DNA of 61,410 bases, from assembly GCA_913060645.1 (NCBI GenBank), contig CAJXSW010000004.1:1-61410 (forward strand), written 5' to 3'. Below are positions 1 to 61,410 of this stretch, one piece after another. Positions within the stretch are counted from its first letter, which is position 1, and each line of letters opens with the position of its first letter. The translations under genes were made by a program, and so were the position numbers. The stretch comes from an uncultured Dokdonia sp. (GTDB lineage Bacteria > Bacteroidota > Bacteroidia > Flavobacteriales > Flavobacteriaceae). The notes below the pieces were generated by a model. It saw only the letters and a list, made by a program, of their open reading frames with translations, did no database searches and was not told the DNA's origin.

Positions 1-49
1 ACGAGATAGGAGTCCGTCTCGTGGGCTCGGAGATGTGTATAAGAGACAG
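1..49 (+). other. Nextera P7 adapter, not genomic
   Basis: Positions 31-49 are the 19-base Tn5 mosaic end AGATGTGTATAAGAGACAG. Positions 16-30 are the Nextera read-2 sequence, positions 8-15 are an i7 index (AGGAGTCC, the reverse complement of the N705 index), and positions 1-7 are the end of the P7 primer. The same sequence closes the window in inverted orientation. It should be trimmed; the genomic insert starts at about 50. Confidence 0.98.
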
Positions 50-954
50 ATGTTCCTATTAATGAAATTCTCACAGACCAACTACTGTCTGGAGACATAG
101 AAAATTATCAAGCGGAGAGGCGCTTTGTACATAAAACAGGTAAAACTATATGGGCATTGCTTTCAGTTTCATTAGTGAAATCTGAGATGTCGGATCCAGA
201 TTATTACATATGCCAGATTACAGATATAACATCTCTTAAAAATGCAAAGCATAGAATTGAAGATCTTTTAAGTAAAACAGAAGGACAAAATGAAAAATTA
301 TTAAATTTTAAACACATTGTCTCTCATAATCTACGATCACATACCAGTAACTTAGATATGTTATTGACTTTTTTAAAACAGGATATTCCTAAAATAGAAG
401 AATCCTCTGTATTTCAAATGCTAGAAAATGCATTTGGAAATCTAGAAGAAACTATTGAGAATTTAAGCGAAGTATCTTCTTTTGAAAATGTCACCTCAGA
501 TGATTTTGTAGAGATCAATGTAGTCCAGATTATAGATAAGACACTCACAAGCCTAAACACTTTATTTCATGAGGTTTGTGGTACTGTAACAGTAAGCGTA
601 TCTCCTCAGCTCAGGGTTATGGCGATACCAGAATATTTGAGAAGTATATTCTTAAATATTTTATCTAATACTATTAAATACAGACGTGAGAATGAGCTTT
701 TAAAAGTTGTAGTTAGTGCTACGCAAGATGATAATTATACGATCATACATTTTACAGATAATGGACTTGGAATAGACTTAGATCTACACGGAAGTAAAAT
801 TTTTGGTCTCTACAAGACTTTTCATAGAAATGAAAGTTCAAGAGGCCTGGGCTTATATATTGTAAAAAACCAGATTGAAGCATTAGGAGGATGTGTTCAA
901 GTAGACAGTACAGTAGGTAAAGGATCTACATTTAAAATTTATTTAAAGCGATGA
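50..954 (+). CDS. PAS-domain sensor histidine kinase, 5' truncated
   Basis: This is the C-terminal part of a transmitter kinase whose 5' end is lost at the adapter junction. The frame is open from the first genomic bases, so a TTG at 157 is not a real start. The first ~60 residues are the end of a PAS/PAC fold (YQAERRFVHKTGK, then YYICQITDITSLKNA). A coiled linker leads to the H-box FKHIVSHNLRS, where His accepts phosphate. The ATPase domain has an N-box (NILSNTIKY), a G1 box (DNGLGIDL) and a G2 box (SSRGLGLYIV). No membrane segment is visible in this part. The stop overlaps the next gene's start by 4 bp (ATGA), so the receiver at 951 is the likely partner. The signal sensed is unknown. Confidence 0.9.
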
Positions 955-1355
955 AGCAAATAGATATAGCCTGCATAATAGACGATGATCCAATTTTTGT
1001 TTTTGGAGCACAGCGATTAATGAAAATGAGTAACTTCTGTAAGGGGTTTTTAATTTTTCATGATGGAGAACAAGCACTCAATCACCTTGCTCCTGTATTG
1101 CGAGGTACCGTAGAGTCTGCAATCCCAGATGTGATACTGTTAGACATAAATATGCCTATTCTTGATGGGTGGCAATTTTTAGATGGTATTATTACAATAG
1201 AAGTAATTAAGAAAATTACCATCTTTATTGTAACAAGTTCCATAGATCCCAGAGATAAGGAGAAAGCCAAATCTTACAGTAATGTAAAAAACTTTATTGT
1301 CAAGCCTATTACTCAAGATAAGCTCAACGATTTGATGGCGCAAATGGAAGGTTGA
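951..1355 (+). CDS. Single-domain response regulator (CheY-like receiver)
   Basis: A 134-residue stand-alone receiver with no output domain. It has the acidic cluster IDDDPIF near residues 10-16, the phosphoacceptor Asp in DVILLDINMP, the conserved switch Thr/Ser in IFIVTSS and the Lys in NFIVKPI. Its start overlaps the stop of the upstream histidine kinase by 4 bp, so the pair is translationally coupled. Without an output domain it probably acts by protein contact or as a phosphate shuttle. It resembles the Rcp1-like single receivers common next to PAS kinases in Bacteroidota. A palindromic repeat follows the stop directly. Confidence 0.92.
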   Translation: MKQIDIACIIDDDPIFVFGAQRLMKMSNFCKGFLIFHDGEQALNHLAPVLRGTVESAIPDVILLDINMPILDGWQFLDGIITIEVIKKITIFIVTSSIDPRDKEKAKSYSNVKNFIVKPITQDKLNDLMAQMEG

Positions 1356-1359
1356 TTTT

Positions 1360-1379
1360 TACGCTTTCGCGAAAGCGTA
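1360..1379. repeat. Palindromic repeat, intergenic copy
   Basis: Perfect 20-bp palindrome TACGCTTTCGCGAAAGCGTA, 4 bp after the response regulator stop. It is the full-length consensus form of the family spread through this window. Confidence 0.95.
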
Positions 1380-1483
1380 CTATCCACAGTAAATAAAAGT
1401 CTAAAGCTATGTAAATCGAGTTTTGATATAATTTGTATTTAAAAAATGTAAGCTTTTAACAGTTTAAACGTCAAATCTTAGAT

Positions 1484-2197
1484 ATGAAAGAAAAACCTGA
1501 TTTCTCAAACCTAAAAGCGCTGTATATAAATTGCACGCTCAAAAAAACACCTCACATGAGTCATACTAAGGCACTCATGGATGTCTCTATAGATATTATG
1601 CGAGCAGAAGGTGTTACTGTAGAATATTTAAGATTTGTAAATCATGATGTAGCCTTTGGGGTGTATCATGACATGACAGAGCATGGAGAAGAGACAGATG
1701 AATGGCCAGAAATTTTTAAAAAAATAGAAGAGGCAGATATTCTCGTGGTAGGAACTCCTATCTGGTTAGGTGAGAAGTCCTCTGTTGCAACAAAGCTTAT
1801 AGAACGTTTATACGGAGAAAGTGGTAACAGAAATGAGAAAGGGCAATACTATTTTTATGGAAAAGCAGGTGGTTGTATCATCACAGGTAATGAGGATGGT
1901 ATTAAGCACGTAGCCATGAGTACACTGTATTCATTACAACATATAGGTTATAGTATCCCGCCACAAGCAGATTGCGGATGGATAGGTGAAGCTGGTCCTG
2001 GCGCTAGTTATAATGATGAGGAAAGTGGAGCAAAAAATAATGACTTTACAAATCGCAACACGACCTTCATGACATACAACTTATTGCATCTTGCAAGTAT
2101 GCTCAAAGCACAAGGGGGATATCCAGCTTATGGGAATTCTCGAGGTGACTGGGATGATGGTACTCGCTGGAACTTTGAAAATCCAGAATACAGGTAG
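1484..2197 (+). CDS. Flavodoxin-fold NAD(P)H-dependent FMN reductase
   Basis: A 237-residue protein of the NADPH-dependent FMN reductase/flavodoxin superfamily. The N-terminal strand LKALYINCTLKKTPHMSHT is the phosphate-binding loop region for FMN. ADILVVGTPIWLGEKSS is the second flavin loop, typical of WrbA/NQO-like enzymes, and GKAGGCIITGNEDG is the third. It probably reduces quinones, nitro compounds or free flavin in the cytoplasm; the substrate cannot be told from sequence. It stands alone, between a palindromic repeat and a convergent acyltransferase gene. The ATG at 1484 fits the family N-terminus. Confidence 0.85.
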   Translation: MKEKPDFSNLKALYINCTLKKTPHMSHTKALMDVSIDIMRAEGVTVEYLRFVNHDVAFGVYHDMTEHGEETDEWPEIFKKIEEADILVVGTPIWLGEKSSVATKLIERLYGESGNRNEKGQYYFYGKAGGCIITGNEDGIKHVAMSTLYSLQHIGYSIPPQADCGWIGEAGPGASYNDEESGAKNNDFTNRNTTFMTYNLLHLASMLKAQGGYPAYGNSRGDWDDGTRWNFENPEYR

Positions 2198-2214
2198 CAT
2201 AAGATTTATATAGA

Positions 2215-2243
2215 AAGAGGAGTAAATGTATTTTACTCCTCTT
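2215..2243. terminator. Hairpin at a convergent gene junction
   Basis: A 12-bp perfect stem (2215-2226 with 2232-2243) and a 5-nt loop. It overlaps the last codons of the acyltransferase gene on the minus strand. Neither side has a proper T-tract, so termination is uncertain, but the place between convergent genes fits. Confidence 0.4.
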
Positions 2244-4047
2244 CTGTATTACGCTGGTTATATTTTTTTTCGAGCTCTGCTTGAAACTCTTCCATAACAG
2301 GTTTTACAGTGCTCTCTGGTAGATCTGCAATACGGATATACATAAGACCATCAATGGCATTATTAAACAGTGGGTCTACGTTAAAGGCAATAACCTTTGC
2401 ATTCTGCTTAATATACTTTTTTATGAGCACAGGAAGACGTAGCGACCCTGGTTCTACTTCTTCAATGAGTTTGTCAAACTTATTAAGGTCTGCTTTACTC
2501 TCATCAAAAACAAACTCCTTATCGGCATCTTTGAGGTTTACTTTCCATTCTTTTTTAGGACGTATAAACTGTGCGATATAAGGATCGTAATAGTGTGATT
2601 TCATAAATTCAATCATCAGTGACTTTGAGAAGTTTGAAAATTGATTTGAAATACTCACTCCACCTATGAGGTATTTATGCTCTGGAAAGCGCAATGTAGT
2701 ATGTACTATACCTTTCCATAAAAGGAAAAGTGGCATAGGTTTTTGTTGGTATTCTTTTATGATAAAGGCACGACCCATTTCAATACTCTCACTCATCATC
2801 TTGTGCAGCTCTGGCTCAAAACGGAAAAGATCTTGGAGATAAAACCCATCTATACCGTGCTCCTTATAAATCTTTGATCCTAGCCCCATTCTATAAGCTC
2901 CTGCAAGTGCATTTGCTTCATTATCCCATAAAAACATATGGTAATAATATCTGTCAAATTTGTCTAGATCTATAGCCTCATTTGTTCCTTCTCCTATGGC
3001 TCTAAACGTGATTTCTCTAAGTCGCCCTATTTCTCTTAAAATGCTAGGCATCTCTTGAGCAGGAGCTAGATATACTTCATAGTTTTTACTAGTGAGGAGG
3101 CGACGGTCATTTTCGCGCAAGCGTAAAATTTCGTCTTCTATAAGGTCGCTACTCATTTCTGTAACAATCTTCTTCGGCTCCTTTGGTGGTTTTAATTTTT
3201 GAGGAATGTCTTTTAAAATATTCTTTTTCTCAAAGGAATTTGCCAGCATGTACGTTTTCTTGCGTAAAAACTCTGTAAAATCTGCTAGTGACTCGTGTTC
3301 CTCTTGAGCGGTTACCTTTATAGGATTTCCTATACGTACCTTTATTACTCGGTTTTTTTGAGTAAGGAGTTCGCTAGGAAGTTTAGCTGTTCTAAGTGTA
3401 TCGCTCAAGCTTGATAGTTGATAAAACAGTCTGCTATTTTTAGCATGAAAATAAATGGGCACAATAGGGACTTCTGCCTTTTTAACCAGCTTCATAGCTG
3501 CTTCTTCCCAAGGTTTGTCTATAATAAGTTTATCATCTTTATAAGTAGAGACTTCTCCAGCAGGAAAAATACCTAGAGGATGACCGTCTCTAAGGTGAGA
3601 TATCGCACTTTTAAAACCTGCGATACTTGACTTTACATCCTTCTTGTTTTCAAAAGGATTTACTGGCATTACGTAAGGCTTAAGAGGCTCTATGCGGTGT
3701 AGTAAAAAGTTTGCGATGATTTTAAAATCTGGACGTTGCTCAAGCATTAATTTGAGTAGTAATATGCCATCTATACCACCCAGTGGGTGATTTGATATCG
3801 TTACATAAGCACCATCCTTAGGTAACCTTTTTAAATCTTCTTCTGGGATTTCAAACTTGATATTAAATTCATCAAGCAATGCATTAAGGAATTCAAGGTC
3901 TCCTAAATGTTTATTGCGGTCGTAGACTTTATTGAGAGAAGAGATTTTAAGAATCTTCATTAATGACCACCCAGCAAAGGTGCCTATAAAGCCAAATTTA
4001 TCGACATTTATAGCTCGTGCAACTTCTTTGGCGGTGACTAGACCCAT
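2233..4047 (-). CDS. Two-domain aminolipid acyltransferase (OlsF-type)
   Basis: A 604-residue fusion of two acyltransferases. The N-terminal ~280 residues are a PlsC-like O-acyltransferase with SNHPLGGIDG as the His/Asp active-site motif and GIFPAGEVSTY as a downstream block. Residues ~310-560 are a GNAT/hemolysin-like N-acyltransferase (REITFRAIGEGT, YRMGLGSKIY, IEMGRAFI). This order matches OlsF of Serratia and Flavobacterium, which acylates ornithine and then adds a second fatty acid to give an ornithine lipid without phosphate. Glycine or another amino acid is possible as headgroup. A perfect -7 box lies upstream at 4073-4080. A degenerate copy of the window-wide palindrome sits inside at 3111. 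Confidence 0.78.
   Translation of the reverse strand: MGLVTAKEVARAINVDKFGFIGTFAGWSLMKILKISSLNKVYDRNKHLGDLEFLNALLDEFNIKFEIPEEDLKRLPKDGAYVTISNHPLGGIDGILLLKLMLEQRPDFKIIANFLLHRIEPLKPYVMPVNPFENKKDVKSSIAGFKSAISHLRDGHPLGIFPAGEVSTYKDDKLIIDKPWEEAAMKLVKKAEVPIVPIYFHAKNSRLFYQLSSLSDTLRTAKLPSELLTQKNRVIKVRIGNPIKVTAQEEHESLADFTEFLRKKTYMLANSFEKKNILKDIPQKLKPPKEPKKIVTEMSSDLIEDEILRLRENDRRLLTSKNYEVYLAPAQEMPSILREIGRLREITFRAIGEGTNEAIDLDKFDRYYYHMFLWDNEANALAGAYRMGLGSKIYKEHGIDGFYLQDLFRFEPELHKMMSESIEMGRAFIIKEYQQKPMPLFLLWKGIVHTTLRFPEHKYLIGGVSISNQFSNFSKSLMIEFMKSHYYDPYIAQFIRPKKEWKVNLKDADKEFVFDESKADLNKFDKLIEEVEPGSLRLPVLIKKYIKQNAKVIAFNVDPLFNNAIDGLMYIRIADLPESTVKPVMEEFQAELEKKYNQRNTEEE
3111..3126. repeat. Degenerate palindromic repeat inside olsF-like gene
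   Basis: TTTCGCGCAAGCGTAA matches the core and right arm of the consensus with one change; the left arm is lost. It is read as part of RLREN in the encoded protein. It may be a decayed copy or chance. Confidence 0.4.
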
Positions 4048-4072
4048 TATTTTTGTGGTTGTTTTAAGTAGG

Positions 4073-4080
4073 CAAATATA
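4073..4080 (-). promoter_or_regulatory. -7 box for the aminolipid acyltransferase
   Basis: Minus-strand TATATTTG is a perfect match to the Bacteroidota consensus TAnnTTTG, 25 nt before the start codon. No clear -33 TTG is seen at the usual distance. Confidence 0.5.
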
Positions 4081-4132
4081 ACAAATAGGGTTTGCTATAG
4101 TTACATTTTGTTAACCTAGAGGAAACATACTT

Positions 4133-5383
4133 CTAGTTTTGTGTTACAAGTTGCACTGTGTTTTGAGCAACTTGCTTGAGAAGCACGGTTTTATCCTCTT
4201 GAAATTTATCAAGAGCTTCTTGTGCAAAATGCCTTATTGTATAAAGAGAAACCCCTGTGGTAACTCTTACTTTAAATTTCCCTTTGAGCTGTTTTGTAAG
4301 CTTTTCTAGGCCATTAAATTTGTTATCTACGCATACAGAAAAGCTTATCGCAGAGTTCTGTATAAGGTCAACTTTGAGCTTGTAAGTAGAAAGCAACTGG
4401 AAAACCTCGGCAATATTATCTTCTACCATAAAGGAGAAATCTAGTGAAGATAATGATATCAGTACTTGGTTTTTCTTGACAATATAACACGGCACCATAG
4501 GTGCTAGTGTAGATACGCTACTTACCATCGTGCCAACTGCCGTAGGGTTGAGGAAGGATTTTACATAAAGCGGTATTTCTTTACGTTGCAACGGTTGTAA
4601 CGTTTTAGGATGAATAACAGAAGCTCCATAAAATGCAAGCTCAATTGCTTCTTCGTATGGGATTTCATGTAATAAAACGGTGTTGTTAAAAACTCGAGGG
4701 TCACCATTTAAAACACCAGGAACATCCTTCCAGATGGTCAGATTTTCTGCATCGAGGCAGTATGCAAATATGCCACCTGTATAATCAGATCCTTCTCTGC
4801 CTAATGTGGTTGTAAAGTTATTACTGTCTGATGCTATAAATCCTTGAGTGATAGTAAGCACTTTTGGGTTTACATGCTCTTTTATCGCTGCTTGCGTTGC
4901 CTTCCAGTCTACGCGTCCATCGCGATAACTGCTATCTGTTTTTATAAGACGTCTCGCATCTAGCCAGGTATTTGCAAGCCCTTGCTTGTTGAGGTATGCA
5001 CTTATGATGGTTGTAGATATAAGCTCGCCATAACAAACGATTTGATCATAAACAAAATCATATTTTGGTGATTTGTTCCAGGCAAGAAAGCCTTTGAGTT
5101 CTGCAAAGAGTTCTTTTATTTTTTCAAGAACTTCATCACCTTTTTCAAAAAGATGATTAGTAATCTCTCTGTGATAAGCTGCCGTGTGCTCTATATGTTC
5201 TGGAAGACTGGTTTTATCATCAAAGTAAGCTGTAACAATTGCCTCCATGGCGTTAGTCGTTTTTCCCATTGCAGAGACTATAACGAGCTTTTCTCCAGTC
5301 CCCATAGTTTGCAGCACAGTTGCTACATTCTTTACGCCATCTGCATCTTTTACAGATGCTCCTCCAAATTTAAATACCTGCAT
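4133..5383 (-). CDS. lysC: Aspartate kinase (monofunctional)
   Basis: Phosphorylates aspartate, the first step toward lysine/diaminopimelate, threonine and methionine. The N-terminus QVFKFGGASVKD is the kinase signature (KFGGxS). The amino acid kinase fold fills residues 1-280 (GREGSDYTGG, IWKDVPGVL, YGASVIHPKTL). About 120 residues follow with ACT-like regulatory character. At 416 residues it is a stand-alone enzyme, not the ThrA-type fusion with homoserine dehydrogenase. It is the only amino-acid biosynthesis gene nearby. A palindromic repeat lies upstream at 5476. Feedback control by lysine or threonine is likely from the family but not shown here. Confidence 0.92.
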   Translation of the reverse strand: MQVFKFGGASVKDADGVKNVATVLQTMGTGEKLVIVSAMGKTTNAMEAIVTAYFDDKTSLPEHIEHTAAYHREITNHLFEKGDEVLEKIKELFAELKGFLAWNKSPKYDFVYDQIVCYGELISTTIISAYLNKQGLANTWLDARRLIKTDSSYRDGRVDWKATQAAIKEHVNPKVLTITQGFIASDSNNFTTTLGREGSDYTGGIFAYCLDAENLTIWKDVPGVLNGDPRVFNNTVLLHEIPYEEAIELAFYGASVIHPKTLQPLQRKEIPLYVKSFLNPTAVGTMVSSVSTLAPMVPCYIVKKNQVLISLSSLDFSFMVEDNIAEVFQLLSTYKLKVDLIQNSAISFSVCVDNKFNGLEKLTKQLKGKFKVRVTTGVSLYTIRHFAQEALDKFQEDKTVLLKQVAQNTVQLVTQN

Positions 5384-5475
5384 ATTGGTAATCTTACTTT
5401 TCTAAGTGAGTCGCTCCTTTCAAGAGAGAACTTATTAATAAACAAATGGGAATATGTTGTTGTATGGGTTGTTGT

Positions 5476-5495
5476 TACGCTTTCGCGAAAGCGTA
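5476..5495. repeat. Palindromic repeat, intergenic copy
   Basis: Perfect 20-bp consensus copy between the GNAT gene and the aspartokinase gene, which are both on the minus strand, so it lies inside a possible transcript and not at a convergent end. Confidence 0.95.
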
Positions 5496-5520
5496 TACCT
5501 CACAACCGTACCAAGAATTG

Positions 5521-6006
5521 TTAAGCATTAATTTTTTTAATGTAATCTTTAAGACGTTGCTCATCCATCTGTACAAGATGCCAATCTTTTAAAAATTTTG
5601 CATTACTTTTTTTGTAAAACTCGATAGCGCTAGTGTTCCAGTCTAGCACAACCCATTCTACACGTTTTACACCGCTCTCTGCTCCAAAAATCATAATCTG
5701 ATCATAGAGCTGTTGCCCTACTCCTTTGCCACGTAAAGATTCCTTTACCACCAGATCTTCTAGGTGTAATGATTTTCCATCCCAAGTAGAAAAGCGGAAG
5801 TAGCATAATGCCATACCTACAACTTCGGTTGCTGTTTTGGCTACAAAACAAGTAAAAAGAGGGTGGTCGCCAAAACCGTTTTCTAAGAGCGTTTTTTCTG
5901 TAATCTTTACTGCTTCTGGCTCTTTTTCATAAACTGCTAGTTCGTTTATGAGACCCAGTACAGCGGGCATATCTTCTGGTGTTGCTTTTTGAATAGAGAT
6001 GTTCAT
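5521..6006 (-). CDS. GNAT-family N-acetyltransferase
   Basis: A 161-residue single-domain GNAT. The acetyl-CoA pyrophosphate loop is SLRGKGVGQQL, matching the R/QxxGxG/A pattern at motif A. LHLEDLVVKESLRG is the preceding strand, and EWVVLDWNTSAIEFYKKSNAKF is motif B, like the diamine (SSAT-type) and YhfO-like acetyltransferases. The acceptor is not predictable with certainty; polyamine or amino acid is plausible because of the SSAT likeness. It is divergent from fbp and upstream of lysC on the same strand. Confidence 0.82.
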   Translation of the reverse strand: MNISIQKATPEDMPAVLGLINELAVYEKEPEAVKITEKTLLENGFGDHPLFTCFVAKTATEVVGMALCYFRFSTWDGKSLHLEDLVVKESLRGKGVGQQLYDQIMIFGAESGVKRVEWVVLDWNTSAIEFYKKSNAKFLKDWHLVQMDEQRLKDYIKKINA

Positions 6007-6075
6007 AAATAGGGTTGTTTTTGTCTAAGCGACGCTAAGGTAAATAATTACATTAACTATTCTTAAACGAAAACG

Positions 6076-6106
6076 TTGTAGTAATTTAAGATTAAAGTTA
6101 CTTTTG
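6076..6106 (+). promoter_or_regulatory. Promoter of fbp
   Basis: TTG at 6076-6078, 20 bp, then TACTTTTG at 6099-6106. This is a full match to the Bacteroidota -33/-7 pattern (TTG, 17-23 bp, TAnnTTTG). The GTG start of fbp is 23 nt downstream. Confidence 0.7.
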
Positions 6107-6129
6107 CACTAAATCAAAAAACACGTATC

Positions 6130-7134
6130 GTGTCAAGAAAAAACCAAACATTAGGAGAGTTTATTATTGAAAATCAAGCTGAGTTCCAGTATTCTTCTGG
6201 AGAACTTTCTCGCTTGATCAACTCTATCCGCCTTGCGGCCAAAGTAGTAAACCACGAAGTGAACAAGGCTGGCCTTGTAGATATCGTGGGCGCAGCTGGC
6301 GAGACAAACATCCAAGGTGAAGATCAGCAAAAGCTGGACGTAATGGCAAATGACACCTTTATACGTACACTTACTAACAGAAACATATTATGTGGAATAG
6401 CTAGTGAAGAGAATGATGATTTTATCTCTTTAGAAGGTCAAAATGGGGATAATAATAATAAGTACATATTACTTATGGATCCTCTAGACGGCTCTTCTAA
6501 TATTGATGTAAATGTCTCTGTAGGAACCATCTTTTCTATATATAGACGTGTTACTCCAGCTGGAACTCCAGTAACTATGGAAGACTTTTTACAAAAAGGG
6601 CGAGAGCAAGTAGCTGCGGGATATATTATTTATGGGACTTCTACTATGCTTGTTTATACTACAGGTCACGGTGTTAATGGTTTTACACTTAATCCAGCGA
6701 TTGGAACCTTTTATCTTTCCCATCCTAATATGCAGTTTCCAGAAACAGGAAATATTTACTCTGTAAATGAGGGGAATTATGTTCACTTCCCAGACGGAGT
6801 GAAAAAATATATAAAATATTGTCAAGAAGAAAAGGACGACCGTCCATATACTTCTAGATACATAGGTTCTTTAGTTTCTGATATTCACAGAAACATGATT
6901 AAAGGTGGAATATACATGTATCCAAAAAGCTCGAAAGCAGCCAATGGTAAACTACGTTTGCTGTATGAATGTAATCCTATGGCTTTTATAGCCGAGCAGG
7001 CAGGAGGAAAAGCAAGTGACGGTTTTGGAGCTATTTTAGACTTACAACCTACAGAATTACATGAGCGTGTGCCCTTCTTTTGTGGAAGCAAATTAATGGT
7101 CGAAAAAGCCGAAAGTTTTATGAAGGAGTCTTAA
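6130..7134 (+). CDS. fbp: Fructose-1,6-bisphosphatase class 1
   Basis: Removes the 1-phosphate of fructose-1,6-bisphosphate in gluconeogenesis. At 334 residues it has normal class 1 length. [15 protein letters not shown] holds the metal-binding Asp/Glu cluster (DPLDGSSN), with GIASEEND before it for the second metal ligand. GGIYMYP and [24 protein letters not shown] form the sugar-phosphate site. The start is GTG at 6130, chosen because [11 protein letters not shown] aligns with the usual N-terminus and because a good promoter sits 23 nt upstream. Confidence 0.95.
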
Positions 7135-7180
7135 TTGATGAGTTAAGAAAGATTAAAACTCATAAGGCGCGGTATTTTTT

Positions 7181-7188
7181 TATATTTG
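7181..7188 (+). promoter_or_regulatory. -7 box upstream of the GTPase operon
   Basis: TATATTTG, a perfect TAnnTTTG match, 29 nt before the ATG at 7218. The -33 TTG is not clear. An inverted repeat (7138-7144 with 7157-7163) just before it may separate this unit from fbp. Confidence 0.5.
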
Positions 7189-7217
7189 ATTAAACAAATA
7201 TCAAGGCTACTACCATT

Positions 7218-7568
7218 ATGGCTAAAAAAGACCCTACACAGAACGAGCAACTACCTGATGTTGCAAATTCTAAAATTGAGGCTATCAAAAACCTCATTTT
7301 TGGTGAAAATATTCAAGAATATAATCACGAATTTGATACGCTTAAGGCAGATATCACGCAAAAACGTGAAGAAATGCTTTCTTATGTAGACGACGCTCGT
7401 AAAGAGATTATGACTGCCATTGATAATCTGAGTACAGATGTAAATATTCGTATCTCGGATCTTGAACAGGCACTTGATGATAAAACTCAAGACCTTGATA
7501 ATAGAAAGGTAAGCCGTGATAGCTTAGGTGATATGCTCATACGTCTTGGTGAGAATATAAAAGCTTAG
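7218..7568 (+). CDS. Small coiled-coil protein of the GTPase operon
   Basis: A 116-residue, highly charged protein with no signal peptide and no membrane segment. After a short polar N-terminus, residues 15-100 are predicted almost wholly helical with heptad-like spacing (IKNLIFGENIQEYNHEFDTL, then MTAIDNLSTDVNIRISDLEQ). The short basic-acidic tail ends in a Leu-rich patch (DMLIRLGENIKA). I do not recognise a named family. It is first in a four-gene unit (21 bp to the next gene) whose other members are a longin-like protein, a small GTPase and a hybrid kinase. A scaffold or oligomerising adaptor for these is an inference from position only. Confidence 0.75.
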   Translation: MAKKDPTQNEQLPDVANSKIEAIKNLIFGENIQEYNHEFDTLKADITQKREEMLSYVDDARKEIMTAIDNLSTDVNIRISDLEQALDDKTQDLDNRKVSRDSLGDMLIRLGENIKA

Positions 7569-7589
7569 ATCAATCTCTGAAAATTTTTA

Positions 7590-8390
7590 ATGACAACTGA
7601 TGAACGTCTTGAAATTTTAAAAGAGCTTTTACTCACAGATGAGAAAAAGCCTGAGAATGATATATACAGAAAACTCAAAGACCTAGAAGAGAGACAGCAA
7701 CACTTATCAGATAGAGTGGGTCCCATTCTAGATGAACGTTTGTTGAACTTTGTAAAAGAGATGCCCGAAACTCTAGGGCCAACAATAACCCAAACATTAA
7801 AATCTGAAATTAAAAATTCTCAGGATGCTGTGGTAGAAGCATTATACCCTATTATGGGTAAAATGATAAAAAGGTATGTCCAAGCAGAAATAAAAAAGCT
7901 TAACGACTCCATAAGTGAGAAAATAGATAATGCATTTTCATTTAGAAGTATGTTTAAGTCTAAGGGTAAGGAAAGACCTACTGCAGCGGCACTGCTTAAA
8001 GAAGAATATAAAGCGTATATTGAACAAATACTTGTAATCGAAAAAGGTTCTGGATTGCTTAAAGCAAGCTATTCAAAAACCAAAACGATGGACAAAGATA
8101 TGATGGCGGGTATGCTCACGGCCATAAAAAGCTTTGCAGAGGACGCTTTTGAGAGAGGGGATATGGAATTAGAGAGGATAGATTATCAACTCTATACTAT
8201 TCATTTACAAAATTTCTCAGAATATTATATTGCCGTAATTTTGAGCGGTATTTATGATGATGAATATAAAAATAAACTTGATGATGTGTTACTTGACTTT
8301 GCTCAGTTTGTGATAAACAAAGATGATTTAAGTGACAATCAAAAATTTACCAAAAAATTAAAAGAGTATTTTACAGATGAGCGTATCTAA
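7590..8390 (+). CDS. Helical protein with longin/roadblock-like C-terminal half
   Basis: A 266-residue soluble protein. Residues 1-120 are charged helices with a repeated pattern around PILDERLLNFV and GPTITQTLKSEI. Residues ~135-245 read as a compact alpha/beta unit: strand (EQILVIEKGSGLLKASYSK), helix (DMMAGMLTAIKSFAEDAF), strands (LERIDYQLYTIHLQNF, YYIAVILSG), helix (KLDDVLLDFAQFVI). That order is the longin/roadblock pattern. Such folds are often regulators or platforms of small GTPases, and the next gene, which overlaps by 14 bp, encodes one. Similar halves occur in some cyanobacterial OmpA-type proteins. The fold call rests on reading secondary structure by eye. Confidence 0.6.
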   Translation: MTTDERLEILKELLLTDEKKPENDIYRKLKDLEERQQHLSDRVGPILDERLLNFVKEMPETLGPTITQTLKSEIKNSQDAVVEALYPIMGKMIKRYVQAEIKKLNDSISEKIDNAFSFRSMFKSKGKERPTAAALLKEEYKAYIEQILVIEKGSGLLKASYSKTKTMDKDMMAGMLTAIKSFAEDAFERGDMELERIDYQLYTIHLQNFSEYYIAVILSGIYDDEYKNKLDDVLLDFAQFVINKDDLSDNQKFTKKLKEYFTDERI

Positions 8391-8871
8391 AAAAATAGTA
8401 TTACTAGGACATTTTGGTGTTGGTAAGTCTTCACTGCTTCGCAGGTTTGTTGAGAATAACTTCTCAGATAACTATGTAGTGACTATTGGTGTGCATATAA
8501 TGAAGAAGGAGGTAACTATTAACTCCGATAAAGTAACGTTAATCATATGGGACGTAGAAGGAACAGATGATTTTACAAAATATAGACCATCATACTTAAT
8601 GGGAGCTTCTAGCTTTATTTATGTGTTTGATGCATCTAGAGCAGTAACATATGGTGATTTAAAATATAACTTAAGTCACTTAAAAGATAAGTATCCCCAA
8701 GTGCCTGTGCACATTATCGGAAATAAAGTAGACTTAGTCGACAAGGATGAAATCATGGCAGCTCTCAAGGCTCAAGATGTTCAACATAGCTATCTTTCCA
8801 GTGCAAAGACCGGAGAAAATGTTGAACAGCTGTTTAATGATGTAGCAGCGCAATTGCTTGAAAATGCTTGA
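8377..8871 (+). CDS. Ras/Rab-like small GTPase
   Basis: A 164-residue stand-alone P-loop GTPase. All G boxes are visible: G1 GHFGVGKSS (11-19), switch I Thr36 in VVTIG, G3 WDVEGTD (58-64), G4 NKVD (116-119) and G5 SSAK (141-144). Length and order match the Rab/Ras core, with no C-terminal Cys for lipid attachment. In G3 the usual DTAGQ is DVEGT: the catalytic Gln is Thr63 and the Ala is Glu61, so self-hydrolysis should be weak and a partner may be needed. It overlaps both neighbours (14 bp upstream, 8 bp downstream), so it is made together with the longin-like protein and the hybrid kinase. Its role is unknown; MglA-type polarity switches are the nearest bacterial comparison. Confidence 0.9.
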   Translation: MSVSKKIVLLGHFGVGKSSLLRRFVENNFSDNYVVTIGVHIMKKEVTINSDKVTLIIWDVEGTDDFTKYRPSYLMGASSFIYVFDASRAVTYGDLKYNLSHLKDKYPQVPVHIIGNKVDLVDKDEIMAALKAQDVQHSYLSSAKTGENVEQLFNDVAAQLLENA

Positions 8872-10435
8872 TAACCTTAGACAGGATTTTTTTAATAAAA
8901 CCACACAATTACTTATTGTTAATAGAGGACTGAATGTTGTAGACTCAGATCAAAACCTATTTTCTATTAGCAAAAACTCTGATATAACAGAGTTTCACCC
9001 ATTTTTCTACTCACTGATGAATGTCTTTGAGGAGACAAAAAAAGAACATACTTTCTTTTGTGTTCAAGTAGAGGTGCTTGGAAAACTTTATTTCTTAGAT
9101 ATAAAGACCATATTAAGAGATGACGATACGTTAGTCGTAATTTTAAACGATCTCACAGATCACTACAAAACCGTACATCAGATTAAACAGGTGCGTAATG
9201 AGTCTATTATAGGTTTTAATATCACACAAGAACTCAATCAAGAGTTAGAAATACAGCGTAGTTTTAAGAATAAGTTTCTTGCAAACGTAAGCCACGAAAT
9301 CCGCACTCCGCTCAATAGTATTGTGGGTTTTCTTTCTGTGCTAGAAAATACAGATATCACAAGAGAGCAACTAGACATTCTTAATATTGTAAAAGATTCA
9401 TCTAAGAACCTAGTGACTATTTTAGATGACTTGATGGATATATCTAAGATTGAAGCAGGCAAGTTAGAAATTAAAAAGAGGCGCTTTGATTTTAAGGAAT
9501 TTATAGAAGTTTTAGGGAAAACCTATCAACTCAGAGCAGATGAGAAGAGACTTTCTTTTGAGTTTGAGATGGGTTCGAAGATTCCACGTTTCTTAGTGGG
9601 CGATCATCTTAGAATCAATCAGATCCTTGTAAACTTATTAGAGAATGCACTTAAATACACGCATCAAGGAAATATAAAATTCTGTGTAAAAACAGATTCT
9701 CAAAATGCGAGAAGAATTCCTGTTACTTTTGAAGTAACAGATACTGGAATAGGAATACCTAAGGAGAAGATAGATAGTATTTTTGATAGCTTTACACAGT
9801 TAGAAAAAAGAGGTCTCTTTGGAGGGTCTGGATTAGGACTTAGTATCGTAAAACAACTCACACACTTGTTAGAGAGTGATCTTGAGGTAAGCAGTGTAGA
9901 GGGCAAAGGATCTACATTTAGTTTTACGGTGTATATGGGGGTTTCTCATAACCAGAAACGAGAGAAGAAAGAAAAGACTAAGAAGACAAAGAATAAAAAA
10001 GCTACTGGAAAAAAGCCACGTATTTTATTAGGAGAAGATGTTGAGGTGAATCAGTTGTTAATGCTTCGTCTATTTGTAGATCATGGTGCTTATAGTATAG
10101 ATATTGCAAAAGATGGTGAGCGTGTTCTAGAATTTTTAGACAGAAACACTTATGATTTAGTGATACTTGATCTTACGATGCCTATAATGGATGGGCTTGA
10201 TACTGCAGTGCAGATACGAAGTCACTCTAATAGTAAAATAAGTAAACTACCTATTATAGCGCTTACTGCTAGAACGGCCCAAGAAGAGCAAGATGCAGCA
10301 AAGGAAGCAGGTATGAATGCTTACTTAACGAAGCCTATAGATGCAGAGCTCCTTTTTGAAACAATAGAGAGACTCTTAACGCGTTATAAAAGAAAAAGTA
10401 AAGAAGTACTTTCTTTAGAAGGGGAGGAAGAGTAA
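8864..10435 (+). CDS. Hybrid histidine kinase with C-terminal receiver
   Basis: A 523-residue cytoplasmic hybrid kinase without membrane segments. Residues 1-110 look like a PAS-type sensor (LYFLDIKTILRDDDTLVVIL). The H-box is NVSHEIRTPLN (His144), the N-box NQILVNLLENALKYT, G1 DTGIGIP, G2 GGSGLGLSIV. A Lys-rich linker (~365-385) leads to a receiver with phosphoacceptor Asp436 in LVILDLTMP and Lys in YLTKP. I choose ATG 8864 over the TTG at 8858. The start overlaps the GTPase stop by 8 bp. A strong terminator follows. Being soluble and coupled to a GTPase, it may read the GTPase state; that is inference. Confidence 0.92.
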   Translation: MLDNLRQDFFNKTTQLLIVNRGLNVVDSDQNLFSISKNSDITEFHPFFYSLMNVFEETKKEHTFFCVQVEVLGKLYFLDIKTILRDDDTLVVILNDLTDHYKTVHQIKQVRNESIIGFNITQELNQELEIQRSFKNKFLANVSHEIRTPLNSIVGFLSVLENTDITREQLDILNIVKDSSKNLVTILDDLMDISKIEAGKLEIKKRRFDFKEFIEVLGKTYQLRADEKRLSFEFEMGSKIPRFLVGDHLRINQILVNLLENALKYTHQGNIKFCVKTDSQNARRIPVTFEVTDTGIGIPKEKIDSIFDSFTQLEKRGLFGGSGLGLSIVKQLTHLLESDLEVSSVEGKGSTFSFTVYMGVSHNQKREKKEKTKKTKNKKATGKKPRILLGEDVEVNQLLMLRLFVDHGAYSIDIAKDGERVLEFLDRNTYDLVILDLTMPIMDGLDTAVQIRSHSNSKISKLPIIALTARTAQEEQDAAKEAGMNAYLTKPIDAELLFETIERLLTRYKRKSKEVLSLEGEEE

Positions 10436-10455
10436 ATTCTTCTTAGGAAACAATT

Positions 10456-10492
10456 AAAAAGGGGAAGATCTCATGAAGATCTTCCCCTTTTT
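10456..10492. terminator. Bidirectional rho-independent terminator
   Basis: A 16-bp perfect stem (10456-10471 with 10477-10492), 5-nt loop, GC-rich middle, A-run on the left and T-run on the right. It serves both the GTPase/kinase operon and the convergent TerB-like gene. Confidence 0.88.
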
Positions 10493-10514
10493 GATTTATG
10501 ATAAAAGCTACAAT

Positions 10515-10943
10515 CTAGCGGCTCATATTTTTGATTTCATCTTGAAATGTATCAAGATCAGTACCTTCTCTTACAAGAGTAAGTGCTTTATGTGCAACAT
10601 AAGGTGCATTACTTGTAGCAAAACCTAAACCTATAGAAAGTCTAATTAAAAGAGGTTCTTCTTCCTCAAAATCATGATCAATGTGAATCATACGTGTAAG
10701 ATCGTATAAACGCTCTAACCTTCTGTCATAAGTAGTAGGAGGGTTAATAGGGTGAGACATGTAGTCTCCTAAAATAATTTCATAATCCTCTGCAGATATA
10801 GAAAGGTTACGAGCAAGCCTGTCTAAAAAAGCTTTTTCTTTGTCTGAAATTACACCATCGTCCATTGCCACTCTCACAATAGATGCAAAGTGATCTTCAT
10901 TTCTCTTGCGGAACCCGCTATCATATAAATCTGAAAAAGACAT
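10515..10943 (-). CDS. TerB-like protein
   Basis: A 142-residue all-helical acidic protein of the TerB/DjlA-N-like type. ASIVRVAMDDGVISDKEKAF is the metal-binding-like acidic helix pair, and IHIDHDFEEEEPLLIRLSIGLGF the second half. A longer reading from 10979 adds 12 residues, but a perfect -7 box (10967-10974) lies inside that extension, so I take the ATG at 10943 (MSFSDLYDSGF). Single-domain TerB proteins are widespread in Bacteroidota without a tellurite operon; metal or envelope stress has been proposed for the family. The specific function is unknown. Confidence 0.8.
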   Translation of the reverse strand: MSFSDLYDSGFRKRNEDHFASIVRVAMDDGVISDKEKAFLDRLARNLSISAEDYEIILGDYMSHPINPPTTYDRRLERLYDLTRMIHIDHDFEEEEPLLIRLSIGLGFATSNAPYVAHKALTLVREGTDLDTFQDEIKNMSR

Positions 10944-10966
10944 ATTTTTTAATTTAAAGTAAGCTT

Positions 10967-10974
10967 CAAAGATA
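10967..10974 (-). promoter_or_regulatory. -7 box for the TerB-like gene
   Basis: Minus-strand TATCTTTG, 23 nt before the ATG at 10943. It decides the start: the upstream ATG at 10979 would lie before the transcription start. Confidence 0.55.
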
Positions 10975-11000
10975 GCCATTTAATCAAGATTTTTAATTTG

Positions 11001-11008
11001 TACATTTG
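11001..11008 (+). promoter_or_regulatory. -7 box for the HupE/UreJ-like gene
   Basis: TACATTTG, perfect TAnnTTTG, 24 nt before the ATG at 11033. No good -33 TTG seen. Confidence 0.45.
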
Positions 11009-11032
11009 ATAAAAACCCCCTAATTTTTTTAG

Positions 11033-11626
11033 ATGGATTCATTCGTATTTTATTTTAAAGAAGGCCTTTTCCACGTACTAGATTGGAACGCTTATGATCA
11101 TATACTTTTTTTAATAGTTCTCACTGTTCCATACTTATTTTCTAATTGGAAAAAATTATTGACACTGGTAACAATCTTCACATTAGGGCATACACTTTCG
11201 CTCGCGCTCTCGGCGTATGGTGTGGTTAGAGTTAACTCATCACTAGTAGAGTTGTTAATACCTATTACCATATTAATAACAGCTTTATATAATATATTTA
11301 CGGCTGGTAAAAAGAATCGTAATCAGAAGATTGGAATTCACCTTTTTGCAGCATTATTTTTTGGTTTAATACATGGGCTAGGTTTTTCTACGTATTTTAA
11401 AATGATGACAGCAAGTTCAGAAAGTAAGTTGCTACCATTAATAGAATACACCTTAGGTATTGAAGCTGCGCAATTAATTATTGTATTTGTTGTACTTGTT
11501 ATAAGTTTTGTAGGCCAAGCAATCTTTAGATTCTCACTAAGGGATTGGGTGATGGTTATTTCATCTGTAGTAATTGGTGTCGCTATTCCTGTGTTTAAAA
11601 CGGCACTATCTAGTATAAATTTTTAA
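11033..11626 (+). CDS. HupE/UreJ-like membrane protein
   Basis: A 197-residue inner-membrane protein with about six hydrophobic segments. Family marks are HVLDWNAYDHILFL near the N-terminus, TIFTLGHTLSLAL and FGLIHGLGFSTYF, which place conserved His residues in the membrane as in the HupE/UreJ family of nickel- or cobalt-linked permeases. No urease or hydrogenase genes are in the window, so metal transport is only a family-level guess. It is divergent from the TerB-like gene, each with its own -7 box. Confidence 0.8.
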   Translation: MDSFVFYFKEGLFHVLDWNAYDHILFLIVLTVPYLFSNWKKLLTLVTIFTLGHTLSLALSAYGVVRVNSSLVELLIPITILITALYNIFTAGKKNRNQKIGIHLFAALFFGLIHGLGFSTYFKMMTASSESKLLPLIEYTLGIEAAQLIIVFVVLVISFVGQAIFRFSLRDWVMVISSVVIGVAIPVFKTALSSINF

Positions 11627-11680
11627 TTATTGTTTTACATGCTTTTAGAAGTGTGTAAATAAGTTATATATTATATTTTT

Positions 11681-11702
11681 TTACGCTTTCGCGAAAGCGT
11701 AA
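11681..11702. repeat. Palindromic repeat, intergenic copy (22 bp)
   Basis: Perfect 22-bp palindrome: the 20-bp consensus plus a T/A pair on the ends. It lies 22 bp before the dCMP deaminase start, likely within its leader or promoter. Confidence 0.95.
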
Positions 11703-11723
11703 CAACAGATATCACAACTATTA

Positions 11724-12152
11724 ATGGCTTCAAAACAACATAAATATGACATCGCTTACTTGAGAATGGCTCGGGAATGGGGAAAACTGTCATACTGCAA
11801 CCGTAAGCAAGTGGGAGCAATTATTGTAAAAGATAAGATGATCATTTCTGACGGTTATAATGGAACACCAACTGGTTTTGAAAACGTTTGTGAAGATGAC
11901 GAAAATAATACGAAGTGGTATGTATTACACGCTGAGGCAAACGCAATTTTAAAGGTCGCCAGTTCCACACAATCTTGTCATGGGGCTACTCTATATATCA
12001 CATTAAGTCCTTGCAAGGATTGTAGTAAATTAGTACATCAGGCAGGTATTAAGCGTGTGGTTTATCATAATGCATATAAAGATCTCACGGGTGTAAAATT
12101 TTTAGAAAAAGCAGGCGTTGAGATAGTACATCTTCAAGATATCGATTCATAA
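11724..12152 (+). CDS. Deoxycytidylate (dCMP) deaminase
   Basis: Deaminates dCMP to dUMP, feeding thymidylate synthesis. A 142-residue protein of the ComEB/DCTD family. Zinc ligands are visible as LHAEANAI (His and proton-shuttling Glu) and LSPCKDCSKL (two Cys). SYCNRKQVGAIIVKD and SDGYNGTPTGFENVCE are family-specific nucleotide-site blocks; the latter separates it from cytosine or tRNA deaminases. The stop is directly followed by the ATG of the S41 protease, so the two are cotranscribed. Confidence 0.92.
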   Translation: MASKQHKYDIAYLRMAREWGKLSYCNRKQVGAIIVKDKMIISDGYNGTPTGFENVCEDDENNTKWYVLHAEANAILKVASSTQSCHGATLYITLSPCKDCSKLVHQAGIKRVVYHNAYKDLTGVKFLEKAGVEIVHLQDIDS

Positions 12153-13742
12153 ATGAAAATACAACGCAAATATATTCCCCTACTCTTTGGCTTGGGCATT
12201 GCTTTAGGCATTTTGCTAGGAAGCTTACTAGATTTTGGATATAATGATACCGCGTTGTTTACTTCAAATGCAAAAAAAGATAAACTTAATAAGCTTATCG
12301 ATTACATAGATTATGAGTATGTAGATGTGATTAATACGGATAGCATTGTAGATGTTACTGTAAATGGTATTTTAGACAATCTAGACCCACATTCTACTTA
12401 CATACCACCAGACGAGTATAGTGCTATGGAGGAGAATATGAAAGGCGATTTTGTAGGGATAGGAGTGAGTTTTTATCCTTATAATGATTCGCTTGCGGTA
12501 ATACAAGCTATTAAAGGAGGGCCTAGTGCTCGTGCCGGAATCAAAGGTGGAGATCGCATTGTTTATGCAGATGGCATCAATTTATCTACCAAAGAAATTA
12601 CAGATGACTCCCTATCTAGTATTTTAAAGGGTAAAGCAAGAACACCTATTGAAATTAAAATAAAAAGACCTGGAGTTAAAGACCTTTTGACGTTTAATTT
12701 TAAACGTGATCATGTGCCTATTTTTAGTGTGGTAGGCAGTTATATGCTTACTAATAATCTTGGGTACATCAAGATTAACCGTTTTGCAGAGTCTACTCAT
12801 GAAGAGTTTAAGAAAGCGCTCATAGATCTTAAAAATAATGGAGCGACTAAAATTGCACTAGATTTAAGGGATAACCCAGGAGGTTATATATCTAGTGCAG
12901 AGGGAGTGGTAGATGAATTTTTAGAAGAAGACAAGCTCATACTTTTTACAAAAAATAAAACAGGAAACATTTCAAATAGCTACACCGATAACGGTGGTAT
13001 TTTTGAAGAAGGAGAAGTGTTTATACTTATTAATGAGAACTCTGCAAGTGCTAGTGAGATTGTTGCGGGAGCATTACAAGATAATGACAAGGGAGTAATA
13101 GTGGGTAGAAGATCCTTTGGTAAAGGACTTGTGCAGCGAGAAATGGATTTAGGTGATGGCAGTGCTGTAAGATTAACTATTGCTCGTTATTACACACCTA
13201 CTGGACGTTCTATACAGAAGCCTTATGAGCTAGGAGATAAAGATTATTTTGAAGATTATCTCAATAGATATGAAAACGGCGAGCTGCGTAGTGTAGATAG
13301 CATCAAAGTGGCAGACTCTCTTAAATTTAGAACTCCTAAGGGTAAAATTGTATACGGCGGAGGCGGAATCATACCAGACATTTTTGTTCCTAAAAATACA
13401 GACTATGAGGTTGAGCATCTCAATTACGTGTTACGTTCTGGATATATGCGCTTATTTATCTTTGAGCAATTAGAAAAAGATAGAACGTACTACAACAGCT
13501 TGAGTATGGAGCAATTTCAAGAAGAGGTTGTTATATCAGATCAAGTAGTAGAAGATTTTATATCTTTCGCACAGTTTAGACAGATTAATTTGAAAGCAAG
13601 TAAGTATAAAGACTTGTATAAGAAATACCTCAAAGCTACAATGGCTAGACAGCTTTTTGATAACAATGCTTTTGAGATGATGGTAAATAAAGAAGACGCC
13701 GTAATTCAAAAAGTAATAGAACTTACCCTTGAAAAAGAATAA
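12153..13742 (+). CDS. C-terminal processing protease (S41 family)
   Basis: A 529-residue periplasmic, membrane-anchored serine protease. One N-terminal membrane segment (YIPLLFGLGIALGILLGSLL) precedes a helical lead, a PDZ domain at ~85-170 (FVGIGVSFYPYNDSLAVIQA) and the S41 core. The catalytic Ser is in NENSASASEIVAGAL and the Lys in RRSFGKGLVQ. The C-terminal ~130 residues are helical, as in the Bacteroidota CtpA/Prc-like group. It trims envelope or secreted proteins. It abuts the dCMP deaminase with no gap and is followed after 3 bp by a small membrane protein. Confidence 0.93.
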   Translation: MKIQRKYIPLLFGLGIALGILLGSLLDFGYNDTALFTSNAKKDKLNKLIDYIDYEYVDVINTDSIVDVTVNGILDNLDPHSTYIPPDEYSAMEENMKGDFVGIGVSFYPYNDSLAVIQAIKGGPSARAGIKGGDRIVYADGINLSTKEITDDSLSSILKGKARTPIEIKIKRPGVKDLLTFNFKRDHVPIFSVVGSYMLTNNLGYIKINRFAESTHEEFKKALIDLKNNGATKIALDLRDNPGGYISSAEGVVDEFLEEDKLILFTKNKTGNISNSYTDNGGIFEEGEVFILINENSASASEIVAGALQDNDKGVIVGRRSFGKGLVQREMDLGDGSAVRLTIARYYTPTGRSIQKPYELGDKDYFEDYLNRYENGELRSVDSIKVADSLKFRTPKGKIVYGGGGIIPDIFVPKNTDYEVEHLNYVLRSGYMRLFIFEQLEKDRTYYNSLSMEQFQEEVVISDQVVEDFISFAQFRQINLKASKYKDLYKKYLKATMARQLFDNNAFEMMVNKEDAVIQKVIELTLEKE

Positions 13743-13745
13743 CCT

Positions 13746-14039
13746 ATGTTAATGGTAGTAGCTGTATATGTGTATATTATCGCAATCATCTTTAGATTGC
13801 TAGATAACAGTGCTGCACTACTTATACGTCACGGTATATCTGTAAGTCCTTTTTATCTAAAGCCACCTATTATTCTGGCCCAAATAGAAGATCTAGATGA
13901 TGAGAAACTCATCTGGAAGTTGCGACGTAATCTATGGTATCAAAAGTTGCACATTGCTTTTACAGCACTAGCAATACTCACTTTAATTGTTGGTATTGTT
14001 TACGAGATATATAACCCATACATTATATACTTAATGTAA
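13746..14039 (+). CDS. Small membrane protein of unknown function
   Basis: A 97-residue protein with two hydrophobic segments, at 3-20 (VVAVYVYIIAIIFRLL) and at 71-90 (IAFTALAILTLIVGIVYEIY). The loop between them is acidic then basic (IEDLDDEKLIWKLRRN). I do not recognise a family. It is 3 bp after the S41 protease stop and ends the operon, meeting a convergent small gene 8 bp on. Confidence 0.75.
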   Translation: MLMVVAVYVYIIAIIFRLLDNSAALLIRHGISVSPFYLKPPIILAQIEDLDDEKLIWKLRRNLWYQKLHIAFTALAILTLIVGIVYEIYNPYIIYLM

Positions 14040-14046
14040 CTGTATG

Positions 14047-14241
14047 CTATTTATGTTTCTCTGCAATCTTGCGAGAGGTACGTAAAATAAGTAATAACAA
14101 GATCGCACACGCACACGCAATAACTCCTATTAAAGCAATGCTGCTTTCACCTTCAAGGAGATTAGAAAAGTCTAGTAACGTTACATTATAAATAAGAAGG
14201 CCTAGCGCCAGTAAGATTCCAATAGGGATTATAAACTTCAT
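14047..14241 (-). CDS. Small two-segment membrane protein
   Basis: A 64-residue protein, almost all hydrophobic: segments at ~3-22 (FIIPIGILLALGLLIYNVTL) and ~36-54 (ALIGVIACACAILLLLILRT), with a basic C-terminal tail (RKIAEKHK). No family recognised. It lies 4 bp downstream of the MarC-like gene on the same strand and is likely cotranscribed with it. Confidence 0.7.
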   Translation of the reverse strand: MKFIIPIGILLALGLLIYNVTLLDFSNLLEGESSIALIGVIACACAILLLLILRTSRKIAEKHK

Positions 14242-14245
14242 AGTA

Positions 14246-14830
14246 TTACTTAAAGAGTTCTTGAATGTTTGCGGTAAAAAGCTTTACAGCGATTGCTAAC
14301 AAAATTACACCAAAAACTTTATGTATTACAGCAATACCGTTCTTTCCTAAGAAGCGTTCTATGTGTTTAGAAGTTTTTAATACGATATAGACTAGCAAGA
14401 TGTTGAGTATGATAGCAATTATAATATTGCTAAGGTCATACTCTGCGCGTAATGCAAGAAGCGAGGTAAGAGTACCTGGTCCTGCTACTAATGGAAAGGC
14501 GAGTGGGAACACAGATACGGTCTTTGCACTAATACCATCATCATCTTTAAAAATACTAACTCCTAGAATCATTTCTAGGGCTATGAAGAATAGAATAAAA
14601 GAACCTGCTACTGCAAATTCATATACATTAACACCTATGAGTCCTAGTATGCTCTCCCCTACAAATACAAATAGAATCATTACAATAAGTGCTACTAAGG
14701 CAGCCTTCTCACTCTGTATATGTCCTGCCTTTTTTCGCAGTTTTAATATAATAGGAATACTCCCTATTATATCAATTACAGCAAATAGCACCATTGCGGC
14801 AGTAAGTATTTCTTTAAGATCTATTTTCAT
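14246..14830 (-). CDS. MarC-family integral membrane protein
   Basis: A 194-residue inner-membrane protein with about six segments. VLFAVIDIIGSIPIIL near the N-terminus and PLAFPLVAGPGTLTSLLAL in the middle are the two half-repeats of the MarC family, whose function is not established (it was once wrongly linked to multiple antibiotic resistance). Length is normal. It has its own minus-strand unit with the small membrane protein behind it. The 265 bp between it and katG are AT-rich; I see no gene there. Confidence 0.88.
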   Translation of the reverse strand: MKIDLKEILTAAMVLFAVIDIIGSIPIILKLRKKAGHIQSEKAALVALIVMILFVFVGESILGLIGVNVYEFAVAGSFILFFIALEMILGVSIFKDDDGISAKTVSVFPLAFPLVAGPGTLTSLLALRAEYDLSNIIIAIILNILLVYIVLKTSKHIERFLGKNGIAVIHKVFGVILLAIAVKLFTANIQELFK

Positions 14831-15047
14831 TGCATATTCATTTTAAAATGCGCGCAAAGGTAGCCTTAATTAAAGGATACGTAATGTATTAGTGAGGAGA
14901 ATTATAAATACAATACGTAACTTAATGCACTATTAATAAGTTGGTAACATTTTATTTAAAACACATGTAATGTTTAATATAAATTACCGTCATAGTTTTT
15001 GGCTATTAAACTTTAATTTATTCTAATGATAAACTATAGTTAGCTAG

Positions 15048-17312
<2,265 letters not shown>

Positions 17313-17319
17313 ATAAATC

Positions 17320-17337
17320 ACGCTTTCGCGAAAGCGT
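17320..17337. repeat. Palindromic repeat, intergenic copy (18 bp)
   Basis: Perfect 18-bp palindrome ACGCTTTCGCGAAAGCGT, 7 bp after the katG stop and 12 bp before the katG terminator stem. Confidence 0.95.
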
Positions 17338-17349
17338 AAGTACACAATA

Positions 17350-17382
17350 AAAACGTCCAACTTATTACAAGTTGGACGTTTT
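17350..17382. terminator. Bidirectional terminator between katG and M20 peptidase
   Basis: A 14-bp perfect stem (17350-17363 with 17369-17382), loop ATTAC, A-run before and T-rich after. It serves convergent katG and the peptidase gene. Confidence 0.88.
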
Positions 17383-17421
17383 GCTTTTTATGTAATGCTT
17401 CTCACCAGTGCGTGTTAGTTT

Positions 17422-17435
17422 GCTTTCGCGAAAGC
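17422..17435. repeat. Palindromic repeat, second copy on the other side of the terminator
   Basis: Perfect 14-bp core GCTTTCGCGAAAGC, 21 bp before the peptidase stop codon. The right arm continues as the consensus GTA, the left arm does not. Confidence 0.92.
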
Positions 17436-17455
17436 GTAACAGCATAAAAAGCTCC

Positions 17456-18955
17456 TTAAAAGGTTGTTTCAAGTAATGCTAGACACACCTTAATGCCTTG
17501 TCTAATATTCCCTATGCGTATATTCTCATTAGGATTGTGCTGATTATTATCCATATTAACCAGCGGAAGTATAACCGTAGGGACATCTAGCGCCTTAATC
17601 ACGGGAACAATAGGCACAGTGCCGCCCATCATTCTAATAGTAATTGGGTCTTCACCAAAAGATTGTGATAGTGCTCCCCTCATTTTTTTGCCAAAACCGT
17701 CATCTGGATTTGTTCTAAATGCATTTACGGAGGTCTTGCCCGTAAAAGTGGCTATCTTAGGGTAGGTAAGCCTTTCCTCATCTGTGGGTGCTCGGTCTAT
17801 AAGATGATAACCCTGTTTAGTGATATGATTTTTAATCTTTTCCAGTTGTGCATCACCGTCTGTTTCAGGAACAAGGCGTATATCTAGATGTGCTATGGCA
17901 TACTCTGGAACTACCGTTTTTAAACCTTCGCCAGTCCATGAAGTACCTATCTGTCTAATATTTAGAGAAGGAAATTGCAGCGCTTCTTGGTATGAACTTC
18001 CTACTTTTTCGGCGGTGTGAACACCAAGTTTTTTATTGAATTCAGTTACCTCAAAAGGTACAGAAGAGAGTACTTGTGCCGTCTCTGGAGTGATGGTAAT
18101 TCCGTTATAATAATTTTCAATGAGCACCTTGCCATCATCATCTTTCATTGTTGTAAGTAAGTTTGCAAGTCTAAAAACAGGGTTAGGCGCATAATTGCCA
18201 TAATGACCGCTATGTTGAGGTAGGCGGGCACCGTAAGTGGTAATTGCTGCAGTAGCAATTCCTCTACATCCAAAGGTGAGTGTAGGCTTATTAGAATCAT
18301 GAGCAGGACCATCCATTACCACAAAATAATCTGCTGCATATCTATTTTTATAAGTGTCTAGGGTAGAAAGCAACGCCGTTGAGTTGTATTCTTCTTCTGG
18401 GTCAAAAATCACCTTGATATTAAAAGCAGGCTCTTTTTGTTGTTCTTGTAAAAGTTGTAGCGCAGTAATAAACATCATAATAGGTGCCTTATCATCTGCA
18501 GCGGCACGGCCATAAATGCGCCAGTCATCATCTATTTTACTATCTAGTTGATCCCAAGAAATAGCTTTGTAGTCTCCAGAGCTATTTTTCTCCTTGAGTA
18601 CAGGTATAAATGGATCTTCTTGATCCCAGGTTGCGGGGTTTACTGCCTGTCCATCTATATGAACATAAAAGAGCACCGTTTTATAATTTGGGTCATATAC
18701 CTTCTCTACAAGAAGAATAGGGAGCGTGCTAGTTTCTAATAAGCTGGTTGTAAAATCTAGCGCCTTGTAGCGCTTTTCTACAAAAGCAATATTTTCTAGC
18801 ATCAAAGCTGGGTTTGAAGGCAAGTTAGGAATGCTCACAAAGGCTTTATGTTCAATTAGAGTTTTCTTGAGATTTTGGTCTATGAGTACATCTGTAGGAG
18901 TTTGAGCAGTACCTATAAGAGCAGTAAAAAAGAGACAGAGAGGCCAGAGTTTCAT
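17456..18955 (-). CDS. Secreted M20-family metallopeptidase
   Basis: A 499-residue exported dipeptidase-like enzyme. I start at ATG 18955 because it gives a clean signal peptide (MKLWPLCLFFTALIGTAQ); a reading from 18994 adds 13 residues in front of it. Zinc ligands and catalytic residues follow M20 order: YVHIDGQ (His/Asp), GRAAADDKAP (bridging Asp), DPEEEYNS (catalytic and metal Glu) and NQHNPNE near the C-terminus (His). A lid/dimerisation insert lies at ~250-380. It probably cleaves small peptides in the periplasm. The gene is convergent with katG. Confidence 0.88.
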   Translation of the reverse strand: MKLWPLCLFFTALIGTAQTPTDVLIDQNLKKTLIEHKAFVSIPNLPSNPALMLENIAFVEKRYKALDFTTSLLETSTLPILLVEKVYDPNYKTVLFYVHIDGQAVNPATWDQEDPFIPVLKEKNSSGDYKAISWDQLDSKIDDDWRIYGRAAADDKAPIMMFITALQLLQEQQKEPAFNIKVIFDPEEEYNSTALLSTLDTYKNRYAADYFVVMDGPAHDSNKPTLTFGCRGIATAAITTYGARLPQHSGHYGNYAPNPVFRLANLLTTMKDDDGKVLIENYYNGITITPETAQVLSSVPFEVTEFNKKLGVHTAEKVGSSYQEALQFPSLNIRQIGTSWTGEGLKTVVPEYAIAHLDIRLVPETDGDAQLEKIKNHITKQGYHLIDRAPTDEERLTYPKIATFTGKTSVNAFRTNPDDGFGKKMRGALSQSFGEDPITIRMMGGTVPIVPVIKALDVPTVILPLVNMDNNQHNPNENIRIGNIRQGIKVCLALLETTF

Positions 18956-19117
18956 AGAAGAGAATTTTAAGAATAGTTGCTGTGTTAAGTACAACTGTAT
19001 GGTAGATAAATATAAGGTTTTCTACAGGGATGCTTCATTTCTATTAACAGAGGTTAATAAAAGCGTGTTAATACACGCTACTGCGGTTAATAAAAGAAGA
19101 AACGGGCTATTAATGTT

Positions 19118-19125
19118 TAATTTTG
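19118..19125 (+). promoter_or_regulatory. -7 box for the acyl-CoA synthetase
   Basis: TAATTTTG, perfect TAnnTTTG, 40 nt before the ATG at 19166. The -33 element is unclear. Confidence 0.4.
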
Positions 19126-19165
19126 GAAAACCTCAATGATTAAATATCGTAATTAATTACAGTTT

Positions 19166-20962
19166 ATGGATTACAAACACCTAGTAGTAAATGTCAAGGA
19201 AAATGCGCTACGCTTTGAATACAAGAATGCGCTTTACGTAAAGAATGAGACACTTAATACTTGGGAAGGTATAAGCTGGAAGAAAATGTATGAGCAAGTA
19301 GAAAACCTTGCTAAAGGTTTGCTGCAATTTGGGATTGGAACACAGCATAACGTAGCCATCTTTGCCGAAAATATGCCTAACTGGATTATTGCAGATCTTG
19401 CGATAATGAGCATAAGAGCAGTAACAGTACCTATCTATGCAACATGCTCTACAAAGGAGGTAGACTACGTAATTAATGATGCTGAGGTAAGTTTGCTTTT
19501 TGTGGGAAATCAGCATGAATACGATCAGGCTTATGGGCTTCTAGAAAGCTCATCCTATTTAAAGCTTATAGTAGCTCTCACAGATACCATTAAGTTAAAG
19601 TCATCTGTTTCTTCTATGTATTTAGAAGATTTTGTTGCCGCTAGCCCTACTCAAGAAATTGAAGAGATCTATTTAAAAAGACAGCAAAATCTTGATGTAA
19701 AGGATCTAGCGAGTATCATCTATACCTCTGGAACTACAGGAGAACCTAAAGGTGTGATGATAGACCATACTAATATAGGAGCTTCCCTCGCAGCACATAA
19801 ATATGAATTAGATATATCTGACCAAGATGTGTCGTTAAGCTTTTTACCACTCAGTCATATCTTTGAACGTAGTTGGGTGTTTTTCTGTTTGCACATGGGG
19901 ATTGAAGTGTATTTTAACCAAGATCCAAAGAAGATTGCAGAGGTGCTTAAAGAAGTACGACCAACAGTTATGTGTACGGTGCCTCGTATTTTTGAAAAAA
20001 TTTATGCTGCGATACAAGCAAAAACAAAAGAAGCTTCGCCTATAAAACAGAAACTCGCGAGCTGGGCGCTAGGTGTGGGTAATGACTACTACAATAAGCA
20101 CAAAAGACTTGAGCAAAAAGTACCACTAGCACTAAATCTCAAATATAAGATTGCAGATAAGCTTGTCTTAAGCAAACTGCGTGCACTCTTTGGAGGGCGT
20201 ATTAAATTTATGCCTTGTGGTGGAGCACCTCTTGCGGCAGAGATGGTTTCATTTTTTCACTCCTTTGGTCTTGATGTAAAATGTGGCTATGGCCTTACAG
20301 AAACTACCGCAACAGTTTCTTTATTTGGATACACAAATTTTGAATTCAACTCTGCTGGAAAAAGCATAGAAGGTACTGAGATTAAAATAGGAGATAATGA
20401 TGAGATCCTTGTAAAAGGTCCTGGTGTGATGCAAGGGTACTATAAAAAGCCAGAAGCTACAGCTCAGGTTTTTAAGGACGGATGGTTTTGTACAGGTGAT
20501 GCAGGGAGATTAGATGAGCATGGAAATCTATACATCACAGATAGAATCAAGGATTTAATGAAAACATCTGGAGGTAAATATATAGCTCCTCAAAAATTAG
20601 AAACAGCACTTATCAGTGATTCGTTCATTGAGCAAATTGCAGTAATAGGTGATCAGCAGAAATATGTGACGGCACTTGCCGTTCCTAATTTTGAAAACTT
20701 AAAGAAGTATGCAAATGAGCAAAGCATCTCATTTGAGAGTATGGAAGAGCTTATTAAGAATAATAAGGTCGTAGCACTTTTTGAAAAACGATTTGAGGAT
20801 CTTCAGCAAGAATTTTCAGCATTTGAAAAGATAAAGAAGTTTACGCTGCTTCCTCGTGAGTTCAGCATAGAGGCTGGTGAAATTACGGCTACGCTAAAAA
20901 TAAAACGCAAAGTAGTTCAGCAAAAATATAAAGCACTTATTGATAAAATGTATGCAGAGTAG
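19166..20962 (+). CDS. Long-chain acyl-CoA synthetase (AMP-forming)
   Basis: Activates fatty acids to acyl-CoA through an acyl-AMP. A 598-residue ANL-superfamily enzyme. Core motifs: A3 IIYTSGTTGEPKGVM, A4 FLPLSHIFERSW, A5 GYGLTETTATVS, A7 GDAGRLDEHGNLYITDR and A8 KDLMKTSGGKYIAPQKLE. The gate and family marks are those of FadD15-like synthetases from Bacteroidota. The usual catalytic Lys of A10 is in ATLKIKRK near the end. It stands as a single gene followed by a palindromic repeat. Confidence 0.92.
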   Translation: MDYKHLVVNVKENALRFEYKNALYVKNETLNTWEGISWKKMYEQVENLAKGLLQFGIGTQHNVAIFAENMPNWIIADLAIMSIRAVTVPIYATCSTKEVDYVINDAEVSLLFVGNQHEYDQAYGLLESSSYLKLIVALTDTIKLKSSVSSMYLEDFVAASPTQEIEEIYLKRQQNLDVKDLASIIYTSGTTGEPKGVMIDHTNIGASLAAHKYELDISDQDVSLSFLPLSHIFERSWVFFCLHMGIEVYFNQDPKKIAEVLKEVRPTVMCTVPRIFEKIYAAIQAKTKEASPIKQKLASWALGVGNDYYNKHKRLEQKVPLALNLKYKIADKLVLSKLRALFGGRIKFMPCGGAPLAAEMVSFFHSFGLDVKCGYGLTETTATVSLFGYTNFEFNSAGKSIEGTEIKIGDNDEILVKGPGVMQGYYKKPEATAQVFKDGWFCTGDAGRLDEHGNLYITDRIKDLMKTSGGKYIAPQKLETALISDSFIEQIAVIGDQQKYVTALAVPNFENLKKYANEQSISFESMEELIKNNKVVALFEKRFEDLQQEFSAFEKIKKFTLLPREFSIEAGEITATLKIKRKVVQQKYKALIDKMYAE

Positions 20963-20975
20963 TTAGTGTGAGATG

Positions 20976-20997
20976 TTACGTTTTCGCGAAAGCGTAA
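20976..20997. repeat. Palindromic repeat, one-mismatch copy
   Basis: A 22-bp palindrome with one changed pair: the left arm has ACGTTTTC instead of ACGCTTTC. It lies 13 bp after the acyl-CoA synthetase stop. Confidence 0.88.
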
Positions 20998-21055
20998 TTT
21001 TATATAACCATTAATAATCTCGCTACTCACACATTCTTACTTCATACTTTCCAAG

Positions 21056-21063
21056 TATCTTTG
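21056..21063 (+). promoter_or_regulatory. Start-proximal -7 box of the DUF3109 gene
   Basis: TATCTTTG, perfect TAnnTTTG, ending only 7 nt before the ATG at 21071. The transcription start would fall at or a few bases before the start codon, so the mRNA is leaderless or nearly so. Confidence 0.5.
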
Positions 21064-21070
21064 CCCAACT

Positions 21071-21637
21071 ATGTTCCAACTCAAAAAAACCATCGTTTCT
21101 GAAGACATTATCGAAAAAGATTTTGTCTGTAATCTTAATGCTTGTAAAGGAGAGTGCTGCATCGCAGGTGAAGCTGGCGCACCACTTGAAGAAGATGAGG
21201 TTACTATCATGGCAGATATTTACGATAAGGTAAAACCTTTTTTGCGTCCAGAAGGAATTGCGGCAATTGAGGAGCAAGGAACGAGTATTGTGCGTGACGG
21301 TGAGCTAGAGACACCACTAGTAAATGGAGCCGAGTGTGCTTATGTGACTTTTAATGATAAAGGATGGGCAAGCTGCGGTATAGAAGATGCTTACAATGCT
21401 GGTGAAGTGTCGTGGCGCAAACCTATTTCTTGCCATTTGTACCCTATTCGTGTGCAAAAATACAGCTCATTTTCGGCAGTAAATTATCATCGCTGGCCTA
21501 TCTGTAGTGATGCTTGTTCTCTTGGGAAAGAACTATCTGTGCCTGTTTATAAATTTACCAAAGATGCACTGATACGTAAATTTGGAGAAGAGTGGTATAC
21601 AGAACTAGAGAAGACCGCTCAAGAAATGGGTAAATAA
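21071..21637 (+). CDS. DUF3109 cysteine-rich protein
   Basis: A 188-residue cytoplasmic protein of the DUF3109 type, related to the YkgJ Cys-cluster group that may bind iron-sulfur or zinc. Cys residues occur in spaced pairs: CNLNACKGECC at ~21-31, the CGIEDAYN block, SCHLYPIRV and CSDACSLG. Function is unknown. The -7 box so close to ATG 21071 fixes this start. Upstream is the acyl-CoA synthetase with a palindrome; downstream, 91 bp on, is the aminotransferase on the same strand. Confidence 0.88.
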   Translation: MFQLKKTIVSEDIIEKDFVCNLNACKGECCIAGEAGAPLEEDEVTIMADIYDKVKPFLRPEGIAAIEEQGTSIVRDGELETPLVNGAECAYVTFNDKGWASCGIEDAYNAGEVSWRKPISCHLYPIRVQKYSSFSAVNYHRWPICSDACSLGKELSVPVYKFTKDALIRKFGEEWYTELEKTAQEMGK

Positions 21638-21728
21638 TGTAGTGCCCTGTACGAACGTAAAAGTCCGATACTACAAAGTATGTATGTAATCTTTTGAGAT
21701 ACCTTATCTTTAATCACAAAGACAATAC

Positions 21729-22871
21729 ATGCACTTTCATTCAAAACTTCCTGACGTTAGTACTACCATTTTTACGGTGATGAGTAAGATGGCTCACGAA
21801 CATCAAGCCATTAATCTTGCACAAGGATTTCCGGGCTTTGATAGTGATCCAAAACTGCAACAGCTAGTTACGAAGGCAATGAGTGATGGGTATAATCAGT
21901 ATGCTCCTATGCAAGGTGTTTACAGCTTGCGAGAACAAATCACTCAAAAGCTAAATACCTTATATGGAAGTGATTATCATCCTGAGACAGAAGTTACAGT
22001 AACTGCTGGAGCTACCCAAGCTATCTACACAATCGTATCTGCTTTTATACGTCCAGATGATGAAGTAATTATATTGAAACCAGCTTATGACTGTTATGAG
22101 CCTGCAGTGATTGTAAATGGCGGTAAAGTGATTCCTATCCAACTCAAAGCGCCAGATTATAAGGTGAACTGGAAAGCTGTGGAAGATGCTATCACGCCTA
22201 AGACTAAAATGTTATTTATTAATACCCCACACAATCCTACGGGAACTATTCTTCATAAGGAAGATATGCTGGAGCTAGAGCGCATTCTTGAAGGTACAGA
22301 TATAATATTACTGAGTGATGAGGTGTATGAGCACATTGTCTTTGATGGCAAGCGTCATGAGAGTGTGGCTCGTTACCCAGCATTAAGAGCGCGCAGTTTT
22401 ATTACGGCATCCTTTGGGAAGACTTTTCATAATACAGGGTGGAAAATGGGATATACAGTTGCTCCAAAAGAGTTGATGGCAGAGTTTCAAAAAGTACATC
22501 AGTTTAATGTGTTTTCTGTACACCATCCTTCACAAAAAGCCTTTGCTCAGTACCTCAAGGAGCCTGATCATTATTTAGAACTCAACGATTTTTATCAGCA
22601 GAAAAGAGATTTATTTTTAAACCTAATTGAAGGTTCGCGATTTACAGCAAAGCCTGCCGCAGGCACCTACTTTCAGATGCTGGATTATTCTGCTATTACT
22701 AGTGAGAGTGATACCGCTTTCGCGAAAGCGGTAACCATAAACCATAAACTAGCGTCCATACCAACGTCGGTATTTAATGTGGATCAAGAAGATTTTAAAA
22801 TGCTACGATTTTGTGTCGCCAAAGATGACGAAACACTAGAAAAAGCTGCCGAAATTTTAACTAGTATCTAG
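21729..22871 (+). CDS. Methionine-type aminotransferase (PLP)
   Basis: A 380-residue fold-type I aminotransferase of the YbdL/kynurenine-transaminase group, which acts on methionine and aromatic amino acids. NLAQGFPGF (substrate arm), NTPHNPTG (cofactor Asn), LSDEVYEHIVF (pyridine-ring Asp) and SFGKTFHNTGWKMG (Schiff-base Lys) are all intact. A 22-bp palindromic repeat is in frame at residues 329-335, giving TAFAKAV. The omega-amidase at 27505 is the usual partner in repairing the keto acid. The stop overlaps the stop of the convergent gene. Confidence 0.9.
   Translation: MHFHSKLPDVSTTIFTVMSKMAHEHQAINLAQGFPGFDSDPKLQQLVTKAMSDGYNQYAPMQGVYSLREQITQKLNTLYGSDYHPETEVTVTAGATQAIYTIVSAFIRPDDEVIILKPAYDCYEPAVIVNGGKVIPIQLKAPDYKVNWKAVEDAITPKTKMLFINTPHNPTGTILHKEDMLELERILEGTDIILLSDEVYEHIVFDGKRHESVARYPALRARSFITASFGKTFHNTGWKMGYTVAPKELMAEFQKVHQFNVFSVHHPSQKAFAQYLKEPDHYLELNDFYQQKRDLFLNLIEGSRFTAKPAAGTYFQMLDYSAITSESDTAFAKAVTINHKLASIPTSVFNVDQEDFKMLRFCVAKDDETLEKAAEILTSI
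22712..22733. repeat. Palindromic repeat inside the aminotransferase gene
   Basis: Perfect 22-bp palindrome whose outer arms are ACCGC/GCGGT where the intergenic form has TACGC/GCGTA, so both arms changed together. It is read in frame as AFAKA. Confidence 0.95.
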
Positions 22872-23380
22872 TCGTCTAGTTTACGAGCAACCCATCCACG
22901 TATCAGCTCTGCTGTAACCCCAAAGGCCACATGTGCAAGAAATTCATTTGCTTGTAATTTTACTGGTATATCTTTAGGTTCGTCTTCTAGACCCATTAGT
23001 GGTAGTGAGGTTTCATGCGTTGCTAGATATGCTGTCGTACCAAAGAGCGCTCCCTCTACAAGGTTGGTTTCTGGTCTATCACGCTTTGCATATCCTAAAC
23101 TAGCTCCTAATGTAAGGCCAATAGGGATATTAACTAATTGTTCTGCGAGATCACGATTTGATGTGCTTATAGGTTCGCCAGTGAGCTTCTCAGAGATGTT
23201 ATCTACTAGCTTAAGTTGTGCACTCTCAGTATTGGGTTGTCTTACTGGTAATACTCGTTCTATAGCGCTCTTAACAATGGTACCTGCTAGACCACCTAAT
23301 ACTCCAGCAATCACTCCGCGAGTAGCGGTAGATGCTATATTATCTTTTTCAAGCCAGTTAGAAAGTGCAGTATTACTCAT
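22868..23380 (-). CDS. DUF1440-like membrane-associated protein
   Basis: A 170-residue protein that resembles the YagU/DUF1440 type. Glycine-rich hydrophobic stretches occur at ~20-38 (GVIAGVLGGLAGTIVKSAI) and ~95-110 (IPIGLTLGASLGYAKR), and a third near 150 (LAHVAFGVTAELIRG). I take ATG 23380 (MSNTALSNWL); the TTG at 23455 would add 25 unlikely residues. Function is unknown; acid or envelope stress has been linked to YagU. Its stop codon overlaps the end of the aminotransferase gene by 4 bp. The 237 bp upstream hold no gene. Confidence 0.7.
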   Translation of the reverse strand: MSNTALSNWLEKDNIASTATRGVIAGVLGGLAGTIVKSAIERVLPVRQPNTESAQLKLVDNISEKLTGEPISTSNRDLAEQLVNIPIGLTLGASLGYAKRDRPETNLVEGALFGTTAYLATHETSLPLMGLEDEPKDIPVKLQANEFLAHVAFGVTAELIRGWVARKLDD

Positions 23381-23617
23381 AGTTAGTTTGCGTTTTATAA
23401 CTCTAAAGTACTTTTTAAGATGTAGTAGAGCTCTTAAGGTAATTATAATTAACAATTAATTAAATAACTATTGCCTTAATATATAACCGCAGTAAAATAA
23501 TAAGCATCAATTCTCGCAAGAGACGTTAATTTAAATGGAGTATATCATTTTTGTTTTTATCTTTATGTTTTCGGAGTAATCACAAAAAGCAACTCCATGT
23601 AGTATAGACTGTAAGTT

Positions 23618-24088
23618 ATGAATGACAAATTATTTGATGCAATACGCAACGGAGATCTAGAGATGGTACATGCAATTATTACTGCGCATCCAGAACTTGT
23701 AAATATTAAAGATCAACGTGGTTCTACACCTTTATTACTTGCCACTTACTACGGAAACCAAGACATAAGCGAGGCTATTTTAAAGCATAAGCCAGATCTA
23801 AACGCTAAGGATAGCTCTGGAAATACTGCGCTTATGGGTGTTTGTTTTAAAGGATATCCAGTAATTGCAAAACTTCTTATCGAGAGCGGGGCAGATGTAA
23901 ATGCTGTAAATCTTAACCAGGCAACAGCGCTTATTTATGCAGCCACTTTTGCCCAGTCAGAAATTGCGCAAATGCTTATTGAAAATGGAGCCAACTTGTC
24001 TCATAAAGATGAGAAAGGTAACACCGCTTTTGATCACGCAAAAATGCAAGGATCTACAAACCTTATGGAAATTTTAGAAGAGAAATAA
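23618..24088 (+). CDS. Ankyrin-repeat protein
   Basis: A 156-residue protein made of four to five ankyrin repeats. The repeat consensus is clear in GSTPLLLATYYGNQDI, GNTALMGVCFKGYPVI and QATALIYAATFAQSEI, each about 33 residues apart. No signal peptide. Ankyrin proteins of this size in Bacteroidota are often found near catalases and are thought to be protein-binding or stress-related; katG is 6 kb away, so that link is weak. A degenerate-armed palindrome follows the stop. Confidence 0.9.
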   Translation: MNDKLFDAIRNGDLEMVHAIITAHPELVNIKDQRGSTPLLLATYYGNQDISEAILKHKPDLNAKDSSGNTALMGVCFKGYPVIAKLLIESGADVNAVNLNQATALIYAATFAQSEIAQMLIENGANLSHKDEKGNTAFDHAKMQGSTNLMEILEEK

Positions 24089-24094
24089 GTTAGT

Positions 24095-24129
24095 ATGAGT
24101 GATTTCGCTTTCGCGAAAATGTGACTCAT
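24095..24129. repeat. Palindromic repeat with changed arms
   Basis: Core TTTCGCGAAA at 24109-24118 with the left arm (CGC) kept and the right arm changed. Wider ends ATGAGT and ACTCAT are inverted, so a bulged hairpin of about 35 nt can form between the convergent ankyrin and HAD genes. Confidence 0.75.
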
Positions 24130-24164
24130 CAAAAATAGTTAGTACCTTGACTAGTATGCGCCTC

Positions 24165-24827
24165 TCACTTTAGTGAGTTTAGGTCAAAATTGATATAGTC
24201 TTCTATCCAGTTTTTACAGCCATTATCCAACATTGCTTCACGATTCTTTGTTCCTATACCTAAAAACGAAATATCAAGTTCTTGCGCGGCTTTTAAATCC
24301 CAAAGTCCGTCACCTACAGCAATGATATTATCAAAGGACGTTCTATTGTAATATTCTTTAGACTTCTCGATGGCTTCTTTTACAAATCCCACTCGAGAAA
24401 TATTATGTAACGAAGTTGCAAGTACCTCTGGAATAAAAGGAACTTGAGAACCCTCCATTTTTATAACAGTAGCTTTTGGGAAAGCACCCGTTCCATAAGC
24501 AAATGGAATTTGCATTTCTTGTAACTTTAATAACAATGAGCGCGCGCCTGGAATTTCGGTAACGGGACTAGATTTAGATAATTCTTCACCCAGTAAGTGA
24601 TCTAGCTCATATCTTAAGTTGGCTGGAGCTTTCTTGTTAAAAGTACGCTCGTAATTATACTCTAGCGCATACAGATCTGTGTGATGTAGATAGTTGTCAT
24701 AATCGGTGTCTATATCTTGAAGTCCTATATCTGCTAGAACTTTGGTGATAACAGGTAGATATGTTGGAATACTGTCTGTAAGTGTTCCGTCTATGTCAAA
24801 AACGAAAAGTGTGTCTTTTGTAATCAT
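24165..24827 (-). CDS. HAD-family hydrolase
   Basis: A 220-residue phosphatase-type protein of the HAD superfamily. Motif I is VFDIDGTLTDS (nucleophile and acid Asp), motif II is YGTGAFPK, motif III includes the Lys near GFVKEAIEKSK, and motif IV is AVGDGLWDLKAAQ. A helical cap lies at ~20-90, as in phosphoglycolate phosphatase-like enzymes. The substrate is unknown. It is the last gene of a three-gene operon: the stop of the exonuclease meets its ATG with no gap. Confidence 0.87.
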   Translation of the reverse strand: MITKDTLFVFDIDGTLTDSIPTYLPVITKVLADIGLQDIDTDYDNYLHHTDLYALEYNYERTFNKKAPANLRYELDHLLGEELSKSSPVTEIPGARSLLLKLQEMQIPFAYGTGAFPKATVIKMEGSQVPFIPEVLATSLHNISRVGFVKEAIEKSKEYYNRTSFDNIIAVGDGLWDLKAAQELDISFLGIGTKNREAMLDNGCKNWIEDYINFDLNSLK

Positions 24828-25526
24828 CTAGTTTTTTCTGAATAATTGTTTTACTGTAAGTGAGCCATCGCTGTTCAACCGCTTGACAATTTTTATAAAA
24901 GCAATGGCTGTAATTAGCGCATCTCCTGCAGAGGTGTGTCTATCGTGCAGAGGAATTTTGAGAGCTTCGGCAAGTTCATCTAGCGTATATCTTTTTTCTT
25001 GTAATGATCTGTTTATAGGATGCACAAGTCTTTTGTACAACGTTTCTGTGTCTAGCACTCTATTTTTTAATTTTCCCAGCTGAGCACGTTTGAGTGCTGC
25101 ATTAATTACTGCAACGTCAAAACCTATGTGGTGCCCTATGAGAATATTTGTTCCTATAAACTCTAAGCACTTTTCTATAGCCTCTTGTTCATTTACTTGC
25201 TCATAGCTTCCATTGCGTAAGATGCCATGTATTTTTGCGCTTTCAGGCTTGTATATATCTTGCTTGAGGTATAACTCTAGACTTTGTGCTATAGAAATCT
25301 CATTATTAATCACGGTTACCGCTCCTATAGACAGAATACGATCTTCCTTATAATGTAAACCCGTGGTTTCTGTGTCAAATACTACAAAACGTGTAGTATC
25401 GAGCTTTTTCCCATCTAAGGTGCTACCTAAAAACCCTGCTTGACTTTTCTCTCGAGCAAAAGCAGCAAGATACTGTGTCCAGAAGGGTGGAAAACTTCTT
25501 TGAGGTGATGTAGTAAATAATCCCAT
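24828..25526 (-). CDS. DnaQ-like 3'-5' exonuclease
   Basis: A 232-residue DEDDh exonuclease domain protein. Exo I is VVFDTETTGLHY, Exo II is LIGHHIGFDVAVINAAL, Exo III is HDRHTSAGDALITA with the catalytic His and Asp. It has no polymerase or UvrC part. Related stand-alone proteins are often paired with DUF294/CBS proteins, exactly as here, and may act on RNA, DNA or small nucleic acids. Stop and start codons abut on both sides (ATG 25526 follows TAG of the upstream gene). Confidence 0.9.
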   Translation of the reverse strand: MGLFTTSPQRSFPPFWTQYLAAFAREKSQAGFLGSTLDGKKLDTTRFVVFDTETTGLHYKEDRILSIGAVTVINNEISIAQSLELYLKQDIYKPESAKIHGILRNGSYEQVNEQEAIEKCLEFIGTNILIGHHIGFDVAVINAALKRAQLGKLKNRVLDTETLYKRLVHPINRSLQEKRYTLDELAEALKIPLHDRHTSAGDALITAIAFIKIVKRLNSDGSLTVKQLFRKN

Positions 25527-27437
25527 CTAGCTCAAATTTTGAGTTTGAAAACGTACACGTAACACTTCTTGTAAATCGCGTAGTGGTTTAAAGCATCGTT
25601 TTAGTTTTAGGCGTTCCTCCTTTGATAAATCGGCTAGTTTAATGAAGCGGCCGCTATCATCGTTGCGCAACCCTTGTTTGACTCTAAATTTAAGAAGTGC
25701 TTTAAAAGCGTAAGCGCAGCTCTCAAAAAGCTCCTTATTTTGTGGCTCTAGCTCGGCAAGTTTTTCAAAACGTTCTGAGGTGTGATTTATGTTACGTAAA
25801 TTATGGTAAAGTGAAAGCACTCTGGCGCCACTTATAAGAGGAGCCATAGCTCGATTTTTTATATCAAATTCATCTTTATGTGCTCCATCTGACTCTACTA
25901 AGAAGTTGCGAAAGAAACTCACCGGCGGCGGATTTTTAAGTGCATCCTTTGCCATAAATCTAAAAAAGACAGAAGATGTAGATAGTTGGTCATAAATAGA
26001 AGCAGTAAGTTCTCCTACTAATTCTTGAGTTCCATAGACCATTCTATAGTCAAAGAATATTCCCGATAGCAACATGCTTTCTGGAGACGGATCTTTAATC
26101 CATGTAGAAAATTGTGCCTTCCACTCAGAAAGTGATAGACAGTATAGCGGATTACTTCCCATCATATCTGCAGGGCAGTAATCATAACCTATTTTATGTA
26201 AGCGTTTATTCATCCTATTTGCGAGATGCAGAAAGTAACCTTTAGTCGCCTCATTGTTTTCTGGAGATACATCCTCATAAATAAGAGCGTTATCTTGATC
26301 TGTATACAGTAATTGCTCCTCTCTACCTTGACTTCCTAATGCAAGCCATGTAAATGGTACTGGAGGATTATGTGCCATCTTACTTAATGAGAGCTCCATG
26401 GTACGTTGCATGAGAGCGTCTTTAAGCTCAGAAAAAATATTAAGAATATGTGATATAGGTAAGTTTTGGTCTAAGTAGCGCTCAAGAAGAAGCGTTGCTT
26501 TTTCCCAAGTAAACCGCAGCATTTTGGTCTTTTTTGCTCGTTTTATTTCCTTTACGAGTTCGGCTGGGCTGTTGCCGTAAGCGACCACAATGTCATGTTT
26601 GCTTAACACACCTACTACTTTCGTGCTGGCTGTTCCGTCTTCGGTAATTATAAGATGACTTATTCCATTTTTGAGCAGTATAAGTTGCGCTTGAGCTACG
26701 GTTACTTTTGGAACGGCACAGACTACCTGAGTAATCATAGCATCATGTACCACATGATCACTAGATATGATATTATTTGCAATAGCATTGCGCAATTCGC
26801 GATTTGTGAGCACACCTACTGGAATTGAATCAGTCGTTATGACTAGACATCCTATGCGGTGTTGTTGCATCAATCTAGCTGCTTCTTGTATGGAAGTTTT
26901 TGGAGAGCAAGTGATGATGGCGGTACTATATCGTGCTTGTTCTAACCCTAATAAATGTGCGCTACGTTCGGGCTCATAGGTGTTCAGTAATGAGCCACTT
27001 TGCTGTAAAGTATATGGATCTTTAATGTTTGATGCAAAACTAGCGATGAGGTAGTTTGAAATAGCTTTGTTCGCTTTCGCGAAAGCGGAAAACTCCTCCA
27101 TAGGTAACGTATAGAGTATAGTCTCTTCATTTGCCGTAGCGGTCGTTCTGTAGGTGTCTGTAGAGGTTACTTTGAGGCCAAAAAGGTCTCCTTCATCACA
27201 AATATCTACCACCTTAATTACATCCTTGGATGGTCTCGTAAGCTTTATAGCTCCTTGCTGAACGATATAAAAACGATCACCATAGGCCTGATCACGTTTA
27301 AAAATAACTTCATCCTTATCTAGGTAAAGTACAGAAGCTTGGCTACAAATATCTAGTAAATCACTCTCTGCCATAAATTGAAACGGCGGAAACTGTTTTA
27401 AAAAATCATAGATTCTTTGAGCAATTGTGTTTTGCAT
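25527..27437 (-). CDS. cNMP-binding, CBS-pair and DUF294 nucleotidyltransferase-like protein
   Basis: A 636-residue cytoplasmic regulator. Residues 1-140 are a cyclic-nucleotide-binding domain (FQFMAESDLL, GDRFYIVQQGAIKL). Residues ~165-300 are two CBS motifs (QQHRIGCLVITTDSIPVGVLTNRE; LLKNGISHLIIT). Residues ~330-470 are the DUF294 nucleotidyltransferase-like domain with GSQGREEQLLYTDQDNAL carrying the GS and DxD motif, followed by a helical substrate-binding-like domain. Activity resembles GlnD-type domains. It leads a zero-gap operon with an exonuclease and a HAD enzyme. A palindrome is in frame at ~117-121 (AFAKA). Confidence 0.9.
   Translation of the reverse strand: MQNTIAQRIYDFLKQFPPFQFMAESDLLDICSQASVLYLDKDEVIFKRDQAYGDRFYIVQQGAIKLTRPSKDVIKVVDICDEGDLFGLKVTSTDTYRTTATANEETILYTLPMEEFSAFAKANKAISNYLIASFASNIKDPYTLQQSGSLLNTYEPERSAHLLGLEQARYSTAIITCSPKTSIQEAARLMQQHRIGCLVITTDSIPVGVLTNRELRNAIANNIISSDHVVHDAMITQVVCAVPKVTVAQAQLILLKNGISHLIITEDGTASTKVVGVLSKHDIVVAYGNSPAELVKEIKRAKKTKMLRFTWEKATLLLERYLDQNLPISHILNIFSELKDALMQRTMELSLSKMAHNPPVPFTWLALGSQGREEQLLYTDQDNALIYEDVSPENNEATKGYFLHLANRMNKRLHKIGYDYCPADMMGSNPLYCLSLSEWKAQFSTWIKDPSPESMLLSGIFFDYRMVYGTQELVGELTASIYDQLSTSSVFFRFMAKDALKNPPPVSFFRNFLVESDGAHKDEFDIKNRAMAPLISGARVLSLYHNLRNINHTSERFEKLAELEPQNKELFESCAYAFKALLKFRVKQGLRNDDSGRFIKLADLSKEERLKLKRCFKPLRDLQEVLRVRFQTQNLS
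27072..27087. repeat. Palindromic repeat inside the cNMP/CBS gene
   Basis: Perfect 16-bp palindrome CGCTTTCGCGAAAGCG, translated on the minus strand as SAFAKAN. Confidence 0.93.
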
Positions 27438-27492
27438 AGCGTGTACGTATTCATTGTAAAGATAGCACAGATGGAAAGTTCTACCATAAATG

Positions 27493-27500
27493 TATCTTTA
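27493..27500 (+). promoter_or_regulatory. Start-proximal -7-like box of the omega-amidase gene
   Basis: TATCTTTA, one change from TAnnTTTG, ending 4 nt before the ATG at 27505. If used, transcription starts at the A of ATG and the mRNA is leaderless. Confidence 0.4.
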
Positions 27501-27504
27501 TACT

Positions 27505-28284
27505 ATGAAATCAGAAACATTACAAGTAAGCCTCATACAAACATCGCTTTTTTGGGAAGACGCAAATCGCAATAGAGCACATCAAGAAGCATTAATAGCA
27601 AAGGTGCCTGAAGGAACTCATCTTATCGTACTGCCAGAGATGTTTACCACTGGGTTTTCTATGAGTCCGCAATCTCTAGCCGAAACTATGGATGGAGAAA
27701 CTGTCCAGTGGATGAAGCAACAGGCTCTTAAGTCACAAGCAGCCATCTGTGGAAGTTTAATTATAAGCGAAGGAGGTCTCTATTACAATCGTTTTTTATT
27801 TGTCACTCCAGAAGGTGAAATCACTACCTATAATAAGCGTCACACATTTAATATGGCTGGCGAAGGGGAGCAGTATAAAGCGGGTGATGAACAGATGCTT
27901 ATTAACTATAAAGGCTGGAAAATATTCCCGCAGATTTGTTATGACTTGCGCTTTCCGGTGTATGCGCGCAATACATTTGATTATGATCTCATTATCTACG
28001 TTGCAAACTGGCCAAAAACTAGAATAGCGGCTTGGGATACGCTCCTTAAAGCTAGAGCTATAGAAAACATGTCGTATTGTGTAGGAGTAAACCGCGTGGG
28101 AGTAGATGGTAATAACCTTGAGTACATAGGACACTCTGCAGTATATAATGTCTTAGGAGACGAGATGGTGACAGCATATACTCAAGAAAGCGTAGTGACC
28201 ACTACGTTAACCAAAGTACATATTAATGACACCAGAAGTAAGTTGCCTTTTCTAGAAGACAAAGACAGATTTACTCTTGAATAG
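27505..28284 (+). CDS. Omega-amidase (nitrilase family, YafV/Nit2-like)
   Basis: Hydrolyses the omega-amide of 2-oxoglutaramate or 2-oxosuccinamate, products of glutamine/asparagine-dependent transamination. A 259-residue nitrilase fold with the Glu-Lys-Cys triad in VLPEMFTTGF, YNKRHTF and QICYDLRFP. ATG 27505 (MKSETLQVSLIQTS) is chosen over 27490, which starts before the -7-like box. In methionine salvage it acts after an aminotransferase such as the one at 21729. Its 3' end overlaps the convergent lipoprotein gene by 14 bp. Confidence 0.9.
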   Translation: MKSETLQVSLIQTSLFWEDANRNRAHQEALIAKVPEGTHLIVLPEMFTTGFSMSPQSLAETMDGETVQWMKQQALKSQAAICGSLIISEGGLYYNRFLFVTPEGEITTYNKRHTFNMAGEGEQYKAGDEQMLINYKGWKIFPQICYDLRFPVYARNTFDYDLIIYVANWPKTRIAAWDTLLKARAIENMSYCVGVNRVGVDGNNLEYIGHSAVYNVLGDEMVTAYTQESVVTTTLTKVHINDTRSKLPFLEDKDRFTLE

Positions 28285-29935
28285 TATCCTTAACCTTCGT
28301 CTTTTTAGGAAGTAGTTCAAAAGTTTCTTTAGCAAACCAACTAGGTCGTACATCAATTTCGCCAGGGAAGTTGATAATTACTTCTGGTTGTTTTTTCTGC
28401 AAATAATTTCCAGAGTCAAAAAGACGGTTATTATTGGCATCCTCTATTAGGCGTATTTTATAAAGACCTGGTTTGAGGAGTTTGAAATTAAACACCGTTT
28501 CTTGAAGGGAGTATTGCTTCTCTATAACCTCATCACTTTTATCCATTAACTGGATGATGTATGGGAAGTTATTTGCGTTTTTGAGGGTGAGTTCTATATC
28601 TCCATAATCTGAGAGCTCCTTAGTGTTTGCTTTGTAGAAAAGAGTATCATTCTGTTGGCCAAAAAAGTCTGTAATAGCATTAGGTAGTGCTTTGATACTA
28701 TAACTAGCTTTTTCCTCTTTCTTAAAATCAATATCTAGAGAGGTTCTGTTATCTTGTAAAGAATAGGTGAAAGGAATCTCGACAGAGTCTTTTACAACGG
28801 TTATCAAGGACTCATTAATAGTGTCTATTGGAATATTGCTGAGTATGCGATACGGTTTGTCTAGCAATACAGCATTGCGATATTTTGAAGAAAAGGCTAG
28901 AGAGTCTAATTTTGGCTTACGTATTCTAGCTTGCAGGGTGTCACTATAACCCGGTGCAGTAACATTAAAGACGAGCGAGTCAAGTGATACTCGTGGCTTG
29001 TACCAGTAATATAAAGTGTCCTCTCCTTTTTTTGTGATGGTGGTTTCGTGATTATTTCCCACATCCGTTAAGAGGTTTATAGCAATACTATCTGTATAAC
29101 CACTAATGCCAAAGGCTATTTTACCCTCGGCAGCATGTTTAGGGCGGGAGGCTTTATAAGCGGGTGTTTCTGAAAATAACTTGAGCCTATAAGACGAGTC
29201 AGTTGGGACAGTTACAAAATCTTCTATAAAAGCAACCTTATCTTTTTTAGGTTGAAAAGTATAATTTGCGTCTTCATCTTTTAAAGCTACAAGCGCATAC
29301 GTTCCAGGTTTTAGACAGTCTAGTTCAAACGTGTTGAGGCTATCTAAAGTGTTTGTAACATATAATGGAGGCTTATTATAAATAGTAGAATCTGTATACG
29401 TGCTATCTGCTTCATAAAGCATCACGGTTACAAAATTATCAGGCTTGTCTAAGATCGCATCTACAATTGTTCCAGATACAGTAAGACTATCTATATAGTC
29501 TCCTGTAGACATCACATACTTAAACGAAGGAAAAGGATTTCCTTCATTATTATCCACAATACTGAGCCCAAAGTTGAAAACATAGGTCGTATTAGGAGCA
29601 AGTGTATCTTGGATTTTAATCTCTATGTATTTTGATGCAGACCCCTGTGGAGAGATTACTCTATTGATAATAGGAGGCGAGATAATAAGTTGTTTTCTAA
29701 GATCTTTGAGTTTTACATACTCATCAAAATAAATACGAATCTCGTCTCCTTCAAAGTTTGTAGTAAAGTTAGGAGGTGTAGACTTTACAAAAACTGGAGG
29801 CAAACTATCCATAGGTCCTCCTGTAGGAGATCCGCGTTTTGCACAGTTTACGAGAGTAAGTGCCATACTCACCATAACTACTATAAATGTAGCTACGCGT
29901 CTTCTATTAAAATGATACCAAGGATTATCTGTCAT
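28271..29935 (-). CDS. Ig-like domain lipoprotein (SbsA-like)
   Basis: A 554-residue envelope lipoprotein. A lipobox ends the signal sequence (ALTLVNC), then a short Gly/Ser-rich tether. Residues ~30-135 are an SbsA/Big_5-type Ig domain (PPVFVKSTPPNF, IRIYFDEYVKLKDL, YVFNFGLSIVDNNEGN). The remainder is beta-rich, ending in FDSGNYLQKKQPEVII. Proteins of this build are common in Flavobacteriia and uncharacterised. ATG 29935 is preferred to the TTG at 29953. The stop lies within the omega-amidase gene of the other strand. Confidence 0.8.
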   Translation of the reverse strand: MTDNPWYHFNRRRVATFIVVMVSMALTLVNCAKRGSPTGGPMDSLPPVFVKSTPPNFTTNFEGDEIRIYFDEYVKLKDLRKQLIISPPIINRVISPQGSASKYIEIKIQDTLAPNTTYVFNFGLSIVDNNEGNPFPSFKYVMSTGDYIDSLTVSGTIVDAILDKPDNFVTVMLYEADSTYTDSTIYNKPPLYVTNTLDSLNTFELDCLKPGTYALVALKDEDANYTFQPKKDKVAFIEDFVTVPTDSSYRLKLFSETPAYKASRPKHAAEGKIAFGISGYTDSIAINLLTDVGNNHETTITKKGEDTLYYWYKPRVSLDSLVFNVTAPGYSDTLQARIRKPKLDSLAFSSKYRNAVLLDKPYRILSNIPIDTINESLITVVKDSVEIPFTYSLQDNRTSLDIDFKKEEKASYSIKALPNAITDFFGQQNDTLFYKANTKELSDYGDIELTLKNANNFPYIIQLMDKSDEVIEKQYSLQETVFNFKLLKPGLYKIRLIEDANNNRLFDSGNYLQKKQPEVIINFPGEIDVRPSWFAKETFELLPKKTKVKDTIQE

Positions 29936-29976
29936 GCGACTACAAAGAAACAATTATTTTAACCAAAACGAAATAC

Positions 29977-30657
29977 CTATTGTGCTATTGCCATCACGGC
30001 AATACTTAATTTAATATTAGGTATTTTAAGAAGTTGTAATGCACATGATTCTAAAGTTGCTCCAGTCGTTAAGATATCATCACATAGTAGGATATGTTTA
30101 CCTTCAAGGTTGCTATTAATTGTAATTGAAAAAGCATCAAGTACTTCATCACTACGTGTAAAACGACCTTTAAATACTTGCGTTTTTGTGTTTTTTGATT
30201 TGACAAGCACATCATCTACATAATGAGCATCTAATGCTTTAGCTAGTGATTTACCAAAGCCTTCCACTTGATTGTACCCTCTTTTTCTTTTCTTCTTTGG
30301 GTGTATAGGTACTGGAACTACTGCATCTATACGACTATATTCTTCAAGAATTTTAAGATCTTCACCTAGCCATGCTCCTAGAAAGCCGCTTATCTCATGC
30401 TGTCCTCGGTATTTGAGATTATGCATGAGTTCTTGCACAGGACCTTTCTTTTCAAAATAAAATAATGCTGTTGCATTTTCTATATTGAGGCGTCCATAAA
30501 ATACTTTTTTAATTGCAGGGTCGTTGTACCTATGAAAATCTGTGAGAGGTAATGTATGCCTACAATGTGTACATATCATATTTTCGGCAGCGATGAGTTC
30601 GCTGTCACAAGATTTACAGGTTTCTGGAAAAAATAGAGAACGGAGCGATTGTAGCAA
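29977..30657 (-). CDS. comF: ComF-family phosphoribosyltransferase
   Basis: A 226-residue ComF protein. An N-terminal zinc ribbon (CKSCDSELI, CTHCRHTLP) precedes a PRTase fold with the phosphoribosyl loop ILLCDDILTTGATL and RKRGYNQVEGFGKSLA. ComF is needed for DNA uptake in competent bacteria and probably handles single-stranded DNA in the cytoplasm. The start is TTG at 30657, since MLQSLRSLFFPETC aligns with the family N-terminus and no ATG precedes it. It is 41 bp downstream of the Ig lipoprotein start, on the same strand, so they may be one unit. Confidence 0.87.
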   Translation of the reverse strand: MLQSLRSLFFPETCKSCDSELIAAENMICTHCRHTLPLTDFHRYNDPAIKKVFYGRLNIENATALFYFEKKGPVQELMHNLKYRGQHEISGFLGAWLGEDLKILEEYSRIDAVVPVPIHPKKKRKRGYNQVEGFGKSLAKALDAHYVDDVLVKSKNTKTQVFKGRFTRSDEVLDAFSITINSNLEGKHILLCDDILTTGATLESCALQLLKIPNIKLSIAVMAIAQ

Positions 30658-30712
30658 TGGCTTATACTTTTTTTTTCTAAATTAACCCCTTTATGTGAAT
30701 AATAGAACATCT

Positions 30713-31594
30713 ATGCGTACTAAAAGTACCAATAACACCTTATTACTCCTTGTAATCTTACTCTGCTTAGTTGTAGCGGGCCTAGGGTTTCATACCTATA
30801 ATTTTCAAAATGAAGTGCAGCAACGTGAGGCACAGCTAGTGAATGATAAAGAAAGAGTTACAGCACAGCTGGATGAAGAGTTGTCAAAGTACAGCACCCT
30901 TATAAAAGAGAGAGATGCATTAAAAGGAGCGCTTAAACAAGCGCAATCAAGACTACTACAACTCAAGGAAACACTAAGAGACGACGACCTGAGTAGATCA
31001 AAAATGCAGCAGTTTCAAATGGAAATACAAAGACTGCGTCGAGAGCGAGAATTTTTTATAAGTGCAAATGATAGTCTACAATTAGAAACAAAACGTCTTG
31101 TTGCATTGCAACAAGAAACACAAAAAGCACTTGATCTAGCGACAAAATCTCAAGACAGCATACAGAAATCTAATAGAGATCTAGCAGAGAGACTTACACA
31201 AGGAGCACGTCTTACAGTAAGTAATCTCGCAGCAAGAGGAGTGATCCAGCGCAATAGCGGTAAGTTTTTTATGACTTCTAGAGCGAGTCGCGTTGAGATG
31301 ATGCAGGTGTGTTTTACCGTAAACGATAATCAACTTGCAGAGGCAGAAAATAAATCTTTTTACGTACAAGTACTTAATGGGCGAGGTCGCATGATAGGTG
31401 TAGAACGTAATGAAAAGTTTGAAGACGGGTCTGTGGTACGCTATAATACAAAAACTACGATTGCATTTAATAAAACCGCATATACCATCTGCGAGCTTGT
31501 TCTGCCTGTACAGCAGATGGAAGGTGGTGATTACACTATAAATGTCTACCACGAAGGCTCCATGCTACTCTCTACCATACTTTCTTTAAAATAG
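30713..31594 (+). CDS. Membrane-anchored coiled-coil protein
   Basis: A 293-residue protein with an N-terminal membrane segment (~8-27, LLLLVILLCLVVAGLGF) and a long coiled coil (~30-170, rich in Glu, Gln, Lys, Arg with Leu heptads). A beta-rich C-terminal domain spans ~185-290 (MMQVCFTVNDNQLAEAENKS, YTINVYHEGSM). No named family recognised. Topology suggests the coil and domain face the periplasm. ATG 30713 is preferred over GTG 30695. It is divergent from comF. A terminator follows its stop. Confidence 0.78.
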   Translation: MRTKSTNNTLLLLVILLCLVVAGLGFHTYNFQNEVQQREAQLVNDKERVTAQLDEELSKYSTLIKERDALKGALKQAQSRLLQLKETLRDDDLSRSKMQQFQMEIQRLRREREFFISANDSLQLETKRLVALQQETQKALDLATKSQDSIQKSNRDLAERLTQGARLTVSNLAARGVIQRNSGKFFMTSRASRVEMMQVCFTVNDNQLAEAENKSFYVQVLNGRGRMIGVERNEKFEDGSVVRYNTKTTIAFNKTAYTICELVLPVQQMEGGDYTINVYHEGSMLLSTILSLK

Positions 31595-31635
31595 AGCAAT
31601 CGCAATTTCCGTTATTTCGGAGGGATTGCTATTTT
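31595..31635 (+). terminator. Terminator after the coiled-coil protein gene
   Basis: AGCAATC (31595-31601) pairs with GATTGCT (31624-31630), with an inner CCG/CGG pairing, and ATTTTT follows. Confidence 0.6.
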
Positions 31636-31690
31636 TACAGCTTGTTACAAACGGAAACAAATAATTTTATTTTATTGGTTTGAGATGTTT

Positions 31691-31712
31691 TTACGCTTTC
31701 GCGAAAGCGTAA
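31691..31712. repeat. Palindromic repeat, intergenic copy (22 bp)
   Basis: Perfect 22-bp palindrome in the region between the coiled-coil gene terminator and the glycyl-tRNA synthetase start, 48 bp before the start. It is not at a transcript end. Confidence 0.95.
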
Positions 31713-31760
31713 CCTTATACCTCATCAATATTAATAGATTGCATAATTAATCTACAGACT

Positions 31761-33296
31761 ATGGCTCAACAAGACGATCATTTTAAAAAAGTAATATCTC
31801 ACGCAAAAGAATATGGCTACATCTTTGGTAGTAGTGAGATTTATGATGGCCTAAGTGCTGTGTATGACTACGGTCAAAACGGTGTTGAACTTAAGAAAAA
31901 TATACGCGAGTACTGGTGGAAGAGTATGGTGCAAATGAACCAAAATATTGTAGGTCTAGATGCCGCAATATTTATGCACCCTACTACATGGAAAGCTTCT
32001 GGTCACGTAGACGCATTTTCTGATCCACTTATTGATAACAAGGATTCAAAGAAGCGCTACCGTGCAGATGTACTGGTTGAAGATTACGCAGAAAAGCTCA
32101 ATCAAAAAGCTGAGAAAGAAATTGCTAAGGCTGCAAAACGTTTTGGAGAAAGCTTTGATAGAGTGCAATATGAAGCGACAAATCCTAGAGTTATGGGGTA
32201 TCGCGAGAAGCAAAAAAGTGCAACCGCACGACTTGCGCAATATCTAGATGCAGAAGATCTACCAGCAGTAAAAGCACTTATAGAAGAACTAGAAATAGGA
32301 TGTCCAGAGTCTGGATCAAAAAACTGGACAGATGTACGCCAGTTCAATTTGATGTTTGGCACAAAACTAGGAGCATCTGCAGAGACAGCGACAGATTTAT
32401 ACTTACGTCCAGAAACGGCTCAAGGTATTTTTGTAAACTTTTTAAACGTCCAAAAAACAGGACGTATGAAAATTCCTTTCGGAATTGCTCAAACAGGAAA
32501 AGCATTTAGAAACGAAATTGTTGCGCGTCAGTTTATCTTTCGTATGCGAGAATTTGAACAAATGGAAATGCAATTTTTTGTGCGTCCAGGAGAGGAGATG
32601 AAGTGGTATGAGCACTGGAAAGAGACACGCTTAAAATGGCATAAATCATTAGGCCTTGGAGAAGAGAATTATCGTTTCCACGATCATGAGAAACTTGCGC
32701 ACTATGCAAATGCAGCAACAGATATAGAATTCAACTTTCCATTTGGGTTTAAAGAGCTTGAAGGAATACACTCTAGAACAGACTTCGATCTTAAAGCACA
32801 TGAAGAGCATTCTGGAAAGAAATTACAATTTTTTGACCCAGAGCTTAATGAGAGTTATGTGCCTTATGTGGTAGAAACTTCAATAGGGCTTGATAGAATG
32901 TTTCTAGCAGTATTCTCTGCATCACTTCAAGATGAAGAGTTAGAAAACGGAACTTCAAGAGTAGTATTAAAACTACCAGCAATCTTAGCTCCTGTAAAAG
33001 CGGCTATTTTACCACTAGTTAAAAAAGATGGACTACCAGAAGTAGCACAAAAGATTATAGATGATTTAAAATATGATTATCGAGTAGCATATGATGAGAA
33101 GGATGCAGTAGGTCGTCGTTATAGACGTCAAGATGCGGCTGGAACACCCCTTTGTATCACTGTTGATCATGATACACTAGAAGACAATATGGTGACAGTA
33201 AGAGATAGAGATACAATGGAGCAACAACGTGTTTTAATCACAGATTTACCAGATATTCTCAATAAGAAAGTGAATTTTAGACATTGGATAGCTTAA
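31761..33296 (+). CDS. glyS: Glycyl-tRNA synthetase, homodimer type
   Basis: Charges tRNA-Gly. A 511-residue class II synthetase of the alpha-2 type shared with archaea and eukaryotes. Motif 1 is in the first 60 residues (YGFIFGSSEI, YDYGQNGVELKKN), motif 2 is RNEIVARQFIFRMREFEQMEMQ, and motif 3 is YVVETSIGLDRM. The anticodon-binding domain is at ~390-505 (PAILAPVKAAILPLV). It carries LRPETAQGIF, the glycine-AMP loop. A single gene with a terminator behind it. Confidence 0.95.
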   Translation: MAQQDDHFKKVISHAKEYGYIFGSSEIYDGLSAVYDYGQNGVELKKNIREYWWKSMVQMNQNIVGLDAAIFMHPTTWKASGHVDAFSDPLIDNKDSKKRYRADVLVEDYAEKLNQKAEKEIAKAAKRFGESFDRVQYEATNPRVMGYREKQKSATARLAQYLDAEDLPAVKALIEELEIGCPESGSKNWTDVRQFNLMFGTKLGASAETATDLYLRPETAQGIFVNFLNVQKTGRMKIPFGIAQTGKAFRNEIVARQFIFRMREFEQMEMQFFVRPGEEMKWYEHWKETRLKWHKSLGLGEENYRFHDHEKLAHYANAATDIEFNFPFGFKELEGIHSRTDFDLKAHEEHSGKKLQFFDPELNESYVPYVVETSIGLDRMFLAVFSASLQDEELENGTSRVVLKLPAILAPVKAAILPLVKKDGLPEVAQKIIDDLKYDYRVAYDEKDAVGRRYRRQDAAGTPLCITVDHDTLEDNMVTVRDRDTMEQQRVLITDLPDILNKKVNFRHWIA

Positions 33297-33320
33297 ATCC
33301 AATTACTTATAATTTTAAAA

Positions 33321-33346
33321 AACACTCATTTCATGGGTGTTTTTTT
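33321..33346 (+). terminator. Terminator after glyS
   Basis: 9-bp stem AACACTCAT (33321-33329) with ATGGGTGTT (33333-33341), one G-U pair, 3-nt loop, followed by a T-run. Confidence 0.82.
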
Positions 33347-33413
33347 ATGCTTTAGATTCAGATTTTTGTATTTTTAATAACTTTTTAACAAACAAACCAC
33401 TAAAAACTACATT

Positions 33414-36347
33414 ATGAAACAAATCTACTCACTGCTGGTCGCAGCTCTCTTAGCCTTTAGTTTCGGGATGTCTGCTCAGCAAACAAAGCCTGTTGGTCCA
33501 TTTACTGTAACAACAGCAGCTACTGTAACTCAGATGCCATCAATACAATCCCGCACTACTCTGATACCATCTGTAGATAAAAAAATAAAGATGCAAGATG
33601 GTCGTGCTACTAAGAATCAAATCCTTATCGGTAAAGGAAGTAAAGGAGTAGACGCGTTATCACAAAGTCAACATAGATCTCAAGGAACTGTTCCAGGTAG
33701 AATGCCGAGCCTTGTTGTAGAAACGGCACTATCTAACTCACAACCTACTGATCCTTCTGGCGCTGTAGGGCCTGATCATTATTTTGCAGTATTCAATACT
33801 GGATTTAGAATTTTTGACAAAGAAGGTAATCCATTAACAGCACAACTAGGGACTGAAAATATCTTTCCAGCCACGGGATGTTGTGACCTTACCGTTTCAT
33901 ATGATAATCTTGCAGATCGGTGGGTAGTATCATTTCTTGGAGGAGGAGTGCAGATTGCTATTTCTAATGGCCCAGATCCAGTAACTTCAACTTGGACTGT
34001 GTATAATTTCCCAAGTATATCAGACTACAATAAGCTGTCTGTATGGAGAGATGGTTATTATGTAACTGAAAATACTGGCGGATCAACAAAATTATGGGTT
34101 CTAGAAAGAGCATTTCAAGATGATGGGACTCCAGATCCTGCTGCGCAAATGGCGGGATTTGAGTTGCCAGGTATCGTTACTAATGGTTTTCACAGTCCAC
34201 AAGCGTTAAATATTACTAATGACAATCACCCAACTACTGGTGGATGTCCAATAGTATACCTACAAGATGATGCTTGGGCTGGTGTAGCTTCAGATCATAT
34301 AAAGTTATGGGAAGCAACTATGGATTGGGATGACACTTCAAATTCAGTGGTTTCTGCACCTTTAGAAATTGCTGTAACAGAATTTACTTCTGTATTTGAC
34401 GGTGGTTCTTTTGTGAATTTAGAACAACCTAATGGGGGAACTTCTATCGATGCTTTACAAGCAACAATAATGAATCAAGCTCAATTTAGAAAATTTGGAA
34501 GTCATAATAGTGGAGTGTTTAATTTTGTTGTCGACGTTGATGATTCAGGACAAGAACTTGCAGGAATCCGCTGGATGGAGTTACGTCAATCTGAAGATGG
34601 TGGAGCATGGTCACTTTTTCAAGAAGGTACCTACACTGCCCCAGATGGTAAACATGCATGGCATGCTTCAATGGCCATGGACCAAAATGGTAATATAGGA
34701 ATGGGATATTCTGGTATGGCAGGTTCAACTACTCCAACAGATGGGAGTGTAGATGTTGTCTTGAGTTCTTATTATACGGGTCGTTATGCTGCAGACCCAC
34801 CAGGCACAATGTCTGTAGAAGAAACGTTATTAGCTAAAGGATCTGGAAATATACCAGGAACACGTTATGGAGATTATGGTAAAATGGATGTTGATCCTAG
34901 TAATGATAAAGGCTTTTGGTTCTTAAACGAATATGTTGGAACAAGTGGTCGTGCAAATGTGTTAGGAGTATTCCAACTTGCTCCAAACCTTCCTAACGAT
35001 GTAGGTGTTACTAGTATAGATACTCCACTAGATGGAAATCTTACTGCTACAGAGCAAGTAACAGTTACAATTTTCAATTTTGGTGAGAATGAAGCTTCAG
35101 ATATTGAAGTTAATTATCAAATTGATGGAGGTGCTTTAGTCACAGAAACTTTTGCTGGCCCATTAGCATCATCTACATCTGCACAATATACTTTTACAGG
35201 AACAGGTGATTTTTCAGTAGAAGGTCAAACATACAGTATTACTGCATCAACAAATTATAGTATAGATGAAGATAATATCAATGATTCGACTACGAGAGAA
35301 GTAACAAATATTTCTCCAACAGATTTAGGTGTTATTGCTGTGACAGCTCCTACAACTGGAGAAAACTTAACAGTAGAAACAGTTACAATTACGATAGAAA
35401 ATTTTGGATCGGTAGCTCAAAGTGGATTTGATGTTACTTATTCAGTAGATGGAGGTGGATTAGTTACAGAAAACGTTGGAACTGCAAGTGTAGCACCTGG
35501 GGAAACTCTTTCTTATACTTTTGCGACAGGTGCAGATCTAAGCACTATAGCAACATATATTATTGAAGGGGCTACGGCATTAACAGGTGATTTTGATAGC
35601 ACTAATGATGCTGCGTCTACAATGGTTACAAATTTATCTTGTCTCTCAACAGATAATACAGAATCTCAAGCAGTAGGTCCAGATGCTAATACTGTTACTG
35701 AGTCTATCATAGTTATAGGAAATGATTTTATCATTACAGATGTAAACCTTACCATAGATGTAGCCCATACTTGGGATGCTGATTTGTTAATAGAGCTTGT
35801 TGCGCCTGACAATACTGTCGTGGAACTTGCTCCTAGAGTAGGATCTAGTGGTGATAATTTTACTAATACAACTTTTGATAGTCAGGCAACAGTGAGCATA
35901 GTAGATGGAACTGCACCATTTACAGGAGTGTTTGCACCTAGTGGTTCTCTTGATGTTTTAAATGGATTAACTTCTGCGGGAGATTGGACACTTAGAATTA
36001 CGGATAATGCAGGAGGCGATGGCGGAACTTTAAATAACTGGAGTTTACAATTATGTGCTGCAGAAGCTCTCTCTGTACCTGAGCCTTTCTTAGTAGGGAC
36101 TGATTTGAATGTTATAAATAGAGGAAATAATCAATTTGATATTTCGCTGAATACAACTGAGATTAATGATCGATTAGATCTTAATGTATATAATATGCTC
36201 GGTCAACGTTTACTCAATAATAGACTTTTTAATGAAGGAAACGGGTATCAATTTGACTTAGATATGTCTTATGCAGCAAAGGGTGTATACATAGTAAAAG
36301 TAGGAACAGGTGATGTAGGAAAAGTACAGCGCATCATTGTTCAGTAA
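33414..36347 (+). CDS. T9SS-exported multidomain surface protein
   Basis: A 977-residue secreted protein. Signal peptide at 1-21 (MKQIYSLLVAALLAFSFGMSA). Residues ~90-530 look like a beta-propeller type region (GAVGPDHYFAVFNTGFRIF). Two CARDB-like beta domains follow (DVGVTSIDTPLDGN, DLGVIAVTAPTTGEN), then a P/Homo B domain (~745-885, DADLLIELVAPDNTVVE, GDWTLRITDNAGGDGG). The last ~75 residues (LDLNVYNMLGQRLLN, GVYIVKVGTG) are a type A T9SS sorting domain. It probably acts at the surface or outside the cell; no protease triad is seen. Terminator follows. Confidence 0.88.
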   Translation: MKQIYSLLVAALLAFSFGMSAQQTKPVGPFTVTTAATVTQMPSIQSRTTLIPSVDKKIKMQDGRATKNQILIGKGSKGVDALSQSQHRSQGTVPGRMPSLVVETALSNSQPTDPSGAVGPDHYFAVFNTGFRIFDKEGNPLTAQLGTENIFPATGCCDLTVSYDNLADRWVVSFLGGGVQIAISNGPDPVTSTWTVYNFPSISDYNKLSVWRDGYYVTENTGGSTKLWVLERAFQDDGTPDPAAQMAGFELPGIVTNGFHSPQALNITNDNHPTTGGCPIVYLQDDAWAGVASDHIKLWEATMDWDDTSNSVVSAPLEIAVTEFTSVFDGGSFVNLEQPNGGTSIDALQATIMNQAQFRKFGSHNSGVFNFVVDVDDSGQELAGIRWMELRQSEDGGAWSLFQEGTYTAPDGKHAWHASMAMDQNGNIGMGYSGMAGSTTPTDGSVDVVLSSYYTGRYAADPPGTMSVEETLLAKGSGNIPGTRYGDYGKMDVDPSNDKGFWFLNEYVGTSGRANVLGVFQLAPNLPNDVGVTSIDTPLDGNLTATEQVTVTIFNFGENEASDIEVNYQIDGGALVTETFAGPLASSTSAQYTFTGTGDFSVEGQTYSITASTNYSIDEDNINDSTTREVTNISPTDLGVIAVTAPTTGENLTVETVTITIENFGSVAQSGFDVTYSVDGGGLVTENVGTASVAPGETLSYTFATGADLSTIATYIIEGATALTGDFDSTNDAASTMVTNLSCLSTDNTESQAVGPDANTVTESIIVIGNDFIITDVNLTIDVAHTWDADLLIELVAPDNTVVELAPRVGSSGDNFTNTTFDSQATVSIVDGTAPFTGVFAPSGSLDVLNGLTSAGDWTLRITDNAGGDGGTLNNWSLQLCAAEALSVPEPFLVGTDLNVINRGNNQFDISLNTTEINDRLDLNVYNMLGQRLLNNRLFNEGNGYQFDLDMSYAAKGVYIVKVGTGDVGKVQRIIVQ

Positions 36348-36364
36348 GAATAAATTACGTTTAG

Positions 36365-36397
36365 AAAAAAACCCATTGCATTAGCAATGGGTTTTTT
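36365..36397 (+). terminator. Terminator after the T9SS protein
   Basis: 14-bp perfect stem (36365-36378/9 with 36384-36397), loop ATTA, T-run after. It also lies at the 3' side of the minus-strand lipoprotein gene. Confidence 0.9.
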
Positions 36398-36423
36398 ATT
36401 TATCAAAATTAAGAAGTCTATTT

Positions 36424-36765
36424 TTACTTCTCCATCTTCATTTCCGTAATTCCTACAGGGCTAGCTTTGTCGCACCTATTCATGCGTCGTTGTGGAGTAT
36501 ACTTAAACCAAACGCTTGCTCCATCCTGCATGAAATCCTTATCTATGGTCATAGGGTCAAGATGACGTCCATCTTCAAGTTTAATTGTCCACTCACAATC
36601 GCCTTCCGCTTTAGAATGTACAATAGTTCCAGATGTATATCCAGTCGTGTCAAAATCCATAAGTGTTGTTTTAGTGTCTTCTGTAGCAACCGCTTTTTGC
36701 CCACAGCAAGAAAAGGCCATGATTGCAACAAGTGACATACCGCTAATGTATAATCTTGTTCTCAT
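36424..36765 (-). CDS. Small lipoprotein of unknown function
   Basis: A 113-residue lipoprotein with signal (MSLVAIMAFSC) and Cys-Cys at the cleavage site. The mature part holds SGTIVHSKAEGDCEWTIKLEDG and ends in MNRCDKASPVGITEMKM with further Cys. The DGRHLDPM block suggests a small beta domain of a type common in Bacteroidota. No function recognised. It is downstream of the large outer-membrane barrel gene on the other side of a 38-bp gap and may share its transcript. Confidence 0.75.
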   Translation of the reverse strand: MRTRLYISGMSLVAIMAFSCCGQKAVATEDTKTTLMDFDTTGYTSGTIVHSKAEGDCEWTIKLEDGRHLDPMTIDKDFMQDGASVWFKYTPQRRMNRCDKASPVGITEMKMEK

Positions 36766-36803
36766 AATTAGGTAGTTTTCGTTTCCTTAAAGGTCGTCAA
36801 AAT

Positions 36804-39800
36804 TTAGAAGAAAGCCTTAATCTGAATATTACCTGTATGGATAGTTCGTGTTTCTTCACTTTTACGCCCAAAATAAGATACATTCAAATCTAAAAATTTG
36901 GTAATTCTTTTTTGTGCGATAGCATTCCAAGTAAAATTTGTTCCTGGTTGTAATCCTTCTAGAATCTGATATGCTACTGGACTAAATGCGCTTCCGCGAA
37001 AATCGTTATTGATATACGTAAACTCCCCAGTTAATGATACTTTTTCTAAATCTGCTAACGCAAAGGAGATACCAAGATTCTGTTGGTCAAGTTGTTCTTG
37101 CTCGCCCGTCGTGTTATTCTTATTTTGGTATTCGTAAAAAAGTGAGACCCTCGATTGTTTGCCAAAGAGATATGAGAGCTTAGGATTAATGCCAATGTTA
37201 TCTACATTAAAGTTACGAGCTATAAAATTTTCAGCGTTACTTTCTGTAGACCCCATGTCGCCTTGGGCATTAAATAGCCAGCTCTCCTTTATTTTGTGTA
37301 GGAAGTTGAGTTGATGACTTTGTACTACACTCTCCTGTAATCCCGTAGAGAGAAGAATTTTTGATGTATTTGATAGAAATGAATAGGAGGTTGTGTAGCG
37401 TTGCTTTCCTCTATTAAAGAACAATGTATTTCTAAAGTTAACCGTAGCGCCTATTTCATTTTCATCCTCATTAAATGGGTTCAAGCTAAAATCGTTATCA
37501 GTGCGCAATACTCGTTTATCTAAGATATAGCTAGACTGATTGTAGAAGTGGGAAAGAAACTTTTTTATTCCTTTAAGTCCAGACCACTGTCCAGGCTGTA
37601 ATGTGAGTTGCTGGCTTAGTTTGTTTTGATGAGTTCTTGCAAATACTTGATTTGGGAGTAGTATTCTCACGTAATCTGCTTGATCTTGAAACTGCGCTAT
37701 CTCAAACTCTTCTAGCTCTTGGATACCGTCTCCATTATAATCATTCCATGTGTGGGTTCCTTGACCTTCATCTACTTGAATAAAAGTAAATTCTTGCTGA
37801 GGTTGTGTTCCGCTATTAGTTTCAAAAACCGTGTTAAGTCGGATGATGTCATTTGCAAATCGCTGATTATAAAGTAGTCTTGAGTTGAGCGAATTTTCAT
37901 CTTCTCGTTGATCTTCATAACTAAGATTACGATAATTTAGAAAGAGCGAGATGTTCGTTTTCTCATTCTTTATCAATTGGGATTTTAAGTAATATGTATT
38001 TGATGTATTTACACGTGCGATACGGTTAAGTCTCACACTATCATTTACACGATATCTATATCCAGCTTCCATATAGACGTTTGTGCTGTCTCCCACGCCA
38101 GCAAAAGCTTTGTAAGCACTAAATCGCTGACTGTTTGCCGTTATAGAATCATTCCTCTTTGTGAACCTAACATTGTCCTCCATATTAAATGAAGCGCCTA
38201 TCCATGATTTTTTAAACCCGTAAATGGCATTTACGTCTGCTCGTGTAAAGTCTGTATTGAGTTGTACATCATCTGTACTAAGCGTACTTGCATTAATCGC
38301 AGTTCTCAAATTACCAAGGTGCCAGTTGGCATTTAAGCTGTGTCTGTAACCATTGTAAGCATCTTGAAAATTTAGATGTTGAAATTGATAGGTAATTGCT
38401 CCTTGCTCTGTACGAGCATAATTGAGTCCTACCGTAGTAAAGTGTTGAGTTCCTAGTAGGGTTCCTCCAGCTTGAGCTAGTGAGTTCTCTACATTCCAAT
38501 CTCGGTTAAATTCTATATTGTAAAGCCCTTCAATACTTCTAAAATCTTCTTGTATAAAGTCCCAACTTCCAAAAGCGCGAAAGCTGGATAAACTATCCGT
38601 TTTATATAGCAGCTGATTTACGTCTACATGTGCAGCATAACCATTATTGTCATCATCATCTAGCGTAGAGAATGTATTTGTGTCATTACTACTTCCTGCA
38701 GCTTCAAAGTTTATTGTAGTTTTTTCTGAAGGTGTGTAGCTTCCATTTACTACGGCTAATTGTAATACGGTAGGAGCAAAAAGTTGTACTTGAGGGGCAA
38801 AAGAACCTTGCGAAATACCATTAATAGGGGCAACATATTGAAATGTACGCTGTAAAGTATTTGTCGTGCTTAAAATGTAATCTCCTTGGTTTTCTCCTAC
38901 ATTAGTAAAGCGTACTTGAAATAAATCTTCATCCGGATCAGCGCTAAATTCAAAAACCTCGACGCCATTTGTAATAATCTGCCTGTAGAGAATCTTATTT
39001 TCATCAAAGGTGTCTGAGATTGCGCTAGGGGCAATCATTTCTTGCATATCATCACCAGCTTCTTGTAAAATAGCAACCTGTTCGGAGGTGAGATTTTGTT
39101 GTAGTGGTTGATTTTTAGCATCACTTTCTGAGTATACGTGAGCAGATATTTTGAGTTTATCGCTTTCGCGAAAGCTTCCTCCTCCATACGCCAGAAAGCG
39201 AGTGTAACGGCGTTCAGAAAATTGATAGGCAACATTAATGCGCATTTCACTAGTGATGGGATAAGTCGCATTAAATCGAATCTCTCCAGCATTATAATCG
39301 ATAATATAGTCTTCGCTTTCTCCACGTGTGAGCGGGATGCCGTTTACATAAACAGTCTCACTACCCGAAACAACTAGAACAAACAACTCACCATTAGGCC
39401 CAGTGAGTTTATAAGGACCTTGATTGCCTTCTTGCCCTGTAAAAGTACTTTGTGTAAAAACACCTCGCACTAAAGCTCCAGAAGCATGTAAGTCTGTCTG
39501 TTTATCATCTGAGTGATTCAAGGTGCCACCTAAGGATAAGCCCTGAATTTTCTTTGTAAACCTACCAAAATAGGTGTCCTTGTTTTCTAGATTAATATCA
39601 CCAGCTCTTATATTCCAATTATCAGAAAATAGCTCGATAAAAACCTGGTCAAACTCATCTAGATTTTGAGAGTATCCGCCTTGCTGGCTAGGTATATTTG
39701 CATCTTGTATAGAAGCGCGTAAGGTAACGCGCTCACTTAGCTTTCCACTTATTTGTAAGTCAAGCTCTGAGTTTAAGGTGCTGTTTTGACTATTGCCTAC

Positions 39801-40229
39801 AGCGACTCCTCTCAGTATACTTCCGCTCACGTTAAGGCCAGAAAATGGAGTGACAGTATTTGTTCTCCTGTCCTCACCTAGGCTTATCACCTTATTAAGG
39901 CTCCCAGTACTCGTCACAATCTGGCTAGGGTCATACTGAGAGTAAGCACGCGTGAGAAAATCTGGATAAACTTTATACGTTACAATGAGAGAATCTGGAA
40001 GTGCTCCATTTTTCGCGCTAAGCGTAATGATACTTTTTCCATAATCAACACTATAAGCTGTACTGTCTATCCTTGAGCCTTGTAGCGTGGTAATTTTAAA
40101 TAAGGATGGATTTATACTTACAGAGTCTAAAAGTACAGAGTCTCTTACTACAATTCTTTTGGTACGCGTTTGTTGTGCTAGAACAGCACTGGTGCATAAT
40201 AGTAAAAGAACTGTGTAAAATACGCGCAT
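36804..40229 (-). CDS. Large outer-membrane beta-barrel protein
   Basis: A 1141-residue outer-membrane protein. Signal peptide MRVFYTVLLLLCTSAVLA; ATG 40229 used, not the TTG at 40232. The N-terminal ~350 residues are beta-rich with ETVYVNGIPLTRGESEDYII and IRFNATYPITSEMRIN. The remaining ~750 residues are repeated amphipathic strands (e.g. RTAINASTLSTDDVQLNTDF, KSRVSLFYEYQNKN) and the chain ends in Phe, the usual barrel signature. It is not a TonB receptor (no plug) and not SprA by length. Function unknown. Contains a palindrome at 39162 read as SFRES. Confidence 0.78.
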   Translation of the reverse strand: MRVFYTVLLLLCTSAVLAQQTRTKRIVVRDSVLLDSVSINPSLFKITTLQGSRIDSTAYSVDYGKSIITLSAKNGALPDSLIVTYKVYPDFLTRAYSQYDPSQIVTSTGSLNKVISLGEDRRTNTVTPFSGLNVSGSILRGVAVGNSQNSTLNSELDLQISGKLSERVTLRASIQDANIPSQQGGYSQNLDEFDQVFIELFSDNWNIRAGDINLENKDTYFGRFTKKIQGLSLGGTLNHSDDKQTDLHASGALVRGVFTQSTFTGQEGNQGPYKLTGPNGELFVLVVSGSETVYVNGIPLTRGESEDYIIDYNAGEIRFNATYPITSEMRINVAYQFSERRYTRFLAYGGGSFRESDKLKISAHVYSESDAKNQPLQQNLTSEQVAILQEAGDDMQEMIAPSAISDTFDENKILYRQIITNGVEVFEFSADPDEDLFQVRFTNVGENQGDYILSTTNTLQRTFQYVAPINGISQGSFAPQVQLFAPTVLQLAVVNGSYTPSEKTTINFEAAGSSNDTNTFSTLDDDDNNGYAAHVDVNQLLYKTDSLSSFRAFGSWDFIQEDFRSIEGLYNIEFNRDWNVENSLAQAGGTLLGTQHFTTVGLNYARTEQGAITYQFQHLNFQDAYNGYRHSLNANWHLGNLRTAINASTLSTDDVQLNTDFTRADVNAIYGFKKSWIGASFNMEDNVRFTKRNDSITANSQRFSAYKAFAGVGDSTNVYMEAGYRYRVNDSVRLNRIARVNTSNTYYLKSQLIKNEKTNISLFLNYRNLSYEDQREDENSLNSRLLYNQRFANDIIRLNTVFETNSGTQPQQEFTFIQVDEGQGTHTWNDYNGDGIQELEEFEIAQFQDQADYVRILLPNQVFARTHQNKLSQQLTLQPGQWSGLKGIKKFLSHFYNQSSYILDKRVLRTDNDFSLNPFNEDENEIGATVNFRNTLFFNRGKQRYTTSYSFLSNTSKILLSTGLQESVVQSHQLNFLHKIKESWLFNAQGDMGSTESNAENFIARNFNVDNIGINPKLSYLFGKQSRVSLFYEYQNKNNTTGEQEQLDQQNLGISFALADLEKVSLTGEFTYINNDFRGSAFSPVAYQILEGLQPGTNFTWNAIAQKRITKFLDLNVSYFGRKSEETRTIHTGNIQIKAFF
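39162..39175. repeat. Palindromic repeat inside the barrel gene
   Basis: Perfect 14-bp core, read on the minus strand as GSFRESD, a different frame from the AFAKA copies. Confidence 0.9.
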
Positions 40230-40347
40230 CAATAGTAAAACTCTAGGCTGAGGTAAATATTACAATTACTCAAAGGTAAACTTTATAAGTTTTTTACGAG
40301 GTGTGGAAAAACCTAATTTATAACTTAGCAGTCCAATACAGCATACT

Positions 40348-41112
40348 ATGAAAATTATCTCTTATAATGTAAACGGTATCCGTGCAGCTTTGCGCAAAGA
40401 TTTTGCCACCTGGTTGCAACATACAGATCCAGATGTGGTGCTGTTGCAAGAGACAAAAGCAACGCCAGACCAAGTAGATACAGCAGTTTTTGAAAGTCTA
40501 GGATATGAGCATTACTGGTTTAGCGCACAAAAAAAAGGATACAGTGGTGTGGCTATTCTCACAAAGAAAACACCTAAAAATGTAGTTTATGGAACGGGAA
40601 TCGAATCCATGGATTTTGAAGGTAGAAATATAAGAGTAGACTTTGACGATGTTTCTGTGATGAGCATGTACTTGCCATCAGGAACAAATATTGCCCGTTT
40701 AGAACATAAACTGGAATACATGTCGTTATTACAAGATTATGTAAACGAGATTAAGCAGGATGTTCCAAATCTTGTGATAGGTGGAGATTACAATATTTGT
40801 CACGAAGCTATAGATATTCACGATCCCGTACGTAATAAAAATGTGAGCGGATTTTTACCTGTAGAGCGTGAGTGGATAAGTAATTTTATGGACAGTGGTT
40901 TTATAGACTCTTTCCGTCATCTTAACAAAGAGCCAGATAACTACACATGGTGGAGTTATCGTGCAAATGCGCGAGCAAATAACAAAGGATGGCGCATTGA
41001 TTATAACATGGTAAGCGAGCCTCTTAAAAATAATATTGAACGTGCTGTGATTCTCTCTGATGCTGTGCACAGTGACCACTGTCCGCACATGGTAGAATTA
41101 AAATTATCTTAA
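40348..41112 (+). CDS. xth: Exodeoxyribonuclease III (AP endonuclease)
   Basis: Cuts DNA at abasic sites and removes 3' blocking groups in base-excision repair. A 254-residue EEP-fold nuclease. MKIISYNVNGIRAAL begins the fold, VVLLQETKA holds the metal Glu, VIGGDYNICH the Asp/Asn pair, and HSDHCPHMVEL the C-terminal catalytic His/Asp. Length is normal. ATG 40348 is the only good start. Followed after 5 bp by the OmpA lipoprotein gene, so they may be cotranscribed. Confidence 0.94.
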   Translation: MKIISYNVNGIRAALRKDFATWLQHTDPDVVLLQETKATPDQVDTAVFESLGYEHYWFSAQKKGYSGVAILTKKTPKNVVYGTGIESMDFEGRNIRVDFDDVSVMSMYLPSGTNIARLEHKLEYMSLLQDYVNEIKQDVPNLVIGGDYNICHEAIDIHDPVRNKNVSGFLPVEREWISNFMDSGFIDSFRHLNKEPDNYTWWSYRANARANNKGWRIDYNMVSEPLKNNIERAVILSDAVHSDHCPHMVELKLS

Positions 41113-41117
41113 AAAAA

Positions 41118-42110
41118 ATGAATACAATGTTTAAAAAATCCCTTCTTATAATACTTGCGATAAGCGCATTTACTTCTTGCGTTCCTGCAAAAAAGTTTAA
41201 AGATCTTGAAGCAAGCTATAGCAGGTTGCGCAAGGATAATCGTAGCCTTGAGGATAATGTAAAGGACTTAAAAGCTGAGCTTAAAAAGACGAACGCAGTG
41301 TATGATAAAGTCTTAAAAGATTTAGGCTCAAGTATAATTAGAGTAGAGGAGTTAGAAGGGGAGTACGCTTCCGCGAAAGCTAATCTGGAGCAACTACAAG
41401 CAAGTTATAACGCACTAGAATCTAATAGTAGTGCCACTATAGCCGAAAATTCTCAGAAAAACAGACAACTTCTAGCCGAACTAGAGACAAAACAAAATGA
41501 TCTTGCCGAAAAAACTGCTGCTCTTGAAGCAGAACGTACTCGTCTTGAAAAGTTACAAAAGGATCTAGCAGAACGCTCTGCGAGAGTAGATGAGCTAGAA
41601 GGTGTAATTGCAGCAAAAGATGCTACAATGAGAGCCCTTAAAGAATCTATCTCAAAAGCACTTACAGACTTTGAAGGAAAAGGGCTTACCGTAGAGCAAC
41701 GTGATGGTAAAGTGTATGTATCACTTGAGAATAAGCTTTTATTTGATTCTGGTAGCTGGACAGTAGGCGCAAACGGAACAAAGGCGGTAAAGCAATTAGG
41801 TAGCGTGCTAGCAGATAATCCAGACATCGCTGTGCTTATCGAGGGACACACAGATAATGTGCCTTACGGAGGTAGTGGAAATCTAGCAGGAAACTGGGAT
41901 CTCTCTGCAAAAAGAGCAACAGCTATTGTTGAAATTTTACGCACAAACAGAGATATAGACCCTAAGAATCTAACAGCAGCGGGCCGTGGAGAATATGCTC
42001 CCGTAGCCGAAAATGATAATGCAGAGAACAAAGCAAAAAATAGGCGTATAGAAGTAATCTTGACACCTAAACTTGATGAGGTGACAGCTTTGCTTAATGA
42101 TATTGATTAG
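41118..42110 (+). CDS. OmpA-family lipoprotein with coiled coil
   Basis: A 330-residue outer-membrane lipoprotein. Lipobox AISAFTSC near residue 21. Residues ~25-185 are a long coiled coil (LRKDNRSLEDNVKDLKAELK). Residues ~205-320 are an OmpA C-terminal domain (LLFDSGSWTVGANG, IEGHTDNVPYGG, LSAKRATAIVEIL, NRRIEVIL) that binds peptidoglycan and so tethers the outer membrane. An ATG at 41127 is an alternative start. A degenerate palindrome at 41364 is read as YASAKA. It follows xth closely. Confidence 0.9.
   Translation: MNTMFKKSLLIILAISAFTSCVPAKKFKDLEASYSRLRKDNRSLEDNVKDLKAELKKTNAVYDKVLKDLGSSIIRVEELEGEYASAKANLEQLQASYNALESNSSATIAENSQKNRQLLAELETKQNDLAEKTAALEAERTRLEKLQKDLAERSARVDELEGVIAAKDATMRALKESISKALTDFEGKGLTVEQRDGKVYVSLENKLLFDSGSWTVGANGTKAVKQLGSVLADNPDIAVLIEGHTDNVPYGGSGNLAGNWDLSAKRATAIVEILRTNRDIDPKNLTAAGRGEYAPVAENDNAENKAKNRRIEVILTPKLDEVTALLNDID
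41364..41380. repeat. Degenerate palindromic repeat inside the OmpA gene
   Basis: TACGCTTCCGCGAAAGC differs from the consensus at one core base (T to C). It is read as YASAKA, in the same phase as the AFAKA copies. Confidence 0.6.
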
Positions 42111-42139
42111 ATAAAACGAGAGCTGTATAGTTGCACAAA

Positions 42140-42157
42140 GACGCAATGATTTGCGTC
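42140..42157. other. Small perfect hairpin before the aldo/keto reductase
   Basis: Stem GACGCAA (42140-42146) and TTGCGTC (42151-42157), loop TGAT, 13 nt before ATG 42171. No T-run, so it is not a usual terminator; a leader hairpin or protein site is possible. Confidence 0.3.
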
Positions 42158-42170
42158 AAATCCAATACTT

Positions 42171-43205
42171 ATGAAATACACAACAATACCAAATACAGAT
42201 ATAAAAGTCTCAAAAATTTGTTTGGGATCAATGACATGGGGTCGCCAGAATACGGAGGCCGAAGGCCATGAGCAAATGGATTATGCACTTACTCAGGGTG
42301 TCAATTTTATTGATACGGCAGAGATGTATAGCGTGCCTTTTCAAGAGAAAACGTACGGTGCAACAGAAAAGGTGATAGGAAGCTGGCTAGCCAAAAACAA
42401 GAACCGAGATCAGATTGTTCTTGCTTCAAAGATTACTGGCCCTAGTCCAACATTTGCTTCTGTAAGAGATAATCTTGGTTTTTCTAAAGAAGCTATTGAT
42501 GATGCATTGCACAAGAGTTTAAAACGTCTCCAGACGGATTATCTTGATTTATACCAATTACACTGGCCAGAGCGTAACACAAATTTCTTTGGAAAACGAG
42601 GGTACACTCACAATCCAGATGAGCAGTGGGAAGATAATATTGCAGAGATTCTTGAGTCTCTAGACACCTATGTAAAACAAGGAAAAATTAGAAATATAGG
42701 ACTGTCTAACGAGTCTCCTTTTGGCCTGATGCGTTTTGTAGAGGAAGCTAGAAAAGGTGCGCCAAAGGTTGTAACCGTTCAAAATCCTTATAACCTTCTT
42801 AATAGAAAAGATGAGATAGGTCTTACAGAAGGCTTACATCGCGAGAATGTAGGTTTGCTACCATATTCTCCTCTTGGTTTTGGGCAACTTACAGGAAAAT
42901 ATCTAGACGGTTATCCAGAAGATGCGCGTGTGACTCTGTTCCCAAACTACAATCGCTATCACAACGATAATGCTTTTGAAGCAACACGTCGTTATAAAAA
43001 GATTGCAGATGAGCATGGATTGAGTCTTACACAAATGGCACTTGCATTTGTGACAGATAGACCTTTTGTAACTGGTAATATTATAGGGGCTACAAGTATG
43101 GAGCAACTTAAAGAAAACATTAGTAGTGCAGATATTACACTATCTGAAGAGATTTTAAAAGCGATAGACGAGGTGCACGCAGCAATACCAAACCCTGCTC
43201 CATAG
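42171..43205 (+). CDS. Aldo/keto reductase (Tas-like)
   Basis: A 344-residue NADPH-dependent (beta/alpha)8 reductase. Tetrad residues appear in FIDTAEMYSVP (Asp, Tyr), VLASKITGP (Lys) and LYQLHWPER (His). The long Tas-type insert (NTNFFGKRGYTHNPDEQWED) is present, and VTGNIIGATSMEQLKEN is the cofactor-binding C-terminal part. The physiological substrate is not known. It is a single gene with a hairpin in its leader and a weak terminator plus palindrome behind it. Confidence 0.92.
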   Translation: MKYTTIPNTDIKVSKICLGSMTWGRQNTEAEGHEQMDYALTQGVNFIDTAEMYSVPFQEKTYGATEKVIGSWLAKNKNRDQIVLASKITGPSPTFASVRDNLGFSKEAIDDALHKSLKRLQTDYLDLYQLHWPERNTNFFGKRGYTHNPDEQWEDNIAEILESLDTYVKQGKIRNIGLSNESPFGLMRFVEEARKGAPKVVTVQNPYNLLNRKDEIGLTEGLHRENVGLLPYSPLGFGQLTGKYLDGYPEDARVTLFPNYNRYHNDNAFEATRRYKKIADEHGLSLTQMALAFVTDRPFVTGNIIGATSMEQLKENISSADITLSEEILKAIDEVHAAIPNPAP

Positions 43206-43226
43206 CAAAAGTACATCGCTGTATGT

Positions 43227-43257
43227 AAAAAAGGTGTTCTGTAAAGCGTGCCTTTTT
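43227..43257. terminator. Weak terminator between convergent genes
   Basis: AAAAAAGG and CCTTTTT about 16 nt apart form an A/T-rich stem with a T-run. It lies between the aldo/keto reductase and the M23 gene, directly before a palindromic repeat. Confidence 0.5.
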
Positions 43258-43263
43258 CTTTTC

Positions 43264-43281
43264 ACGCTTTCGCGAAAGCGT
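43264..43281. repeat. Palindromic repeat, intergenic copy (18 bp)
   Basis: Perfect 18-bp palindrome 6 bp after the weak terminator. A further hairpin (43286-43293 with 43300-43307) follows at the end of the M23 gene. Confidence 0.95.
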
Positions 43282-43297
43282 AATTATCTACATAAAA

Positions 43298-44437
43298 TCA
43301 TGTAGATGGAATGGGCTTTATAGCTGTTTTATATAGATATCCTTGTAAACTATCATAAGCACGTACATGAAACCAATTACCTGTTTTTTCTAGCAAAAAG
43401 ACAGTATCCTTTCTCTTTAATGTGCCAATTCTTTCTGAAGTTGAAGTAGGTGATACGCGCATCGTACTATTATTCTTAAGTAAACCTATATTGCTAGATA
43501 ACGAATCTGAAATAAGAGGTGACTCCGTTTGTTTAATGTATGGATATGGGTTGATGGCGCCTGTGCGATTATATATGCCAAAATGTAAATGTGGAGGTGT
43601 CGTTCTGGCATTCCCAGTATTGCCTACTAAGCCAAGTGTATCTCCTATTTTTACACGCTGTCCAGTGGTAGCGATTATGCTATCTAGGTGCGCATAATAT
43701 AGCGACTGACCAAAGATGCCGTCACGTAACCACACTTGTTTACCTCCTAGACCACGATTACCTGTGGAGGATATCATACCATCAGTAATCGCTACGATGG
43801 GGGTTCCTCTTACAGCAAAAATATCTACACCCTCATGGCTACGCTTGCCGCCGCTTCTAGAAGCGCCCCAGAAGCTTTGCACAGCCTTATTGCTTTCTCC
43901 GCTTACTGGAAAGCTGTATTGTGGTTTTGTATATATTTTTAATGCAAAGGAAGAGCTTGCGCCTATTTGAGGTTGTATAAGGAGTGTGTATAATCCGGGC
44001 GCAGTAATTTCGGTAGTGATTTTTTTCTCATTTGGCATATTAGATAGCCTAGGCGTTGGATTCATTATAGAATCACTCTCCCACGTAAAAAGATCAAGGA
44101 ATATGGCGGTTGAGTCTACATTGTTTTCAACTTCCGCATGAAAAATCTCACCTGCAGCGAGTGTAAATGTATAGCGGTAGGGAATCAAATAGGTAGAAGA
44201 ATAAGTGCCTACAGTGGTATGCGGAATATCCGAGAGTGCGTTATTGCTTAGTGCTTTTTTTTGATACGCTTTCGCGAAAGCGGAATTCCATGATTTATAA
44301 ATACTATCATCTTTCTCAAAACCACGAGCGTAAACTTCGCGAGCCGAGGGTTGTGTGATGGCGTCTGTGGCTTTTTGAATTTGGTTACAGCTTACTGTGG
44401 CAAGAAGTAATAAGGTACATAGGATCTTTTTAAACAT
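43298..44437 (-). CDS. M23 peptidase lipoprotein with SH3 domain
   Basis: A 379-residue envelope lipoprotein. ATG 44437 gives a lipobox (LLLATVSC); a longer start at 44467 adds ten residues in front of it. Zinc residues are in RSHEGVDIFA and PHLHFGIYN, as in LytM/M23 endopeptidases, and YAHLDSI holds the third His. The C-terminal ~60 residues are an SH3b fold (STMRVSPTSTSERIG, WFHVRAY) for cell-wall binding. It probably cuts peptidoglycan crosslinks. A palindrome at 44267 is read as SAFAKAY at ~52-57. Confidence 0.9.
   Translation of the reverse strand: MFKKILCTLLLLATVSCNQIQKATDAITQPSAREVYARGFEKDDSIYKSWNSAFAKAYQKKALSNNALSDIPHTTVGTYSSTYLIPYRYTFTLAAGEIFHAEVENNVDSTAIFLDLFTWESDSIMNPTPRLSNMPNEKKITTEITAPGLYTLLIQPQIGASSSFALKIYTKPQYSFPVSGESNKAVQSFWGASRSGGKRSHEGVDIFAVRGTPIVAITDGMISSTGNRGLGGKQVWLRDGIFGQSLYYAHLDSIIATTGQRVKIGDTLGLVGNTGNARTTPPHLHFGIYNRTGAINPYPYIKQTESPLISDSLSSNIGLLKNNSTMRVSPTSTSERIGTLKRKDTVFLLEKTGNWFHVRAYDSLQGYLYKTAIKPIPST
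44267..44282. repeat. Palindromic repeat inside the M23 gene
   Basis: Perfect 16-bp palindrome, read on the minus strand as NSAFAKAYQ. Confidence 0.93.
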
Positions 44438-44558
44438 AGCAGCAACTATGCAGAAAAGGTGCCACATGATTACAAGAATCAGTCAGATATTGACGCAATT
44501 GATTTTATGTGAACGTTTTTAAAGACTGCTGTAAAATGATGCTCGTTTATCTAGTAGC

Positions 44559-45929
44559 TTATCCAAAAAGATGCCTTACGACATCATGAACTTTGGCTAC
44601 TTTAATTACATTGATGTGATAATTAGTATCAGGTATTTTGCAATATTTTGAAATCACGATGCTTGTAAAACCTAGTTTTTCTGCTTCGACAATTCGTTGT
44701 TCAATACGGTTTACGGGGCGTACTTCTCCTGCGAGACCTATCTCTGCAGCAAAACACATAGATTTATCTACGGGGATATCTACATTGCTTGATAAAACTG
44801 CCGCTACCACTGCCAGATCTATAGCAGGATCATCTACAGTGATTCCTCCAGTCACGTTGAGAAAAACATCTTTTGCCCCTAGTTTAAAACCTGCTCGTTT
44901 TTCTAATACAGCGAGAAGCATATTGAGTCGCTTTACATTGTATCCTGTAGAGCTACGTTGTGGTGTTCCATACACTGCGGTACTCACAAGCGCTTGAATC
45001 TCAATCATAAGCGGTCGCATACCTTCCATTGTGGTTGCGATTGCTGTACCGCTCAAGTCTTCGTCATTTTTTGAAATGAGAATCTCACTTGGATTACTCA
45101 CTTCTCTCAATCCTGAGCCTTGCATCTCATAGATACCTAGTTCGCTAGTGCTTCCAAAACGGTTTTTATGTGCTCTTAAAATTCTATAAACGTGGTTACG
45201 ATCTCCTTCAAATTGAAGGACGGTGTCGACCATGTGTTCAAGAATTTTTGGTCCAGCAATATTTCCATCTTTTGTGATGTGACCTATAAGAATTACAGGT
45301 GTTGCTGTTTCCTTAGCAAACCGTATCAGCTCTGAAGTGGTTTCACGGATTTGTGAGATACTTCCAGCGGTGCTTTCTATATGATCAGAATGTAGTGTTT
45401 GTATAGAGTCTATAATCACAATATCTGGCTGCATCTCTTCTATGTGCCTAAAGATATTTTGAGTTTTTGTCTCTGTAAGAATATAACACTGGTCGCTTTC
45501 TGGATTAATACGCTCAGCACGCATTTTTATTTGCTGCTGACTTTCCTCTCCAGAGACGTAGAGTGTTTTGTAAGGTAGTGCTAGTGATATTTGTAATAGT
45601 AAAGTGCTTTTTCCTATTCCAGGTTCTCCACCTAGAAGAGTAAGCGACCCAGGAACTAAGCCACCACCTAGAACACGGTTGAGTTCGCCGTTTTTAGTGT
45701 TCATTCTAGCCTCAGAAGCGGTAGAAATATCGGCGATTTTTAGGGGTTTGCTGGTGCGTGTAAGTCCAGAAACTTTTGCGGTTTCCGACTTCCAATCCTT
45801 TTTATCTACTTTTTGTACAACCTCCTCAACAATGGTATTCCATTGTTTACAAGCATTACACTGGCCTTGCCATTTGGCATGTTGTGTGCCACAGTTTTGA
45901 CAGAAAAAGGTAGTTTTTGTTTTGGCCAT
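44559..45929 (-). CDS. radA: DNA repair protein RadA
   Basis: Ring helicase for branch migration in recombination. A 456-residue protein. An N-terminal zinc finger (CQNCGTQHAKWQGQCNAC), a RecA-like core with Walker A GGEPGIGKSTLL and Walker B IVIIDSIQTL, the RadA signature AHKNRFGSTSELG, and a C-terminal Lon-like domain (VTGGITVDDPAIDLAVVAAV). Length and order are normal. ATG 45929 has a perfect -7 box 19 nt upstream. It ends before the M23 gene on the same strand with 121 bp between. Confidence 0.95.
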   Translation of the reverse strand: MAKTKTTFFCQNCGTQHAKWQGQCNACKQWNTIVEEVVQKVDKKDWKSETAKVSGLTRTSKPLKIADISTASEARMNTKNGELNRVLGGGLVPGSLTLLGGEPGIGKSTLLLQISLALPYKTLYVSGEESQQQIKMRAERINPESDQCYILTETKTQNIFRHIEEMQPDIVIIDSIQTLHSDHIESTAGSISQIRETTSELIRFAKETATPVILIGHITKDGNIAGPKILEHMVDTVLQFEGDRNHVYRILRAHKNRFGSTSELGIYEMQGSGLREVSNPSEILISKNDEDLSGTAIATTMEGMRPLMIEIQALVSTAVYGTPQRSSTGYNVKRLNMLLAVLEKRAGFKLGAKDVFLNVTGGITVDDPAIDLAVVAAVLSSNVDIPVDKSMCFAAEIGLAGEVRPVNRIEQRIVEAEKLGFTSIVISKYCKIPDTNYHINVIKVAKVHDVVRHLFG

Positions 45930-45948
45930 AAAATGAGTAATCTGCTTG

Positions 45949-45956
45949 CAAAATTA
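45949..45956 (-). promoter_or_regulatory. -7 box for radA
   Basis: Minus-strand TAATTTTG, perfect TAnnTTTG, 19 nt before the ATG. Confidence 0.45.
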
Positions 45957-46049
45957 GAGAATCACACCTCCTTTTAAAATTATTTTGATTTAAATAATAT
46001 GTGATTTACAGCACAAGAATGCGCTATAAAAAGTAGAGGTTATAAATAA

Positions 46050-47195
46050 TTAATAACCAAAGTCTTGTTTGATTTGGTCTGCTCTATCTAGCATTAAATC
46101 TTTAGTAAGAAATGATACTTCTTCTAGTAAAAAAGCATTTTGATATGCACGCATCGCCTTCTTAGGTTCTCCAGATTTCTCTAGTGATAGTGCAAGGTAG
46201 TAGTTTCCTAACATAGTTTCTGGGTATTGCTTGCGAGCAACCTTTCCAAGTTCCTCAAGGCCTTCCCAGTCTCCTTTTTTCTCAAGCGCTGTAGATGTTG
46301 CTATAAAGTCATTGATACGTATAGGGTCATCTAGGCCAAAAAGCGTTTTTACCGTTGCATACTTATCTATTAGATAGTTATAAGGAGACTCGCTAGGTAG
46401 TATTTTGTCTTTATACTCTTTTTTGCTAATAGGGCGATAAATAGAAAACATGTTTTCTAGTGCCTTTGGTATAGCGCGACCTACTAGTGAGTAGTGCGTA
46501 GCACCGTCAAAATTGTCAAAATTATATTGAACATTCTCATTTTGCACCTGTTTCATCTGAGCGTCTAATTGAATAATAGGATCGCGTAGTACACTTATAT
46601 CGTCACTTGCTGTTGCGAGGTAATAGAATATTTTTTGCTTTGCTTGTCCTAATCTAGCGACAAGGCGCTCTTCCATTTGTGGTGCGAGATCTGGACTTAA
46701 GGAAATGTATCCTTGAAATAGCGCAGGATCTTTCATTAAGTAGTAATTCATAAAATTTGCGGTCATATCATGGCCTACTGCAATTCTAAACGTACTAGTT
46801 CTGTAATTTTCATCTAGATAAGGCATTACTTCTAAGCCTAAAAATTCAAAGAATGAAGCTCCAGTATCAGATGGGAGGTTGCTTACATCATCATAAAATG
46901 TATCATCATCTCTACTGTCTACTTGATTAATACCTACTACAATAACTTGTGGCATTTCTTCCCAGTAGCTATAATAATCTACATTACCAGCTACGGGTTC
47001 AAATAGGTAGTCGCCATCCATAACTACAATTACAGGATATGATTTTTCTATATTCTCATCATAATTGCGAGGTAACTGTATTTTAAGCTGTCTGGATGTA
47101 CCTAGAATTTCTGATTGAATCTCTTTGTAGTCAATTTGAGAAGAAGCTAGTACACTGTAAATACAGAGTATTAGGGTAAGTAGGTTTGTTTTCAT
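46050..47195 (-). CDS. Esterase-fold protein without the catalytic Ser
   Basis: A 381-residue exported protein (signal ~1-19, LLTLILCIYSVLASS). It has the esterase D/Fes-like alpha/beta-hydrolase layout: SYPVIVVMDGDYLFEPVAG, VVVGINQVDSRDDDTFY, and the nucleophile elbow. The elbow reads VGHDMTANF (141-148) where GHSMGG is expected, so the Ser nucleophile is Asp143. His near SDDI/ATHYSLV may remain. Residues ~290-380 look like TPR helices (GNYYLALSLEKSGEPKKAMR). A noncatalytic or altered role is inferred. It is 47 bp upstream of a flippase-like gene's end on the same strand. Confidence 0.75.
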   Translation of the reverse strand: MKTNLLTLILCIYSVLASSQIDYKEIQSEILGTSRQLKIQLPRNYDENIEKSYPVIVVMDGDYLFEPVAGNVDYYSYWEEMPQVIVVGINQVDSRDDDTFYDDVSNLPSDTGASFFEFLGLEVMPYLDENYRTSTFRIAVGHDMTANFMNYYLMKDPALFQGYISLSPDLAPQMEERLVARLGQAKQKIFYYLATASDDISVLRDPIIQLDAQMKQVQNENVQYNFDNFDGATHYSLVGRAIPKALENMFSIYRPISKKEYKDKILPSESPYNYLIDKYATVKTLFGLDDPIRINDFIATSTALEKKGDWEGLEELGKVARKQYPETMLGNYYLALSLEKSGEPKKAMRAYQNAFLLEEVSFLTKDLMLDRADQIKQDFGY

Positions 47196-47242
47196 GTGGG
47201 AATAACTTTTTAGTTATTAGGATAGTCCTAAAATATGAAAAA

Positions 47243-48199
47243 TTACCGTCTTTTAATGAGTAGCAAGATAAGTGCGCAAATGCCGCCTATGATTACATTA
47301 AAAATAGTTTGGGTTCCCCAGAGGAGCCAGCCAAAGGTTGCGCCATCTTCGTATCCAAAAAAGGTAAATATTGCAGCCATAGCTATGGGATATAATCCCA
47401 TTCCTGCATTTGTAGCACTCATTGCAAATGCACCTATTACAAAGGAAGCAAGAATAACCCCTAGTGGAGCCTCTGCAGTGCCAGGTACCGTATATTTCAT
47501 GATCCAAAACATACCTATATACATACCCCATATAAATAAGGTGTGTAATATAAATGCAGTGTTATGCTGCATATTTAGAATACTTTTTACCCCATCAAGA
47601 AGTCCGAGTCCAAACTTTCTAATTTTCTCAATAAAAGGATGTGAGGACTTTTTAAGTAATCGTAAAACAAAGATTCCAGCAGTAAGACCGACAGCAAGTA
47701 GTATGATAAAACCAGTGGGGTTTGCATTTTCTTGAAAATAAGCTACGAGCGCTGTAGATTGTAATATTACGGCGGTAGTCATGATGAGAAGTAGTACGAT
47801 AAGATCTGCAATACGCTCTGCTACAATAGTTCCAAATGCTTTTTCAAAAGGAATGTTATCTGTTTTTGAAAGGCTTACACCTCTTAAAACCTCGCCAGAT
47901 CTAATGATAAAGGTATTTGCAAAATAGCCAATCATAATAGCCATAAAGCTTGTGATGAACTTAGGCTTGTACCCTAAAGGCTCTAGTAAATATTTCCAGC
48001 GGTAGGCTCTAGAAAAATGGCTTAATAAACCGAATAGTAGCGAGATAACAATCCATATAGGATTTACCATTTTTATGGCTTCCCACATATCGCTGCGCTC
48101 TACCGCAGTCATTTTACTAAGTTGATACCAAACCAAAAAAACTCCCACGAGTGGGAGTAAGATTTTAAGTGCGAGACTTTTATGTTTGTTACTTATCAA
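47243..48199 (-). CDS. Flippase-like membrane protein (UPF0104/LPG synthase TM type)
   Basis: A 318-residue inner-membrane protein with eight or so hydrophobic segments. The pattern SLLFGLLSHFSRAYRWKYLLEPLG and YFANTFIIRSGEVLRG is the UPF0104 signature, shared with the membrane part of MprF-like lysylphosphatidylglycerol synthases; the catalytic domain of those is absent. A lipid-flipping or transporter role is plausible. It is 2 bp downstream of panD and likely cotranscribed with panC-panD. Confidence 0.86.
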   Translation of the reverse strand: MISNKHKSLALKILLPLVGVFLVWYQLSKMTAVERSDMWEAIKMVNPIWIVISLLFGLLSHFSRAYRWKYLLEPLGYKPKFITSFMAIMIGYFANTFIIRSGEVLRGVSLSKTDNIPFEKAFGTIVAERIADLIVLLLIMTTAVILQSTALVAYFQENANPTGFIILLAVGLTAGIFVLRLLKKSSHPFIEKIRKFGLGLLDGVKSILNMQHNTAFILHTLFIWGMYIGMFWIMKYTVPGTAEAPLGVILASFVIGAFAMSATNAGMGLYPIAMAAIFTFFGYEDGATFGWLLWGTQTIFNVIIGGICALILLLIKRR

Positions 48200-48201
48200 C
48201 G

Positions 48202-48552
48202 TTAGTTGAGCAAGTTTGTTTCTTCATTAGGGAAGCATAAAGTAGGTTTAAACTTTTTTGCTTCTTCTACTTCCATAAAGGCATATACAATTAAGATAAG
48301 TGTATCTCCTTTTGCAACTTTACGAGCAGCAGCACCGTTTAAGGTGATTTCCCCACTATTTCTTGGTCCAGGGATTGCATACGTCTCAAGACGCTCTCCG
48401 TTTGTTACGTTTACAATTTGTACACGTTCTCCTTCAATTATATTTGAAGCGTCCATCAAGTCTTCATCGATGGTAATACTTCCAATATAATGTAACTCGG
48501 CACCCGTTACTTTAACGCGGTGTATTTTTGATTTTACAACATTTACTAGCAT
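48202..48552 (-). CDS. panD: Aspartate 1-decarboxylase proenzyme
   Basis: Makes beta-alanine from aspartate, for pantothenate. A 116-residue pyruvoyl enzyme. HYIGSITID holds the self-cleavage Gly24-Ser25, which produces the pyruvoyl group. [26 protein letters not shown] is the family core block (Tyr58 and Arg54 types of active-site residues). Length is usual. It sits 21 bp after panC and 2 bp before the flippase-like gene. Confidence 0.95.
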
Positions 48553-48573
48553 AGTGCAAAGGTAATAATAAGT

Positions 48574-49422
48574 TTAATTTAGGGCTATATTATCTATAAG
48601 TCTAATCTCACCAGCATAAACGGCAAGAAAAGCTCGGTATTGTTGGTTTTTACGCTTTCGCGAAAGCGTACTTAAATTTTTAATATTTGCAATCTCAAAG
48701 TATTCAAGGTCGAGCCCTTCTTTTTTCTCCAAAGCCGCTGAAACATACTTTCTCAATTGTAGCGCAGAGTGTGTGTCAAAATTATTCTTCACATACTGGA
48801 GTACCTCATAAATAAAAGGCGCAATAGCAAGTTGAGTCTCAGTAAGTCGTGCATTGCGACTGCTCATTGCGAGACCATTTTCTTGTCTATGTATAGGGCA
48901 ACCTATAATTTCTAAAGGTAATTTTTCTTTTTCTACAAGCTTGCGCACAATAGCGAGTTGTTGATAATCTTTCTCTCCGAAATATGCTTTATCTGGATTT
49001 ACTTGTCTAAAAAGGAGATTTAAAACAGTGCCTACACCATCAAAATGTCCTGGCCTGTGCTCTCCCTCCATAACCTTCTCTATGGCTCCAAAATTATAAG
49101 GGGTAGAGGAGACCTCATTTCCATAAACTTCTGTAGCCGTTGGTGCGTAGACTACCACTTTATCTCCATAATGCGCTAGAAATTCTAGATCTTTATCTAG
49201 AGTGCGAGGATACTTGTCTAAGTCTGAGGCGTTATTGAATTGTGTAGGATTAACAAAAATGCTTACTATAATTAGGGCACAATCTTTGAGTGCATAATCA
49301 ATAAGTGATGCATGTCCATGATGTAGGGCGCCCATTGTAGGGACAAAACCTACGGATTTGCCATTGCTTTTTGCTTGATGGACGATCTTAGAAATCTGTT
49401 TATGAGCTGTTATTGCTTGCAC
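48574..49422 (-). CDS. panC: Pantothenate synthetase
   Basis: Joins pantoate and beta-alanine with ATP. A 282-residue enzyme. GFVPTMGALHHGHASLID carries the HIGH-type ATP site, VSIFVNPTQF and AYFGEKDYQQL are family marks, and LAMSSRNARL is the KMSKS-like loop. A full-length palindrome inside the gene at 48651 is read as TLSRKRK near residue 252-258, in the C-terminal domain away from the active site. A perfect -7 box lies 23 nt upstream of ATG 49422. Confidence 0.95.
   Translation of the reverse strand: MQAITAHKQISKIVHQAKSNGKSVGFVPTMGALHHGHASLIDYALKDCALIIVSIFVNPTQFNNASDLDKYPRTLDKDLEFLAHYGDKVVVYAPTATEVYGNEVSSTPYNFGAIEKVMEGEHRPGHFDGVGTVLNLLFRQVNPDKAYFGEKDYQQLAIVRKLVEKEKLPLEIIGCPIHRQENGLAMSSRNARLTETQLAIAPFIYEVLQYVKNNFDTHSALQLRKYVSAALEKKEGLDLEYFEIANIKNLSTLSRKRKNQQYRAFLAVYAGEIRLIDNIALN
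48651..48670. repeat. Palindromic repeat inside panC
   Basis: Perfect 20-bp consensus, read on the minus strand as TLSRKRK, a third reading phase compared with the AFAKA and FRES copies. Confidence 0.95.
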
Positions 49423-49445
49423 TTTATTAAAATTTTAACGGGATG

Positions 49446-49453
49446 CAAACTTA
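49446..49453 (-). promoter_or_regulatory. -7 box for panC
   Basis: Minus-strand TAAGTTTG, perfect TAnnTTTG, 23 nt before ATG 49422. Confidence 0.5.
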
Positions 49454-49484
49454 CTAATATTAAGACTAAGTGCGTAAAAATTTG

Positions 49485-49492
49485 TACTTTTG
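49485..49492 (+). promoter_or_regulatory. -7 box for the GT5-like gene
   Basis: TACTTTTG, perfect TAnnTTTG, 40 nt before ATG 49533. Divergent from the panC box 32 bp away. Confidence 0.45.
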
Positions 49493-49532
49493 CGTGTTTT
49501 TTGAATAGATTAACAACCTAATTTTTACATAT

Positions 49533-50345
49533 ATGAAAGATAAGAGGATATTGTACGTGTCATCTGAAGTGATTCCATACCTCCCAGAGACCGAGATTGC
49601 CTCTATGTCGTTTGAAGCTCCTCAAATGGTTAATTCCAAGGGTGGGCAAATACGCATTTTTATGCCGCGTTACGGTAATATCAATGAGCGTAGACATCAA
49701 CTACACGAAGTAATTAGATTATCTGGAATGAATTTGGTTATCAATGATTTTGATATGCCACTTATTATAAAGGTTGCTTCTATACCTAAGGAGCGTATTC
49801 AGGTATATTTTATAGATAACGAAGAGTATTTTAAGCGTAAAGCGACCTTTACAGACGAAGAAGGAAATCTTTTTCCTGATAACGACGAGCGTGCCATTTT
49901 CTTTGCAAAAGGAGTTGTGGAGACGGTTAAAAAACTAAACTGGGCGCCAGATATTATTCACGTTCAAGGATGGCTAGCATCTTTATTGCCATTATACCTT
50001 AAGCATTACTATGCAAGTGAGCCATTGTTTTCAAAGAGCAAAATAGTGACATCTATTTATAATCAAGGATTTGAAGGGTCTCTTAATGAGGAGCTTATTA
50101 ATAAAATCGCTTTTGATGGTATTGATCCAGAAACTATAAAAGAATTAGAAGATCCTACTTACGAAAACCTTATGAAGGTTACTATTAAAAATAGTGATGC
50201 TGCAATCGTAGGTTCTCAAGAGTTAAATGAAAACTTAATGAAAATCCTTAATACGACTAAAATTCCTGTTTTGTCGTATAAGAAGAAAGAGGAGTTCCCT
50301 CAGGCTTACGAAGATTTTTACACTACTCAAGTTTTAGAAGAATAG
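49533..50345 (+). CDS. Half-length glycogen/starch synthase-like protein
   Basis: A 270-residue protein that matches only the N-terminal Rossmann half of GT5 glycogen synthases (ILYVSSEVIPYL, GGQIRIFMPRYGNINER, IIHVQGWLASLLPLYL). The C-terminal half that holds the nucleotide-sugar donor is absent, and no second half follows. The acceptor-side KxGGL loop is replaced by PETEIASM, and the HxxDWH motif reads HVQGWL. So it should not make glycogen; a conserved noncatalytic or different role is inferred. It begins the set with DUF4270 (7 bp gap) and glmS. Confidence 0.85.
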   Translation: MKDKRILYVSSEVIPYLPETEIASMSFEAPQMVNSKGGQIRIFMPRYGNINERRHQLHEVIRLSGMNLVINDFDMPLIIKVASIPKERIQVYFIDNEEYFKRKATFTDEEGNLFPDNDERAIFFAKGVVETVKKLNWAPDIIHVQGWLASLLPLYLKHYYASEPLFSKSKIVTSIYNQGFEGSLNEELINKIAFDGIDPETIKELEDPTYENLMKVTIKNSDAAIVGSQELNENLMKILNTTKIPVLSYKKKEEFPQAYEDFYTTQVLEE

Positions 50346-50352
50346 ACTATTT

Positions 50353-52110
50353 ATGAGATTGAATAAAATGCTTAAGCAAGCAGCCATGGTTTTGGGGCTT
50401 GCGCTGTTGATTATTTCCTGCGAGGACGAGTTTGGTTCTATAGGGACTAGTATTGTAGGAGAAGTTAACTTTGATACAGACCTTGCTCAAGATTTAAAAA
50501 TCGCAGCTTACAGTCGCAACTATGCAGACGCCTCAGGTTTTAATGGGGTTCAAACTAGTGGTACATCTGTTGGTGTTGTTGGTTTCTATAAAGACCCAAC
50601 TTATGGTTCTACAACTAGTTCGTTGTTAACTCAGGTAGCTTTATCTAGTACTGATCCTGATTTTGGTGATGAAACTGAAATTGATTCTGTTGTTTTTTCA
50701 CTTCCATATTATTCTACATTAGAAGAAACCGATACAGATGGAAATTCTACTTATTCATTAGACTCTATTTTTGGGAACACTCCAGGTCAAATGAAATTGT
50801 CTGTTTATAGATCAAATTTCTTTTTAAATAGTTTAGATCCAGCCGAAGACTTCGAAAGCTCAGCAATTTATTATTCTAATGAGATTTCTGAATTTCAAGG
50901 AGTAGAAGGGGATTTGTTATTTGAGGTGCGTGATGAGTCGGCTAATGGAACGCAAGCAGAAGGTTTTGTGCCAGATGCTAGCGAAATCGTATTAACTACG
51001 CCAAATCTTGACGATGCTGGCGATCCAGATGGAACTAATGAGGTAGATAGATTGAGTCCAAGAATTAGACTTTCATACACAAACGGAAATGCTGGCGATG
51101 CCGCTGTCCTAGATTATTGGAAACAAGCAATCATTGACCAAGAAGGTCAAGGTACATTGTTAAATCAAAATACAGTAAACGATTATTTTAGAGGATTATA
51201 TCTAAAAGCAGAAGCTATTGACGATAAGGGAAGTGCTATTCTATTTGATGTAGCAAACTTAAATGTTACTATATATTATTCTTTTATTAATGAAGATTCG
51301 ACAGTAGATGATTCAGGTGAAGAGGTTTCAACAGGAACTGGAAACATATCTTTAAGGTCTTCAGGTGTACGTGCAATCGCTTACGAAAACGATTTTAGTC
51401 AGAGTCCTATAGGATCTACCAGTTTTAATGAGTCTCAAAATCTAATTGACGGTGAAGAAAACTTGTATTTAAAAGGTGGTGATGGAAGTATTGCGTTAAT
51501 TGATCTATTTGGGGCTGATGAGGATGACAACGGTGTTGCAGATCAGTTGGAAGCTTTAAGATCATGTAATATTATTGTGAACGAAGCAAACTTGCAATTT
51601 TATGTTCAACAGGACGAACTGAGTACTGGTAGTAGTGGAGAGCTGGAGCCGGAGAGAATATTCATTTATGATTATGAAAATAATGCTACACTGCTAGATG
51701 CTCTTATCGATAATACCACAGGAGATGATGGAGTAGTTGATACAAGAACTAACCACTTAGGTCGACTTTCTAGAGAAATAGATGGTGATCTTTCAAGTAA
51801 TGGTGTTAGTTATAGAATACGTCTTACACAGCACATAAATAATATCATTAAAAATGACTCTACAAATGTGAGATTGGCTTTGTCTGTCTCTCAAAATGTG
51901 ACTATTGATAACACTGCGTTAATTGGTGGTACAGGTGGTGTGCAAGATGGGCAGCGCGTTCCATTTTCTGGAGTAATTTCACCAGAGGGAACCATATTGC
52001 ATGGAACTGCAAGTTCTGATGAAGAGAAGAAATTAAGATTAAGATTGTATTATACAATAACAGAAGAAATTGATCCTAACAGCCCTTGTGGTTTAGCCTT
52101 AGGACTATAA
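50353..52110 (+). CDS. DUF4270 lipoprotein
   Basis: A 585-residue exported lipoprotein of the DUF4270 family, found in Bacteroidota. Lipobox ALLIISC at ~17-23. The mature chain is beta-rich, acidic and full of Thr, Ser and Asp (TSGTSVGVVGFYKDPTYGST, SRNYADASG). Motifs ESNEIVLTTP-like and YEPERIFIYDYENNA recur in the family. Function unknown; surface or envelope role. It is 7 bp after the GT5-like gene and 12 bp before glmS, an arrangement I know to recur in Flavobacteriia. Confidence 0.88.
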   Translation: MRLNKMLKQAAMVLGLALLIISCEDEFGSIGTSIVGEVNFDTDLAQDLKIAAYSRNYADASGFNGVQTSGTSVGVVGFYKDPTYGSTTSSLLTQVALSSTDPDFGDETEIDSVVFSLPYYSTLEETDTDGNSTYSLDSIFGNTPGQMKLSVYRSNFFLNSLDPAEDFESSAIYYSNEISEFQGVEGDLLFEVRDESANGTQAEGFVPDASEIVLTTPNLDDAGDPDGTNEVDRLSPRIRLSYTNGNAGDAAVLDYWKQAIIDQEGQGTLLNQNTVNDYFRGLYLKAEAIDDKGSAILFDVANLNVTIYYSFINEDSTVDDSGEEVSTGTGNISLRSSGVRAIAYENDFSQSPIGSTSFNESQNLIDGEENLYLKGGDGSIALIDLFGADEDDNGVADQLEALRSCNIIVNEANLQFYVQQDELSTGSSGELEPERIFIYDYENNATLLDALIDNTTGDDGVVDTRTNHLGRLSREIDGDLSSNGVSYRIRLTQHINNIIKNDSTNVRLALSVSQNVTIDNTALIGGTGGVQDGQRVPFSGVISPEGTILHGTASSDEEKKLRLRLYYTITEEIDPNSPCGLALGL

Positions 52111-52122
52111 TAATTTATAAGT

Positions 52123-53970
52123 ATGTGTGGAATAGTTGGTTATATAGGGCATAGGGATGCTTACCCAGTTGTCGTTCAAGGTTTAGAGAGACTCGAATAT
52201 AGGGGTTACGATAGTGCAGGGATTGCATTGTATGATGGTACTGATTTAAAGTTCTCTAAGACAAAAGGTAAAGTTGCAGATTTGCGCACTAAGCTAGAAT
52301 CTGAAATTTCTACGACAGGTAGTATAGGTATTGGGCACACAAGATGGGCAACTCATGGTGTTCCTAACGATGTCAATAGTCATCCACATTTATCTAATTC
52401 TGGGGATTTAGTAATCATTCACAATGGAATTATAGAAAACTATGACGCTTTGCGTCAAGAGCTTATAAAACGTGGTTACACTTTTCAATCAGATACTGAT
52501 ACAGAGGTATTGGTAAACTTAATTGAAGATGTAAAGAAAAATGAAGGAGTTAAGCTAGGTAAGGCAGTGCAAATTGCACTTAACCAAACCATAGGTGCTT
52601 ATGCAATTGCGGTTTTTGATAAAACAAAACCTGACGAAATTGTGGTTGCTCGTTTAGGAAGTCCTCTTGCTATTGGAGTAGGTGAAGATGAATTCTTCAT
52701 TGCTTCAGATGCTACGCCATTTATTGAGTACACAAATAAGACCATCTATCTTAAGGATGGCGAGATGGCGGTAATACGCAATCATAAGAAATTAAAAGTG
52801 CGTAAAATTAAAGATGATTCTTTAGTTGATCCGTATATAGAGGAGTTGAAACTTAATCTAGAGCAAATAGAAAAAGGTGGTTATGATCACTTTATGCTTA
52901 AAGAAATTTATGAGCAGCCTCAAGCAATTAAAGATACTTTCCGTGGGCGTATGCTCGTTAAAGAAGGTATTATCAAAATGGCAGGTATTGATGATAACAT
53001 AGAGAAGTTTAAAAACGCTCGACGTATTATTATAATAGCTTGTGGTACATCATGGCACGCAGGACTTGTAGCTGAGTATATATTTGAAGAGTTTGCTCGT
53101 GTGCCGGTAGAGGTTGAGTATGCTTCAGAATTTAGATATCGTAACCCAGTAGTTTTTAAGGATGATGTTATAATAGCAATTTCTCAAAGTGGAGAAACTG
53201 CAGATACAATGGCGGCAATTAAACTTGCTAAGGAACAGGGAGCGTTTGTTTTTGGTGTTTGTAATGTTGTAGGTTCTTCTATTTCTAGAATAACAGATGC
53301 AGGAGCATATACACATGCAGGTCCAGAGATTGGTGTTGCATCTACAAAGGCTTTTACTACTCAGATAACAATACTTACTCTAATCGCCTTAAGACTTGCT
53401 CAAGCAACAGGTAAAATGGCCGATTCTGAGTTTAGAAAATATCTACAAGAATTAGAACGTATCCCAGCAAAAGTTGAAAAAGCATTACTATGCAATGATC
53501 AAGCAGAGCTTGTTGCTGCACAATATAAAGATGCGCCTAACGCTCTTTATCTAGGACGTGGTTATAATTTTCCAGTGGCACTTGAAGGAGCGCTTAAACT
53601 TAAGGAGATATCTTATATTCATGCTGAAGGTTATCCTGCGGCAGAAATGAAGCACGGACCTATCGCCCTCATAGATGAAATGATGCCAGTTTTTGTTATT
53701 GCAATGAAAAAGGGTCATTATGAGAAGGTGGTGAGCAATATTGAGGAAATCAAAGCACGTAGCGGTAAGATTATCGGTATTGTTACAGAAGGTGATACGG
53801 AGGTTAAGAGACTTGCAGATCACGTGATAGAGATTCCAGAAACGCTAGAGCCTCTTACTCCAATTTTGGCTACTATTCCGTTACAGCTATTATCTTACCA
53901 CATAGCATTGATGCTTGGTAAAAATGTAGACCAACCACGTAACTTGGCAAAGTCGGTTACGGTTGAGTAA
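52123..53970 (+). CDS. glmS: Glucosamine-fructose-6-phosphate aminotransferase
   Basis: Makes glucosamine-6-phosphate from fructose-6-phosphate and glutamine, the first step to UDP-GlcNAc for peptidoglycan and lipid A. A 615-residue protein. MCGIVGYIGH places the glutaminase Cys at position 2. GHTRWATHGVPND and IHNGIIENYD are the glutaminase blocks, SQSGETADT and ACGTSWHAGL the two SIS domains, ending in LAKSVTVE. No glmS ribozyme would be expected in Bacteroidota and none is seen. The last gene of the cluster, with a terminator behind. Confidence 0.96.
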   Translation: MCGIVGYIGHRDAYPVVVQGLERLEYRGYDSAGIALYDGTDLKFSKTKGKVADLRTKLESEISTTGSIGIGHTRWATHGVPNDVNSHPHLSNSGDLVIIHNGIIENYDALRQELIKRGYTFQSDTDTEVLVNLIEDVKKNEGVKLGKAVQIALNQTIGAYAIAVFDKTKPDEIVVARLGSPLAIGVGEDEFFIASDATPFIEYTNKTIYLKDGEMAVIRNHKKLKVRKIKDDSLVDPYIEELKLNLEQIEKGGYDHFMLKEIYEQPQAIKDTFRGRMLVKEGIIKMAGIDDNIEKFKNARRIIIIACGTSWHAGLVAEYIFEEFARVPVEVEYASEFRYRNPVVFKDDVIIAISQSGETADTMAAIKLAKEQGAFVFGVCNVVGSSISRITDAGAYTHAGPEIGVASTKAFTTQITILTLIALRLAQATGKMADSEFRKYLQELERIPAKVEKALLCNDQAELVAAQYKDAPNALYLGRGYNFPVALEGALKLKEISYIHAEGYPAAEMKHGPIALIDEMMPVFVIAMKKGHYEKVVSNIEEIKARSGKIIGIVTEGDTEVKRLADHVIEIPETLEPLTPILATIPLQLLSYHIALMLGKNVDQPRNLAKSVTVE

Positions 53971-54041
53971 TATTTTAATAATCTACTGTTTCACTTAGGG
54001 TATTTTAGAATGCTCGCCAACTAGATTATTTAATTTTTTAT

Positions 54042-54079
54042 AAAAGGACTTATTCGCTAGAAGCTGAATAAGTCCTTTT
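54042..54079 (+). terminator. Terminator after glmS
   Basis: 14-bp perfect stem (54042-54055 with 54066-54079), 10-nt loop, T-rich after. The 307-bp gap between glmS and atpD also holds the atpD promoter at 54192; I see no gene in it. Confidence 0.85.
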
Positions 54080-54191
54080 CTTTTGCATCTATTTTAAAGA
54101 AAATCAAATTATTACAGCCGCCGTGTATATTCTCTAATCGCTGAATCATGGGAATCATGAAAAGGCTTATAAAAACTTACATTTTGCATTT

Positions 54192-54219
54192 TTGTATAAA
54201 ATATTAAACAGTATCTTTG
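54192..54219 (+). promoter_or_regulatory. Promoter of atpD-atpC
   Basis: TTG at 54192-54194, 17 bp, then TATCTTTG at 54212-54219, both elements of the Bacteroidota vegetative promoter. The leader to ATG 54278 is about 55 nt. Confidence 0.7.
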
Positions 54220-54271
54220 CACCACGAAAAACGATAATTTTTTCGCTTTTATTTCGCTAAACATTAAATAG

Positions 54272-55786
<1,515 letters not shown>

Positions 55787-55798
55787 GAGATTTTTAAT

Positions 55799-55818
55799 TA
55801 CGCTTTCGCGAAAGCGTA
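55799..55818. repeat. Palindromic repeat between atpD and atpC
   Basis: Perfect 20-bp consensus in the 48-bp gap between two genes that must be cotranscribed. It starts 13 bp after atpD stop and ends 16 bp before atpC start. Confidence 0.95.
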
Positions 55819-55834
55819 CTCAAAATAATATACT

Positions 55835-56113
55835 ATGCATTTAGAAATTGTAACTCCAGAGGCATCTCTTGTAAGCGGTGAAGTATCATCGGTTACTGTA
55901 CCAAGTGTAAATGGTGAATACCAAATGTTAGATAATCACGCAGCAACGGTTTCTTTACTAGGAGCAGGTACTGTAAAATTTGAAGGAAATCCTACAATTG
56001 CCGCAGGTCAGGAAGGTAAATTTACCAAAACACCAGACGGTAAGTGGTCACTTGTCATTGCAAGTGGTACTGTAGAGATGAACAACAATAAAGTGATTGT
56101 GCTAGCAGATTAA
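55835..56113 (+). CDS. atpC: ATP synthase F1 epsilon subunit
   Basis: Short 92-residue epsilon subunit with only the N-terminal beta-sandwich (MHLEIVTPEASLVSGEVSSV, PSVNGEYQMLDNHAATVSLL). The usual C-terminal helical hairpin, which can inhibit ATP hydrolysis, is absent, as in related Flavobacteriia. So that form of control is not expected. It closes the atpD-atpC unit and is followed by a strong terminator. Confidence 0.92.
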   Translation: MHLEIVTPEASLVSGEVSSVTVPSVNGEYQMLDNHAATVSLLGAGTVKFEGNPTIAAGQEGKFTKTPDGKWSLVIASGTVEMNNNKVIVLAD

Positions 56114-56132
56114 AGCGCATTTTAATAAGTTT

Positions 56133-56166
56133 AAAAGCCCAAACTCTACCTAGAGTTTGGGCTTTT
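56133..56166 (+). terminator. Terminator after atpC
   Basis: 16-bp complementary arms (56133-56148 with 56151-56166), GC-rich in the middle, T-run at the end. Confidence 0.92.
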
Positions 56167-56181
56167 TTGTATTATTAAAGT

Positions 56182-56673
56182 ATGGAAAAAAAGAATGTAG
56201 TAATCTCCCAAGGCTCAAGAACTCTTCTAGAGAATATCATTGCAGCTGCGTGTTACACGATAGCTCTTTTCTGTTTATACCGGTGTTTTACAGATTTAAA
56301 ACACGTAGGAGGGTATGCTTATTTTGGTACTACTTGCTTTATGTTGGGTTTACGATTTTCTATCTCCAAGTACTATCGGTTTAATTTTAAAGCCAATCGT
56401 TTTAGAGACATGTCTGCAATAGGTCCTATTGAGTGGGGTGATTGGGTAAAGTATGATGAGTTAAATTATGTAGCTGTTTTTCTCAATGCAAAAGATTTTT
56501 ATGAAGTCAACTTGTGGTATGATGAAAATAGACGTTTTAATCTTTCTAATTATGCTGAGTTAGATGATGCACTTATGGGAGCAAAAGAAATCACACAATT
56601 GCTAGCATTAGATTTATATGACGCTGGCACAGATCCTTATAATGGGCGATGGGAAGAAGTGCAAGTAGGATAG
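56182..56673 (+). CDS. Membrane-anchored protein of unknown function
   Basis: A 163-residue protein with two N-terminal hydrophobic segments (~17-35 IIAAACYTIALFCLYRC; ~44-60 YAYFGTTCFMLGLRF) and a cytoplasmic-looking C-terminal domain rich in Asp and Tyr (EWGDWVKYDELNYVAVFLNA, EEVQVG). No family recognised. ATG 56182 has no clear SD. It ends 3 bp from the convergent GNAT gene. Confidence 0.76.
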   Translation: MEKKNVVISQGSRTLLENIIAAACYTIALFCLYRCFTDLKHVGGYAYFGTTCFMLGLRFSISKYYRFNFKANRFRDMSAIGPIEWGDWVKYDELNYVAVFLNAKDFYEVNLWYDENRRFNLSNYAELDDALMGAKEITQLLALDLYDAGTDPYNGRWEEVQVG

Positions 56674-56676
56674 TAA

Positions 56677-57207
56677 TTACCACTCCCAAGAGATGATTTC
56701 CCAACTTACATCTTCTGATGCATGATTTTCTAGGATTTTAAATCCTACGGCCTTATGGGCATTCAGTGATCGCGTATTTAGTGTTGCGACCTCAGTAATA
56801 AGACATTTAAATTGTGAGGAAAGCTCATCTCTGTAGTATGAATAAAGTCCCTTAAAGATGCCTTTACCTCTATATGGTTTGTCTATACAGATTTGTCCCA
56901 TCACGAGATAGTTTTTATTAGGATATAGCCCATCTGCAATATCAAACATAGGTGTGAGAATAGGCATTTCGTAGCGAAAGCTATGTATCATTGTTAATGC
57001 ATAACCAATAACTTTCTTATCCTCCATAGCTATTATGTGAGGGTAAGCGTCATTCATTTTTTTTAAAATTGCGAAAGTATGCGGTACAGTAACATATCCT
57101 TGCTCCTTTTGCTCCTCTAGAGATACATTCGTTTTTAGCGCTTTTCTCTGAATGTTTAGAATTTGCTGGAGTTCGTTATCGTCTTCTGCCCGTTTGTAGC
57201 TTACCAT
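56677..57207 (-). CDS. GNAT-family acetyltransferase
   Basis: A 176-residue GNAT. Acetyl-CoA loop CIDKPYRGKGIFKGLYS, motif B ITEVATLNTRSLNAHKAVGFKIL. ATG 57207 is chosen since an earlier start would overlap the upstream regulator gene; the real gap is 11 bp. The acceptor is unknown. It is the third gene of a unit with a DUF2975 membrane protein and an XRE regulator, so its expression is likely controlled by that regulator. Confidence 0.85.
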   Translation of the reverse strand: MVSYKRAEDDNELQQILNIQRKALKTNVSLEEQKEQGYVTVPHTFAILKKMNDAYPHIIAMEDKKVIGYALTMIHSFRYEMPILTPMFDIADGLYPNKNYLVMGQICIDKPYRGKGIFKGLYSYYRDELSSQFKCLITEVATLNTRSLNAHKAVGFKILENHASEDVSWEIISWEW

Positions 57208-57218
57208 ATCTTTCGCTT

Positions 57219-57425
57219 TTAAGTACTTGTATACTCCAGTATATCCCCTGGTTGGCAATCTAGCGCTTCACATATGGCTACTAGCGTAGAGAAGCGCACT
57301 GCTTTTGCCTTGCCGGATTTAAGGATAGAGAGGTTTGCTTCTGTAATTCCTACAATCTCTGCAAGCTCTTTGCTCTTCATCTCACGATCTGCCAGTACTT
57401 TGTCTAAGTTAATAGTTATAGGCAT
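57219..57425 (-). CDS. XRE-family transcriptional regulator
   Basis: A 68-residue regulator, just one Cro/C1-type helix-turn-helix (KSKELAEIVGITEANLSILK for the HTH, then FSTLVAICEALDCQPGDIL). This is the YozG-like type seen beside DUF2975 genes. The start ATG 57425 lies 3 bp after the DUF2975 stop, so the two are coupled. It may control its own operon. Confidence 0.92.
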   Translation of the reverse strand: MPITINLDKVLADREMKSKELAEIVGITEANLSILKSGKAKAVRFSTLVAICEALDCQPGDILEYTST

Positions 57426-57428
57426 AGG

Positions 57429-57902
57429 TTATATAGTTAAATCGTTTTCAGATTTGAGTTGATATCCAGTTTGTGCCATATCAGCTACGATAAGGACTAT
57501 GAGTCCTAGGATGGCAAGCAAAGAGTCTAGGAGTATGAAGCCAATTTTTGTGGCTTCTTCTCCTCCATTTATAAGTGCTATGATATCAAAAGTTGCATTA
57601 GAAATTCCCGAGAGTAAATATATATATCCTGCCCAACGCATTAATTTTCTTGATGTTTCTGTAAAAAAACCACTCCATAAAATACCAAGAATACATTTAA
57701 GGCTTATACATAAACCTATGAAAATAAGTCCAGTGACTAAAAACCCGATTATCATATTGTATTTACCAAAAATAACATCATCTTCAGTTGCTTTAGATAG
57801 ATTAATGTATGCTTCGGCTATATGAATTGAAGTGCCAAAGTGGATTAGAAACAGAATAATAACAAAAAGCGTAATCGCAAATAGGACTTTAATCTTTCTC
57901 AT
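57429..57902 (-). CDS. DUF2975 membrane protein
   Basis: A 157-residue protein with four hydrophobic segments (IKVLFAITLFVIILFLI, MIIGFLVTGLIFIGLCI, AGYIYLLSGISNATFDII, LLDSLLAILGLIVLIVAD), the DUF2975 layout. Function is not known, though it is regularly found in front of a small XRE gene as here. It is the first gene of the three-gene unit. The 112 bp upstream hold a terminator for the M61 gene. Confidence 0.85.
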   Translation of the reverse strand: MRKIKVLFAITLFVIILFLIHFGTSIHIAEAYINLSKATEDDVIFGKYNMIIGFLVTGLIFIGLCISLKCILGILWSGFFTETSRKLMRWAGYIYLLSGISNATFDIIALINGGEEATKIGFILLDSLLAILGLIVLIVADMAQTGYQLKSENDLTI

Positions 57903-57962
57903 ATTTTAGAATATTATCGTTTTACAATAACAATAATTTTATTTAGAATTTGCGCATAAAAA

Positions 57963-57992
57963 ATCCCCAGCACTATTTTTAGTACTGGGGAT
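57963..57992 (-). terminator. Terminator of the M61 peptidase gene
   Basis: 13-bp stem (57963-57975 with 57980-57992, one C-A mismatch), 4-nt loop; read on the minus strand it is followed by a T-run. Confidence 0.85.
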
Positions 57993-58014
57993 ATAAGTTG
58001 TACAAGCTACCTTT

Positions 58015-59787
58015 TTATTTTTCTTGAAGCCAGTATTTTCTAAGCTTGCTAGGTTTTTTGCTTGGGTTAGGATCCATTGCTATTGCGTAGGTAGGATCTG
58101 CGCTTACTGTTAGTTTAGTTGTAAGCTTTCTGCCAAATCGCTCATAGTTTACTGCTATCGTCTGTCCTACGGTAAGCGAATTCAAATAAGTTTCATAAGC
58201 CTCACTAGTTCTTAACTCCGTGCCATCTATGGCAGTAATAAGATCCCCTTCATTAAGGCCGGCTGTATAGGCTGATGTTCCTTTTGAGGTAGCTCGTGCA
58301 ATGCGTAATCCAGTTTCAGTAGCGTTTACTCGTATTCCTAGGTATGGTTTTGTTTCGTCTTGTGTGATTGTGAGTCCCGCATTGGTAAGTAGGTTCTGAT
58401 AATCTGGCATTTGACTATCATAAATATATTGAGAGAAGAACGTTTTCGCGAAAGCGTCACCCGCATACTCAGTTAGTACGTTCTCAAGATCTTGTATAGA
58501 ATAAGAGATTTCCTTCTTTCCAAACTGATTCCACACCGCTTTAAAATAATCGTCAAGATTAAGTCCTTGCTGGCGTAGTGAGAGATCAAGCGCAAGCCCG
58601 AGTACACTACCATATGAGTAATAGGAGATAAAGGTGTTGTTTCTATTTACAGGATCCACAGAGGTCGCGGCATCTACAAAGGGCGCCTGGTAGCTCATCT
58701 CAATCGGGTTAAAATAGTCACGAGCAGGCGAGTTCCATACGTAGTTAAACGTCCCGTTTAGACTTTTTACATAGTCTTCACTAGTGATAACACCAGCGCG
58801 CGCAAGTATAAGATTTGTGTAATAGCTTGTAAAACCTTCGGCAAACCAAAGTGAGCCACTCATATTGGCCGCTGTAAAGTCAAAAGGCTCTAAATCTGCT
58901 GGGCGTATGCGCTCTACATTCCATGAGTGGAAAAACTCGTGAGAGACAGTGCCTATATTTCCTTCCATTCCTCCTGCTGCTAGTGATTCTCTGTCTGTAA
59001 GTATCGTGCTGTTGCGGTGCTCCATCCCATCTCCAGAAACGTGCGGAGCATAGCAAGCAAGAAAAGTGTACTCGCCAAAATCATAGGTAGGTAATGTTCC
59101 AAAAACCTCTTTTTGCGCCAGTACAATGGCTTTTACCTTATCCCAATAGGTGTCAAAATCTTCTGAGGTGTCATCACTATGCAACGCAAAACGTATGTTC
59201 TGACCGTCAACTGTAAATTCCCTAAGCTGGTAATCACTTACCTCTGTAGGGCTATCTAAAAAGTATTGCAAGTTTGGTGCGCTGTAACGTGCATCGTCTA
59301 TTTTTTTAAGTTGGCTCGCTACTTTCCAGTTCAAATCTTTCCTTAGCTTAAAATCTATCTCAATAGGGCGGTGCTCTTCTCCTTCCATATACATAAATGT
59401 TGCTGGCATATTAAGGTGTGCGTGCGACTCATCTACTTGTGAGTATGTGCCGTCTGCTCTATTTGCAAATAGTGTGTATGACACGTTTACCTCTCCGTCA
59501 TGATCTTTAATCTCCCACGAGTATGGATCTGGGCGTGTTGCTTCTAGCGCCTGTCCCTTGCTGTTTGTAGCCTTAACATTAAAAACGTTTTTTGCAAACT
59601 CATGTATTGCGTAGCGTCCTGGTGAGGATCTACTCATACGCACCACTACGCTCTTTTTCTTGAGTTCAGGAAAAGTGATAGCTATCTGTGCTTCATGGTG
59701 GTGTGCGTTATCAAAAGATATCTCGTACACATTAGTTTGTCCATAACAGAGGCTAGTGAGTAAAAGGGCGATACATAAAAATCTCAT
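58015..59787 (-). CDS. M61-family aminopeptidase with PDZ domain
   Basis: A 590-residue exported metallopeptidase (glycyl aminopeptidase type). Signal peptide MRFLCIALLLTSLCYGQ from ATG 59787; a reading from 59850 adds 21 residues. The zinc site is TVSHEFFHSWN (HExxH), with the third ligand Glu in WFAEGFTSYY. The C-terminal PDZ is at ~470-560 (YLGIRVNATETGLRIARA, GLNEGDLITAIDGTELRT). A palindrome variant at 58440 is read as DAFAKTF. The gene ends at a strong minus-strand terminator. Confidence 0.92.
   Translation of the reverse strand: MRFLCIALLLTSLCYGQTNVYEISFDNAHHHEAQIAITFPELKKKSVVVRMSRSSPGRYAIHEFAKNVFNVKATNSKGQALEATRPDPYSWEIKDHDGEVNVSYTLFANRADGTYSQVDESHAHLNMPATFMYMEGEEHRPIEIDFKLRKDLNWKVASQLKKIDDARYSAPNLQYFLDSPTEVSDYQLREFTVDGQNIRFALHSDDTSEDFDTYWDKVKAIVLAQKEVFGTLPTYDFGEYTFLACYAPHVSGDGMEHRNSTILTDRESLAAGGMEGNIGTVSHEFFHSWNVERIRPADLEPFDFTAANMSGSLWFAEGFTSYYTNLILARAGVITSEDYVKSLNGTFNYVWNSPARDYFNPIEMSYQAPFVDAATSVDPVNRNNTFISYYSYGSVLGLALDLSLRQQGLNLDDYFKAVWNQFGKKEISYSIQDLENVLTEYAGDAFAKTFFSQYIYDSQMPDYQNLLTNAGLTITQDETKPYLGIRVNATETGLRIARATSKGTSAYTAGLNEGDLITAIDGTELRTSEAYETYLNSLTVGQTIAVNYERFGRKLTTKLTVSADPTYAIAMDPNPSKKPSKLRKYWLQEK
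58440..58457. repeat. Palindromic repeat inside the M61 gene, one-mismatch copy
   Basis: An 18-bp palindrome with one changed pair, read on the minus strand as DAFAKTF. Confidence 0.85.
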
Positions 59788-59860
59788 AGTAGAATATTTA
59801 GAATTTAAAAGTAAGAAACTAAGATCACTTCCATGGGTTATATATGTCAAACACGTGAAG

Positions 59861-59868
59861 TATCTTTA
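59861..59868 (+). promoter_or_regulatory. Start-proximal -7-like box of the BioF-like gene
   Basis: TATCTTTA, one change from TAnnTTTG, ending 4 nt before ATG 59873, again placing the transcription start at the A of ATG. Confidence 0.4.
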
Positions 59869-59872
59869 CCGT

Positions 59873-61057
59873 ATGTTTCCAGAAAAACTACAGAAAAAAC
59901 TTAGCATACGCAGAGACAGTGATTCTTTGCGAACACTTAATACTTCGTCAGGTCTTGTGGATTTTTCATCTAACGATTATTTGGGTTTTTCTAGTAGCCT
60001 TCCTATTGCCAAAAATATTGCAGAGCGAACACAAGAGATCTTAGACGAACATCAAATTATTGCAAATGGCGCCACCGGCAGCCGACTGTTATCTGGTAAT
60101 CATACACTTTATAGTCAGGCAGAGACCTTAATTGCTGGTATTCATAATAGTGAGACTGCTCTTATTTTTAACAGCGGTTATGATGCAAACATTGGTTTTT
60201 TCCAAAGCGTGCCACAGCGAGGTGATCTCATTCTTTACGATGAGTTTATACACGCTAGCATACGTGATGGCATCCAGATGAGCCTTGCTAGAGGTTATAA
60301 GTTTAAACATAATGATATTGGAAATATAGAAACTGTAGTCAATCGTCTTAAAGCGATGCATCACCTAGATAATCAAGAAACTACAACGGCGATATATCTT
60401 GTTACGGAGTCAGTTTTTTCGATGGATGGTGATACGCCAGATCTAACTGCTATTTCTCAAATTTGTAAAAAGCATAATATCTACCTCATAATTGATGAAG
60501 CTCATGCAACAGGTGTTATGGGTGAAAAGGGGCTTGGTTTAGTGCAGGAGTTGGCGCTAGAAAACGAGATTTTTGCTCGTATTATCACTTTTGGAAAAGG
60601 TATGGGAGCACATGGAGCAGCAATTTTATGCAGTGAGTCATTGCGCGCGTATCTTATTAATTTTGCGAGATCATTTATTTACACAACGGGGTTGCCACCA
60701 CATGCTGTAGCTACGATAATCGCGGCTTACGAGCAATTAGATGTACGGAGCGATACGCAGTTGCTAGTAGTGGGAAGTTTACAGCAACTTATAAGTCACT
60801 TCAATAGTCTTGTCATAAAGATAGGGCTTGACAGCTTATTTATAGAGAGTGACTCTGCCATACATTGTGCTGTGGTGGTGGGTAATGAAAAGGTTAGAAC
60901 GCTTTCGCGAAAGCTTGAAAAAGAAAATTTTGAAGTGAAGCCTATTTTATCACCCACAGTTCCAGAAGGTCAAGAGCGCTTAAGGATATGTCTACACGCA
61001 TATAATACGAAAGATGAAATAACAGCATTGCTGGCTATTTTAAAAGCGCAGTTATAG
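59873..61057 (+). CDS. bioF: 8-Amino-7-oxononanoate synthase-like enzyme
   Basis: PLP-dependent alpha-oxoamine synthase. A 394-residue protein that, as BioF, would join pimeloyl-CoA/ACP and alanine in biotin synthesis. SSNDYLGFSSS (substrate region), NGATGSRLLSGNHTLYSQAE, LIIDEAHATGVMG (cofactor Asp/His) and ITFGKGMGAHGAAIL (Schiff-base Lys). ATG 59873 (MFPEKLQKKL) is chosen; a 117-bp longer reading overlaps the divergent M61 gene and its promoter. A close relative (2-amino-3-ketobutyrate ligase) cannot be fully excluded. A palindrome at 60901 is read as TLSRKL. Confidence 0.85.
   Translation: MFPEKLQKKLSIRRDSDSLRTLNTSSGLVDFSSNDYLGFSSSLPIAKNIAERTQEILDEHQIIANGATGSRLLSGNHTLYSQAETLIAGIHNSETALIFNSGYDANIGFFQSVPQRGDLILYDEFIHASIRDGIQMSLARGYKFKHNDIGNIETVVNRLKAMHHLDNQETTTAIYLVTESVFSMDGDTPDLTAISQICKKHNIYLIIDEAHATGVMGEKGLGLVQELALENEIFARIITFGKGMGAHGAAILCSESLRAYLINFARSFIYTTGLPPHAVATIIAAYEQLDVRSDTQLLVVGSLQQLISHFNSLVIKIGLDSLFIESDSAIHCAVVVGNEKVRTLSRKLEKENFEVKPILSPTVPEGQERLRICLHAYNTKDEITALLAILKAQL
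60901..60914. repeat. Palindromic repeat inside the BioF-like gene
   Basis: Perfect 14-bp core, read in frame as RTLSRKLE, like the panC copy. Confidence 0.92.
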
Positions 61058-61081
61058 CTTACTAATATGTAATGTGAAGAT

Positions 61082-61089
61082 TATATTTG
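61082..61089 (+). promoter_or_regulatory. Start-proximal -7 box of the DUF2007-like gene
   Basis: TATATTTG, perfect TAnnTTTG, ending 4 nt before ATG 61094. Confidence 0.5.
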
Positions 61090-61093
61090 TGCT

Positions 61094-61360
61094 ATGTCAA
61101 ACACATTTGTAACCATTGCTCAGTTTCAATACTCAAGTGGAGCTCAAATTTTTAAAGGTCGATTACTTGCAGAAGGTATTCAGGCTTTTCTAGCAGATAA
61201 TTATACAATAGATACAGATCCGCTAGTGAGTAATGCCATTGGTGGTGTAAAACTACGAGTGCCTGCAGATCAAGAATCAAGAGCGAAAGAAATCTTAAGT
61301 AAAATCTCAGCGTATTCTGTTACCGAAGATGGTTCGCCTGTACATTGTCCCAATTGCAAT
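61094..61360 (+). CDS. DUF2007-like protein, 3' truncated
   Basis: The first 89 codons of a gene cut at the contig end. FVTIAQFQYSSGAQIFKGRL and IQAFLADNYTIDTDPLVSNA, with GGVKLRVPADQESRAKEIL, are the DUF2007 (putative signal-transducing) pattern of a small ferredoxin-like domain. A Cys pair follows (CPNC), as in longer members. Beyond 61360 the frame stays open into the adapter and encodes the well-known artefact LSLIHISEPTRR, so that tail is not protein. It is 36 bp after the BioF-like gene and has its own -7 box. Confidence 0.88.
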
Positions 61361-61410
61361 CTGTCTCTTATACACATCTCCGAGCCCACGAGACGGACTC
61401 CTATCTCGTA
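61361..61410 (-). other. Nextera P7 adapter, not genomic
   Basis: Reverse complement of the sequence at the window start: mosaic end CTGTCTCTTATACACATCT, read-2 part, index GGACTCCT and part of P7. It should be trimmed. Confidence 0.98.

What the first reader, a model, noticed from the sequence alone, without database searches (positions are those of the whole stretch)
7218..10435. Operon joining a Ras/Rab-like GTPase, a longin-like protein, a coiled-coil protein and a hybrid histidine kinase
Four genes on one strand: gap 21 bp, overlap 14 bp, overlap 8 bp, a -7 box before and a strong terminator after. A stand-alone Rab-size GTPase beside a possible longin/roadblock regulator is the gene pair known from MglA-MglB polarity and from eukaryotic GTPase platforms; here it is fused by overlap to a soluble hybrid kinase. 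A GTPase switch that feeds a phosphorelay (or the reverse) would be a new signalling unit.
Basis: partly seen in the sequence, partly recalled or inferred. Interest (0 to 1): 0.87.

Follow-up and report, generated by a model that had tools for sequence, protein, structure and literature searches.

The report
Bacterial Rab-like GTPase, longin, kinase operon
A marine flavobacterium carries a conserved four-gene set that couples a small Rab-like GTPase switch and a longin-like partner protein to a two-component signalling kinase; the gene set was catalogued in 2014, but the predicted longin identity of its 'unknown' partner makes the mechanism testable.

Summary
They are not a new unit: they match the Group 1 Rup GTPase neighbourhood described in 2014 (PMC4316618: coiled-coil protein, protein with an unknown domain often followed by OmpA, Rup GTPase, output such as a histidine kinase). 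New here: (1) the unknown domain (C-terminal half of the 7590 product) is predicted to be a longin (VIA Z up to 12.9; the TRAPP longin Bet5 is the top, weak, PDB profile hit). (2) The kinase starts with a PAS domain followed by a Gln that is identical in 56 of 56 kinases. (3) Longin and GTPase co-occur: 65 of 299 and 62 of 298 family genomes, the 62 all among the 65; the four-gene order holds in 55 of 59 loci. (4) In five genomes where the operon is split, the GTPase is followed by a PAS-type protein. (5) Five loci add a second GTPase plus a kinase-less PAS protein. (6) Outside the class the longin protein is OmpA/TM-anchored and outputs vary; one group of distant kinases shows no detectable PAS-Gln relation. 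This favours flow from GTPase to output; binding itself is inferred.

The parts
7181..7188 (+). TAnnTTTG box (Bacteroidota -7-like; consensus recalled)
   Evidence: not above chance by itself (88 in window, 75.5 expected)
7218..7568 (+). gene 1: 116-aa coiled-coil-type protein with a conserved N-terminal motif (IKNLIFGENIQEY here)
   Evidence: homologue first in the operon in 55 of 59 family loci and in three plasmid loci (Nostoc, Mesorhizobium, Rhizobium)
7590..8390 (+). gene 2: 266-aa protein, helical N-terminal half plus C-terminal longin-like domain
8016..8387 (+). longin-like domain of gene 2 (residues 143-266)
   Evidence: AF2 order strand-strand-helix-three strands-helices, block pLDDT 57-81; VIA Z 12.9 to an AP sigma subunit; region profile hits Bet5 at E 0.035
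8377..8871 (+). gene 3: 164-aa Rab-like small GTPase (Group 1 Rup type): GHFGVGKS, DVEGT, NKVD, SAK
8563..8565 (+). Thr63 at the position of Ras Gln61
8864..10435 (+). gene 4: 523-aa soluble hybrid histidine kinase (PAS-type N-terminus, HisKA, HATPase_c, receiver)
8864..9157 (+). N-terminal PAS domain of gene 4 (residues 1-98)
   Evidence: AF2 mean pLDDT 86.9, VIA Z 10.7 to PAS domains; by fold only, no Pfam PAS match
9188..9190 (+). Gln109, in the helix after the PAS core
   Evidence: 56 of 56 kinases incl. the window; 16 of 16 rows incl. Nostoc and rhizobial outputs
9293..9295 (+). His144, phospho-acceptor of HisKA
   Evidence: HisKA match; invariant in 16 rows
10169..10171 (+). Asp436, phospho-acceptor of the receiver
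   Evidence: Response_reg match; invariant in 16 rows
10456..10492 (.). 17-pair terminator-like stem between convergent genes

Best explanation
The operon is a soluble, anchor-less member of the Group 1 Rup GTPase systems. Shown: a Rab-like GTPase is encoded with a coiled-coil protein, a protein whose C-terminal half is predicted to be a longin domain, and a hybrid histidine kinase that starts with a predicted PAS domain and an invariant Gln. Inferred: the longin protein, probably as a dimer and together with the coiled-coil protein, binds the GTPase and controls its nucleotide state (GEF, GAP or platform, as longin and roadblock dimers do for Rabs and MglA); the GTP-bound GTPase then docks on the PAS-Gln region of the output protein and switches it, here the kinase and its phosphorelay. 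The invariant Gln may stand in for the catalytic Gln that most of these GTPases lack, so the effector could also time the switch.
For: Four-gene order in 55 of 59 family loci. Longin in 65 of 299 and GTPase in 62 of 298 genomes, the 62 all among the 65 (Fisher 5e-61 if the other 233 have neither). Longin fold with weak independent sequence support (Bet5 E 0.035; Fuz_longin_1 E 0.0091 in 1 of 34 members). PAS fold of the kinase N-terminus. In the five split genomes followed up, the GTPase gene is directly followed by a PAS-type output: by profile in two (E 6e-38, 5e-34), by weaker tests in three. A second GTPase followed by a kinase-less PAS protein in 5 of 55 loci. Related PAS-Gln regions lead a hybrid kinase in Nostoc and a cyclase in rhizobia (hhalign 95-96%, controls under 1%), and possibly a sigma-54 activator (44-47%). 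The GTPase lacks Gln61 while Gln109 is invariant; the 2014 paper made the same in-trans suggestion.
Against: No binding, exchange or kinase assay; no complex could be predicted (the tool takes single proteins). The longin model has block pLDDT of only 57-81 and overall pTM 0.45; Foldseek interleaves Rag GTPase chains (ranks 4, 5, 8, 9) with the longins and lists MglB from rank 17. 5 of 55 GTPases carry Gln at the Ras-61 position although Gln109 is kept in all 55 kinases, which weakens the in-trans Gln idea. Five distant kinases that follow or neighbour the GTPase show no relation to the PAS-Gln region (hhalign 0.9%), and the kinase N-terminal profile did not hit the outputs in the plasmid and other-class loci directly. 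Genome G601 has genes 1-2 but only a 3e-4 GTPase match in a long frame. 2 of 8 stand-alone PAS proteins lack the Gln.
Confidence: 0.6

Rival explanations
1. Localisation rather than gating: the GTPase with its longin and coiled-coil partners forms a positional cue (pole, envelope) and recruits the output enzyme there, without changing its activity.
For: In other lineages the longin protein carries a hydrophobic segment and an OmpA domain, which would fix it to the cell wall; a coiled-coil partner is found beside the longin in 58 of 59 family loci.
Against: In this family the anchor is absent: 57 of 58 homologues have no segment at or above 1.6 on a 19-residue hydropathy scan. The Gln sits in the helix that leads from the PAS to the kinase, a signalling position.
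Confidence: 0.2
2. Reverse flow, as proposed for the actinobacterial conservon: the kinase senses a signal and controls the GTPase, which is the output.
For: The 2014 paper argues this for conservons, which have no response regulator. The kinase has its own PAS, a usual sensor fold.
Against: In the same slot other lineages have a cyclase or a sigma-54 activator, which are not kinases; here the kinase has its own receiver domain.
Confidence: 0.13
3. The longin-like half is a PAS/GAF-like ligand sensor that does not touch the GTPase; the genes are kept together only for co-regulation.
For: Longins belong to the wider PAS/GAF-like fold class (PMC4917890, passage); direct contact is not shown.
Against: The best structural matches are longins, with TRAPP and Mon1-Ccz1 subunits among them; near-perfect co-occurrence with the GTPase, also in genomes where they are unlinked.
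Confidence: 0.07

Closest known systems
Group 1 Rup GTPase systems (Wuichet and Sogaard-Andersen 2014, PMC4316618; passages and sections 16, 17, 18 read; figures and supplement not seen)
   Same: Single-domain Ras-like GTPase lacking the G3 Gln; neighbours are a coiled-coil protein, a protein with an unknown conserved domain, and an output protein (diguanylate cyclase/phosphodiesterase or histidine kinase) with an invariant Gln in its N-terminal region; Bacteroidetes are among the listed taxa.
   Different: Here the partner protein has no TM or OmpA; its domain is predicted to be longin-like and the output's N-terminus PAS. Placement in the paper's tree is untested.
Actinobacterial conservon (CvnABCD), as described in PMC4316618
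   Same: Histidine kinase, a candidate GTPase-regulator protein and a small GTPase in one operon.
   Different: Conservon uses an MglB-type roadblock protein, an MglA-type GTPase and a membrane kinase with a C-terminal LPxR. No roadblock match and no membrane segment were found here; LPxR was not looked for.
MglA-MglB polarity switch
   Same: Small GTPase next to an alpha/beta protein of the roadblock/longin group.
   Different: Regulator has longin, not roadblock order of elements; no Robl_LC7 match in the genome; the 60 PDB hits shown for the GTPase are Rab-type.
Eukaryotic and Asgard longins (TRAPP subunits, Mon1-Ccz1, Lokiarchaeal longin 8yqg)
   Same: Predicted fold; the putative partner is a Rab-like GTPase; Bet5 is also the top profile hit.
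   Different: Bacterial, in an operon with a histidine kinase; nothing points to vesicle traffic; homology versus convergence not settled (sequence signal weak).

Membership tests
Group 1 Rup GTPase system | Ras-superfamily single-domain GTPase with eukaryote-like G1-G5 | tested here: met
   Pfam Ras E 9e-35; GHFGVGKS, DVEGT, NKVD, SAK; the 60 PDB hits shown, of 866, are Rab-type
Group 1 Rup GTPase system | Catalytic Gln missing in G3 | tested here: met
   Thr63 in the window. In 55 family GTPases: N 27, T 16, Q 5, S 2, Y 2, H 2, K 1, so 5 relatives do have Gln
Group 1 Rup GTPase system | Neighbourhood of coiled-coil protein, conserved-domain protein and signalling output module | tested here: met
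   55 of 59 loci. Genes 1-3 in the same order, followed by a kinase or cyclase, in Nostoc, Mesorhizobium and Rhizobium plasmid loci; OmpA found in the two of these given to Pfam
Group 1 Rup GTPase system | Invariant Gln in the N-terminal region of the output protein | tested here: met
   Gln109, 56 of 56, 16 of 16 across phyla; that it is the same Gln as in the paper's figure 4 is not verified (figure not held)
Group 1 Rup GTPase system | TM and OmpA after the conserved domain ('often' in the paper, not obligatory) | tested here: not met
   gene 2 has no Pfam OmpA and max hydropathy 0.81
Group 1 Rup GTPase system | Placement in the Rup Group 1 clade | not tested
   the 71 reference sequences were not on hand
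Longin domain | Longin fold (two strands, helix, three strands, C-terminal helices) | tested here: met
   predicted model only; VIA Z 9.8-12.9 for the 50 listed entries, nearly all longin-fold by recall
Longin domain | Sequence match to longin families | tested here: inconclusive
   Bet5 E 0.035 and 0.46; Fuz_longin_1 E 0.0091 in 1 of 34 members, none for the window copy, and an unrelated family at 0.00088 in 1 member; full-length gene 2 and its profile gave no longin
Longin domain | Binds a small GTPase or trafficking partner | not testable with these tools
Actinobacterial conservon | Roadblock (MglB-type) protein in the operon | tested here: not met
   no Robl_LC7 in genes 1-4 or in the 89%-complete genome (the family rings in 3 of 14 control genomes)
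Actinobacterial conservon | Membrane-spanning kinase | tested here: not met
   max 19-residue hydropathy of the kinase 1.17
MglA-MglB | Roadblock GAP partner | tested here: not met
   no Robl_LC7 in the genome; gene 2 model is closest to longins, though MglB is in the Foldseek list from rank 17
PAS-containing hybrid histidine kinase | PAS sensor, HisKA, HATPase_c, receiver with His and Asp | tested here: met
   PAS by fold only

The most novel reading that the evidence does not exclude
Bacteria of several phyla run a Rab-longin switch: a longin dimer (cell-wall-anchored via OmpA in most lineages seen, soluble in this class) loads or unloads a Rab-like GTPase, and the GTPase plugs into a portable PAS-Gln receiver domain that has been joined to interchangeable outputs (histidine kinase, cyclase, perhaps sigma-54 activator, or nothing). 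It would be a bacterial counterpart, perhaps an ancient relative, of the longin platforms that control Rabs in eukaryotes. (Lowered from 0.45 to 0.42: one group of distant kinases shows no PAS-Gln relation.)
Probability: 0.42. Interest if true: 0.78.

Novelty: new member of a known kind. Interest (0 to 1): 0.55.

Why it matters
Group 1 Rup GTPases were listed in 2014 as uncharacterised, with an unknown partner domain and an unknown GAP. Predicting that domain as longin-like and the output's receiver as PAS plus an invariant Gln turns a gene list into a three-protein mechanism that can be tested in a few assays. If the longin binds the GTPase, the Rab-longin partnership, usually discussed for eukaryotes and Asgard archaea, would also work in ordinary bacteria, feeding two-component and second-messenger signalling.

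Tried and rejected
MglA-MglB reading: rejected because gene 2 has longin order of elements and the genome has no Robl_LC7 match. Conservon membership: rejected. Sequence search of gene 2 in the PDB gave nothing, and the profile of full-length gene 2 gave one chance-level hit; only the longin-region profile of 34 diverse members gave Bet5. The Pfam/NCBIfam hits of genes 1 and 2 are below their cut-offs and look like coiled-coil noise. A shared N-terminal motif between genes 1 and 2: hhalign probability 62%, E 8e-5, suggestive only. The -7 box was not above chance. Test of one common PAS-Gln domain in every output: supported for Nostoc, rhizobia and the 307-aa proteins, moderate for the sigma-54 activators, not found for the kinases of L059, L060, L062, L063, L066. 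Literature: searches showed no experimental paper on Group 1 Rup systems in what they listed (one search lists 20 of 1,191, one search lists 20 of 25); searches showed no title or abstract naming a longin in this operon (listings, partly capped). The library lacks most subscription papers, for example Levine 2013, so absence from print is not established. A covariation analysis between GTPase and longin was not tried: the pairs on hand seemed too few.
Full report
WHAT IS THERE. They encode a 116-aa coiled-coil-type protein, a 266-aa protein, a 164-aa Ras-family GTPase (Pfam Ras E 9e-35) and a 523-aa hybrid kinase (HisKA, HATPase_c, Response_reg). None has a convincing membrane segment (max 19-residue hydropathy 0.45, 0.81, 1.0, 1.17). 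Upstream lies a fructose-bisphosphatase gene, downstream a convergent TerB-family gene, with a 17-pair terminator-like stem between. The genome is most likely a Dokdonia: same-genus genomes share contig lengths with records titled Dokdonia; I call its family Flavobacteriaceae from general knowledge.

CONSERVATION. In the genus sample 17 of 18 genomes (own included) have gene 2; one, G004, has no match. In the family, the gene 2 profile matches 65 of 299 genomes (E up to 1e-3) and the GTPase profile 62 of 298 (E up to 1e-15). The 62 are all among the 65. The three others are a 150-base fragment (G508), a hit broken by stops (G491) and a divergent hit (G601). If the remaining 233 lack both, Fisher P is 5e-61; the lists of negatives are cut, so I could not check that both calls drew the very same genomes. 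I fetched 59 loci from 58 of the 65 genomes: 55 have the four genes on one strand in the order 1-2-3-4, three have only genes 1-2, one is degenerate. In the 55, the spacing from longin to GTPase, by mechanical first-start ORFs, is the same 14-bp overlap in 29 and at most 62 bp in 44.

SPLITS AND DUPLICATIONS. Genomes where genes 1-2 stand alone were followed up. In G581 and G693, and in three distant genomes (G187, G091, G070), the GTPase is elsewhere in the genome. In G693 and G581 it is directly followed by a kinase that matches the N-terminal profile (E 6e-38, 5e-34). In G187, G091 and G070 it is directly followed by a 307-aa protein without a Pfam match in the copy scanned. These three did not hit the kinase profile, but profile comparison with the kinase N-terminus gives 76% (E 2e-5), or 95% (E 5e-8) when pooled with the two rhizobial cyclases, against under 1% for three control alignments; the first 150 residues of one of them match the first 150 of the Mesorhizobium cyclase at 28% over 125 residues, E 3e-16. 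At L109 (G581) the window's neighbours (amino acid kinase, acetyltransferase, fructose-bisphosphatase, TerB-like; matched by eye) are kept while the GTPase-kinase pair is absent. Five of the 55 loci (L124, L125, L127, L128, L132) have a second, divergent GTPase after the longin gene, followed by a 198-223-aa protein that matches the kinase N-terminal profile (E 3e-22 to 6e-26) but has no kinase domain and no phospho-acceptor His. Two more loci (L123, L137) have a stand-alone PAS-type protein without a second GTPase. So GTPase and PAS-Gln region tend to travel as one pair, coiled coil and longin as another.

WHAT THE UNKNOWN HALF OF GENE 2 IS. A template-free AlphaFold2 model from 16 sequences has no confidence in the N-terminal half (pLDDT under 50 nearly throughout residues 1-139), but gives residues 143-266 as strand-strand-helix-three strands-helices with block pLDDT of 57-81. 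Structural comparison lists AP-complex sigma and mu subunits, zeta-COP, Sec22b, VAMP7, TRAPP subunits, Mon1-Ccz1, Fuzzy and a Lokiarchaeal longin at Z 9.8-12.9 over 107-127 residues. By recalled fold labels nearly all of the 50 listed entries are longins; at least one (3lgo) I recall as roadblock-like. Foldseek alone interleaves Rag GTPase chains (ranks 4, 5, 8, 9) and lists MglB from rank 17, as expected for sister folds, so longin rather than roadblock rests on the order of elements and the VIA ranking. A sequence profile of this region from 34 diverse members, searched against PDB sequences, returns four hits, of which the best (E 0.035) and third (E 0.46) are the TRAPP longin Bet5. One of the 34 members matches Pfam Fuz_longin_1 at E 0.0091, one matches an unrelated family at E 0.00088, the window copy matches none. 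Each line is weak alone; together I put the longin fold at about 0.9.

THE OUTPUT PROTEIN. Kinase residues 1-140 model with mean pLDDT 86.9 as a PAS domain and a long helix, Z up to 10.7 to PAS domains. Gln109 lies in the first part of that helix and is identical in 56 of 56 kinases, window included, and in 16 of 16 rows that include the Nostoc kinase and two rhizobial cyclases, at 15-20% identity. Stand-alone PAS proteins keep it in 6 of 8.

BEYOND THE CLASS. In a phylum-wide sample gene 2 relatives occur in 14 of 395 genomes. The three from the same class, own included, have 269-283-aa open frames; the 11 others (12 loci) have 598-738-aa frames. Of these 12 loci, nine have the GTPase nearby (five in line, four divergently transcribed) and three have it elsewhere; gene 1 was not found by profile in one, L066. 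OmpA was found in 5 of 5 long forms given to Pfam (L055, L036, L037, L059, L058), and a hydrophobic segment of 1.88-2.5 in 9 of 9 long forms scanned. Plasmid records of Nostoc, Mesorhizobium and Rhizobium have genes 1-3 in the same order, then a kinase or cyclase; one is annotated hypothetical protein, OmpA family protein, Rab family GTPase, adenylate/guanylate cyclase. The output slot holds a hybrid kinase with Hpt (Nostoc), a Guanylate_cyc protein (Mesorhizobium), a sigma-54 activator (L055, L057; L056 by similarity of its ends) or a kinase followed by an NtrC-type regulator (L062). Are their N-termini the same domain? Against the flavobacterial PAS-Gln profile: Nostoc plus rhizobia plus the 307-aa proteins 96% (E 6e-9); sigma-54 activators 44% (E 2e-4); the kinases of L059, L060, L062, L063 and L066 0.9%, like the controls. 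So a shared receiver domain is supported for some outputs, uncertain for others, and not found in that kinase group; in the three split genomes a kinase whose start looks like that group follows the 307-aa PAS-type protein (by eye).

COMPARISON WITH THE LITERATURE. Wuichet and Sogaard-Andersen 2014 (PMC4316618; passages and sections 16, 17 and 18 read; figures and supplement not seen) describe Group 1 Rup GTPases with these neighbours, note the missing G3 Gln and the invariant Gln in the output's N-terminal region, and propose a conservon-like signalling system; by that paper no Rup member had been characterised. The present operon fits on each non-optional feature that I could test. It lacks the OmpA anchor, which the paper calls frequent, not universal. 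Five of 55 family GTPases have Gln in G3, an exception to the 2014 description. Work on Asgard GTPase regulators (PMC10933270, passages) reports longins from Lokiarchaeota and Odinarchaeota and calls the roadblock/longin families archaeal in origin; a 2016 review (PMC4917890, passages) lists 'Longin/Roadblock' as present in bacteria without separating them; a 2012 paper derives longins from roadblock-type regulators (PMC3521125, passages). The searches listed no paper that by title or abstract names a longin in the Rup operon, within a library that lacks most subscription papers.

HOW IT LIKELY WORKS. Shown: linkage, co-occurrence, predicted folds, active-site residues. Inferred: (a) longin plus coiled coil form the regulator of the GTPase; (b) GTPase-GTP acts on the PAS-Gln region; (c) this switches the kinase, which may pass phosphate to an orphan Hpt (two Hpt-like hits in the genome, one over cut-off) and on to a regulator. 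Outputs that are not kinases in the same slot, and duplicated GTPase-PAS pairs, favour flow from GTPase to output over the reverse. The stimulus is unknown. I give about 0.93 to membership in Group 1 Rup systems and about 0.5-0.6 to the mechanism.

VERDICT. A new member of a known kind, with a useful new prediction for its key partner domain.

Noticed in passing
L124 5308-6398, L125 3418-4505, L127 5238-6328, L128 3536-4622, L132 3432-4518: Five flavobacterial operons carry a second, divergent GTPase (Phe at the Ras-61 position) plus a stand-alone PAS-Gln protein without kinase; possibly a competing or damping branch.
   Followed up: partly
L092, L094, L097, L098, L104: Five loci have two tandem kinase-size ORFs (501-511 aa) that both match the same N-terminal PAS profile.
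   Followed up: no
L109 (G581) and L120 (G693): The fructose-bisphosphatase neighbourhood and genes 1-2 are kept while the GTPase-kinase pair sits together elsewhere in the genome.
   Followed up: yes
L105, L112, L116, L119, L122: Five family GTPases have Gln at the Ras-61 position, unlike the published description of Group 1 Rup.
   Followed up: no
L146 (G601): Divergent genes 1-2 in a complete genome without a clear Rup-type GTPase; what the longin does there is unknown.
   Followed up: partly
G000:C1:43097-43300: Orphan Hpt-domain ORF (118-aa frame), a candidate phosphate acceptor for the hybrid kinase.
   Followed up: no
window 7218-7330 and 7590-7680: Genes 1 and 2 appear to share an N-terminal helical motif (hhalign probability 62%, E 8e-5), perhaps a joint docking helix.
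   Followed up: partly
L059, L060, L062, L063, L066: A separate group of kinases beside the GTPase whose N-termini show no relation to the PAS-Gln domain; in L160-L162 a kinase that looks similar by eye follows a 307-aa PAS-type protein.
   Followed up: partly
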